37,456 nt of DNA from assembly GCA_017481325.1 (NCBI GenBank), contig JAFUPG010000012.1:1-37456 (forward strand). The letters run 5' to 3'. Origin of the DNA: Oscillospiraceae bacterium. Lineage in GTDB: Bacteria > Bacillota_A > Clostridia > Oscillospirales > Oscillospiraceae. This document shows, one piece after another, positions 1 to 37,456 of this stretch (position 1 is the stretch's first letter; each line of letters opens with the position of its first letter). The notes under the pieces are model-generated. The model saw only the letters and a list, made by a program, of their open reading frames with translations. It was not told the DNA's origin and did not search any database. The translations under genes and the position numbers were made by a program.

Positions 1-1
1 C

Positions 2-844
2 GTTGAAAAGGATCGCTACCCCATGGGTGGCGGCGCTATGACCGTAGAAACCGTTACCCTCTATCCCGATCTCACCACCGACGCAGAGCGTATGCTCTTC
101 AATCTGGCAGGCATCCAGTCCGTAGAAATGGGCAGCGAGCTGAGAGCCGTGCTCCACTTCTTCGATGAGAACGGTAATGAGTACTGCACCACCGTAGATA
201 CCTACTCTGTCCTGGCATACGCTGAACTGTGCTTCGACTACTACGATCCTGCAACTGACGGTTATCTCTTCACCATGCTCATTGACTGCCTGAACTACGG
301 TGCAGCCGCCCAGGTGGCCTTCGACCGCCGAGCAGACGAGCTGGTCAATGCAGGTCTGGAAGCCTACCAGCAGTACGCCTCCACCGAGCTGTCCGCCGAA
401 CTGACTGATGTGAGAACTTACGTGGATAACGACCGCAGCATCACCGCCGTCACCAAGATGGGCTTCATCGTCACCTTCGCAGACAAGACCGAGATCAATG
501 CCAAGCTGACCATCGCTGAAGGCTACACCAAGGAAGACATCACCTCCGTCAAGGTTCTGAATGAAAACGGCGAGGACGTCGCAGTTCTCACCGAGTTCAC
601 CGAACTGGACGATGGCAGACTCCAGGTCACCTTTACCGGCGTGAAGTCCGTGAATATGCGCGATATGTACTACTTCGTTGCCTACGTAGGTGAAGAAGTT
701 GCCTCTCAGAATGTCGGCTACAGCATCGAAGCCTACGCCAAGAGCAACACCGCCTCCACCGATGCCAACGCTGCCAACCTGGCAAAAGCCTGCATCTACT
801 ACGGCGACAGCGCCAAAATCTACTTCGACAGCCTGACAAAGTAA
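2..844 (+). CDS. C-terminal part of a large unrecognised, probably extracellular protein (5' truncated)
   Basis: The frame is open from the first bases of the window, so this is the 3' end of a longer gene; an ATG at position 23 is internal and has no ribosome-binding site. The visible 280 residues are acidic, rich in Asp, Glu, Ala, Thr and Tyr, with few Lys/Arg and many DxxTxx and YxxY patches. They look like beta-rich repeats of a secreted surface protein. No SLH domain, LPXTG motif or membrane anchor is visible at the C-terminus, so any anchor would lie upstream. I do not recognise the family. The gene ends with TAA and is followed 16 bp later by a near-perfect intrinsic terminator, so it is the last gene of its transcript. 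Surface localisation is inferred from composition and from the surface-protein genes elsewhere in the window. Confidence 0.75.
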   Translation, partial: VEKDRYPMGGGAMTVETVTLYPDLTTDAERMLFNLAGIQSVEMGSELRAVLHFFDENGNEYCTTVDTYSVLAYAELCFDYYDPATDGYLFTMLIDCLNYGAAAQVAFDRRADELVNAGLEAYQQYASTELSAELTDVRTYVDNDRSITAVTKMGFIVTFADKTEINAKLTIAEGYTKEDITSVKVLNENGEDVAVLTEFTELDDGRLQVTFTGVKSVNMRDMYYFVAYVGEEVASQNVGYSIEAYAKSNTASTDANAANLAKACIYYGDSAKIYFDSLTK

Positions 845-860
845 TTCCAAATAACGCAAC

Positions 861-893
861 AAGCGCCGTGGGAAATTCCCACGGCGCTTTTAT
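861..893 (+). terminator. Intrinsic terminator after the first gene
   Basis: A perfect 14-bp palindromic arm (861-874 pairing with 875-888, GC-rich core GCGCCGTGGG) is followed by TTTATAT. It ends transcription of the upstream gene. Confidence 0.85.
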
Positions 894-910
894 ATCATTT
901 GGATTCATAA

Positions 911-946
911 AAAAGCTCCGCTGTCCGGAAAAGGCAGCGGAGCTTT
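911..946 (-). terminator. Intrinsic terminator of the MBOAT/DHHW operon
   Basis: Read on the minus strand, a 12-bp stem (935-946 pairing with 912-923; core AGCTCCGCTG) is followed by a run of T residues. It lies just past the stop codon of the DHHW-family gene and faces the plus-strand terminator, insulating the two convergent units. Confidence 0.8.
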
Positions 947-959
947 GACTTTGTTATCC

Positions 960-2060
960 TTACGGCTTGGTCATAAACTGCAGGGCAGAGCCGTTGTTCA
1001 GGATCTTGGTAGAGTAGAGGAAGAGCACGTCCTGATTTGTCAGCTCCACATAGTTCCACCAGTCCACAGGGGAGCGGAGATCGATGAGGGTGATCTTGCT
1101 GTAAGCGCCCAGGAAATAGGGGGCGATGGAGGAGCCAAAGGAATCACGGAAGATGATCAGTTCCCGCTGGACAGGGGCGTTGTTGACCTCAATGGTGATC
1201 ACGGATTGCACACCGGAGAGGAAGACATCATAGCCGTCCATGCCGCTTAAAAGCTGGGGCATATAGACCTGACGGACACCGCTGAAGTCCTTGCCGGTGA
1301 CTTTGCAGGCGGCGGTATAACGGGAGGTCATGAAGGTCAGCTCTTCCGGCGTTAAGGGCTTACCGCTGCGGCTGAAATAGGAGCCGTAGAAGGGGGAGAT
1401 GGTGTTGGCCTTGTAGCTCTCAAAGGGTTGCAGCTGAGCGCCCATGCCCTCGGCCAATGCCTGGGCGGTGGGATAGATGTTCTCCTGCTTCCAGTGCAGG
1501 TCGGTGAGGTAGTAGTCCTCAAAACTCAGCGTGTCCCAGATGGAGATCTCCGTCATATTCTCCGGCAGTTCCTCGTCTAAAATGGCGAAGAAACGGTCGT
1601 AATCAATCTTGGGCTGCCCCTGATCCTCCGCAAAAGCGCCCTTATCGGGGATAATGGCGTAGTAGAGATTGACACTCTCGGGCATGGTGGCGGCAATTTT
1701 GTCGATACCCTGGGCGGCAAAGCGAACCTCGTCCTCCTTCAGGGTGTCGGACTCAAAGGCGGAGTCGCCCTGGAGCCACATATTGTCCAGACCCCGCTGC
1801 CCCAGCACATAGTAGCGCAGCAGCTTGTGGCCGGAGACGAATTCATCACGGAGAGGGAACTGATCCAGCAGATAGCTCTCCAATTCGCCGGAGAATTTGC
1901 CGGAGAAGATCGTGTCAGAATTGACCGCCGGCGCTTGCGCCAGCTCTCTGCGCTCGGAACGGGAGGCTTCGGCATCGGGCAGAATCCAATGGAAAATCCC
2001 AAAGCCGAAAATCAGCAGCAGGAACACCACGGTGGTAATGATCGCACGTTTTTTATCCAT
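960..2060 (-). CDS. DHHW-family / AlgX-AlgJ-like SGNH O-acetylation protein
   Basis: A 366-aa protein with one N-terminal membrane segment (about residues 6-27) and an extracytoplasmic catalytic domain. The signature DLHW sits at 187-190 (Asp187, His189) and a RDSFGSS block at 305-311 supplies Ser307. Together they match the Ser/His/Asp arrangement of the SGNH-like domain in AlgJ/AlgX proteins, known to transfer acetyl groups to exported polysaccharide. It starts 12 bp after the MBOAT gene and is clearly its operon partner. The polymer acetylated here (wall teichoic acid, secondary cell-wall polymer or exopolysaccharide) cannot be read from the sequence. The start ATG follows an AAGGAGG site at good spacing. 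Confidence in the family is high; the substrate is unknown. Confidence 0.85.
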   Translation of the reverse strand: MDKKRAIITTVVFLLLIFGFGIFHWILPDAEASRSERRELAQAPAVNSDTIFSGKFSGELESYLLDQFPLRDEFVSGHKLLRYYVLGQRGLDNMWLQGDSAFESDTLKEDEVRFAAQGIDKIAATMPESVNLYYAIIPDKGAFAEDQGQPKIDYDRFFAILDEELPENMTEISIWDTLSFEDYYLTDLHWKQENIYPTAQALAEGMGAQLQPFESYKANTISPFYGSYFSRSGKPLTPEELTFMTSRYTAACKVTGKDFSGVRQVYMPQLLSGMDGYDVFLSGVQSVITIEVNNAPVQRELIIFRDSFGSSIAPYFLGAYSKITLIDLRSPVDWWNYVELTNQDVLFLYSTKILNNGSALQFMTKP

Positions 2061-2072
2061 CGTTGTCCCTCC

Positions 2073-3458
2073 TTAGAAACGGAAATAGATGAAGGGGTTA
2101 AAGCTGCCGTCGATCAGACAGCCGGTGCAGAGGAGCAGCACCACAGCCAGCAGCACGGGCTCCAGCACGGTGAAGATCTTTGCCTTTCCCAGCTTTTCGC
2201 CCAGACGCTTGGGCAGGGGAGTGGCACCTACGGCGGCGATCAGCAGAATGGGAGCGTAATTCCGCAGTGCCAGCAGGCTTGCGCTGTTGGAAAGCTCCGC
2301 ACCGCCGAACATCTGACCCATGGTGACAAAGGCATCCTTCACACCGTCGGCATTAAATAGGACGAAACTCAGCACAACCACCAGCAGCAGGTAGATTCGG
2401 GAGATCACCGAGGGTAGCTTCTCCAGGAATTTGCCCAGGAAGAGCTTTTCCAACATCAGCAGCACGCCGAAGAACAGACCCCACAGGACAAAAGTCCAGG
2501 CAGCGCCGTGCCAAAGACCGGTCAGAAGCCAGACCACGAAGATATTCCGCAGCCACTTTGCCTTAGAACAGCGGTTGCCGCCCAGGGGGATATACACATA
2601 ATCCCGGAACCAGCCGCCCAGGGTCATGTGCCAGCGCCGCCAGAATTCCGTGGCGCTTTTGGAAATATAGGGATGGTCGAAATTCTCCGGGAAACGGAAG
2701 CCGAACATACGGCCCAGGCCGATAGCCATGTCGCTGTAGCCGGAGAAGTCAAAGTAGATGTGCAGAGCGAAGCCCAGTGCATAGAGCCAGGCATAGAGCA
2801 CCGTCTGCTCCGAGGATTTCTGGAAGGCATCGCACATCTCGCCCAGGAGATTGGCGATCAGCACCTTCTTACCCAGACCCAGGATGAAGCGGCGAATTCC
2901 CAAGCCCAGATCCTCCCAGCCCGTATGGCGGTCGGTAAGTTCTTTTTCCACATCAATATAGCGTACGATGGGACCGGCGATCAGCTGGGGGAAGAGAGAG
3001 ACGAAGGTCATGAGAGAGACAATGTTTTTCTGCGCCTTCACATTGCCACGGTAGACATCGATGGTGTAGCTCATGGTCTGGAAGGTGTAGAAGCTGATGC
3101 CGATGGGCAGGGCGATGCCGATCAGGGGAATGGCAAGGCCAAAGATGGAATTCACGGTGCCGATCAGGAAGTCGGCATACTTAAAGAAGCCCAGCAGCCC
3201 CAGATTGACGACAATAGAGGAAATTAAAGCGATTTTTGCGCTTTTTTTACCCCGATGGCTCTCGATAAAGAGGCTGTGCAGCCAGTCGGACAGGGAGGAA
3301 ATGAGCAAAAGAACCACATACACCGGCTCTCCGAAGGCGTAAAACAGGAAGCTCATCACCATGAGAACCGCATTACGCAGCTTCTTGGGCACGACGAAAT
3401 ACAGCAGCAGCGTCAGAGGCAAGAAGGCGTATAAAAATGTTGCGCCGGAAAATACCAT
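2073..3458 (-). CDS. MBOAT family membrane O-acyltransferase (AlgI/DltB-like)
   Basis: A polytopic membrane protein of 461 aa. The N-terminus MVFSGATFLYAFLPL is typical of AlgI-type proteins. The family block FWRRWHMTLGGWFRDYVYIP lies at about 272-291, and the conserved membrane histidine is in LTGLWHG (about His317). These proteins take an acyl group, usually acetyl, from a cytoplasmic donor and pass it across the membrane to an SGNH partner, here the downstream DHHW gene. An in-frame ATG two codons upstream (3464) lies only 3 nt from the AGGAGG site, while the ATG at 3458 has a 9-nt gap, so I prefer 3458. It is the first gene of a two-gene operon with its own sigma-A promoter. Confidence 0.92.
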   Translation of the reverse strand: MVFSGATFLYAFLPLTLLLYFVVPKKLRNAVLMVMSFLFYAFGEPVYVVLLLISSLSDWLHSLFIESHRGKKSAKIALISSIVVNLGLLGFFKYADFLIGTVNSIFGLAIPLIGIALPIGISFYTFQTMSYTIDVYRGNVKAQKNIVSLMTFVSLFPQLIAGPIVRYIDVEKELTDRHTGWEDLGLGIRRFILGLGKKVLIANLLGEMCDAFQKSSEQTVLYAWLYALGFALHIYFDFSGYSDMAIGLGRMFGFRFPENFDHPYISKSATEFWRRWHMTLGGWFRDYVYIPLGGNRCSKAKWLRNIFVVWLLTGLWHGAAWTFVLWGLFFGVLLMLEKLFLGKFLEKLPSVISRIYLLLVVVLSFVLFNADGVKDAFVTMGQMFGGAELSNSASLLALRNYAPILLIAAVGATPLPKRLGEKLGKAKIFTVLEPVLLAVVLLLCTGCLIDGSFNPFIYFRF

Positions 3459-3492
3459 AGGCATCTCCCTCCTTCAAAATTCTGTAGTAGAA

Positions 3493-3521
3493 ATTATAAC
3501 ATATACTGAAAGTTTTTACAA
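3493..3521 (-). promoter_or_regulatory. Sigma-A promoter of the MBOAT/DHHW operon
   Basis: Minus-strand TTGTAA, 17-bp spacer, TATAAT preceded by TGT (extended -10). It lies 35 bp upstream of the MBOAT start. Confidence 0.75.
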
Positions 3522-3642
3522 CTGCCGAAGCCTTTGACGACGGAAAAGAAATATAGTTCCATGCTTTCTTATCTTTTTCTTAGTTGCACAGACTTTATTC
3601 TTTTTGCATAGTCTGACAAAAAAGGAAAAGGAGGCGATCTTT

Positions 3643-4089
3643 GTGATCGATCCCTATGATACCGAGCGGGTACGGGCGGTGTGGCAGCGAGTCCGAGCCG
3701 CCCATAAGGAAGCGATATCTGCGGAGGATTTTCTGTTGGAGGCGGCTTCTTTGGAATTGGAGCGCAGCCGCCACTGCCGTGCTCTGGCACGGCAGATGCC
3801 GCAGCTGCAGTTCCTTGCAGGTCATCTGGAGCGAAATAGCCGTTTGCTGAGCCAAATGTACCGAAAACACAGTGGGAAAAGCGGGAAAAGGCCCCGTCTT
3901 TCCCCGGCGGTGGCACGGGAAAAGCTGCCCTTCGCCCAAGCCCTGGGTCAACTGAAAGGGGAATTGCTATCCTGGGCAGAGCGCTATGATCACATGGCGC
4001 AGGCCATACCGGAATTGGAAAATACTCTGCGGCAGCTGGCAAGAGAGAACCGAGCCTTAAGCCGCAGGATTCCCGGTGGAAAACCTTGA
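3643..4089 (+). CDS. Unknown 148-aa protein, possibly a degenerate ferritin-like domain
   Basis: Translation most likely begins at GTG 3643 (MIDPYDTERVRAVWQRVRA), 7-8 nt after AAAAGGAGG; an upstream ATG at 3604 has no such site. The protein is helical, with no signal peptide or membrane segment. The opening AVWQRV and a later pattern of about 45 residues (LARQMP..LAGHLERN..LLSQMY) resemble small ferritin-like proteins of Clostridia. However, the Glu/His iron ligands expected in the helices appear to be replaced (for example AGHLERN where EExxH would be usual). The C-terminal third is a Leu/Glu/Arg-rich probable coiled coil. Function is unknown. It stands alone between a divergent operon and a polymerase gene with its own promoter. 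Confidence 0.7.
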   Translation: MIDPYDTERVRAVWQRVRAAHKEAISAEDFLLEAASLELERSRHCRALARQMPQLQFLAGHLERNSRLLSQMYRKHSGKSGKRPRLSPAVAREKLPFAQALGQLKGELLSWAERYDHMAQAIPELENTLRQLARENRALSRRIPGGKP

Positions 4090-4155
4090 CAAAGTGTCCC
4101 TTTTCCCCTAAAACCGAGGAAAAAGATACCGATGACACGTTGAATTAAATCATGG

Positions 4156-4190
4156 GGGATCGCCTTTGAGGGCGATCCCTATGTTTATCT
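4156..4190 (+). terminator. Probable terminator between the 148-aa gene and the polymerase
   Basis: A 9-bp perfect stem GGGATCGCC / GGCGATCCC (4156-4164 and 4171-4179) with a 6-nt loop, followed by a T-rich but interrupted tract. The weak U-tract lowers confidence. Confidence 0.5.
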
Positions 4191-4218
4191 TGTAGGAAAC
4201 GCCGAAATGTGGTACAAT
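4190..4218 (+). promoter_or_regulatory. Sigma-A promoter of the Y-family polymerase gene
   Basis: TTGTAG, 17-bp spacer, TACAAT preceded by TGG (extended -10). It overlaps the upstream ATG at 4207, which therefore cannot be the translation start. No obvious LexA/SOS box (GAACN4GTTC) is present around it. Confidence 0.7.
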
Positions 4219-4242
4219 AGAAGAAGAAAGGGGGGAGACCCA

Positions 4243-5757
4243 TTGGAAGAAAAGTGCTATATCGCCATTGACTTGAAATCCTTCTATGCCTCGGTGGAGT
4301 GCATCCAGCGGCGGTTGGACCCTATGACTACCTATCTGGTGGTGGCGGATCAGAGTCGCACAGATAAGACCATCTGTCTGGCGGTCTCCCCGGCACTGAA
4401 AGCCCACGGTGTCCCCGGCCGTCCCCGTCTTTTTGAGGTGGTGCAGCAGATCCGCCAGGTCAATGCCCGGCGGAAGCTCTCCGCACCGGAGCAGACCTTC
4501 CGTGGGGCCACCTGGGACTGTAAAATGCTGGCGGCGGATCCTTCTTTGGAATTGGAGTATATTGTAGCGCCGCCACAAATGGCGCTGTATATGGAGACCA
4601 GCGCCGCCATCTACCAGGTCTATACCAAATATATTGCTCCTGAGGATATCCATGTCTACTCTATTGACGAGGTTTTCATCGATGCCACAGGCTATCTACG
4701 CACCTACAATCTCAGCCCCGAGGGGCTGGCGAGAATGCTCATCGAGGCGGTTTTGGAGCGCACCGGCATCACCGCCACTGCAGGTATCGGCACTAATTTG
4801 TATCTGTGCAAGGTGGCCATGGATATTGTGGCCAAGCATATTCCGGCGGACCACAAGGGCGTGCGCATTGCAAAGCTGGATGAGATGAGCTACCGCAAGA
4901 CCCTCTGGGATCACCGCCCCCTGACAGATTTCTGGCGCATTGGACGGGGTTATGCCAAGAAGCTGGAGCGCCACGGCATGTATACCATGGGGGATGTGGC
5001 ACGCTGCTCCCTGGGCTCGCCGGGCAGTTTTTATTCCGAAGAACTTCTCTACGAGCTCTTCGGTGTCAATGCGGAGCTGCTCATTGACCATGCCTGGGGC
5101 TATGAGCCCTGTACCATGGCGCAGATCAAGGCCTATCGACCTGAGACCAGCAGCCTGTCCTCCGGCCAGGTGCTCCACGAGCCCTACCCCTATGAGAAGG
5201 CGGAGCTGATCGTCAAGGAGATGACAGATCTGCTGATTCTGGATCTGGTGGACAAGGCGCTCCTGACAGATCAGATCGTCCTGACCATCGGCTATGATAT
5301 TGAAAATCTCACAGATCCGGAGCGCCGCCGCTATCACGGTCCTGTGGTCACCGACCCCTACGGCCGCAAAGTGCCCAAACACAGCCACGGAACGGAGAAT
5401 TTCCCCGAGCCCACCGCCTCGGAGAAGCACATTATGGAGGCTGTCCTGCGGCTGTACCGTCGGATCGCAGACCCGAATCTTCTGGTGCGTCGGATCACCC
5501 TGGCTGCCTGCCACCTGATCCCGGAACAGGAAAAGCAGCAGGTCTATCAGCAGCTGGATATTTTCACCGATCCCGTCGAAGAACAGCGCCGCCTGGAGGC
5601 GGAGGCCCAGCGCCTGGACAAGGAAAAACGAAAGCAAAAGGCACTGCTGGGTATTCAAAAGCGCTTTGGCAAGAACGCCGTTATGAAGGGCATGAACCTG
5701 GAAGAAGGCGCCACCACCAAGGACAGAAACCAGCAAGTAGGCGGCCATAAGGCCTGA
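4243..5757 (+). CDS. Y-family DNA polymerase, UvrX/UmuC-like
   Basis: A translesion DNA polymerase of 504 aa. The start is TTG 4243, 7 nt after a GGGGGGAG site. Catalytic motifs are IAIDLKSFYASVE (Asp10) and YSIDEVFID (Asp142, Glu143), followed by the helix-hairpin-helix and little-finger regions. The C-terminus (FGKNAVMKGMNLEEGATT, then RNQQVGGHKA) is characteristic of the Firmicutes UvrX/YqjW-type subgroup, as distinct from DinB. These enzymes copy past damaged bases and in Bacillus are often paired with a YolD protein; a YolD-like gene follows here, supporting the assignment. The 226 bp between the two genes hold a hairpin repeat element but no clear second promoter, so they are probably co-transcribed. 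Length and motifs look intact. Confidence 0.92.
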   Translation: MEEKCYIAIDLKSFYASVECIQRRLDPMTTYLVVADQSRTDKTICLAVSPALKAHGVPGRPRLFEVVQQIRQVNARRKLSAPEQTFRGATWDCKMLAADPSLELEYIVAPPQMALYMETSAAIYQVYTKYIAPEDIHVYSIDEVFIDATGYLRTYNLSPEGLARMLIEAVLERTGITATAGIGTNLYLCKVAMDIVAKHIPADHKGVRIAKLDEMSYRKTLWDHRPLTDFWRIGRGYAKKLERHGMYTMGDVARCSLGSPGSFYSEELLYELFGVNAELLIDHAWGYEPCTMAQIKAYRPETSSLSSGQVLHEPYPYEKAELIVKEMTDLLILDLVDKALLTDQIVLTIGYDIENLTDPERRRYHGPVVTDPYGRKVPKHSHGTENFPEPTASEKHIMEAVLRLYRRIADPNLLVRRITLAACHLIPEQEKQQVYQQLDIFTDPVEEQRRLEAEAQRLDKEKRKQKALLGIQKRFGKNAVMKGMNLEEGATTKDRNQQVGGHKA

Positions 5758-5774
5758 CGGGAATCGAAAAAAGT

Positions 5775-5935
5775 CAAATAGATGTTTATCGGCGAGCTAA
5801 TGGCTAATAGCTAAGAACGAATAACTGAGGTATGGGCTCCGCCCATGAAATTAGGATCTGTGCCGTAGGCACCTTCGTTATTAGTCCTTAGCTCTTAGTT
5901 GTTAGTTCCTAAACAGACCGACAAATTTCTGTTTG
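5775..5935. repeat. Dispersed hairpin repeat, copy A (full length)
   Basis: About 161 bp. The left arm (from about 5794) and the reverse complement of the right arm match at roughly 27 of 36 positions, using the words CTAATAGCTAAG / CTTAGCTCTTAG. Two short hairpins lie inside: ATGGGCTCCGCCCAT and GTGCCGTAGGCAC. The outer ends read CAAATAGATGTTTATCGG on the left and CCGACAAATTTCTGTTTG on the right. Related copies lie at about 29724-29894, 34981-35050 and from 37308. No coding sequence is present. The structure resembles a small non-autonomous (MITE-like) or REP-like element. Confidence 0.75.
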
Positions 5936-5983
5936 ACGGTACTTTTTTCATCCATCCACATTTGCCCTCGGAGGACTGTAGCT

Positions 5984-6406
5984 ATGCCAAACTACGACGA
6001 CATTATTCATACCAAAGCCCCCATTCCCCTGCGCCATGGGCGCATGCCTGTGGAGGATCGGGCGGCGCAGTTTGCGCCCTTTGCCGCTCTGACGGGCTAC
6101 GAGGCGGCGGTAGCGGAGGCCGGACGGCAGACCGAACGCAAGGTGGAACTGGACGAAAACGAAAAAGCTCTTCTGGATCGGAAGCTCCGCTATCTGAAAA
6201 GTCGGCTTTCCGATCCGCCTCCTGTACGCATCTGTTGTTTTGTCCCCGATCTGCGGAAGGCGGGGGGCAGCTACTGCGATTTTGAGGCTTATGTGGTGCG
6301 CTTTGAGCAGCTGCCTCCGGGGCTGCGTCTGTCCACCGGAGACTTCCTCCCCCTGGATGATATCCTGGAGATTGAGATAGAAGCGAAAAAAGCGGAGGAA
6401 GAGTAA
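5984..6406 (+). CDS. YolD-like family protein
   Basis: A 140-aa protein starting at ATG 5984, 8 nt after GGAGGA. The N-terminal pattern RHGRMPVEDRAAQFAPFAAL matches the YolD-like family (an R-x-x-M-x-x-x-DRAAQFxPFAALxGY pattern). In Firmicutes these small proteins are usually encoded next to UvrX/YqjW polymerases and are thought to act with them, although the biochemical role is poorly known. The C-terminal half (about 70-130) forms the beta-rich part containing GDFLPLDDILEIEIE. It lies downstream of the polymerase on the same strand. A longer in-frame start at 5933 lies inside the repeat element and lacks a ribosome-binding site. Confidence 0.85.
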   Translation: MPNYDDIIHTKAPIPLRHGRMPVEDRAAQFAPFAALTGYEAAVAEAGRQTERKVELDENEKALLDRKLRYLKSRLSDPPPVRICCFVPDLRKAGGSYCDFEAYVVRFEQLPPGLRLSTGDFLPLDDILEIEIEAKKAEEE

Positions 6407-6414
6407 AATTTTTC

Positions 6415-6443
6415 TTTACAGACGGCGATTTTTCCGCTATACT
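6415..6443 (+). promoter_or_regulatory. Sigma-A promoter of prfB
   Basis: TTTACA, 17-bp spacer, TATACT, ending 36 bp upstream of the prfB start codon. Confidence 0.7.
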
Positions 6444-6478
6444 GTATAAGGAAAAATTCGGAATACGGAGTAATTGTA

Positions 6479-7600
6479 ATGATCAGATTTGAAGAATATA
6501 AAGTAAAACTCAATGATATCCATCCCAAGCTGGAGGAACTGCGAGCAGCCTACCTGCCCCAGAGTCTGCTGGACGAGCTGGAGCGGCTTCATGCCATGGC
6601 AGAGGCTCCCGGCTTCTGGGATGATCCTGCCCGCTCTCAGAAGGCGGTGATGCGCACCAAGACCCTGGAGAACAAGCGTGATCGCTATGAGGGTATGTGC
6701 ACTGCCTGGGATGACCTGATGACCATCTGCGAGATGGCTCTGGAGGAAAAGGACGACTCCATGATCGATGAGCTGACTCAGGGCTTTGAGAAGCTGGAAG
6801 GGGATATGGAAAAAGCCCGTCTGGAGACCCTCCTTACCGGTGAATATGACCGCAACAATGCACTTCTGTCCTTCCACGCCGGTGCCGGCGGCACCGAGGC
6901 ACAGGACTGGTGCTATATGCTCTACCGTATGTACACCCGTTGGGCGGAGTCCCACGGCTACAGCTACAAGATCCTGGACTACCTGGATGGCGACGAGGCC
7001 GGCCTGAAGTCCGCCGACATTATGATCGAGGGCGAAAATGCCTACGGCTTCCTGAAGAGCGAGGCCGGTGTCCACCGTCTGGTGCGTGTGTCTCCCTTTG
7101 ATGCAGCAGGCCGTCGACACACCTCTTTCTCCGCTGTGGAGGTCATCCCCGAGATCGACGACGATGTGGAGGTGGAGATCCGCCCCGAGGATATTGAAAT
7201 GCAGGTCTACCGCTCCTCCGGCGCCGGTGGTCAGCACATCAACAAGACCTCCTCCGCTGTCCGTCTGACCCATAAGCCCACGGGTATCGTGGTCTCCTGC
7301 CAGACTCAGCGTGACCAGTTCCAGAACCGTGAGAGCTGTATGCGCATGCTGCGCTCCAAGCTGGTGGAGATCAAGGAACGTGAGCACCTGGAGAAGATTT
7401 CCGATATTAAGGGCGTTCAGCAGAAGATCGAGTGGGGCAGCCAGATCCGTTCCTATGTTTTCATGCCCTACACCCTGGCCAAGGACACCCGTACCGGCTT
7501 TGAAATGACCAATATCAACGCCGTCATGGACGGAAATATCGACGGTTTCATCAATGCCTACCTGACCTGCGCCGCCACCGGCAGCTGGGTCACAAAATAA
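6479..7600 (+). CDS. prfB: Peptide chain release factor 2 (RF2)
   Basis: RF2 recognises UGA and UAA stop codons on the ribosome and triggers peptide release. The 373-aa sequence has the RF2 anticodon-like tripeptide SPF at 205-207 and the catalytic GGQ at 250-252, the same numbering as the E. coli protein. The N-terminal helical domain (1-110) is complete. The reading frame is continuous: the region equivalent to the usual frameshift site reads LRAAYLPQSLLDEL with no in-frame or out-of-frame UGA slippery codon, so the common autoregulatory +1 frameshift is absent. The start ATG 6479 has a CGGAG site 8 nt upstream. It lies alone behind its own promoter and is followed by secG with a separate promoter. 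Confidence 0.97.
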   Translation: MIRFEEYKVKLNDIHPKLEELRAAYLPQSLLDELERLHAMAEAPGFWDDPARSQKAVMRTKTLENKRDRYEGMCTAWDDLMTICEMALEEKDDSMIDELTQGFEKLEGDMEKARLETLLTGEYDRNNALLSFHAGAGGTEAQDWCYMLYRMYTRWAESHGYSYKILDYLDGDEAGLKSADIMIEGENAYGFLKSEAGVHRLVRVSPFDAAGRRHTSFSAVEVIPEIDDDVEVEIRPEDIEMQVYRSSGAGGQHINKTSSAVRLTHKPTGIVVSCQTQRDQFQNRESCMRMLRSKLVEIKEREHLEKISDIKGVQQKIEWGSQIRSYVFMPYTLAKDTRTGFEMTNINAVMDGNIDGFINAYLTCAATGSWVTK

Positions 7601-7632
7601 TCAGAATTTTGCAAAAATTTGCAAATAGACCC

Positions 7633-7661
7633 TTGAAATTACGCACGTGATGTGCTAAAAT
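7633..7661 (+). promoter_or_regulatory. Sigma-A promoter of secG
   Basis: TTGAAA, 17-bp spacer, TAAAAT preceded by TGC (extended -10). The predicted transcript has a leader of about 80 nt containing a small hairpin, TTGCCG/CGGCAA at 7714-7719 and 7726-7731, just before the ribosome-binding site. Confidence 0.65.
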
Positions 7662-7746
7662 CATCAATACTGTTTGTAAATATGTTCAACAGAACTTGAA
7701 TTCGGCGAGCCGCTTGCCGTGAGTGCGGCAAATTTGGAGGTTTACC

Positions 7747-7992
7747 ATGGAAGTATTACGCATTGTTCTCTTAGTTCTGCAGATCATCTCCTGCGTGGTT
7801 CTGACTGCTGTTGTTCTGCTGCAGTCCAGCAAGGAAAACGGCATCGGCGCCCTCACCGGCGGTTCCGATACCTACATGGGCAAGAAGGCTGCCACTCTGG
7901 ATGCCAAGCTGGCCCGTATGACCAAGTGGATCGCCGCCGCATTCGTGCTGCTGACCCTCTTCGTATCCCTGCTCTACACCGCAGCTGCTTAA
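7747..7992 (+). CDS. secG: Preprotein translocase subunit SecG
   Basis: An 81-aa membrane protein of the SecYEG channel. Two hydrophobic helices (about 3-23 and 56-78) flank the conserved loop LLQSSKENGIGALTGGSDTY, with the SecG hallmark L-Q-x-S-K-x-x-G-x-G-x-x-x-GG. SecG assists SecA-driven export and is not strictly essential in most bacteria. The start ATG 7747 lies 6 nt after TTTGGAGG. It is monocistronic, between its own promoter and a strong bidirectional hairpin, and is not next to rnr/smpB as in many Firmicutes. Confidence 0.93.
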   Translation: MEVLRIVLLVLQIISCVVLTAVVLLQSSKENGIGALTGGSDTYMGKKAATLDAKLARMTKWIAAAFVLLTLFVSLLYTAAA

Positions 7993-8003
7993 TTTGATCC
8001 ATA

Positions 8004-8045
8004 AAATCACCCCGAAGCAAAAAGGGCTTCGGGGTGATTTGTGTT
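8004..8045 (+). terminator. Intrinsic terminator of secG
   Basis: A 15-bp perfect stem (8004-8018 with 8026-8040; core CACCCCGAAGC) followed by GTGTTT. The U-tract is short, but the arms carry AAA/TTT flanks. Confidence 0.75.
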
Positions 8046-8073
8046 TGACAGGGGATAGCGTGAATGGTATAAT
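8045..8073 (+). promoter_or_regulatory. Fully consensus sigma-A promoter of the 519-aa SLH protein
   Basis: TTGACA, 17-bp spacer, TATAAT preceded by TGG. Every position matches consensus and the -10 is extended. The -35 touches the secG terminator. A leader of about 135 nt follows. It contains a second partial copy of the spacer region (TAGCGTGAACGGTA at 8165, compared with TAGCGTGAATGGTA at 8056). Confidence 0.88.
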
Positions 8074-8216
8074 GAAAACTGTAAGTGGCATCGGAAACAG
8101 CTGCCTATGGGCGGAGCAAAAGAAGAACGGACTTTTGTCAGCCCTTTTCACGGATTTTCCATCGTAGCGTGAACGGTACGAGAGAAAACTACAGAATCAT
8201 TGGAGGGAAATTACGT

Positions 8217-9776
8217 ATGAAAAAGTTTTTGAGTGCGATTCTTTGCATCGGACTGCTTCTCAGCTTGCTGTCTGTGACAGCTTTTGCGGCGACAGAGATC
8301 TCTTATGTCTTTGCGGATATCGATGCCCCTGAGATCGGTGAGCATCCGTCTTATCTTGCCAGCTACGGCGGCGTAGGCTGGTATCTGGATGCCGGGAACA
8401 ATAATCCCAACTATTATAAGAACGGCATAGGCTGGTATGACATCACTGCAGGCAAGATGATGCCCATCGGCAGCACCTTTGAGGATGGTCATCAGTATAA
8501 GGTTATGATTTTCTTCGTCGCAGAAGAGGGCTATGTATTCTCCAATAATATAGATATCCAGATCAATGGAGAGTATGCCGATGGCACCAATTTCTCCGGG
8601 ACGCTGGTGTGTGGCGAGTGGACCTTCGATACACTGGGAGAGGTAAACCCCTTCGATGACGTGAAGGAGGGCGACTACTATTATGAGCCGGTACTGTGGG
8701 CCGTGGAGAACGGTGTGACCACCGGTACTTCTTCCACTACCTTCAGCCCCGGAGATCCCTGCACCCGTGCCCAGGTGGTTACCTTCCTGCACCGCAGCGT
8801 AGGCTGTCCCATGCCTATGCCGGAGAGCCCCTTCAGCGATGTGACCGGTGGCGAATACTATTACGATGCCGTTCTGTGGGCAGCAGGCTCCAAGATCACC
8901 ACGGGTACGACTGCAACCACCTTCTCGCCCCACGATCCCTGCACCCGTGCCCAGGTCGTTACTTTCCTGTGGCGCACCTGCGGCGAACCCGCTCCTACCT
9001 CCAACAACAACCCCTTCACGGATGTTTCTGCCTCTGCGTACTATTATGACGCTGTCCTCTGGGCAGTAGAGCAGGGCATTACTACCGGCACCTCCGCTAC
9101 TACCTTCAGCCCGGAGGAGACCTGCATCCGAGGTCAGATCGTTACCTTCCTGTACCGCTATATGACGGGCGGGGAGTCGGATCTGATGGTCATCTCCCAG
9201 CCGAAGAATCACCTTATGCAGAGCTCCCAGGAGACCGTCGAGTTCCGTGTTGAGGTCAAGGGCGGCACCGCCCCCTATACCTATCGATGGACGGTCCTGC
9301 GTGACGAGGTTCCTACAGAGGGCCTCCAGGAGACCTCTGAAAGCACCAGCCATGTCTTCCGCTTAGATGTCAGCGATTACGATTTCGACCAGTGCCATTT
9401 TTTGTCGGTCAACTGCGAAATAGAGGATGCCAGCGGCGCCAAAGTCCAGAGTGAATTTGCCGGTGTCTATCCCTACTTTGACATCAAGAGCTCGCCCCAG
9501 GATTATCAGATGAGAAGCTCCGGCGAAACAGCCGGCTTCACCGTAGAGGTCACCGGGGATACCGGCCCCTACACCTATCAGTGGGTCGTCAGCTATGATG
9601 GCGAAAAAGTTATGCCAACGCCCGTCACCGGTGCCTTCCCCAGCAACACCTTGGCTTACTATTTCTCGGACTATGACTTCGAGACTTACGAGATCATTCA
9701 TGTCTACTGCATGATCACCAACTCTTACGGGACGACGATCTCCAGCGGTCATGCCCTTGTGTTACCCAAGGAATAA
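8217..9776 (+). CDS. Secreted SLH-domain surface protein with two Ig-like repeats
   Basis: A 519-aa secreted protein starting at ATG 8217 after TTGGAGGG. It has a signal peptide (1 to about 25, ending VTAFAA) and an N-terminal beta-rich domain (about 28-140). Three S-layer homology units follow at about 144-198, 204-258 and 265-317 (pattern YYYxAVLWAVExGITTGT, then TTFSPxxxCTRxQ). SLH triplets are known to bind pyruvylated secondary cell-wall polymers. The C-terminus has two related domains (about 322-415 and 416-519), each starting with a hydrophobic-QP/SPQ segment and containing APYTYRW or GPYTYQW, typical of Ig/PKD-like folds. The strong promoter suggests abundant expression. The ligand or partner of the Ig-like part is unknown. 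Confidence 0.93.
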   Translation: MKKFLSAILCIGLLLSLLSVTAFAATEISYVFADIDAPEIGEHPSYLASYGGVGWYLDAGNNNPNYYKNGIGWYDITAGKMMPIGSTFEDGHQYKVMIFFVAEEGYVFSNNIDIQINGEYADGTNFSGTLVCGEWTFDTLGEVNPFDDVKEGDYYYEPVLWAVENGVTTGTSSTTFSPGDPCTRAQVVTFLHRSVGCPMPMPESPFSDVTGGEYYYDAVLWAAGSKITTGTTATTFSPHDPCTRAQVVTFLWRTCGEPAPTSNNNPFTDVSASAYYYDAVLWAVEQGITTGTSATTFSPEETCIRGQIVTFLYRYMTGGESDLMVISQPKNHLMQSSQETVEFRVEVKGGTAPYTYRWTVLRDEVPTEGLQETSESTSHVFRLDVSDYDFDQCHFLSVNCEIEDASGAKVQSEFAGVYPYFDIKSSPQDYQMRSSGETAGFTVEVTGDTGPYTYQWVVSYDGEKVMPTPVTGAFPSNTLAYYFSDYDFETYEIIHVYCMITNSYGTTISSGHALVLPKE

Positions 9777-9800
9777 GCGATCTGAATAAAGTGGATACCC

Positions 9801-9840
9801 CTGCGGGCGGTGACGGTAATCTGTCACCGCCCGCAGTTCG
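9801..9840 (+). terminator. Terminator-like hairpin after the SLH protein
   Basis: A 14-bp GC-rich perfect stem (9801-9814 with 9823-9836; CTGCGGGCGGTGAC) with an 8-nt loop. It is followed only by TTCGTT, so the U-tract is poor. A second small hairpin (ATTCTCT/AGAGAAT) lies at 9863-9880. The rest of the 250-bp gap holds only the next promoter. Confidence 0.55.
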
Positions 9841-9965
9841 TTGGTACAGAGAAAAGGAAAGGATTCTCTCCCAAGAGAATGCTTTGTGCGTGGTCTTTCA
9901 TGAGCCAAATTTACCGTGATGGCGGCAGGGACGGGGAGAGAGGGAGAAAAAGTCGGGGCTGTGCC

Positions 9966-9994
9966 TTGCCTTTTTTGCCGGGGTATGGTAGAGT
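9966..9994 (+). promoter_or_regulatory. Possible promoter of the giant LRR-SLH gene
   Basis: TTGCCT, 17-bp spacer, TAGAGT preceded by TGG. The hexamers are imperfect but the spacing and extended -10 match the other promoters here. Confidence 0.45.
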
Positions 9995-10027
9995 AATATT
10001 AGAAAAGAGTGAAGAGGAGCGTTGCTT

Positions 10028-13000
10028 ATGAAATCGACGACCATTCGTTGGCTGGGCTTAGTTCTGGTGCTGTGCCTGCTGCCCTGCCTTCTGACCTTTG
10101 CCCTGGGCGCAGGAAAGGAGCAGCCCCAGCAGCCTGCGGCTACCAGTGGCAACAACGGCGATAATATCACCTGGAGCTACAATACCTACTCCAAGACCCT
10201 GACCATCTCCGGCAGCGGCGGCCTGGCTTATTACGAGTACGCCTGGCGGGATTATCAGTATGAGATCAAAACCGTCGTCATCAATGAGGGTATTGACTAT
10301 ATCTCCGGTAACGTATTTGATGATCACACGGCTTTGGAGACAGTCACCCTGCCGTCCACCCTGGTGGGCATGGATGGGACGGCTTTTGATACCTGCACCG
10401 CCCTGAAGAAATTCACGGTGCGCAGCGGTAACGACTATTTTGCCTCCGACAGCACGGGTATGCTGTACAACGGGGATAAGACCCTCCTGCGGCTGTGTCC
10501 TCCGGCGAAGAGCGGCAGCGTCACCGTCGCCTCTACGGTGACGGAGATCGCAGACCGTGCCTTCCGGAACTGTACCGGCATTACGGAGATCATTCTTCCC
10601 GACGGACTGAAAAAGATCGGCTCTGAGGCTTTCTACGATTGCAAGGGCCTGACCTCCCTGGCTCTGGGGCGCTGGGTATCCTCCCTGGGCAGCGCTGTAT
10701 TTCCCGTCAGCACCAACTTTACCAAGATTTCCGTGAATGTTTGGAATACTTATTTTTCTGCGGACAGCGACGGCGTGCTGTATACCTATGCCAAGACCAT
10801 GGTGATCCGCTGTCCCGCAGGCTATCAGGGCGAGTACACCATGCCCGATACCGTTACCGGCCTGTCAAACGATGCGTTCTATGCCTGCAGCGGCCTTACT
10901 GCCGTCTCCCTGTCTGAAAATCTCACGTCCATTGCCGATACCTCCTTCTACGGCTGCAGAAACCTGGCTACCGTCACCTTCGGCAGTCAGGTGAAATCCA
11001 TCGGCAGCTCTGCTTTCCGTTCCTGCACCTCTCTGGTCGAGGTGGCCTTGCCTGCCTCTGTCGCCGAGTTGGGGAACTATGCTTTCCGTGATTGCAGCGC
11101 TCTGCAGCGTGTCACCGGCGGCAATATTCAGACACTGGGTGTATCGGTCTTTATCAGCTGTAAACAATTACAAGAAGCTCCCTCTCTGGCGGCAATTACG
11201 GAGCTGCCCAACAGTACCTTCCGCTACTGCTCTGCCCTTCGCAGCGTGGAGTTAAGCGACGCTGTTACCTCTGTGGGCACTTATTGCTTTGAGGGGTGCG
11301 AGGTTTTGGAGTTTCCGCCCCTCTGGGAGACCCTGAGCTCCATCGGAACCTACGCTTTCTCCCAGTGTTCAAAAATCCGGGAGGTACATTTTTCGGATCA
11401 GCTCACCTACCTGGGGGACTATGCCTTCACAAAATGCTACGGCCTGAAAAAAGTGAGCTTCGGCACAGGTCTGACCAGCACCGGTAACCACACCTTCGAG
11501 TTTGCCGGCGTGGAAGAGGTAGATTTCGGCAGCACCATTACCACCATCGGCACCTGCAGTTTCGCATCCTGCGACTTCAGAGCCCTGGTGATTCCGCCCA
11601 CCGTCACCAAGATCCAGAGCGAAGCCTTCCGAGCCATCTGGTCAATGTCTGCGGTCAGCCTGCCCAAGACTTTGACCTCCATTGGCAACAATGCCTTCTA
11701 CAATTGCAGCGACCTGAGCCATGTGACTTACAGCGGCACCCAGGAGGAATTTACTGCGGTAAAGGTCTATAGCGGAAACACCGATCTCATGGAGGCCCTC
11801 TGGCACTACGGCGTGGACGGAAGCGGAATTACCGACCACGAGACCTGCTTCCATGACTATTTCTCCTGCGATATCTGCGGAGCGGTCTTCGGATATACCT
11901 ACCGCAGCGGCGCGCACAGCTATGCAGAGGGTGTCTGCACCCGCTGCAATGCGCTCGAATGTCTGACCTACAACCTGAGTTCCGCCTATATGGAGGTCAC
12001 CATTACCGGCGTCAATACGGAGGTGGCCATGCCCTCCACCCTGACCATCCCCGAGACCATCGAGGGCTGTCCCGTGGTCACCATCGGAGACAATGCCCTT
12101 CGCAATCAGGCCGGCCTGGAGATCCTCATCCTCCCTGCCAATCTCCGTGCCATCAACGACTATGCCTTCTGCAACTGCGACGATCTCATGCTGCTCAGCG
12201 TACCCGAAGGTCTTCAGACCATCGGAAACGGCGCATTCCAGAGCTGCGGCAGCCTGTTGAACATCGACCTGCCCAACAGCCTCACCACGCTGGGCAATTC
12301 CGCCTTTGACAGCTGCGGTACAATGCTCTGGGCGGATCTGGGCAACGGCATCCAGAGCCTGGGGGACTATGCCTTCCTGTCCTGCAGCAATCTGGTCAGC
12401 ATCCATCTGGGCAAGCCGACGGCGGTGGGCTACCGGGCCTTCTACGGCTGCGAGAAGCTGAGCCATGTGAGCTACGGCGGCAATGTGACCGATTGGACAG
12501 CGCTTGCCTTCGAGGAGGGCAACGAGCCTCTGAAAAACGCACACCGCCATGACCTCTGCAGCGAGAGCCCCGTGGTCAACTATGTGTCCTGCGGCGGTAT
12601 CTATGCCTACTGTAACTTCTGTGATGCGGCCATCCTCTATATGGAGGGCGGCGGCACCGGCCACTGGTTTGAGGAGGGAATCTGCAAGGTCTGCGGCGTG
12701 CCGGAGTACCTGGAGTATACCATCCACCCCAATGCCTGCACCGCCATTGTGACCGGCCTTAAGAGCCGGGTCTCCCAGGTGGACATTCCCGATACCATTG
12801 AGGGCTTCCCGGTTACCTCCGTCGATTTCCAGGCCTTTGCCTATGATGAGGGGCTGGAGAAGGTCACCATCGGTAACAACGTAACCACCATCGACTCCGG
12901 CGCCTTCCGTGGTTGCGCCAACCTGAAGGAAGTGGTGCTGGGCAACCGGGTCGAGACAATCGGCGGCGCTGCCTTCTATGATTGTGATGCCCTGACCACC

Positions 13001-15547
13001 ATCTATCTGCCGGACTCCGTTAAGGATCTGCAGTCGGCAGCTTTCTGGGATTGCGATGCCCTGGTCTCCGTCACCGGCGGCAACTGCGTGGAGAGTGTCA
13101 CTGCCTCCGCCTTCTACGATTGCGACAGCCTGCTCGGCTTCGAGGGCGGCGAAAATCTGAAAGAAATCGGCAAATATGCCTTCTATCACTGCGATTCCCT
13201 GCAGACTGTGAGCCTGCCCGACAGCCTGACCACCATCGGGGAGTACTGCTTCCAGGATTGCGACAAGCTGGAAAATGTCACCTTTGGCACGGGGCTGAAG
13301 AACCTGGGTACCTATGCCTTCTATGACTGCGATGCCCTGACCGCCGTGGTTTTCCCCGGTGCGCTGGAGCGGATCTGCGAGTATACCTTCTACAGCTGCG
13401 ATGCGCTGCGCTATGTGGATACGGGCAAGGTGGAGGGCTGGATCGAGTTCTATGCCTTTGCGGAATGCAGCGCTCTGGAAGAGCTGGTGATCGGCGGCTC
13501 AACCTATCTGAGAAATGATGCCTTCGCAAATTGCAGCGCCCTGAAGAAGGTCACCATGCCCACCACCCTGGAGTACAGTGACCATGAGGTTTTCACCGGC
13601 TGTGATGCGGTGGAGGAGGTGCATATCACCGATCTGGCCGCCTGGTGTTCCATCCACTTCGGCACCATGTCCGCAACGCCTCTGTGCTACGGCGGCGACC
13701 TGTACCTCAACGGGGAACTGCTGGTGGATTTGGTCATCCCCGAGGGCGTTACCTCCATCGGAAGCTATGCCTTCCTGAACTGTGCGTCCATAGAGACCAT
13801 CTCTCTTCCCTATGGTCTGGAGTCCATTGGTACCAGCACCTTCCACGGCTGCAGTTCTCTGCAGGAGATCTATATCCCCAATACGGTAACCTCGGTTGGA
13901 GGTTTTGCCTTCCGCTATTGTACTTCTCTGACCTATGCGTGGGGTATGCAGGGTCTTACGGCTATTTCCGACGGAATGTTTGACAGCTGCAGCAGCCTGG
14001 TTTCTGCCCGAGTGCCCTACGGCGTAACCTCCATTGGCGCAGCGGCCTATCAGGAGTGCAGCTCTCTGGTCTATGCCTCCCTCCCCTCTACGGTGACCTC
14101 CATTGGCGAGCGTGCCTTTGATCAATGCGAGCGCTTCTGCCATGTCCTCTTCAGCGGCAGCCAGAACACCTGGAAAAAGGTCCAGATAGGCAGTGGCAAT
14201 CCTCTCCTGACCATCGTCACCTTCCACTATGGCGTAAGTGAGGGTATCTTATGGTATGAGATCGAGGGTGCGCTGTATCCCCGCTGCACCATCTGCGACA
14301 CCTACCTGACCGAGCGGCCGCAGTGCTTCCACGACGAAATGCGCCTCTATGATGAGAGAGCGGCCACCTGCACCGAACCCGGCTACACCGGCGACGTGAA
14401 GTGCCTGGTCTGCGGCGATATTGTAGAGCGTGGCCAGGTCATTCCTCCTCTGAACCACCCCGACACCCGTGTAGACGGGAAAATCGAGCCTACCTGCACC
14501 GAGCCCGGCTATTCCGGGGATACCTGGTGCTATCTCTGCGATGCCTATGTCATAGCCGGCGAGACCCTGGAGCCTCTGAACCATCCGGAGCAGGCGTGGG
14601 TCGGTGCCTATGATCCCACCTGTACGGAGCCGGGCTATACCGGCGACCTGCAGTGCCTCACCTGCGGCATCTGCCTGGAGCAGGGCGAGGCCATTGCGGC
14701 AACGGGACATTCTCAGACCGAGTATCGGAACGCAATGGACCCCACCTGCCTGGAAGAGGGCTACACCGGCGACCTCTACTGCGGTGTCTGCGACCAAGTG
14801 CTGGAATACGGCGAGACCATCGAAGCCCTGGGTCACGGCGAGACCTATCTATCCGGTGCCTACGAACCCACCTGCAGTGAGCACGGCTACAGTGGCGATC
14901 TGCGCTGCCTGCGCTGTGACGATATTGTCACCCCCGGTGAGGCCATTGCGCCTGTGGGTCATATCTACGAGAACGGCCTGTGCATCTACTGTGGCGAGGC
15001 AGAGTACGTGGAGATCCCCTTCCTGGACGTGAAGGAGACGGACTACTATGCCAATCCCGTCCTCTGGGCGGTGCAGCAGGGTGTGACCAACGGCACCTCT
15101 CCCACGGAGTTCTCGCCGGAGAAGCCCTGTACCCGTGGGCAGATCGTCACCTTCCTGTGGCGTGCATTCGGTTCTCCGGAGCCGAAAATGGTTGTAAATC
15201 CTTTTACGGACGTCCCCGAGACCATGTATTACTACAAGGCCATTTTGTGGGCGGTAGAGCAGGGGATCACCACCGGTACTTCTGCCACCACCTTCTCCCC
15301 GGAGAGCACCTGTACCCGTGGTCAGGTTGCCACCTTCCTCTGGAGAGCCTGCGGCAAACCTGCACCTGCAACGGGTGAGAATCCCTTCTCCGATGTCAGC
15401 AGCTCTGTCTACTACTACGAGCCCATCTTGTGGGCAGTGGAGCAGGGCATCACCAACGGCACCGGAAACGGCAAATTCTCCCCCGAGGACAGCTGCACCA
15501 GAGGCCAGATCGTCACCTTCCTGTATCGAGCCTTAGCCAAAGAATAA
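10028..15547 (+). CDS. Giant BspA-like LRR surface protein with Cys/His repeats and three SLH domains
   Basis: A 1839-aa protein starting at ATG 10028, 8 nt after GAGGAG. It has a signal peptide (1 to about 28, ending LLTFALGA). Three blocks of about 23-residue leucine-rich repeats of the LRR_5/BspA type (pattern LxSIGxxAFxxCxxLxxVxLP) lie at about 40-595, 660-835 and 895-1400. They are separated by two short linkers with CxxC pairs (about 605-650 and 840-890). Residues about 1405-1655 hold five tandem units of CTEPGYTGDxxCxxC ending in a His, plus a final CxxC. Three SLH units (about 1664-1839) then anchor it to the wall polymer. BspA-like proteins are known in adhesion and host contact; that role is inferred here. 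No enzymatic domain is visible. Confidence 0.93.
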   Translation: MKSTTIRWLGLVLVLCLLPCLLTFALGAGKEQPQQPAATSGNNGDNITWSYNTYSKTLTISGSGGLAYYEYAWRDYQYEIKTVVINEGIDYISGNVFDDHTALETVTLPSTLVGMDGTAFDTCTALKKFTVRSGNDYFASDSTGMLYNGDKTLLRLCPPAKSGSVTVASTVTEIADRAFRNCTGITEIILPDGLKKIGSEAFYDCKGLTSLALGRWVSSLGSAVFPVSTNFTKISVNVWNTYFSADSDGVLYTYAKTMVIRCPAGYQGEYTMPDTVTGLSNDAFYACSGLTAVSLSENLTSIADTSFYGCRNLATVTFGSQVKSIGSSAFRSCTSLVEVALPASVAELGNYAFRDCSALQRVTGGNIQTLGVSVFISCKQLQEAPSLAAITELPNSTFRYCSALRSVELSDAVTSVGTYCFEGCEVLEFPPLWETLSSIGTYAFSQCSKIREVHFSDQLTYLGDYAFTKCYGLKKVSFGTGLTSTGNHTFEFAGVEEVDFGSTITTIGTCSFASCDFRALVIPPTVTKIQSEAFRAIWSMSAVSLPKTLTSIGNNAFYNCSDLSHVTYSGTQEEFTAVKVYSGNTDLMEALWHYGVDGSGITDHETCFHDYFSCDICGAVFGYTYRSGAHSYAEGVCTRCNALECLTYNLSSAYMEVTITGVNTEVAMPSTLTIPETIEGCPVVTIGDNALRNQAGLEILILPANLRAINDYAFCNCDDLMLLSVPEGLQTIGNGAFQSCGSLLNIDLPNSLTTLGNSAFDSCGTMLWADLGNGIQSLGDYAFLSCSNLVSIHLGKPTAVGYRAFYGCEKLSHVSYGGNVTDWTALAFEEGNEPLKNAHRHDLCSESPVVNYVSCGGIYAYCNFCDAAILYMEGGGTGHWFEEGICKVCGVPEYLEYTIHPNACTAIVTGLKSRVSQVDIPDTIEGFPVTSVDFQAFAYDEGLEKVTIGNNVTTIDSGAFRGCANLKEVVLGNRVETIGGAAFYDCDALTTIYLPDSVKDLQSAAFWDCDALVSVTGGNCVESVTASAFYDCDSLLGFEGGENLKEIGKYAFYHCDSLQTVSLPDSLTTIGEYCFQDCDKLENVTFGTGLKNLGTYAFYDCDALTAVVFPGALERICEYTFYSCDALRYVDTGKVEGWIEFYAFAECSALEELVIGGSTYLRNDAFANCSALKKVTMPTTLEYSDHEVFTGCDAVEEVHITDLAAWCSIHFGTMSATPLCYGGDLYLNGELLVDLVIPEGVTSIGSYAFLNCASIETISLPYGLESIGTSTFHGCSSLQEIYIPNTVTSVGGFAFRYCTSLTYAWGMQGLTAISDGMFDSCSSLVSARVPYGVTSIGAAAYQECSSLVYASLPSTVTSIGERAFDQCERFCHVLFSGSQNTWKKVQIGSGNPLLTIVTFHYGVSEGILWYEIEGALYPRCTICDTYLTERPQCFHDEMRLYDERAATCTEPGYTGDVKCLVCGDIVERGQVIPPLNHPDTRVDGKIEPTCTEPGYSGDTWCYLCDAYVIAGETLEPLNHPEQAWVGAYDPTCTEPGYTGDLQCLTCGICLEQGEAIAATGHSQTEYRNAMDPTCLEEGYTGDLYCGVCDQVLEYGETIEALGHGETYLSGAYEPTCSEHGYSGDLRCLRCDDIVTPGEAIAPVGHIYENGLCIYCGEAEYVEIPFLDVKETDYYANPVLWAVQQGVTNGTSPTEFSPEKPCTRGQIVTFLWRAFGSPEPKMVVNPFTDVPETMYYYKAILWAVEQGITTGTSATTFSPESTCTRGQVATFLWRACGKPAPATGENPFSDVSSSVYYYEPILWAVEQGITNGTGNGKFSPEDSCTRGQIVTFLYRALAKE

Positions 15548-15550
15548 CAA

Positions 15551-15588
15551 AATAAAAAGCCGCTCCCTTTCGGGAACGGCTTTTTATT
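15551..15588. terminator. Bidirectional intrinsic terminator between the LRR-SLH gene and ferredoxin
   Basis: Outer stem AATAAAAAGCCG / CGGCTTTTTATT (15551-15562 and 15577-15588), with an inner CCC/GGG extension. T-runs occur in both directions, serving the convergent genes on either side. Confidence 0.85.
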
Positions 15589-15594
15589 TGAGAA

Positions 15595-15765
15595 TTACTC
15601 CTCAACGATAGCTTCCATGGGGCAGGTGTCGGCGCAGGTGCCGCAGCTAACACAGGTATCAGCGTTGATCTCGTACTTGCCGTCGCCCTCAGCGATAGCT
15701 TCCACGGGGCAAGCAGCGGCGCAGGCACCGCAAGCTACACAAGCGTCAGTGATCTTATATGCCAT
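15595..15765 (-). CDS. 2[4Fe-4S] ferredoxin (56 aa)
   Basis: A short gene read on the minus strand from ATG at 15765, 8 nt after AGGAGG, to TAA at 15595. The 56-residue product has two classical cluster motifs: Cys9, Cys12, Cys15, Cys19 and Cys38, Cys41, Cys44, Cys48, each CxxCxxCxxxCP. The two halves are internally duplicated (CPVEAIAEGDGK and CPMEAIVEE). This is a clostridial-type low-potential electron carrier, serving enzymes such as pyruvate:ferredoxin oxidoreductase and hydrogenase. It is monocistronic with its own promoter and a shared terminator. The physiological partner cannot be told from the neighbours. Confidence 0.93.
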   Translation of the reverse strand: MAYKITDACVACGACAAACPVEAIAEGDGKYEINADTCVSCGTCADTCPMEAIVEE

Positions 15766-15807
15766 GATCTTTTCCTCCTATATGTAGTGTTGTTGGTTTG
15801 CAGCTTT

Positions 15808-15835
15808 ATTCTATCACGTTTTTCAAAAAATGCAA
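15808..15835 (-). promoter_or_regulatory. Promoter of the ferredoxin gene
   Basis: Minus-strand TTGCAT, 16-bp spacer, TAGAAT preceded by TGA (extended -10), ending about 43 bp before the ferredoxin start. Confidence 0.65.
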
Positions 15836-15907
15836 TCGGTAAAAACAAGAAAAGCAGAATATTTTATGATCTGACACCTGTATCAACCTTTCCCTTGACG
15901 GAAGCGA

Positions 15908-15935
15908 TTGCATTTTGTCCAAAATGTGATACAAT
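15908..15935 (+). promoter_or_regulatory. Promoter of the methyltransferase-rsmI operon
   Basis: TTGCAT, 16-bp spacer, TACAAT preceded by TGA. The architecture is the same as in the divergent ferredoxin promoter about 75 bp away. Confidence 0.65.
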
Positions 15936-15957
15936 AAGAAAAAACGGGAGGTGCGGC

Positions 15958-16665
15958 ATGGCGGAGACACTGGGGCAGAAATATGTTCTGCATTTAGAGG
16001 ATGAGAGCTTTCCACTCTCTACAGATTCCATGCTGCTGGCCTCATTTGTGCGCCCCGGCAGAAAAATGGCGGATCTGGGCAGCGGCTGCGGAACACTGGG
16101 GCTGCTGCTGTGTGCCAAGAGTGAAACCCTTAGCGTACAGGGGATCGAACTGGACAAGGCGGCGCATCTTCGTGCCTTGGAAAATATCCGTGCCAACGGT
16201 CTGGAGGAGCGGCTGTTCTCCTGCCACGGGGATGTGCGGCAGATCCGCACGCTTTTTCCCACGGGCAGCTTTGACGGGGTCATTTCCAATCCGCCTTATT
16301 TTCCTGTGGGCAGCGGAAAAACCAGCGAGAAGCACGGTACTGCCCGTAGCGAGGAAAACCTGACTTTACGTCAGCTCTGCGAGGCGGCGGCCTGGTTGTT
16401 GCCCACCGGCGGACGATTTTCCCTGGTGCATTTGCCCTCCCGACTTTGTGACGTGCTGTGCGAGCTGCGACGTGTGGACTTGGAGCCCAAGCGGCTGCAG
16501 TGGGTGCGGCACAGAGCAGCTTCTCCCTGCTGCCTCTTCTTTGTGGAGGCAGTGCGGGGCGGCAAACCCGGCCTGCGCTACGAGCCGGATCTCATTGAAT
16601 TTGACGAAAACGGCCTTCCTACCGAGGGTTACAAGGCCGCCTACCATATAGGAGGAGACAAATGA
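15958..16665 (+). CDS. tRNA1(Val) N6-adenine methyltransferase-like protein (TrmN6/YabB family)
   Basis: A 235-aa S-adenosylmethionine-dependent methyltransferase. The start ATG 15958 lies just after GGGAGGTG; an in-frame extension upstream overlaps the promoter. The SAM-binding loop DLGSGCGTLG begins at residue 39 and the N6-adenine catalytic NPPYF is at 111-115. The order and length match the family that methylates A37 of tRNA-Val in E. coli (TrmN6); the Firmicutes members (YabB) sit, as here, directly ahead of rsmI. The stop overlaps the rsmI start (ATGA), indicating translational coupling. The exact RNA substrate in this organism is inferred. Confidence 0.88.
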   Translation: MAETLGQKYVLHLEDESFPLSTDSMLLASFVRPGRKMADLGSGCGTLGLLLCAKSETLSVQGIELDKAAHLRALENIRANGLEERLFSCHGDVRQIRTLFPTGSFDGVISNPPYFPVGSGKTSEKHGTARSEENLTLRQLCEAAAWLLPTGGRFSLVHLPSRLCDVLCELRRVDLEPKRLQWVRHRAASPCCLFFVEAVRGGKPGLRYEPDLIEFDENGLPTEGYKAAYHIGGDK

Positions 16666-17489
16666 GCGGTACATTGACTCTGGTTCCTACACCCATTGGG
16701 AATCTTTCGGATATTTCGCCCCGCTGCCGTCAGGCGCTGGAGCAGGCGGATTTTATTGCCGCCGAGGACACCCGTGTGACCCTTCGCTTGCTCAATCATC
16801 TGGAGCTGAAAAAGCCTCTGGTGAGCTATTATGAGCACAACAAGGAATTCAGCGGCAGAAAAATCGTGGAGCGCATTCTGGCCGGGGAAAACTGCGCCCA
16901 GGTCTCCGATGCAGGTACGCCTGCCATCTCCGACCCCGGTGAGGATCTGGTGCGCCTCTGCGCCGAGAACGGTATCACCGTCACCTCCATTCCCGGACCC
17001 TGTGCTGCCATTACGGCGCTGAGCATGTCCGCTCTCCCCACAGGCCGTTTCTGTTTTGAGGGCTTCCTCAGCACCAACAAGAAGCAGCGCCGTGCCCATC
17101 TGGAGAGCCTGAAGGCCGAGACCCGTACTATGATCTTTTACGAAGCGCCCCACAAGCTGACAGATACGCTGAAGGATCTTCTGGAGACCTTTGGAGCGGA
17201 GCGCTCCATCAGCCTCTGCCGTGAGCTGACCAAGCTCCACGAGGAGGTGCTGCGGCTGAATTTGGGCGAAGCTGTGGCATATTATGAGGAAAACGCCCCA
17301 CGGGGCGAGTATGTGCTGGTGGTAGCCGGCGGCGAACTGGAGGAAAAGCAGAGCGATCTCCCGGCTGCGCTGAAGCGGATGCAGACGCTGATGACAGAGG
17401 GGCTCAGCCGAAAGGATGCCGCCAAGCAGGTATCCAAGGAGACCGGCATTCCAAAAAACACCCTTTACGATGCCGGTTTGGGTGGATAG
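16662..17489 (+). CDS. rsmI: 16S rRNA (cytidine1402-2'-O)-methyltransferase
   Basis: A 275-aa tetrapyrrole-methylase-fold enzyme that 2'-O-methylates C1402 in the decoding centre of 16S rRNA. Family blocks are LVPTPIGNLSDIS near the N-terminus, IAAEDTRVTLRLLNHL, the SAM-site segment QVSDAGTPAISDPG, and SIPGPCAAITALSMS. Its start overlaps the preceding methyltransferase stop by 4 nt, and a GGAGGAG site lies upstream. Length and motifs are complete. It pairs with the YabB-like enzyme in the usual Firmicutes order. The C-terminus ends GLGG just before the promoter of the next gene. Confidence 0.96.
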   Translation: MSGTLTLVPTPIGNLSDISPRCRQALEQADFIAAEDTRVTLRLLNHLELKKPLVSYYEHNKEFSGRKIVERILAGENCAQVSDAGTPAISDPGEDLVRLCAENGITVTSIPGPCAAITALSMSALPTGRFCFEGFLSTNKKQRRAHLESLKAETRTMIFYEAPHKLTDTLKDLLETFGAERSISLCRELTKLHEEVLRLNLGEAVAYYEENAPRGEYVLVVAGGELEEKQSDLPAALKRMQTLMTEGLSRKDAAKQVSKETGIPKNTLYDAGLGG

Positions 17490-17497
17490 TATTTCCC

Positions 17498-17526
17498 TTG
17501 TACTTTTCCGCAAACTGTGCTATACT
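17498..17526 (+). promoter_or_regulatory. Promoter of the DUF2953 gene
   Basis: TTGTAC, 17-bp spacer, TATACT preceded by TGC, located just past the rsmI stop codon. Confidence 0.7.
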
Positions 17527-17563
17527 ATAGGGTGGATAGATTTGCGGAAGGGGAGGCGACACC

Positions 17564-18223
17564 GTGCTGGCACTTTGGATCATACTGGGCATATTGGGCT
17601 TTTTAGCGCTGGTGATCACGGTGATCTGCCTGATCCCCTTTTATGTGTATGTATTTTACGACAAAGAAAACAGCCTGTATTTTCGGTACAGGCTGCTTTG
17701 GATGTATCTTGGAGAGGACCCTGATCCGGATAACCCCATTGTGCTCCTGCTGAAGGAGCTGTCCGGTCTGTCCCATTTTGACTCTATCGAATCCCTGAAG
17801 GAGAGCATCGCTACCCAGGGTGTCGGCACGACGCTGGGGCAGATCCTCCGGGTGCTGCTCTCTCTGGTGCGTGAGATCGTCCATCTGCTGCCCAAGTGCA
17901 AGCTGCGCAAGCTGAAGCTCCGGGCGGTCTGCGGTGCGGAGGAGCCCGACGATGCGGCCATGGCCTACGGCGAGCTCTGTGCTGTGGTTTACCCGGCGCT
18001 GGGGGTGCTGGATCACATTGTGCCCATCAACCGGAAAAAACTGACGGTGGATCTGCGCTGTGACTACGAAAAAACAGAGCGGGAAGTGGAACTGGAGGCA
18101 CACATCCGTGTGCGGCTGGGACCTGCACTGCTGGCCCTGTGGCGTGTCATGCTGGATGAGGCCAGAGCGGAGGCTGCCAGAACGGCTCAGCCTGCGAAAA
18201 AGTCCAGCACGCAGCGCAAATAA
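17564..18223 (+). CDS. DUF2953 membrane-anchored protein (YtfI-like)
   Basis: A 219-aa protein with GTG start 17564, 7 nt after GGGAGG. There is one long N-terminal membrane segment (about 2-30, LALWIILGILGFLALVITVI), then a soluble domain with the DUF2953 pattern. The conserved middle has VCGAEEPDDAAMAYG, and the C-terminal half has LTVDLRCDY with an Arg/Ala-rich end. The Bacillus homologue YtfI is encoded with the sporulation protein YtfJ; no ytfJ follows here, so that link is weaker in this genome. Its 3' end overlaps the convergent hydrolase gene by 37 bp. Function is unknown. Confidence 0.8.
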   Translation: MLALWIILGILGFLALVITVICLIPFYVYVFYDKENSLYFRYRLLWMYLGEDPDPDNPIVLLLKELSGLSHFDSIESLKESIATQGVGTTLGQILRVLLSLVREIVHLLPKCKLRKLKLRAVCGAEEPDDAAMAYGELCAVVYPALGVLDHIVPINRKKLTVDLRCDYEKTEREVELEAHIRVRLGPALLALWRVMLDEARAEAARTAQPAKKSSTQRK

Positions 18224-19146
18224 TTCCGCAGTGTCTCTTCACTGCCGTAGAAGATGGTGTGTTTTGCCTCCGGGAAGACGGTTTTTTTGCAATTGGGCAG
18301 CCGCTTTGCCAGCTTATCCTGGGGCTTCAGGTAGACCACCCTGTCCTGCCCCGCCTGGGTCATAAGGATCTCCGTCCGGATTGGCGCAAGAGACTTTCGA
18401 TCCAATAATTTTTTATGAATATTCAATGTGCTGTGCATCCAGCCGTGGGTAGAGGCGGCGTTTTGATAACGGGGCTCTTCCCGGCGCAGCCTGATATGGT
18501 GCTCGAAGCGGCTGCGGCTGGCATCAGAACTCTTCTCAAAGACCGGATTGGGGTCAAAGTCCTTTGTATGGGGGAAACGGGCGGTGAAGCCCAGCTTCTT
18601 GCCCTCCCGTTTGGTATACCAGGACAGGAACCAAATGGGCAGCGGCGCCACGGGAACCACCATGGGGGAGGATAAGACCGCTTTTCCGATTTTACTGGGG
18701 TGCTTCTGCAGGTACAGGGTTGCAACGGCGCAGCCCATGGAGTGACCGAAGAGATACACGGGACGACCCTTGGCTTCAGGGTAGACTACCTCCTGCATAA
18801 ACTGCTCCAGATCCTTTCGGTAGTCCTCATAGCTGTCCACATGGCTCAGGCTCAGAGGCTGTACCTGCCGCCCGGAAAGGCCATGGCCTCTCTGGTCATA
18901 GAGGAACACATGGTAGCCGGCCTGACGGAAATAACCGCAGAGCTCGTGATATTTCTCGGAAAATTCCGTAAAGCCGTGCACCAGCACCAGGCAGCGCTGG
19001 GCACCCTCCTTGGGAAAGTGCTCGTAGTAGAGGCTCAAACCGTCAAAGGCGGTGAGCGTTCCTCTTTGGCGAACGGCTTGCAGTTCCTGCTCCAGCGCCT
19101 CCATGCGTTCTGCGTATTGGACTTCGGAAAAAACCTTCAGTTCCAT
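18187..19146 (-). CDS. Alpha/beta hydrolase, monoacylglycerol lipase/S33-like
   Basis: A 319-aa serine hydrolase with no signal peptide. The oxyanion-hole segment VLVHGFTEFS (about 54-63), DQRGHGLSG (84-92) and the nucleophile elbow GHSMG (Ser136) are followed by Asp268 (TQAGQDRVV) and His296 (EAKHTIF). This order is that of the Hydrolase_4 / monoacylglycerol-lipase group, which cleaves monoacylglycerols, lysophospholipids or other small esters. The start ATG 19146 follows AAGGAAGGG. The gene converges on and overlaps the DUF2953 gene with no terminator between them. The natural substrate is not determined; the nearby lipid-metabolism genes make an acyl-ester substrate plausible. Confidence 0.88.
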   Translation of the reverse strand: MELKVFSEVQYAERMEALEQELQAVRQRGTLTAFDGLSLYYEHFPKEGAQRCLVLVHGFTEFSEKYHELCGYFRQAGYHVFLYDQRGHGLSGRQVQPLSLSHVDSYEDYRKDLEQFMQEVVYPEAKGRPVYLFGHSMGCAVATLYLQKHPSKIGKAVLSSPMVVPVAPLPIWFLSWYTKREGKKLGFTARFPHTKDFDPNPVFEKSSDASRSRFEHHIRLRREEPRYQNAASTHGWMHSTLNIHKKLLDRKSLAPIRTEILMTQAGQDRVVYLKPQDKLAKRLPNCKKTVFPEAKHTIFYGSEETLRNYLRCVLDFFAG

Positions 19147-19186
19147 GGTTGACCCTTCCTTTGTTTAAAAATCAGAAAATACGGTG

Positions 19187-20116
19187 ATGATTATGGCAGC
19201 GAAAGCGAATCGGAAAAAGAAGAGGGTTTTGCGTGTCATTTTGATCACATTTACTGCCTTTATACTCCTGTCTCTGGCGGCTACCAAGCTGGTTTATGAC
19301 GGAATTTTCCGCCGCTATGATCCGCCTGTGGTCTCTTGCTCCTGCCTGGAGCGGGAGGAACTGCGTTTTGCAGCCGGGGACGAGGATCTTCAAGGCTATT
19401 ATTACCCAGGCCGGGAGAAAAAAGTCCTGGTTTTGCTTGCACCGGGCTTCCATGCCGGTGCAGACAGCTATGCTCAGCAGATCCGCTATTTTCAGAGGCA
19501 GGGCTGGGGGGTCTTCAGCTTTGACCCCACCGGCAGCTATGAAAGCGGCGGTGAGAGCTATGTGGGCTTTCCCCAGGAGATCTATGATCTCAGCGCTGCC
19601 CTGGACTATCTGGCCTCCTGTGACCGCTACGGCTATGAGGAACTGGTACTCTTCGGCCACAGCCGGGGGGGCTATGCGGCCTGCGCCATGGCGGCATCGG
19701 ACTATGACATCAGCGCCATCATCAGCGTGGCCGGCGTTAACAGCGCCATGGATGCGGTGATGGAGCCGGCCACCAATGCGGTAGGGCCGCTGGCCTACGT
19801 GAATTATCCCTTCCTCTGGCTGTATCAGAGCTTGCTCTTTGACTACGAAACCGCCAATTTAGAGGTTTCGGAGGTTCTGGGAGACACTCGGATCCCCACC
19901 CTCATTATTCACGGTGTGGCGGACGAGACGGTGTCCCACGATGCCCATTCCGTCATGGCCCATCGGGCAGAGATCCGGTCGGACAGCGTGCATTTCCTCT
20001 CCTGGGAAGAGACGGGAGCGCAGGGGCATGTGGACATTCTCTACGATGCCGACGGCACGGCCAACGAAGAACTGATGGCGGAGATCGCCGCCTTTATCAA
20101 TAAAGAGATAAACTAA
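19187..20116 (+). CDS. Membrane-anchored alpha/beta hydrolase
   Basis: An approximately 309-aa serine hydrolase with a Lys/Arg-rich N-terminus and one membrane helix (about 14-34), so the catalytic domain is probably outside the membrane. The nucleophile elbow is FGHSRGG (Ser159), followed by HGVADETVS (acid) and GAQGHVDIL (His). Clostridial homologues are usually annotated only as alpha/beta hydrolases. Several in-frame starts exist (GTG 19184, ATG 19187, ATG 19193) with only a weak GGTG site, so the exact start is uncertain. The 40-bp gap to the divergent hydrolase leaves no clear promoter. The glycosyltransferase follows 19 bp downstream, so the two are probably co-transcribed. Confidence 0.85.
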   Translation: MIMAAKANRKKKRVLRVILITFTAFILLSLAATKLVYDGIFRRYDPPVVSCSCLEREELRFAAGDEDLQGYYYPGREKKVLVLLAPGFHAGADSYAQQIRYFQRQGWGVFSFDPTGSYESGGESYVGFPQEIYDLSAALDYLASCDRYGYEELVLFGHSRGGYAACAMAASDYDISAIISVAGVNSAMDAVMEPATNAVGPLAYVNYPFLWLYQSLLFDYETANLEVSEVLGDTRIPTLIIHGVADETVSHDAHSVMAHRAEIRSDSVHFLSWEETGAQGHVDILYDADGTANEELMAEIAAFINKEIN

Positions 20117-20135
20117 GAAAAAAGAGAGAAAAACT

Positions 20136-21185
20136 ATGAAAGAAATCGTATTGATCCCGGCATATCGCCCGGATGACTGCCTTTGCGAGCTGGTGGAGAG
20201 GCTCCATGCAGAGGGCTTTGGCATCCTGGTAGTGGATGACGGCAGCGGCGAAGCCTACGAAGCGATTTTTCGGCGGGTAAAGCCCTATGCCCATGTCCTC
20301 ACCGCCGAGAAAAACGGCGGCAAGGGCTCTGCACTGAAGAAGGGTATGGCGGAATTGACAAAGCGTTTTCCGGAAATGGAGTTCTTTATCACCGCCGACG
20401 CCGATGGACAGCATCGGGTAGAGGATATCCTCCGTGTGCGTCATGAGCTCCGTGAGGGGGCCGGCTTTGTGCTGACCATGCGCCGTCTGCACCGCAAGAT
20501 CCCCTTCCGCTCCAAGATCGGCAACGATCTGTCCCGTTTTATCTATACCCTTCTGTCGGGTCACTTCCTCCGGGATAACCAGTCCGGTCTCCGTGGCTTC
20601 AAGGCGGAGCATATCTCCTGGCTGCTGCAGGTGGCGGGGGAGAAGTACGACTACGAGATGAACACCCTCTACTATGCGGACAAGCAGCACGTGAGCATTA
20701 CCACCCTGCCCATTGATGCCATCTACATCGACGGCAACAAATCCTCTCATTTTGATCCCGTGAAGGACACGCTGAGGATCTATCGCCGCCTCTTTGCCAG
20801 CGCCGCAGGCAGCTTTGCCGCTCTGTTCTTGGCAGAGGTGCTGATGCTGGTGGCTTCCCTGGTGTTCCGTTTTACGTACCTGAACTACACCGTCCCCACC
20901 GCAGGTGTGCTCTCTCTGGGCTTGCACCTGATTTTGGACCGGGCGGTGATCTTCCGCAATATCCTCTATCGGGATACCATGCGGCAGACCATCCATACCA
21001 TCATCCGCTATGTGGTCTATACGATTTTGTGCTACTTAACCTCTTTCATGTTCCCCTGGCTGAACGATTTCGGCATGGGGCTGTGGCTGAGCTTCAATTT
21101 TGTCATGATCCTCTGCGTGCCCTTTGAATACTGGCTGCGCAAGGGTGTGTACATCTCCGCTTATCGGGAGTATAAGAAGGATTAA
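20136..21185 (+). CDS. Family 2 glycosyltransferase fused to a GtrA-like membrane domain
   Basis: A 349-aa two-domain protein. Residues 1-205 form a GT-A glycosyltransferase with VVDDGSG (Asp34, Asp35), NGGKGSALKKG and the metal-binding DADGQH (88-93), like the polyprenyl-phosphate mannose/glucose transferases. The C-terminal 130 residues contain four membrane helices of the GtrA type (for example LFLAEVLMLVASLVFRFTYL). GtrA domains are thought to help flip or present a lipid-linked sugar. The likely job is transfer of a sugar to undecaprenyl phosphate for decorating a wall polymer; the sugar is not identifiable. It is the second gene after the anchored hydrolase and ends in a strong terminator. 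Confidence 0.9.
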   Translation: MKEIVLIPAYRPDDCLCELVERLHAEGFGILVVDDGSGEAYEAIFRRVKPYAHVLTAEKNGGKGSALKKGMAELTKRFPEMEFFITADADGQHRVEDILRVRHELREGAGFVLTMRRLHRKIPFRSKIGNDLSRFIYTLLSGHFLRDNQSGLRGFKAEHISWLLQVAGEKYDYEMNTLYYADKQHVSITTLPIDAIYIDGNKSSHFDPVKDTLRIYRRLFASAAGSFAALFLAEVLMLVASLVFRFTYLNYTVPTAGVLSLGLHLILDRAVIFRNILYRDTMRQTIHTIIRYVVYTILCYLTSFMFPWLNDFGMGLWLSFNFVMILCVPFEYWLRKGVYISAYREYKKD

Positions 21186-21196
21186 GAACATATAGC

Positions 21197-21230
21197 ACAG
21201 GGGCTGTGAAAACAGCCCCTGTTATTTTTT
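21197..21230. terminator. Bidirectional terminator between the glycosyltransferase and plsX
   Basis: Perfect 11-bp stem ACAGGGGCTGT / ACAGCCCCTGT (21197-21207 and 21212-21222) with a GAAA loop, then TATTTTTT on the plus strand. It also serves as the 3' end of the minus-strand fak-plsX operon. Confidence 0.88.
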
Positions 21231-22212
21231 AGCTTTGCAGCGATTTTTCCAATTGGCTGATAAAGTCGGCATCCGTCAGCCGCAACACCTGATGGATGCA
21301 GGCCACCACGGTCTGAGCGGTGGCACAGCCGTGCATCTTGACCACGGTCTTTTTGGTGCCTAAGAAGGTGGCACCACCACGGTTGTTGAAATCATAGCGG
21401 GCAAGCAATTCCTCGTGCAAGGCGCTGAGAGCTTCGCTGGGGGCTTTCTTCATCTGCTCCTCCACCAGGGTCAGGGCGGCCTTGCCCACGGCCTCGGTGT
21501 TCTTCAGCAGTACATTGCCCACGAAACCGTCTGCCACGATCACATCGGCCACATCGGAGACCATGTCGCTGCCCTCAATATTGCCGATGAAGTTCAGCGG
21601 CTGCTCCTTAAGAAGCTGGTAGACCTCCTTGGTGTTCTCGTCGCCCTTACCGGGCTCCGTGCCCACGTTCATCAGGCCGACTCTGGGAGATTCCATACCG
21701 CAGAGGCACTTCATAAAGGCATCGCCCATACGGGCAAAGCGTACCAGATCCTTGGGCTTGGCATCCACATTGGCGCCGCAATCCACCAGGCACAGGAACT
21801 CCCGTCCGGAGCAGGGGAGGGCAGAGCAGAGGGCAGGCTGCTTCAAACCGGGCAGCAGACCCAGATGGACAATACTGCCCACCAGCAGAGCGCCGGTGCT
21901 GCCGGGACTCAGGAGCGCCAAAGCATCGGGATCTTCCTTCAGCAGCCGCAGCGCCATGACCAGAGAGGATTTTTCTCTGCCACGGAATACGCAGGCAGGC
22001 TGCTCCTCCACACCGATCACGTCCTCGGCGTGCTTCAGGGTGTAGCGGTCTGCGGAGATCTTTTCTGCCTCCATAACGGGCAGGATCTCCTCCTGCTTGC
22101 CCACCAGCACCAGATGGAGCTGCAAATCCTGCTTCAAAGCGGCGGCAGCGCCACGGAGGATGACCTCCTGTCCGGCATCTGCGCCGAAAATATCAATAAT
22201 AATCTTCTTCAT
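21229..22212 (-). CDS. plsX: Phosphate acyltransferase PlsX
   Basis: PlsX interconverts acyl-ACP and acyl-phosphate; acyl-phosphate is the donor used by PlsY to start phosphatidic acid synthesis. The 327-aa product begins KKIIIDIFGADAG, a variant of the usual VDxMGGD, and has LLSPGSTGALLVG, LVDCGANVDAKP, GLMNVGTEPGKG, FIGNIEGSDMVSDVADVIV and DGFVGNVLLKNTEA, all family blocks. I place the start at ATG 22212, 4 nt after the fakA stop; a TTG at 22224 would overlap fakA but lacks support. It is the last gene of the fakB-fakB-fakA-plsX operon, which puts the two sources of acyl-phosphate under one promoter. The usual neighbours fapR, fabD and acpP are absent here. Confidence 0.94.
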   Translation of the reverse strand: MKKIIIDIFGADAGQEVILRGAAAALKQDLQLHLVLVGKQEEILPVMEAEKISADRYTLKHAEDVIGVEEQPACVFRGREKSSLVMALRLLKEDPDALALLSPGSTGALLVGSIVHLGLLPGLKQPALCSALPCSGREFLCLVDCGANVDAKPKDLVRFARMGDAFMKCLCGMESPRVGLMNVGTEPGKGDENTKEVYQLLKEQPLNFIGNIEGSDMVSDVADVIVADGFVGNVLLKNTEAVGKAALTLVEEQMKKAPSEALSALHEELLARYDFNNRGGATFLGTKKTVVKMHGCATAQTVVACIHQVLRLTDADFISQLEKSLQS

Positions 22213-22216
22213 ATCC

Positions 22217-23848
22217 TTATTCAATGGCCATGATCAGGCTGTAAACCGGCTGACCGCCGTAGATATAGCCGGTTTCCAGCAGAGGATAGGCCGCCTCCAC
22301 ACGGTTTTGCAGTTCTTCCAGCGCCTCGTCGCTCAGATCCTCGCCGTAGAATACGGTGAGCACCTGCTTGTCCTCCATCTCCTCCAGTGCCTGCAGCATT
22401 TCCATGGCGGCATCTACCGCATTGGCAGCGGCAGAGAGGATCTTATGGTTGGCAAGGCCGATGTGGTCGCCCTGCTTCACGGTGATGCCGTTCATGCAGG
22501 TGTCACGGGTGGCGGTGGTCACCTGACCGGTGGTCACGCCCTCCAGGGGCATGGTCATGGACTCCAGCAGCTCCTCCACGGTGTCCACATAGAGATCCAT
22601 CATGGACAGGGCGCTGTAGCCCTCGGCCATGGACTTGGTGTCGATCACATGAACATCGGCATCCTTGAATAAATCTGCCGCCTGACGGGCGGTGAGAATG
22701 ATATTGGAGTTGTTGGGCAGCACAATGATATGCTCACTGTTGGCCTTGCGGAAGGCTGCCAGGAAATCCTCTGCGGAGGGATTCTGGGTCTGGCCGCCGG
22801 AAACCGTGATCTTCACACCAATCTCCTTAAAATAGCTGTCAATGCCTTCGCCGCAGGTCACGGCCACCACGGCATACTTGTCCTTGGGGCCCTGCTTCTG
22901 TTCCACCACCTCGCTGTGCTGGACGGACATATTCTCCATCTTAAAGGTGAGGAACTCGCCAAACTGACGGGCATAGGCGATGACCTTGTCGGGAGTGAAG
23001 GTGTGGACATGGATCTTGACAATATCCCCATCCATCACCGCCACCAGAGAGTCACCGATGGACTCGTAGTAGTCGATCATGGGCTGCAGAGAGAAATTGG
23101 CAATGTCGCACTTGGCATGCATCAGCTGCAGGATGAACTCCGTGCAGTAGCCGTACTCCAGCACGCTGTCAGGGCCGAAGGAACCCGTGGTTACGGAGGC
23201 GGTTTCCTTCAGGCTGCTGTCGGCAGCGCCCTCGGACTCGATGACCTCACCACGCAGTGCCGCCTCCATGCCCTCAAAGATGCAGACCAGACCTGCGCCG
23301 CCGCTGTCCACCACACCGGCTTCCTTCAAAACGGGAAGCAGCTCGGGGGTGTGCTGCAGCACATCCCGCAGGTGGGCGATCAGAGCCTTCAGGCAGTCTT
23401 CGAAGCTGTCGAAGCGGTTCTCCTGCAGGAAAGCAGCGCCCTGACGGATCAGAGTGAGAATGGTGCCCTCCGTGGGCTTCATGACGGCATGGTAGGCATC
23501 CCGCTGACCCAGGCTCATGGCATAGGCGAAGTCCCCAAGGGAGATCTCCTCCTTGCCCTCCATACCCTCGGCCAGACCGTGGATAAACTGGGACAGGATG
23601 ACGCCGGAGTTGCCTCTGGCGGAGAGCAGGGTGCCACGGGCAAAGGCTTTCATATACTCGCCTGCGGCGGCGCCTTCCCTGGCATTGCCCACGCCGCCGG
23701 AGAGGGTACGGGTCATGTTGGTGCCCGTGTCGCCGTCGGGGACGGGGAAGACGTTCAGATCATTGATCAGATCGGAATTTCTCAGCAGATTGCGGTAGCC
23801 GTTGAGCAGCATGGCGCTGAGCTCACGGCCGGTTAAGAATGCGGTCAT
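22217..23848 (-). CDS. fakA: Fatty acid kinase, catalytic subunit FakA (DAK2 domain)
   Basis: A 543-aa protein, close to the usual ~550. The N-terminal DAK2/DhaL-like kinase domain has NVFPVPDGDTGTNM with Asp38 and Asp40 in the magnesium-binding positions, followed by SARGNSGVILSQ. The central and C-terminal FakB-binding domains follow (GYCTEFIL in the middle, LPNNSNIILTARQAADL, and IYGGQPVYSLIMAIE at the end). FakA phosphorylates a fatty acid held by FakB, giving acyl-phosphate. Both upstream genes encode DegV/FakB-type proteins and the downstream gene is plsX, which makes the assignment firm. The ATG 23848 lies 10 nt after AAAGGAAG. Confidence 0.94.
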   Translation of the reverse strand: MTAFLTGRELSAMLLNGYRNLLRNSDLINDLNVFPVPDGDTGTNMTRTLSGGVGNAREGAAAGEYMKAFARGTLLSARGNSGVILSQFIHGLAEGMEGKEEISLGDFAYAMSLGQRDAYHAVMKPTEGTILTLIRQGAAFLQENRFDSFEDCLKALIAHLRDVLQHTPELLPVLKEAGVVDSGGAGLVCIFEGMEAALRGEVIESEGAADSSLKETASVTTGSFGPDSVLEYGYCTEFILQLMHAKCDIANFSLQPMIDYYESIGDSLVAVMDGDIVKIHVHTFTPDKVIAYARQFGEFLTFKMENMSVQHSEVVEQKQGPKDKYAVVAVTCGEGIDSYFKEIGVKITVSGGQTQNPSAEDFLAAFRKANSEHIIVLPNNSNIILTARQAADLFKDADVHVIDTKSMAEGYSALSMMDLYVDTVEELLESMTMPLEGVTTGQVTTATRDTCMNGITVKQGDHIGLANHKILSAAANAVDAAMEMLQALEEMEDKQVLTVFYGEDLSDEALEELQNRVEAAYPLLETGYIYGGQPVYSLIMAIE

Positions 23849-23875
23849 GGGACAAATACTTCCTTTATGTAATAA

Positions 23876-24766
23876 TTATTCTTTGCCCTCAATGGTAACT
23901 TCCTTGCCGTGGCAGAAGGCGATGATGGTGCCGGGACCCACAGAGGCGCCCACAATGGGGCCGATGGTGCTGATATGGGTTTCCTTGAAGGGAACCTGCA
24001 GCAGGATCTCCGCCTTCAGCTGCTCTGCCACCTCAGGCACGTCGGCATGAGTGATGTAGAGGCATTGATTTTCGGGGTCGATGACGTTCTCGGCCATCAT
24101 GTTGGCGATCTCCTTACGGGCATTGGCAGCGCCCTTGGTCTTCTTCACGGCGAAATTCTGGCCGATGACATCGGAGATGATGATGGGCTTAATGCCGAAG
24201 AGATTGCCGAAGAAGGCCTTGGAGGCCTTGATACGGCCGGCACGGCGCAGGTACTCCATGGAGTCCACAGTGCCTGCCTGGTTGACCTTCAGGCGGTCAG
24301 CTTCCACATAGGCTGCCACTTCAGCGGCGCTCTTGCCTTCGGCACGGAGCTTGGCGGCGGTGAGCACCATAGAGCCCTGACCCAGAGAGCTGCACAGGGA
24401 GTCTACGCAGTAGATCTTGTTGTTGGGATACTTTTCGCTCAGCTCCTGAGCCACCAGCCTGGCAAGACCAATGGAGCCGGAGAGGGCAGAGGAGCAGGAA
24501 ATGTACACAGCGTCCATGCCTGCCTCCAGGGTCTTGGTGAAGGCGGTCTCAAAAGCCTCACGGGGAACCTGGGTGGTGCGTACACGCTTGCCGTTGCGCA
24601 TCAGGTCGTAGAATTCCTTGGCGGAGTGGATACCCCAGTCCAGATCGGCGGGGTATTCCTTGTCGTCCACCACATAGTTCATCTGTACATATTCGATGTC
24701 ATAAGTCTTGCGCAGCTCTGCGTTCAGATCGCAGGTGGAGTCAGAAAAAATAATATATTGATTCAT
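23876..24766 (-). CDS. DegV family fatty acid-binding protein (FakB-like, second copy)
   Basis: A 296-aa DegV-fold protein. It has the N-terminal FSDSTCDL, the RTTQVP stretch (63-68), the SSALSGS loop (92-98), YLRRAGRI and, near the C-terminus, VGASVGPGTI (272-281). FakB proteins bind a fatty acid and present its carboxylate to FakA. The His normally found before GPG in the GxHxGPG motif is Ser275 here. It lies 27 bp upstream of fakA and 29 bp downstream of a diverged paralogue. Multiple FakBs usually differ in chain-length or saturation preference; that of this copy cannot be read from sequence. Confidence 0.9.
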   Translation of the reverse strand: MNQYIIFSDSTCDLNAELRKTYDIEYVQMNYVVDDKEYPADLDWGIHSAKEFYDLMRNGKRVRTTQVPREAFETAFTKTLEAGMDAVYISCSSALSGSIGLARLVAQELSEKYPNNKIYCVDSLCSSLGQGSMVLTAAKLRAEGKSAAEVAAYVEADRLKVNQAGTVDSMEYLRRAGRIKASKAFFGNLFGIKPIIISDVIGQNFAVKKTKGAANARKEIANMMAENVIDPENQCLYITHADVPEVAEQLKAEILLQVPFKETHISTIGPIVGASVGPGTIIAFCHGKEVTIEGKE

Positions 24767-24795
24767 TATGAATCAGCTCCTATTCTATAAAATAA

Positions 24796-25737
24796 TCAGC
24801 CTTTCAGCTCGGCAGCGATGGCATCCATAATGGTCTGCTCTTCCTTCAGACCCTCGGAGACCGGTCTGCCCTCATAGAAGGCAGCGCAGAGGCCGGGGCC
24901 GATGGTAGCGCCGCAGGAGATACCTATGTCGTTGATAATGATTTCCGCAGGCTTGATCTCCTGGCGGATGCGCTCGGCCAGGATTTCGGCCTGGGCCTTG
25001 CGGTTGGAGTGGGCAACGAAGATCAGCTGCTTCTCGGGCTCTACGATGGTGGCCTGGATGTACTTCAGGGAGGCATCAAAAGCTGCTTTCTTGCCCTTGA
25101 ACTTCACCAGCACCTGGCTCATGCCCTCACGGTTGAAGTCCGCCATGGGGTTCACACCGGCCAGCGTGCCAAAGAAGGCCTTGAAATTGCTGATACGACC
25201 GGTCTTCACCAGGAAGAACAGGTCGTCCATGGAGCCGATCTGGTGGATGCAGTGCTTCTTTTCCTCAATGAAGGCGGCGGTCTCTTCGATGGTAGCACCC
25301 TCGTCACGCTTCTGGCAGGCCATAACGATCAGCTTGGACAGGGCGGTGGAGTAGCGCAGGGAGTCCACGCAGATGATCTTGCGCTCGGGATACTTCTTCC
25401 GCAGCTCCTCTGCCACCAGCAAAGTGGCCTGATAGGTGCCGGAAAGGCCGGAGGACAGGGAGATGCTCAGCACGTCCTTGCCTGCGGCAAGATGCTTCTC
25501 AAACTTGGACTCGATCTCACTGACGGGAGCGTTAGAGGTTTTGTAGAGCACCTTGCGGCCCTTCATGGAGTTGTAGTACTCCTCGGCGCTCATGCGCTCG
25601 AAATCCAGGTCGGCGGGCTCGGCATGGCCGTCGGGGAAATATACAACGCCCAGAAGCACATCGGGCACATTGAAGCGCTCACGCAGCGGAGCGGTAAAGT
25701 CCGAGGCGCTGTCGGGAATGATGACAAACTTGTCCAT
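24796..25737 (-). CDS. DegV family fatty acid-binding protein (FakB-like, first copy)
   Basis: A 313-aa paralogue of the next gene and the first gene of the operon. It has IPDSASDF near the N-terminus, YKTSNAP (65-71), SLSSGLSGTYQA (93-104), FFLVKTGRIS and CGATIGPGL (275-283). As in its neighbour, the residue expected to be His in GxHxGPG is replaced (Thr278). It differs from the second copy across most of its length and has a longer C-terminal tail, so this is an old duplication. Role: fatty acid carrier for FakA. The ATG 25737 follows AGGAGGAG, behind a near-consensus promoter. Confidence 0.9.
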   Translation of the reverse strand: MDKFVIIPDSASDFTAPLRERFNVPDVLLGVVYFPDGHAEPADLDFERMSAEEYYNSMKGRKVLYKTSNAPVSEIESKFEKHLAAGKDVLSISLSSGLSGTYQATLLVAEELRKKYPERKIICVDSLRYSTALSKLIVMACQKRDEGATIEETAAFIEEKKHCIHQIGSMDDLFFLVKTGRISNFKAFFGTLAGVNPMADFNREGMSQVLVKFKGKKAAFDASLKYIQATIVEPEKQLIFVAHSNRKAQAEILAERIRQEIKPAEIIINDIGISCGATIGPGLCAAFYEGRPVSEGLKEEQTIMDAIAAELKG

Positions 25738-25768
25738 GGGGATCTCCTCCTAAATAGATTCGCCGTAC

Positions 25769-25797
25769 ATTATAGCTTATTTTTCGACTTTTTTCAA
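25769..25797 (-). promoter_or_regulatory. Promoter of the fakB-fakB-fakA-plsX operon
   Basis: Minus-strand TTGAAA, 17-bp spacer, TATAAT. It lies back-to-back with the promoter of the Cys-hydrolase gene, the two -35 elements being 8 bp apart. Confidence 0.82.
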
Positions 25798-25805
25798 TGG
25801 ATAAA

Positions 25806-25834
25806 TTGCTTTTTATGGATTTCTATGCTATAAT
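25806..25834 (+). promoter_or_regulatory. Promoter of the Cys-hydrolase/deacetylase pair
   Basis: TTGCTT, 17-bp spacer, TATAAT preceded by TGC. It is divergent from the fak promoter. No clear FapR-type palindrome is visible between them. Confidence 0.75.
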
Positions 25835-25863
25835 CGCCCTAGTTTTTTTGAGGAGTTGTGACA

Positions 25864-26808
25864 ATGACGACAATTATCATTTGTATTGTCGCTTTTTTAT
25901 TGCTGAGCGGCCTGACTTTTATGCTGATCTACACCCTTCCCATCTCCATGCGTGTCTACCGGGACACCCTGGTGCGCACCTCGCCGGAGAAATGGGGACA
26001 TGTTTGCTCCGCCACCTGGCACCCCGAGCAGAGCGCCATGTGGGAGCAGGGCCTGGCCTGGGCAGAGCAGTACAAAGACCATATCCAGGAGCAGTGGATC
26101 GAGAACGAGGGTCTGAAGCTCTACGGCCAGTATTTTGACTTCGGCAGCGACCGCTGCGTCGTGATCCTGCCCGGCCGCTGTGAGTGCCTGAAGTATTCCT
26201 ATTACTTCGCTGAGCCCTACCGCAAGGCGGGCATGAACGTGCTGGTCATCGATGCCCGTTGCCACGGTCTCTCCGAGGGAACGCACCCCACCATTGGAGT
26301 CAAGGAGTCCGAAGACCTGCGCTGCTGGATCAAGCTGCTGACGGACAAGCTCCATAACCGTGAGATCTGGCTCCACGGCATCTGCGTAGGCACTGCTACG
26401 GCCATGTGCCTCCTGGAGCAGAAGGACTGCCCCAAGGCAGTGAAGGGTCTGGTCACCGAGGGCTGCTACGTCAGCTTCCGTGAGACCTTCAAGCGCCATA
26501 TGATCGCCGATAAGCGCCCCCTGTTCCCGGTGCTGGATCTGATCATGCTCCAGATCTACCGCCACACCGGCAGCAATGTCTACCGCAGAAAGCCCATCCG
26601 TGCCGTGAAGAAGATGCATCAGAAGGCTCTCTTCCTCTTTGGCAAGGAGGACGTGTTCTCTATTCCCGTCAAGAGTCAGAAGCTCTTCGATGCCTGCGCC
26701 TCTCAGGAGAAGAAGCTGGTGTGGTTCGAACACGGCAGCCATTCCCATCTGCGCTTAAACAATGTAGAGACCTATGATAACGCCATCGTGGAGTTTGTGA
26801 ATGAATAA
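25864..26808 (+). CDS. Alpha/beta hydrolase with Cys in the nucleophile position
   Basis: A 314-aa protein with an N-terminal membrane helix (about 3-25) and an alpha/beta-hydrolase domain. DARCHGLSEG marks the core; the nucleophile elbow reads LHGICVG with Cys174 where Ser is usual (GxSxG). The acid candidate is Asp263 (GKEDVF) and the base His290, His293 or His295 in EHGSHSH. Cys nucleophiles are known in dienelactone hydrolases, so this could be an active thiol esterase or an altered enzyme. The ATG 25864 is 8 nt after GAGGAG; a GTG at 25858 is too close to that site. Its last 8 bp overlap the deacetylase gene, so the two are translationally coupled. Substrate unknown. Confidence 0.87.
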   Translation: MTTIIICIVAFLLLSGLTFMLIYTLPISMRVYRDTLVRTSPEKWGHVCSATWHPEQSAMWEQGLAWAEQYKDHIQEQWIENEGLKLYGQYFDFGSDRCVVILPGRCECLKYSYYFAEPYRKAGMNVLVIDARCHGLSEGTHPTIGVKESEDLRCWIKLLTDKLHNREIWLHGICVGTATAMCLLEQKDCPKAVKGLVTEGCYVSFRETFKRHMIADKRPLFPVLDLIMLQIYRHTGSNVYRRKPIRAVKKMHQKALFLFGKEDVFSIPVKSQKLFDACASQEKKLVWFEHGSHSHLRLNNVETYDNAIVEFVNE

Positions 26809-27652
26809 AAAGTACGCTGTTTTTACCATGGACGTAGAGGCCTTTGCGGACACAGAGTGCCTGAGCCGTGCGGGCATGGAGTTTGAGCAGGATATGCTGG
26901 ACGGCCTGGATGCCTATATGGAGATCCTGGATCGCCACGGCATCAAGGCCACCATGTTCTCCGTCTGCCGCACCGCCCTACAGGCCAAGGATCGTATTCT
27001 CGATCACCTGCGCAAGGGTCACGAGTTGGCGCTGCACAGCTACGACCACCGTCCCCTGTGCCAGCTGACGGACGAGGAATTCCGCAGCCAGACCAAAATG
27101 GCCAAGGAGCTGATGTCCGAGACCTTCGGCACACAGATCAGCGGCTACCGTGCCCCCTGCTTCGGCATTGACGATTCCAAGCTGCAGATCCTGCGGGAAC
27201 TGGGCTTTGACTACGACTCCAGCCACCTGGGATTTTCCCCTGCCCGTCACAGTATGCCTGTGGGCTTCCACGGCTTTGAGCAGCTGCGCAAGGGCATCCT
27301 CCGCTGCAAGGATTTCTTCGAATTCGGCCTGACCCAGGATCGCCTGTTCGGCCATGACTATCCCATCTCCGGCGGCGGCTATGTGCGCCTCTTTAACTGG
27401 GGCATTATTAAGGCCATCATCAAGGATTATATTTTCAAGAACGACTACTATGTCTTTTACTTGCATCCCTTTGAGCTGAGCAAGCAGCCCATTCCCTACC
27501 TGCCCAAGCTGAAGCTCTACGACCAGTACTACCTGAACCACGGCATTCGCAGCTACCATAAGAAGGTAGAGTGGATCATCCAGATCCTCAGCCGTGCGGG
27601 CTACGAGTTCGTCACCTTCAAGGAACTGGTGCAGCATATGAAAAACGCCTGA
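26801..27652 (+). CDS. Polysaccharide deacetylase family protein (NodB fold)
   Basis: A 283-aa cytoplasmic or membrane-associated protein with no signal peptide. Motifs of the CE4/NodB family are TMDVE (Asp11), HELALHSYDH (His79 and His83, metal ligands), SGYRAPCFGI (RAP-type motif) and YYVFYLHPFEL near the C-terminus. Such enzymes remove N-acetyl groups from sugars, using Asp-His-His-bound metal. The lack of a signal peptide, the intracellular-looking sequence and the coupling to a membrane-anchored hydrolase suggest a lipid-linked or nucleotide-sugar intermediate as substrate rather than mature wall; that is inference. The stop codon lies inside the left arm of its terminator. Confidence 0.9.
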   Translation: MNKKYAVFTMDVEAFADTECLSRAGMEFEQDMLDGLDAYMEILDRHGIKATMFSVCRTALQAKDRILDHLRKGHELALHSYDHRPLCQLTDEEFRSQTKMAKELMSETFGTQISGYRAPCFGIDDSKLQILRELGFDYDSSHLGFSPARHSMPVGFHGFEQLRKGILRCKDFFEFGLTQDRLFGHDYPISGGGYVRLFNWGIIKAIIKDYIFKNDYYVFYLHPFELSKQPIPYLPKLKLYDQYYLNHGIRSYHKKVEWIIQILSRAGYEFVTFKELVQHMKNA

Positions 27653-27682
27653 CTTCGTGTGAAGTCAGGCGTTTTTCTCTTA
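27641..27682. terminator. Bidirectional terminator overlapping the deacetylase stop codon
   Basis: A 16-bp perfect stem (27641-27656 with 27661-27676; core ACGCCTGACTTC), loop GTGT, A/T runs on both sides. The plus-strand gene's TGA at 27650-27652 is in the left arm. It also serves the convergent membrane-protein gene. Confidence 0.9.
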
Positions 27683-28543
27683 AAGATTGGCCAGCGCATC
27701 TCCGATCAGGGTATAAATTGCCAGCAAGGGAAACAGAAGTGTGCCGATATAACGGAACCATTGAACAGCGTTTCTCTGTGTTGTCCCCTTAGAGGTAAAC
27801 AGGCACAGCGGTATACACAGCAAAAAGCAAAGGCACACTGCGCCGGTGGTCACGGGAATCATGACCCGATGCCAGCCCGTCAGCAGGAACAGTGCCGTAC
27901 AGGCCACATACAGGTACAGAAAAACTTTGTTCAGCATGTAGCGGAAACCCAGGTCGTACTCCTGATGGATGCTTTCGTAGAGCCAGTAGTTGCGCATCCC
28001 CTGTTTCATCCGTTCGATCCGCTTTTCCGACAAGCCGGTCTTTTCCGGGATCATCTCGCTGAAAGAGGCACGGAACGACACATAATAAATGGGCGGAAGC
28101 ATACAGAAGATCAGCTGGATAAAATAGTGGTTGATCGCCGCCTCGTCAAAGATACGGTAGAAATCGGGAACATACATAATGACCAGGGCAATGGCCGTCA
28201 GCGCAGCGCCTATGAGCAGGCAGAATGCGGTGACCTTATGCCCCAGGTACTGGCCGATCCAGGCGCCGACGATGTTAAAAAAGCCGATCCCTATGGAGAA
28301 AGCACCGATAAAAGCCAAGATGAGAAAGCCGCTGTTGGGCGCCGGATAGAGGAAAATGCAAAAAAGCATCAGGAGGAGCATGGGAAGAAGCAGTACCGTA
28401 ATGCCAATGAAGCACAGCAGCCCATAGGCTTTTGGATGCTGCCTCATAAATTCCGCATCGGACTCCCGGGTGAAGAAAAAGGCTGCGGTACCCCAATCCG
28501 GCATTTTTGAGTTAAATTTCGGTCGGATTTTCTTTTTGGACAT
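27680..28543 (-). CDS. Unknown polytopic membrane protein
   Basis: A 287-aa protein with a cytoplasmic-looking, positively charged N-terminus (MSKKKIRPKF) and about seven hydrophobic helices: around 43-66, 71-95, 99-120, 137-155, 205-225, 229-250 and 264-282. A hydrophilic central stretch near 160-200 carries many Arg/Lys/Glu residues. I recognise no family or catalytic motif. It begins 13 bp after the DUF362 gene with its own AAGAAGGA site, so it is probably co-transcribed with it. Confidence 0.75.
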   Translation of the reverse strand: MSKKKIRPKFNSKMPDWGTAAFFFTRESDAEFMRQHPKAYGLLCFIGITVLLLPMLLLMLFCIFLYPAPNSGFLILAFIGAFSIGIGFFNIVGAWIGQYLGHKVTAFCLLIGAALTAIALVIMYVPDFYRIFDEAAINHYFIQLIFCMLPPIYYVSFRASFSEMIPEKTGLSEKRIERMKQGMRNYWLYESIHQEYDLGFRYMLNKVFLYLYVACTALFLLTGWHRVMIPVTTGAVCLCFLLCIPLCLFTSKGTTQRNAVQWFRYIGTLLFPLLAIYTLIGDALANL

Positions 28544-28556
28544 GGTTTTTCCTTCT

Positions 28557-29702
28557 TTATCGGTTCAGAATTCGGGCGATCAGGGGACGGTGTACCTTCA
28601 GGGCACCTTTGGGGCAGAACTCCTGGCAGCAGAAGCAGCGGATGCACTTCTTTTTGTCGATCTTCGGCTTCTTTTTTACCATGGTAATGGCCTTGGCGGG
28701 GCAGAGACGGGCGCAGCGCAGGCAGCCGATGCAGGCATCGGGCTCCTTCAGCTTGGGGCTGGCCTGGAGGGCTTTTTTGGCGATCTTGCCAAAGACCACA
28801 CCCAATTTCCCCGGCAGGAAGTTCTCAAATTGCAGGCTCTTGTTCTGGGGCGGCAGCACAAAGCCCTCCACCGGGCAGAGCTCTCCCTGTACCTCCACCT
28901 CTTCCGCACTTTGAGGGCAGAGACCACGGTCAAAGGCGGCCTTTAAGGTAGGCACGGCCATGGGTTCTGCGCCGATGAGCTTGGCGCAGACCAGATCCAG
29001 CTTGTGGCAATTCTCTGCAGCTAAAACAGCGCCGATCTTTCGGGGCGTTCCGGCGGTGGGACCGTTGCCCTCCATGCCCATAATGGCATCCACCAGATAC
29101 AGCCGGGGCTTAAAATACTCGTTGAGGTCAATGATCATATCCGCAAAATCCATGGGATTGTGGAAGCGGAAGTGGTACTCCGGCTTCATGGTGCCGGGGA
29201 CAGCGCCGAAGAGGTTCTTGGTGGCGGCGGTCATGGTCATCATGCCGTGGCTCTTCAGCTTGCAGAAGCTGATAATGGCGTCGGCATTTTCCAGATAGTC
29301 CGTGACGGTAAAACTCTTGGCCACCTTGGCCTGGGGGAAGAACACGCTCTTCTGCTCAAAATTGCGGTTCAGCTCCGCACCGACGGCCTCTGCCTCTCCC
29401 AGACCGCAGACGGCGTACACATGATTCAGAACGGTAGCGTTAAAAAGCTGACCGGGGCTGTCGCCGATGACCACATGAGCGCCCTTTTCCTTCAGCAGTT
29501 TGGTCAGAGCGGTCAGCAGCACCGGATGGGTGGTGCCGGCCTTCTCCGGCTTCATGGCCTCCACCAGATTGGCCTTGATGACAATGCGCATACCCTCTCT
29601 GACCCAGTCAAGCCCCCCAAAAGGCTCCATCGCCGCCAAAAGGGCTTGCGTACAGCTCTCCAGCTCATATTCCTCACAGCGAACAACAGATACTTCCGTC
29701 AT
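28557..29702 (-). CDS. DUF362 iron-sulfur protein
   Basis: A 381-aa protein starting at ATG 29702, 6 nt after GGAGG; an upstream in-frame ATG (29747) is in the leader. The N-terminal 300 residues are the DUF362 domain (IVIKANLVEAMKPEKAGTTH, later GDSPGQ and KNLFGAVPG). The C-terminus has two [4Fe-4S] motifs: Cys324/327/330/334 and Cys353/356/359/363. DUF362 ferredoxin-like proteins are frequent in anaerobes and of unknown function, with electron transfer likely. An unknown membrane protein follows 13 bp downstream. Its leader of more than 200 nt carries a dispersed hairpin repeat. Confidence 0.9.
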   Translation of the reverse strand: MTEVSVVRCEEYELESCTQALLAAMEPFGGLDWVREGMRIVIKANLVEAMKPEKAGTTHPVLLTALTKLLKEKGAHVVIGDSPGQLFNATVLNHVYAVCGLGEAEAVGAELNRNFEQKSVFFPQAKVAKSFTVTDYLENADAIISFCKLKSHGMMTMTAATKNLFGAVPGTMKPEYHFRFHNPMDFADMIIDLNEYFKPRLYLVDAIMGMEGNGPTAGTPRKIGAVLAAENCHKLDLVCAKLIGAEPMAVPTLKAAFDRGLCPQSAEEVEVQGELCPVEGFVLPPQNKSLQFENFLPGKLGVVFGKIAKKALQASPKLKEPDACIGCLRCARLCPAKAITMVKKKPKIDKKKCIRCFCCQEFCPKGALKVHRPLIARILNR

Positions 29703-29723
29703 AACAATCCTCCGGAGTGTACA

Positions 29724-29894
29724 GGAAACGGAAATTTTGCGCGGCACTTTGGTGCTGTGAACTAACAGCTAATAGCGAAAAACTAAGAACTAAGGTGTGC
29801 CTCCGGCACGGATTTTAAATCCATCGGCGGAGCCGATACCTCACTTATTAGCTATTCGTTCTTAGCCATTAGTTCTAAGATAAATTTCCCTTTG
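29724..29894. repeat. Dispersed hairpin repeat, copy B
   Basis: About 170 bp in the leader of the DUF362 gene. The left arm (GAACTAACAGCTAATAGCG) and the reverse complement of the right arm (GAACTAATGGCTAAGAACG) match well. Internal hairpins are GTGCCTCCGGCAC, GGATTTTAAATCC and ATCGGCGGAGCCGAT. The right end AAATTTCCCTTTG matches copies A and C after small deletions. The left end is approximate (GAAACGGAAATTTTGCGCGG). Confidence 0.68.
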
Positions 29895-29912
29895 CCTCAT
29901 TTTATTTGTTCC

Positions 29913-29941
29913 ATTTTACTATTTTGCCGTGGTCTTGTAAA
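29913..29941 (-). promoter_or_regulatory. Promoter of the DUF362 gene
   Basis: Minus-strand TTTACA, 17-bp spacer, TAAAAT, upstream of repeat copy B, so the element would be transcribed in the leader. About 75 bp between it and the next plus-strand promoter show no other feature. Confidence 0.65.
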
Positions 29942-30017
29942 GAGAAAATCAAAATTTCTATGCATATTGCTCAAAAATTGTTAGAAAGATTTGTCAAAAT
30001 CAGCGGAGGGAAAAGCG

Positions 30018-30046
30018 TTGCAATTTTGAAGGAAGTTCGATATAAT
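30018..30046 (+). promoter_or_regulatory. Promoter of the ssnA-ygfK operon
   Basis: TTGCAA, 17-bp spacer, TATAAT. Predicted start near 30053, immediately ahead of the structured leader. Confidence 0.82.
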
Positions 30047-30052
30047 AAGATT

Positions 30053-30171
30053 GTAATTGAAGATTGATAGCTGTAACGAAGTGCTTCGCGCACGGGCTTC
30101 CGACTATCACTCAGGGCTACTTGAGTGGAGATGTTGAACTATGCATGTAGGTTCACATCCCCACGTTTTTT
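30053..30171 (+). ncRNA. Putative riboswitch leader with intrinsic terminator ahead of ssnA
   Basis: The leader folds by inspection into three parts. (1) An aptamer-like element: outer helix TGATAG/CTATCA (30065-30070 and 30104-30109) and inner helix GTGC/GCAC (30081-30084 and 30090-30093), enclosing a 10/10-nt internal loop, CTGTAACGAA facing GGGCTTCCGA. (2) An alternative helix, CACTCA/TGAGTG (30108-30113 and 30122-30127), sharing bases with both neighbours. (3) An intrinsic terminator: GTGGAGATG pairing with CATCCCCAC (30125-30133 and 30156-30164) with an inner TGAAC/GTTCA helix, then GTTTTTT at 30165-30171. This matches the architecture of transcription-attenuating riboswitches. I cannot match it to a known class with certainty. 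The downstream purine/urate catabolic genes suggest a purine or urate ligand, an inference. Confidence 0.62.
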
Positions 30172-30197
30172 GTAATTACATTAAGGAGGTCAACCAC

Positions 30198-31538
30198 ATG
30201 TACATTCTTGCCAACGGTAAACTGATCACCAGAAGCGCTACCATCCCCTACCTGCCTGATGGCGGTGTCGTCATTGAGGGCACCAAGATCAAGGAAGTGG
30301 GCACCACCGCCGATCTGAAGGCAAAGTATCCCCAGGCAGAGTTCATTGATGCCAAGGGCGGCGTGATTATGCCTGCGCTCATCAATGCCCATACCCATAT
30401 CTATTCTGCGCTGGCCCGTGGCCTGTCCATCAAGGGCAATAATCCCACCAACTTCTACGAAGTTTTAGACGGCACCTGGTGGGCCATTGACCGCAAGCTG
30501 ATGCTCTCCGGCACCAAGGCCTCTGCAGATGCCCTGTACATCGACTGCATCAAGCAGGGTGTTACAACGATTTTTGACCACCACGCTTCCTATGGCGAGA
30601 TTCCCGGCTCCCTGTTTAAGATCGCTGAGTCTGCCAAGGAGTTTGGCATCCGCTCCTGCCTCTGCTACGAGGTTTCCGACCGTGACGGCGAGGAAAAGTG
30701 CCTCCAGGGCATCAAGGAAAATGCCGACTTCATTACCTGGTGCGAAGAGCAGAAGGATCCTATGCTCAAGGCCATGTTTGGCGGCCACGCACTCTTTACC
30801 ATCTCTGACAAGACCTTTGAGCGTATGGTCGAGGCCAATAACGGTCGTACCGGCTACCATATCCACGTCTCCGAGGGCATGAACGACGTCTATGACTCCC
30901 TGCAGAACTATGGCCGCCGTCCTGTCCAGAGATTGCAGGATCACGGTATCCTGGGCCCCAAGACTATTCTGGGTCACTGCATCCATGTGAACTCCGCCGA
31001 GATCGAGATCATCAAGAGCACCGACACCATGGTGGTCAATAACCCCGAGTCCAACATGGGCAATGCCGTGGGCACCTGCCCCGTGCTGCCCCTGTACAAG
31101 GCCGGCATCCTCCTGGGCATGGGTACCGATGCCTATACCAACGACATGCTGGAGTCCATCAAGGTCGCCCTCTGCGCCCAGCGCCAGAATGCCTGCCTGC
31201 CCAATGTGGGCTGGTGCGAGGTCACGGATATGCTCTTCAAGAACAACGCCCTCATCGGCGCCCGTTACTTCGACGAGAAGCTGGGTGTGCTGGAGGCCGG
31301 CGCTGCCGCTGACGTGATCGTCATGGACTACAAGCCCTTCACCCCCTTCTCCGACGCCAATATCGACGGCCATATACTCTTCGGCATGACCGGCCGCCAG
31401 TGCCAGACCACCATCGGCAACGGTAAGCTCCTCATGAAGGACCGTGAGCTGGTAGGCATCGACGAGGAAGCCGTCAATGCCCGTATTCTGGAAGAGTCCA
31501 AGAAGCTCTGGACCGCCCTCAACGGCTGCGCCTACTAA
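30198..31538 (+). CDS. ssnA: Putative aminohydrolase SsnA
   Basis: A 446-aa amidohydrolase-superfamily enzyme starting at ATG 30198, 7 nt after AAGGAGGT. An ATG at 30141 lies inside the leader terminator and is rejected. Metal-site residues are in NAHTHIYS (His65, His67), GYHIHVSEG (His221, His223), ILGHCIHV (His260) and GTDAYTND (Asp311). SsnA is known from the E. coli selenium/purine cluster (ygfK-ssnA and neighbours), and homologous clusters in gut anaerobes are needed for anaerobic urate/purine breakdown; its exact reaction, probably a deamination or ring hydrolysis, is not settled. It is the first gene behind the putative riboswitch. Confidence 0.9.
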   Translation: MYILANGKLITRSATIPYLPDGGVVIEGTKIKEVGTTADLKAKYPQAEFIDAKGGVIMPALINAHTHIYSALARGLSIKGNNPTNFYEVLDGTWWAIDRKLMLSGTKASADALYIDCIKQGVTTIFDHHASYGEIPGSLFKIAESAKEFGIRSCLCYEVSDRDGEEKCLQGIKENADFITWCEEQKDPMLKAMFGGHALFTISDKTFERMVEANNGRTGYHIHVSEGMNDVYDSLQNYGRRPVQRLQDHGILGPKTILGHCIHVNSAEIEIIKSTDTMVVNNPESNMGNAVGTCPVLPLYKAGILLGMGTDAYTNDMLESIKVALCAQRQNACLPNVGWCEVTDMLFKNNALIGARYFDEKLGVLEAGAAADVIVMDYKPFTPFSDANIDGHILFGMTGRQCQTTIGNGKLLMKDRELVGIDEEAVNARILEESKKLWTALNGCAY

Positions 31539-31544
31539 TTGCCC

Positions 31545-31955
31545 ATGCTCAGCGCATCGGAAAATTTTTGCAAGTGGACGCTGCTGGGGTTACTGATTAC
31601 ATCTTTGTTTCTGCCGGTTATCCTGATCGTAAAACTGGATCTGCTGCATACCACCTATGTCTTTGATGCGCTTCTCTTCATTATGCTGGTGGTTACCACC
31701 GTCCAGGCCATCCCCGGCCTGATCGGCTGGTTTATGCTCCATCGCTACGATGAACGGGGCAAGAAGGTGCTCTCCCGCACCTATCTCACCACCCTGGCGG
31801 TTTACAGCCTCTACAGCGTTTTCCTGCAGATCACGCTGCTCTTCCCCGGCACCTTTTATATCTTCCCCTTTGAGATCGTCTGCATTTGCTATCTGCTTTT
31901 CTTCAATGTTGCGGTTTTCGTCCTGAAGCACTTCTGGACACGTGACGTATACTAA
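31545..31955 (+). CDS. Unknown four-helix membrane protein between ssnA and ygfK
   Basis: A 136-aa protein with four hydrophobic helices (about 14-31, 40-62, 82-103, 106-127) and a short basic C-terminus (KHFWTRDVY). It begins at ATG 31545, 7 bp after the ssnA stop, with a TTG at 31539 as an alternative. There is no clear ribosome-binding site, so translation is probably coupled to ssnA. It ends 21 bp before ygfK. I do not recognise a family. Its position in a purine-catabolic operon suggests a transport-related or scaffold role, but nothing in the sequence proves it. Confidence 0.72.
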   Translation: MLSASENFCKWTLLGLLITSLFLPVILIVKLDLLHTTYVFDALLFIMLVVTTVQAIPGLIGWFMLHRYDERGKKVLSRTYLTTLAVYSLYSVFLQITLLFPGTFYIFPFEIVCICYLLFFNVAVFVLKHFWTRDVY

Positions 31956-31976
31956 TTCTGATCGGAGGATTTTACA

Positions 31977-34925
31977 ATGTCTGAAAGAATGTATCCCATT
32001 CCCTTTAAGGATCTCATGCGCTGGGTGATCACCGAGCGTGAAAAGACCGGCGAGATCTTCGGCATCCATACCGAGTACAAGGCTGATCCCACCAAGACCC
32101 TCCCCATCTTCGGTGAGAAGATCGAAACCCCCTTCGGCCCCGCTGCCGGCCCCAACAGCCAGCTGGCCCAGAATATTATCGCCTCCTATGTGGCAGGCGC
32201 CCGTTTCTTCGAGGTCAAGACCGTCCAGCAGATGGACGGCGAGGATCTGGCACGCTGCGTGCCCCGTCCCTGCATCCTGGCCGATGACGAAGGCTACAAC
32301 CAGGAGTGGTCCACGGAGCTGGAAGTCCGTCAGGCTCTGGATGAGTACATCAAGGCCTGGTGCGCTCTGAAGGTCATGGCAAAGGTCTGGGGCTACGGCG
32401 ATCCCGATGGCTTTGTGTTCAATATGTCTGTAGGCTACGACCTGGCCGGTATCAAGGGCGAGAAGATCGATAACTACATCGAGTCCATGAAGGATGCCAA
32501 CCGTGCTCCCGTCTTTGCCGAGTGTAAGGCGGTTCTCACGGAGCTCTTCCCCGAGGAGGCAGAGTTCATTGCCAATATCTCCCCCCGTGTCTCCCGTTCC
32601 GTCACCCTGTCTACCCTCCACGGCTGTCCTCCCGATGAGATCGAGCGCATTGCCTCCTACCTCATCACCGAGAAGAAGGTCAATACCTTCGTCAAGTGCA
32701 ACCCCACCATCCTGGGCTACAAGGATGCACGCAGCATCTTAGACGGCATGGGCTATGACTACATCGTCTTTGACGATCACCACTTCAACGAAGACCTGCA
32801 GTGGGCGGATGCCGTTCCCATGTTCGAGCGCCTCCAGGCCCTGGCAGACAAGCAGGGTGTGGAATTCGGCCTGAAGCTGTCCAACACCTTCCCCGTAGAC
32901 ACCACCCGTGGGGAGCTGCCCAATAATGAAATGTATATGTCCGGCCGTGCCCTCTTCCCCCTGACCATTGAGATGTGCCGTCGGATCTCCACCCAGTTTG
33001 GCGGCAAGATGAAGATCTCCTTCGCCGGTGGCGCTGAGTTCTTCAACTGCGAGAAGCTCTTTGCCGCAGGCATTTGGCCCATCACCGTGGCTACCACCAT
33101 CCTGAAGCCCGGTGGCTACAACCGTCTGGTGCAGATGGCCAAGAAGGTGGAGGGCATGGAGTTCAAGCCCTTTGAGGGCACCGACACCGAAGCCATCGCC
33201 AAGATGGCACTGGACTGCCGCACCGACTACCACCATGTCAAGCCCATCAAGCCCCTGCCCACCCGTAAGAACGAGGACAGAGTGCCCTGGATGGATTGCT
33301 ATATCGCTCCCTGTAAGGGTGGCTGCCCCATTGAGCAGGATATCCCCGAGTACATCGAGCTGTGCAAGAAGGGTCTGTACAACGAGGCGCTGAAGCTCAT
33401 CACCGAGAAGAACGCCCTGCCCTTCATCACCGGTACCATCTGCGCCCACCACTGCATGAACAAGTGCAGCCGCAACTTCTATGAAGAGCCGGTACAGATC
33501 CGTGAGACCAAGCTCATCGCTGCGGAAAAGGGCATCGATGCCCTCATGGCCAAGATCGAAAAGCCTGCCAAGGTCGAGGGCAAGAAGGCTGCCATCATCG
33601 GCGGCGGCCCCACCGGCATTGCTGCTGCCTACTTCCTGGGCAGAGCCGGTGTGGAATGCACCATTTTCGAGCGCAAGGATTCCCTGGGCGGCATTGTCCG
33701 TCATGTGATCCCCGAGTTCCGTATCTCCCACGAGGCCATTGATCAGGACATCGCTCTGATGATGGCCTACGGCACCGAGGTCAAGCTCAATACCGAGGCT
33801 CCCTCTGTGGAAGAGCTGAAGGCACAGGGCTATACCCACATCCTCTATGCCGTGGGTGCCTGGAAGGCCGGTAAGCTGGATATCCCCGGCAATGTCAAGG
33901 GTGTCATTGGCTGGATGGAGGATATGAAGGCAGGCCGTGGCGGCGAGCTGGGTCATGTAGCCGTCATCGGCGGCGGAAACACCGCCATGGACGCAGCCCG
34001 TGTGGCAAAGCGTGCCGGTGCCAAGTCCTCCACCCTGGTCTACCGCCGTACCAAGCGCTATATGCCTGCCGATGCAGAGGAACTGGAGCTGGCCATTGAG
34101 GATGGCGTGGAGTTCCTGGAGCTGGTCTCCCCCGTGGAGCAGAAGGACGGCAAGCTGATCTGCGACAAGATGATCCTGGGCGAGCCCGATGCCTCCGGCA
34201 GACGGAGCCCCGTTCCCACCGGCGAGCGTGTGGAGATCGATTGCGATCTGGTCATCTCCGCCGTGGGTGAGCAGGTGGACGACAAGCTCTTCGCCGCCAA
34301 CGGCATCGAGCTGGATCGCAAGGGTCGTCCCGCCTTCAAGACCAACCTGGAGAATGTCTACTCCGCCGGTGATGCAACCCGTGGCCCCGCCACCGTAGTA
34401 GAGGGCATTGCCGATGCCGCCAAGTTTGCCGAGATCGTCATCGGCAGGAAGCACGAGTACGACATCCCTGTAGAAGCCTATCCCTCCGAGGCCGCTGCCA
34501 TTGCCAAGAAGGGCATCCTGGCCATGGCCAAGGACGTGGCCTGTGAGGGCGACCGCTGCCTGGATTGCAACACCGTCTGCCAGAACTGCGCCGATGTCTG
34601 CCCCAACCGCTCCAATGTGGTCATCCGCCTGCCCGACGGCCGTACCCAGATCCTCCACGTGGATAAGATGTGCAACGAGTGCGGCAACTGCACCGCCTTC
34701 TGTCCCTACGCTGCAGAGCCCTGTAAGGATAAGTTCACCATCTTCCAGACCGAGAAGGATATGGACGACTCCAAGAACTTCGGCTTCTGCATCCTGGCTG
34801 ACGGCAAGGTGCGTGTCCGTCTCTACACCGAGTGCGTCTGCGATGTAGAAGGCGAAAACGAGCTCCCCGAGGAGATCGCCCTCTTCATCCGCACCGTCAA
34901 GAACGACTACAGCTACCTGTACTGA
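31977..34925 (+). CDS. ygfK: YgfK-like iron-sulfur flavoprotein
   Basis: A 982-aa protein, slightly shorter than the E. coli ~1030-aa protein. Domains in order: an N-terminal dihydroorotate-dehydrogenase-like barrel (about 1-420); a cysteine-rich domain (about 440-510; CYIAPCKGGCPI and ICAHHCMNKC); a FAD/NAD(P)-binding oxidoreductase like the glutamate synthase small subunit (GGGPTGIAAA about 542, IGGGNTAMDAARVAK about 664, YSAGDATRGPATVVEGIADA); and a C-terminal ferredoxin-like part (CLDCNTVCQNCADVCP about 861-876, and CNECGNCTAFCP about 900-911). It is thought to reduce a purine-derived intermediate with NAD(P)H. A GGAGG site lies 7 nt before ATG 31977. Last gene of the operon. Confidence 0.93.
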   Translation: MSERMYPIPFKDLMRWVITEREKTGEIFGIHTEYKADPTKTLPIFGEKIETPFGPAAGPNSQLAQNIIASYVAGARFFEVKTVQQMDGEDLARCVPRPCILADDEGYNQEWSTELEVRQALDEYIKAWCALKVMAKVWGYGDPDGFVFNMSVGYDLAGIKGEKIDNYIESMKDANRAPVFAECKAVLTELFPEEAEFIANISPRVSRSVTLSTLHGCPPDEIERIASYLITEKKVNTFVKCNPTILGYKDARSILDGMGYDYIVFDDHHFNEDLQWADAVPMFERLQALADKQGVEFGLKLSNTFPVDTTRGELPNNEMYMSGRALFPLTIEMCRRISTQFGGKMKISFAGGAEFFNCEKLFAAGIWPITVATTILKPGGYNRLVQMAKKVEGMEFKPFEGTDTEAIAKMALDCRTDYHHVKPIKPLPTRKNEDRVPWMDCYIAPCKGGCPIEQDIPEYIELCKKGLYNEALKLITEKNALPFITGTICAHHCMNKCSRNFYEEPVQIRETKLIAAEKGIDALMAKIEKPAKVEGKKAAIIGGGPTGIAAAYFLGRAGVECTIFERKDSLGGIVRHVIPEFRISHEAIDQDIALMMAYGTEVKLNTEAPSVEELKAQGYTHILYAVGAWKAGKLDIPGNVKGVIGWMEDMKAGRGGELGHVAVIGGGNTAMDAARVAKRAGAKSSTLVYRRTKRYMPADAEELELAIEDGVEFLELVSPVEQKDGKLICDKMILGEPDASGRRSPVPTGERVEIDCDLVISAVGEQVDDKLFAANGIELDRKGRPAFKTNLENVYSAGDATRGPATVVEGIADAAKFAEIVIGRKHEYDIPVEAYPSEAAAIAKKGILAMAKDVACEGDRCLDCNTVCQNCADVCPNRSNVVIRLPDGRTQILHVDKMCNECGNCTAFCPYAAEPCKDKFTIFQTEKDMDDSKNFGFCILADGKVRVRLYTECVCDVEGENELPEEIALFIRTVKNDYSYLY

Positions 34926-34940
34926 TCCCATACAGCAAAA

Positions 34941-34975
34941 GGCCCCTCCGGAAAAACCGGAGGGGCTGTTTTTTG
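34941..34975 (+). terminator. Intrinsic terminator of the ssnA-ygfK operon
   Basis: An 11-bp stem (34941-34951 with 34957-34967; GCCCCTCCGG/CCGGAGGGGC), AAAAA loop, then GTTTTTT. Confidence 0.9.
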
Positions 34976-34980
34976 AAAAG

Positions 34981-35050
34981 TCCGTGCCGCAGGCGTTCTT
35001 CCTTAGCTCTTAGCTATTAGTTCCTAAACAGACCGACAAATTCCCGTTTG
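34981..35050. repeat. Dispersed hairpin repeat, copy C (right half only)
   Basis: About 70 bp matching the right arm and end of copy A: TTAGCTCTTAGCTATTAG, then TTCCTAAACAGACCGACAAA and TTCCCGTTTG. The GTGCCGCAGGC start corresponds to the second internal hairpin of copy A. The left half is missing, so this is a truncated copy, directly after the ygfK terminator and before the SDR promoter. Confidence 0.72.
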
Positions 35051-35082
35051 CTGCCCTCTGTTGTTCGCTTTGCGGAAACTGT

Positions 35083-35111
35083 TTGCATTTTCTCCTGCGC
35101 TGTGGTACTAT
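35083..35111 (+). promoter_or_regulatory. Promoter of the SDR-PSD-Nudix operon
   Basis: TTGCAT, 17-bp spacer, TACTAT preceded by TGG (extended -10). Confidence 0.7.
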
Positions 35112-35147
35112 GATTCTAACAAAAATCATCCGGAGGAGGCGAGTCGT

Positions 35148-35936
35148 TTGGCAGCAGTATTGGTCACCGGTGCGGCCGGTGGAATGGGACGTGCCACCTG
35201 TTACTATCTGCACAGCATGGGTTATACGGTTTTCGGCCTGGACATCGCCGCCCCGGAGGATACCCCCTGGAACTATATCCAAACAGACCTCACCGACAGC
35301 GCCCAGGTAGAGGCCGCCTATCAGACCGTCGCCGCTCAAACAGAGGCGCTTTACGCCATCGTCCATATGGCCGGCATCTACGAGCTGAACTCTCTGGTAG
35401 AGATGACGGAGCAGGAATTTGCCCGTGTTTTTGATATTAACCTCATGGCCTGTTTCCGGGTCAACCGCAGCTTTTTACCCCTTTTGAAGCGAGGGAGCCG
35501 TGTGATCATCACCACCAGCGAGCTTGCGCCCTTAGATCCCTTGCCCTTTACGGGGATCTACGGCATCAGCAAGACCGCCTTGGAGCGCTATGCCGACGCC
35601 TTGCGGATGGAACTGCAGCTTCTGGGCATCCGGGTCAGCGTGCTGCGCCCCGGTGCGGTAAAGACGGGACTGCTGTCCGTATCCACCCGACGTCTGGAGG
35701 ACTTTGTGGCGACTACGGAGCATTATGCCTGCAACGCAGAGCGCTTCCGCCGGATCGTGGATCGGGTGGAGGCGAAGAACATTCCACCGGAGAGGGTCGC
35801 CGCTCTGGTAGCGAAGGCCCTGAAGGCCCGTCGCCCACGCCTCTGTTACAATATCAACCGCAACCCCCTCCTGCGCCTGTTGAACCTCCTGCCCCTGAGA
35901 ATGCAGGTATGGATCATCGGTAAGATTTTGAAATAA
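35148..35936 (+). CDS. Short-chain dehydrogenase/reductase
   Basis: A 262-aa NAD(P)-dependent SDR enzyme. The start is TTG 35148, 8 nt after GGAGGAGG; an upstream ATG at 35061 overlaps the promoter. The cofactor loop VTGAAGGMGRA is at about 5-15, the catalytic residues are Ser124 (TTSE), Tyr138 and Lys142 (YGISK), and the C-terminus continues with RPGAVKT. The C-terminal 60 residues (RVAALVAKALKARRPRLCYN) resemble the NAD(P)-dependent membrane-lipid SDRs, ending in a hydrophobic stretch (LLRLLNLLPL). It is directly ahead of psd, so an acyl-lipid or polyisoprenoid ketone/alcohol substrate is possible, but the substrate is not known. Confidence 0.87.
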   Translation: MAAVLVTGAAGGMGRATCYYLHSMGYTVFGLDIAAPEDTPWNYIQTDLTDSAQVEAAYQTVAAQTEALYAIVHMAGIYELNSLVEMTEQEFARVFDINLMACFRVNRSFLPLLKRGSRVIITTSELAPLDPLPFTGIYGISKTALERYADALRMELQLLGIRVSVLRPGAVKTGLLSVSTRRLEDFVATTEHYACNAERFRRIVDRVEAKNIPPERVAALVAKALKARRPRLCYNINRNPLLRLLNLLPLRMQVWIIGKILK

Positions 35937-35950
35937 AAGGAGAAGCCCAT

Positions 35951-36811
35951 ATGCAGGTTTGGAATCGAAAAGAGCTGATCGAAGTACCCGAGGTCGGCCT
36001 GGGTGCTATCCGTTTTACCTATAATACCGCCTTTGGCAGAATACTGGCCAAGGGCATTCTCTGCCGCAAATTTGTGTCCAATATTTACGGCGCATGGCAA
36101 AAAAGCCGTCTCTCCCGTGGCAAGGTGAATAAATTTATAAAGCAGTACCATATTGATGTGTCCGATTGCACAAAACAGCACTTTGACAATTTTAATGACT
36201 TCTTCACCCGTCAGCGGAAACGCTATGTGGATCAGACCGGGGAAGGGGAGCTGCCTGCCATCGCAGACTCCAAGCTCCTTGCCATGCCTATTGACGAAAA
36301 CAGCCGTTTTGAGATCAAGGGCGTGCCCTACACCGTGGAGGAGCTGCTGGAAAACAGCGAGCTGGCCAAGAAATTCCTGGGCGGCTACTGCCTGATCTTC
36401 CGTCTTGCCCCCGATGACTACCACCGCTATGTCTACCCCGACGGCGGCAGCCGGGAGCAGAGCGTGCTGATCAAGGGTGTGCTCCACACGGTGAACCCCA
36501 TCGCCGCCGACATGAAGGTCTACCGCCGCAACACCCGTTGCTATCAGCTGCTGCACACAGCGCATTTCGGTGACGTACTGCAGATAGAGGTGGGAGCGCT
36601 GCTGGTAGGCAAGATCTGCAACCATCTCGATGCCCCCGGCAAGATGGAAAAACTGCAGGAAAAGGGCTACTTCGCCTACGGCGGCTCCACGGTGATCCTG
36701 CTCCTGCAAAAGGATCGGGTGCAGATGGATGCCGATATTTTAGAGCACTCCGCCCGTGGCATCGAAACCAAGATCCACCTGGGCGAAAAAATCGGCATAG
36801 CTTTACCGTAA
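35951..36811 (+). CDS. psd: Phosphatidylserine decarboxylase
   Basis: A 286-aa pyruvoyl-dependent decarboxylase that makes phosphatidylethanolamine from phosphatidylserine. The conserved FRLAPDDYHRYV block lies near the middle. The self-cleavage motif is YGGSTVILL with Ser246, which becomes the pyruvoyl group (GST form of the LGST motif). C-terminal (alpha) and N-terminal (beta) chains would be about 41 and 245 residues. An AGGAG site precedes ATG 35951. It starts 14 bp after the SDR gene, in the same operon. No pssA is visible in the window. Confidence 0.92.
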   Translation: MQVWNRKELIEVPEVGLGAIRFTYNTAFGRILAKGILCRKFVSNIYGAWQKSRLSRGKVNKFIKQYHIDVSDCTKQHFDNFNDFFTRQRKRYVDQTGEGELPAIADSKLLAMPIDENSRFEIKGVPYTVEELLENSELAKKFLGGYCLIFRLAPDDYHRYVYPDGGSREQSVLIKGVLHTVNPIAADMKVYRRNTRCYQLLHTAHFGDVLQIEVGALLVGKICNHLDAPGKMEKLQEKGYFAYGGSTVILLLQKDRVQMDADILEHSARGIETKIHLGEKIGIALP

Positions 36812-36839
36812 TTTAATTATGTAAACAAAAGGAGCAACT

Positions 36840-37289
36840 ATGGATCGAACAGAGAGAATCGAACTGACCACCCTGTGTCTGGTGAGAAGGGGAGGCCGGA
36901 TTTTGCTCCAGAATCGGGTCAAGGCCGATTGGCAGGGCTATGCCCTTCCCGGCGGCCATGTGGAGCCGGGGGAGTCCATCGTGGATGCGGTGGTGCGTGA
37001 GATCCGGGAAGAGACCGGTCTGCATTTGCGCAGAGTTTCTCTCCGTGGAGTGAAGCAGTTCCCCATTGCATCGGGTAGATATGTGGTTTTCCTCTTTTAC
37101 AGCGACGACTTCGAGGGCAAACTGCATTCCTCCGAGGAGGGAAGGGTAGAATGGATCGACCGTGACCGCATCGCCCAACTGCCCACCGTAGACGATTTTG
37201 AAGAGCTGCTCACCGTCATCGAGCGAAATGACCTCAACGAATTCCTCTACATCCCCCAGGGCAACGATTGGAAAGTCGTCCTGAAATAA
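36840..37289 (+). CDS. Nudix hydrolase (MutT-like)
   Basis: A 149-aa Nudix protein. The Nudix box is complete at about 39-61: GHVEPGESIVDAVVREI, then REETGL (metal-binding Glu57 and Glu58 region). It hydrolyses a nucleoside-diphosphate-linked substrate; oxidised dNTPs or NDP-sugars are typical, and the sequence does not choose. The ATG 36840 lies 6 nt after AAGGAG. It is the third gene in the SDR-psd unit, 28 bp after psd. No terminator is visible before the repeat-like tail of the window. Confidence 0.92.
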   Translation: MDRTERIELTTLCLVRRGGRILLQNRVKADWQGYALPGGHVEPGESIVDAVVREIREETGLHLRRVSLRGVKQFPIASGRYVVFLFYSDDFEGKLHSSEEGRVEWIDRDRIAQLPTVDDFEELLTVIERNDLNEFLYIPQGNDWKVVLK

Positions 37290-37307
37290 CCCAAATCGAA
37301 CCCGCAA

Positions 37308-37456
37308 CCAAATAAATGTTTATCGGTCTGTTTGCCGCACGATCGATCGCCTCCGTAGGGCGCAACCACTGGGTGCGCCGAAACCTACCGAGCTATCGTT
37401 AGAAGCCGTAGTACTTTGTAACATTTAAAACTCTATCTCAGCTTTGCGATCCGGAA
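37308..37456. repeat. Repeat-like tail with an inverted end of the dispersed element (copy D, truncated by the window)
   Basis: It begins CAAATAAATGTTTATCGG and continues TCTGTTTG. This is the reverse complement of the right end of copies A and C, and matches the left end of copy A. The interior differs: it has a hairpin GGCGCA/TGCGCC (37359-37364 and 37374-37379) within GTAGG/CCTAC arms. The window ends before any right arm could be seen. There is no coding sequence. Confidence 0.5.

Follow-up and report, generated by a model that had tools for sequence, protein, structure and literature searches.

The window analyzed in this work, that is, the whole stretch of 37,456 nucleotides, carries the genes ssnA and ygfK (Table 1), which encode an aminohydrolase of the reductive urate pathway and the reductase acting before SsnA, respectively; the profile search with the SsnA protein was started at an upstream in-frame ATG at position 30141. 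A 138-aa hydrophobic ORF, with no Pfam match at 1e-5, lies between the two genes, and among the loci compared at that stage a nucleotide match across this ORF was found only in locus L005. Upstream of the ssnA leader, a divergent gene encodes a DUF362 protein with a 4Fe-4S ferredoxin domain. Close to the ssnA promoter, on its upstream side, is a strong imperfect palindrome that resembles an element of the MITE or repetitive palindromic type; the single-strand DNA fold of positions 29755-29885 has a z of -5.6, with 0 of 200 shuffles as good. The window also encodes a protein of 1841 aa in which BspA-type leucine-rich repeats are combined with S-layer homology domains.

Table 1. Features of the ssnA leader and of its surroundings in the window
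Feature	Position	Strand	Remarks
Protein with leucine-rich repeats	10022-15547		1841 aa
DUF362 gene	28557-29747		divergent
Imperfect palindrome	29759-29875		
Promoter	30018..30046	+	-35 TTGCAA, 17-nt spacer, -10 TATAAT; 10/12 consensus matches
RF03031 (ssnA RNA) match	30061..30108	+	full length, 1-48/48; 61.3 bits, gathering score 37.3
P1' helix, UGAUAG/CUAUCA	30065-30070/30104-30109	+	alternative to P1; equals the outer helix of the original prediction
Outer helix as first drawn, GATAG/CTATC	30066-30070/30104-30108	+	six pairs if the adjacent T-A is counted
Aptamer core	30069..30098	+	compensatory changes in P1 and P2
P1, AGCU/GGCU	30069-30072/30095-30098	+	pairs A-U, G-C, C-G, U.G
UGUAA pentamer (UGNAA)	30072..30076	+	putatively T-loop-like; third position freely variable
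P2, GTGC/GCAC (inner helix as first drawn)	30081-30084/30090-30093	+	sequence reading; conserved loop GNAASGDA, unpaired G30094 in core
Antiterminator hairpin, CACUCAGG/CUUGAGUG	30108..30127	+	built by hand
Intrinsic terminator	30125-30164	+	bulged; G next, then T6 at 30166-30171
Shine-Dalgarno AAGGAGG	30183-30189	+	
ssnA start codon ATG	30198-30200	+	
ssnA	30198..31538	+	NF005540, 631 bits (cut-off 444); TIGR03314
ORF between ssnA and ygfK	31539-31955		138 aa
ygfK	31977..34925	+	TIGR03315, 1275 bits (cut-off 835)

The 5' end of the leader RNA is estimated to lie near position 30053. The promoter that had been proposed ahead of it is found, as a consensus match only; a scan of 9.5 kb returned 8 promoter-like sites, with 5.4 expected. 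In the leader itself, the two helices of the original prediction and the 10/10 internal loop between them (CTGTAACGAA opposite GGGCTTCCGA) are seen in the sequence as drawn. The alternative helix CACTCAGG/CTTGAGTG (arms 30108-30115/30120-30127), which is the antiterminator of Table 1, indeed overlaps both of its neighbors, sharing two nucleotides (30108-30109) with the six-pair outer helix, here called P1', and three (30125-30127) with the terminator. The terminator and its T6 tract are likewise confirmed. This terminator is absent from the output of a simple terminator scan, probably because of its bulges. The leader thus has the layout of an attenuator, as had been suggested. Its folding energy is ordinary, with a z of -1.23 and 18 of 200 shuffles equally stable, and was dropped as evidence; the case therefore rests on comparison with related sequences rather than on energy.

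A covariance search against Rfam, which had been proposed as a check, identifies the leader as a member of a catalogued family, the ssnA RNA (RF03031), and confirms the observation of a structured leader at 30053-30171. The match (cmscan E 8.6e-15) is the one Rfam covariance-model match in the whole window; it scores above the gathering score, it lies upstream of ssnA, and its P1 and P2 helices covary (see below). RF03031 is typed as Cis-reg in Rfam, and the RNA was reportedly first described by Weinberg et al. in 2017 in a survey of 224 candidate structured RNAs. No ligand or function was named for the motif in the literature searched, a subset of PMC. In a permissive Rfam scan of 401 bases nothing besides the ssnA RNA appeared at E ≤ 1, so that neither the three-way-junction purine riboswitch nor the NMT1 xanthine riboswitch is matched at this threshold, and both classes were rejected. 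The former result agrees with the original prediction, where the purine-riboswitch consensus had not been seen. The latter contradicts the proposal of a Firmicutes relative of NMT1 or a new class: since the element is already in Rfam, it is not of a new kind, and no new class is needed to account for it. Taken as a whole, the earlier interpretation holds for the attenuator, the purine context, and the covariation, and fails for the class assignment and for the helix that was taken to be conserved.

The two rejected classes nevertheless bear a likeness to the ssnA RNA. The guanine, adenine, and xanthine riboswitches operate in a purine context with a terminator-type platform, as in the ssnA leader; the ssnA RNA differs from them in having no three-way junction. 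According to the accessible text of the NMT1 paper (PMC7373994), NMT1 is similar in its context of oxidized-purine metabolism and in being a small two-stem RNA, and it differs in being proteobacterial, likely translational, and an OFF switch.

The relatives of the leader were collected in several samples. A pattern scan with one genome per species gave 89 stretches, of which 61 with a fuller core were kept and 28 were set aside, and a search of one family found the RNA in 110 of 400 genomes at E ≤ 0.001, in 103 of them over the cut-off. The pooled set comprises 164 loci with the core, 126 of them unique, and 125 with enough 5' flank for the counts below; L186 and L188 were left out for having no core, and L023, whose 5' flank is missing, is not among the 125. 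Two pattern matches in viral contigs were discarded, as the conserved P2 is missing from them. The named pattern-scan matches with the core come from organisms whose family or genus name places them in the Oscillospiraceae, from records of unclassified Clostridia or Bacillota, and from one uncultured bacterium. The nearest relative of the window is L005, from a goat-gut Oscillospiraceae MAG, with 93-94% identity over two aligned stretches.

Of 90 distinct core strings, 60 were chosen by hand (alignment A1) for a model (R1), which found the ssnA RNA in 16 of 394 genomes of the order, in 22 of 367 of a second family, and in 1 of 391 of the class, this one being the centre genome itself. The matches lie in two families of one order; as these are samples searched under strict filters, the RNA may also be present elsewhere. 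In the first-family sample of 400 genomes, 103 have both the RNA and a full-length SsnA, 7 the RNA alone, 25 SsnA alone, and 265 neither; a detectable ssnA RNA is thus absent from 25 of the 128 ssnA-bearing genomes of this sample. The 26 ssnA leaders of those 25 genomes show no clear aptamer, the best score being 14.9 bits in L212. This weak aptamer-like element (230-266 on the reverse strand of L212) has an AUGACC/GGUCAU helix followed by a U-tract.

The core consensus reads GCUG-N-AA-S-G-D-A-GUGY...RCAC-G-GGCU, where S is rarely A and the terminal loop of P2 has 5-6 nt. In alignment A2, in which 25 sequences were added to A1 to give 85 distinct ones from both families, P1, with five pairs of which the outermost is optional, and P2, with four, are paired in 97.0% of the cells. 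Two-sided changes amount to 24 cells, compared with 6.7 (sd 3.3) in shuffles and up to 17 in slid controls, and the covariation score of 0.198 compares with 0.140 in shuffles, 0 of 500 of which reach it, and with at most 0.057 in slid versions. Four pairs show a two-sided change, a number reached in 24 of 500 shuffles. The sequences behind these figures are related rather than independent, and they were recruited with core-based models. Within P1, the A-U pair is replaced by G-U (30), G-C (11), and U-A (1), and the G-C pair by A-U three times; the CCAACU/GGGUUGG helix of L232 is an example of a compensated P1. The compensatory changes in P1 and P2 across related genomes of the order bear out the covariation that had been proposed as a further check.

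The internal loop of the original prediction is therefore to be read differently: it is present, while the conserved P1 pairing AGCU/GGCU sits inside it, so that it is not wholly unpaired. Conversely, GATAG/CTATC is not a conserved helix of the aptamer and was rejected as such, since CTATC is present in just 67 of the 125 unique sequences, that is, in one platform type only. This P1' helix is best read as a ligand-free alternative to P1.

Two elements of the core stand out. The U.G pair (U30072-G30095 in the window) is invariant in 85 of 85 cases, a constancy that suggests something other than an ordinary pair. In the pentamer UGNAA, the third position is U in 89, C in 27, A in 6, and G in 3 of the 125 unique sequences, and the other four bases are invariant. 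On the basis of a description of the T-loop motif (PMC4810234, in its accessible part), we hypothesize that this element is T-loop-like and could hold a stacked purine. The structural analogy is with the yjdF riboswitch, in which planar ligands occupy a T-loop-like gap according to the available portion of the source (PMC10987639); UGNAA could offer the same.

The platform of the window is of the type with CTATC 3' of the core, found in the 67 sequences mentioned above, the window included. In all 67, CTATC can form P1', with 5-9 pairs, with the strand that leads into P1; the bases common to P1 and P1' are A-G, plus U in sequences that form the optional fifth pair of P1. Both further hairpins were found by script in 61 of the 67. 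In the other six, which include the window, the gapless rule detects no terminator, and the window was analyzed by hand instead. In 57 of the 61, one or more nucleotides of the antiterminator foot also belong to P1', and in 59 of the 61 the antiterminator and the terminator have at least one nucleotide in common; the antiterminator picked by the script is not always the same hairpin across sequences. The overlaps reach 5-6 nt in L191, L194, and L195, compared with 2 and 3 nt in the window.

The calculations show that the minimum-energy structure of the window leader, at -32.0, consists of P1' and the terminator. When the aptamer is forced, the terminator state has an energy of -26.0 kcal/mol and the antiterminator state one of -25.4 kcal/mol, i.e., the terminator is still favored, and the probabilities of its four foot pairs decrease modestly, in the ON direction, from 0.61-0.94 to 0.48-0.84. 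In the 61 relatives the same constraint lowers the mean foot-pair probability from 0.88 to 0.73; 37 of them show a decrease exceeding 0.1, and a single one shows an increase of that size. The modeled coupling of the window would thus point to ON, weakly at equilibrium. As the terminator stays favored at equilibrium, such a switch would need folding order, namely a head start of the antiterminator during transcription.

The direction of switching is better seen in the relatives with other platforms. The remaining 58 first-family sequences were sorted by eye, after the sequences had been viewed. In 26 of them, part of the aptamer, namely its 3' half, its 5' half, or P2, supplies the terminator stem. 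For these 26, the duplex of the core with the arm that precedes the U-tract has a median energy of -25.0 kcal/mol, compared with -11.0 for the 59 sequences counted out of the 67 of the CTATC type; in shuffles, 14 of the 26 reach p ≤ 0.01 and the other 12 fall short. In the second family, the aptamer 5' half pairs with the terminator arm and the first bases of the U-run in runs of 20 pairs, G.U included; the median is -20.7, and 8 of 31 copies have p ≤ 0.01 while 23 do not. In places the terminator finder, and likewise the duplex computation, picks over-long hairpins or later U-runs (L055, L094).

A third design, assigned by eye to 24 first-family sequences and 10 second-family copies, has the antiterminator directly after P1, and in some cases an element of the antiterminator loop is complementary to the aptamer 5' strand. 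An anti-aptamer test of these gave a mean z of -1.32 (n = 34), with p ≤ 0.05 in 10 of the 34 and not in the other 24, which is a lead rather than proof because the shuffles were single-base and the sequences are related. Seven sequences of the L020 type have the terminator right after P1, with no overlap with the aptamer found, and L174 fits none of the types. In the relatives with other platforms, the aptamer fold and the platform fold are thus mutually exclusive where aptamer strands make up the terminator, which does not extend to the seven L020-type sequences.

A terminator made from aptamer strands implies that the folded aptamer must exclude termination and, hence, that the ligand would turn expression on. 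The original prediction held that ON or OFF could not be read from the leader; the aptamer-built terminators of the relatives, which are the main ground here, point to ON. As read from the sequences, the comparative case for this direction is good for the relatives but modest for the platform of the window itself.

Compared with the Rfam family, the RNAs considered here share the core, P1, P2, the place before ssnA, and, in the window, the full-length match above the gathering score. They differ in that the flanks of the Rfam consensus are of the P1' type, while many relatives have other flanks and platforms, and in that some have other target genes or tandem copies. Two copies in one leader occur in 7 of the 22 RNA-bearing genomes of the second-family sample. 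In genome G1060 two aptamer-terminator units lie 169 nt apart, followed by ssnA-ygfK and a third gene that resembles hyuA by eye. Tandem arrangements are known among riboswitches, as described in the accessible part of PMC9481103.

Taking the above together, we propose the following mechanism for the window. In the ligand-free state, the 5' strand of the aptamer would pair outward as P1' (UGAUAG/CUAUCA), which would take two bases from the antiterminator foot, so that this hairpin could not reach into the terminator; the terminator (GUGG...CCAC-T6) would then form and keep ssnA-ygfK off. Binding of the ligand would stabilize P1 (AGCU/GGCU) together with P2 and free CUAUCAC. Being transcribed ahead of the terminator, the antiterminator would then form fully and take GUG of the terminator foot, with the result that more polymerases would read through into ssnA-ygfK.

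The same mutually exclusive folds could instead be controlled by a protein, i.e., an antiterminator of the BglG/SacY kind acting on RAT hairpins, or an ANTAR protein, binding the RNA. Both kinds of site are small hairpins exclusive with a terminator, a likeness to the ssnA leader, and RAT elements in particular are hairpins of ~30 nt with internal loops that overlap a terminator, a layout that speaks for such a protein. ANTAR domains are present in 8 of the 12 RNA-bearing genomes searched, and CAT_RBD in 3 of the 12. The partner domains are, however, not found in several RNA-bearing genomes: CAT_RBD in 9 of the 12, ANTAR in 4 of the 12, and neither of the two in G001, G009, G039, and G298, some of the assemblies being possibly incomplete. 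On these counts neither was retained as a universal partner. In addition, ANTAR sites have paired hexaloops, unlike the terminal loop of P2 with its 5-6 nt, and the regulator frequently found next to the RNA, with PAS_6 and HTH_22 domains, is of the DNA-binding type. With the search covering these two domains, we regard a protein partner as unlikely. The PAS_6/HTH_22 regulator has 22 cluster members beside the RNA in the 126 loci, e.g., upstream in L020; in the loci inspected it is encoded on the other strand, and it possibly represents a second control layer.

The identity of the putative ligand can be approached through the genes behind the RNA. In 149 of the 164 loci (117 of the 126 unique ones) the core is followed by ssnA at a distance of at most 279 nt, and ssnA is the next gene in 27 of the 31 second-family copies; as long antisense ORFs made the gene calling noisy, it was checked with tblastn. 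Other targets are seen in those exceptions where the contig does not simply end: hyuA follows one copy in L095 (TIGR02033) and, by eye, L103. A gene of the threonine synthase family lies directly before the hyuA-linked RNA of L095 (1582-2817, reverse strand) and might encode a lyase of the end of the pathway. In L252 the RNA is followed by an NCS2 permease and then by a Se-dependent xanthine dehydrogenase (XDH); this permease is nearest to xanthine permeases, with 322 bits, below the curated cut-off of 414, and satisfies Pfam Xan_ur_permease. A Bmp/PnrA-like transporter lipoprotein lies directly behind the RNA in L254, and YgeY, YgeW, and a purine permease adjoin it in a few loci. A gene resembling the Se-dependent XDH is on the same strand in 10 of the 126 loci; one fragment was named, with 813 bits against a cut-off of 830. 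The purine/urate context originally proposed for the leader is thus supported.

In the reductive urate pathway, described in 2025, XdhD converts urate to yanthine by reduction, the ring of which is opened by YgfK with SsnA before HyuA acts (PMC12507026). The regulation of the urate genes is called poorly understood in the available portion of this paper, in which the word riboswitch does not occur, and the accessible part of another (PMC12990295) reports that ygfK and ssnA are induced by urate in gut bacteria. An RNA that activates uptake, XDH, and ring opening would be expected to respond to a purine at the entry of the pathway, i.e., urate, xanthine, or yanthine. The likeliest ligand would be an oxidized purine feeding the pathway, with urate first, followed by xanthine or yanthine (2,8-dioxopurine). 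The case for a purine ligand, made from gene contexts, is fair, and urate, xanthine, and yanthine are all candidates.

A riboswitch responding to a compound other than a purine would place the same RNA under a downstream intermediate (ureidomethyl-hydantoin, diureidopropionate) or a pathway cofactor such as molybdopterin, a selenium species, or a reduced pyridine nucleotide. It is suggested by the selenium link with which ssnA, ygfK, and XDH are named in NCBIfam, and by Intestinimonas, where the RNA stands before a pair of genes (families NF004862 and TIGR01316) that we label Nfn-like. However, a sensor of molybdenum or selenium does not fit the Nfn-like pair and the hyuA targets. Furthermore, the purine permease and XDH of L252 and the Bmp/PnrA-like transporter of L254 directly behind the RNA fit the sensing of an imported purine, which makes a ligand of this other kind rather improbable. 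A repressing riboswitch, in which the ligand would promote termination, could draw on the antiterminator-loop type, whose antiterminator starts directly after P1 so that by hand inspection an extended P1 could vie with the antiterminator foot for bases, on the weak equilibrium coupling of the window toward ON, and on the OFF switching of the NMT1 xanthine riboswitches (PMC7373994, accessible text), but a folded aptamer and a terminator built of its strands exclude each other, the target genes degrade the candidate ligands, and ygfK and ssnA are reported to be induced by urate (PMC12990295, accessible part), so that we consider it very improbable.

We thus find it probable, on comparative sequence grounds and with moderate confidence, that the leader is an RF03031 riboswitch of the ON type that acts by antitermination in response to an oxidized purine (urate, xanthine, or 2,8-dioxopurine). 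A wider proposal, which we put forward tentatively and judge somewhat less than even, is that the ssnA RNAs form a new riboswitch class that turns purine destruction on. They would recognize urate or yanthine through a T-loop-like pocket in an aptamer of ~30 nt, sometimes as tandem digital switches, and would control a regulon leading from uptake (permease, Bmp) through the Se-dependent XDH to YgfK and SsnA and on to HyuA.

The ssnA motif has been catalogued without a ligand in the literature searched, and the mechanism and ligand class of the RNA are not described in the papers covered (a PMC subset), while the pathway of its genes was described in 2025 (PMC12507026, available portion). Joining the motif and the pathway provides a short list of ligands and a direction of switching. 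If the proposal is true, it would supply a riboswitch class that switches purine degradation on, filling a gap noted in the accessible text of the NMT1 paper, namely that oxidized-purine degradation genes are lacking among the targets of NMT1 (PMC7373994). Such a class would act in gut bacteria with urate-consuming genes and would offer a ready sensor for urate or yanthine.
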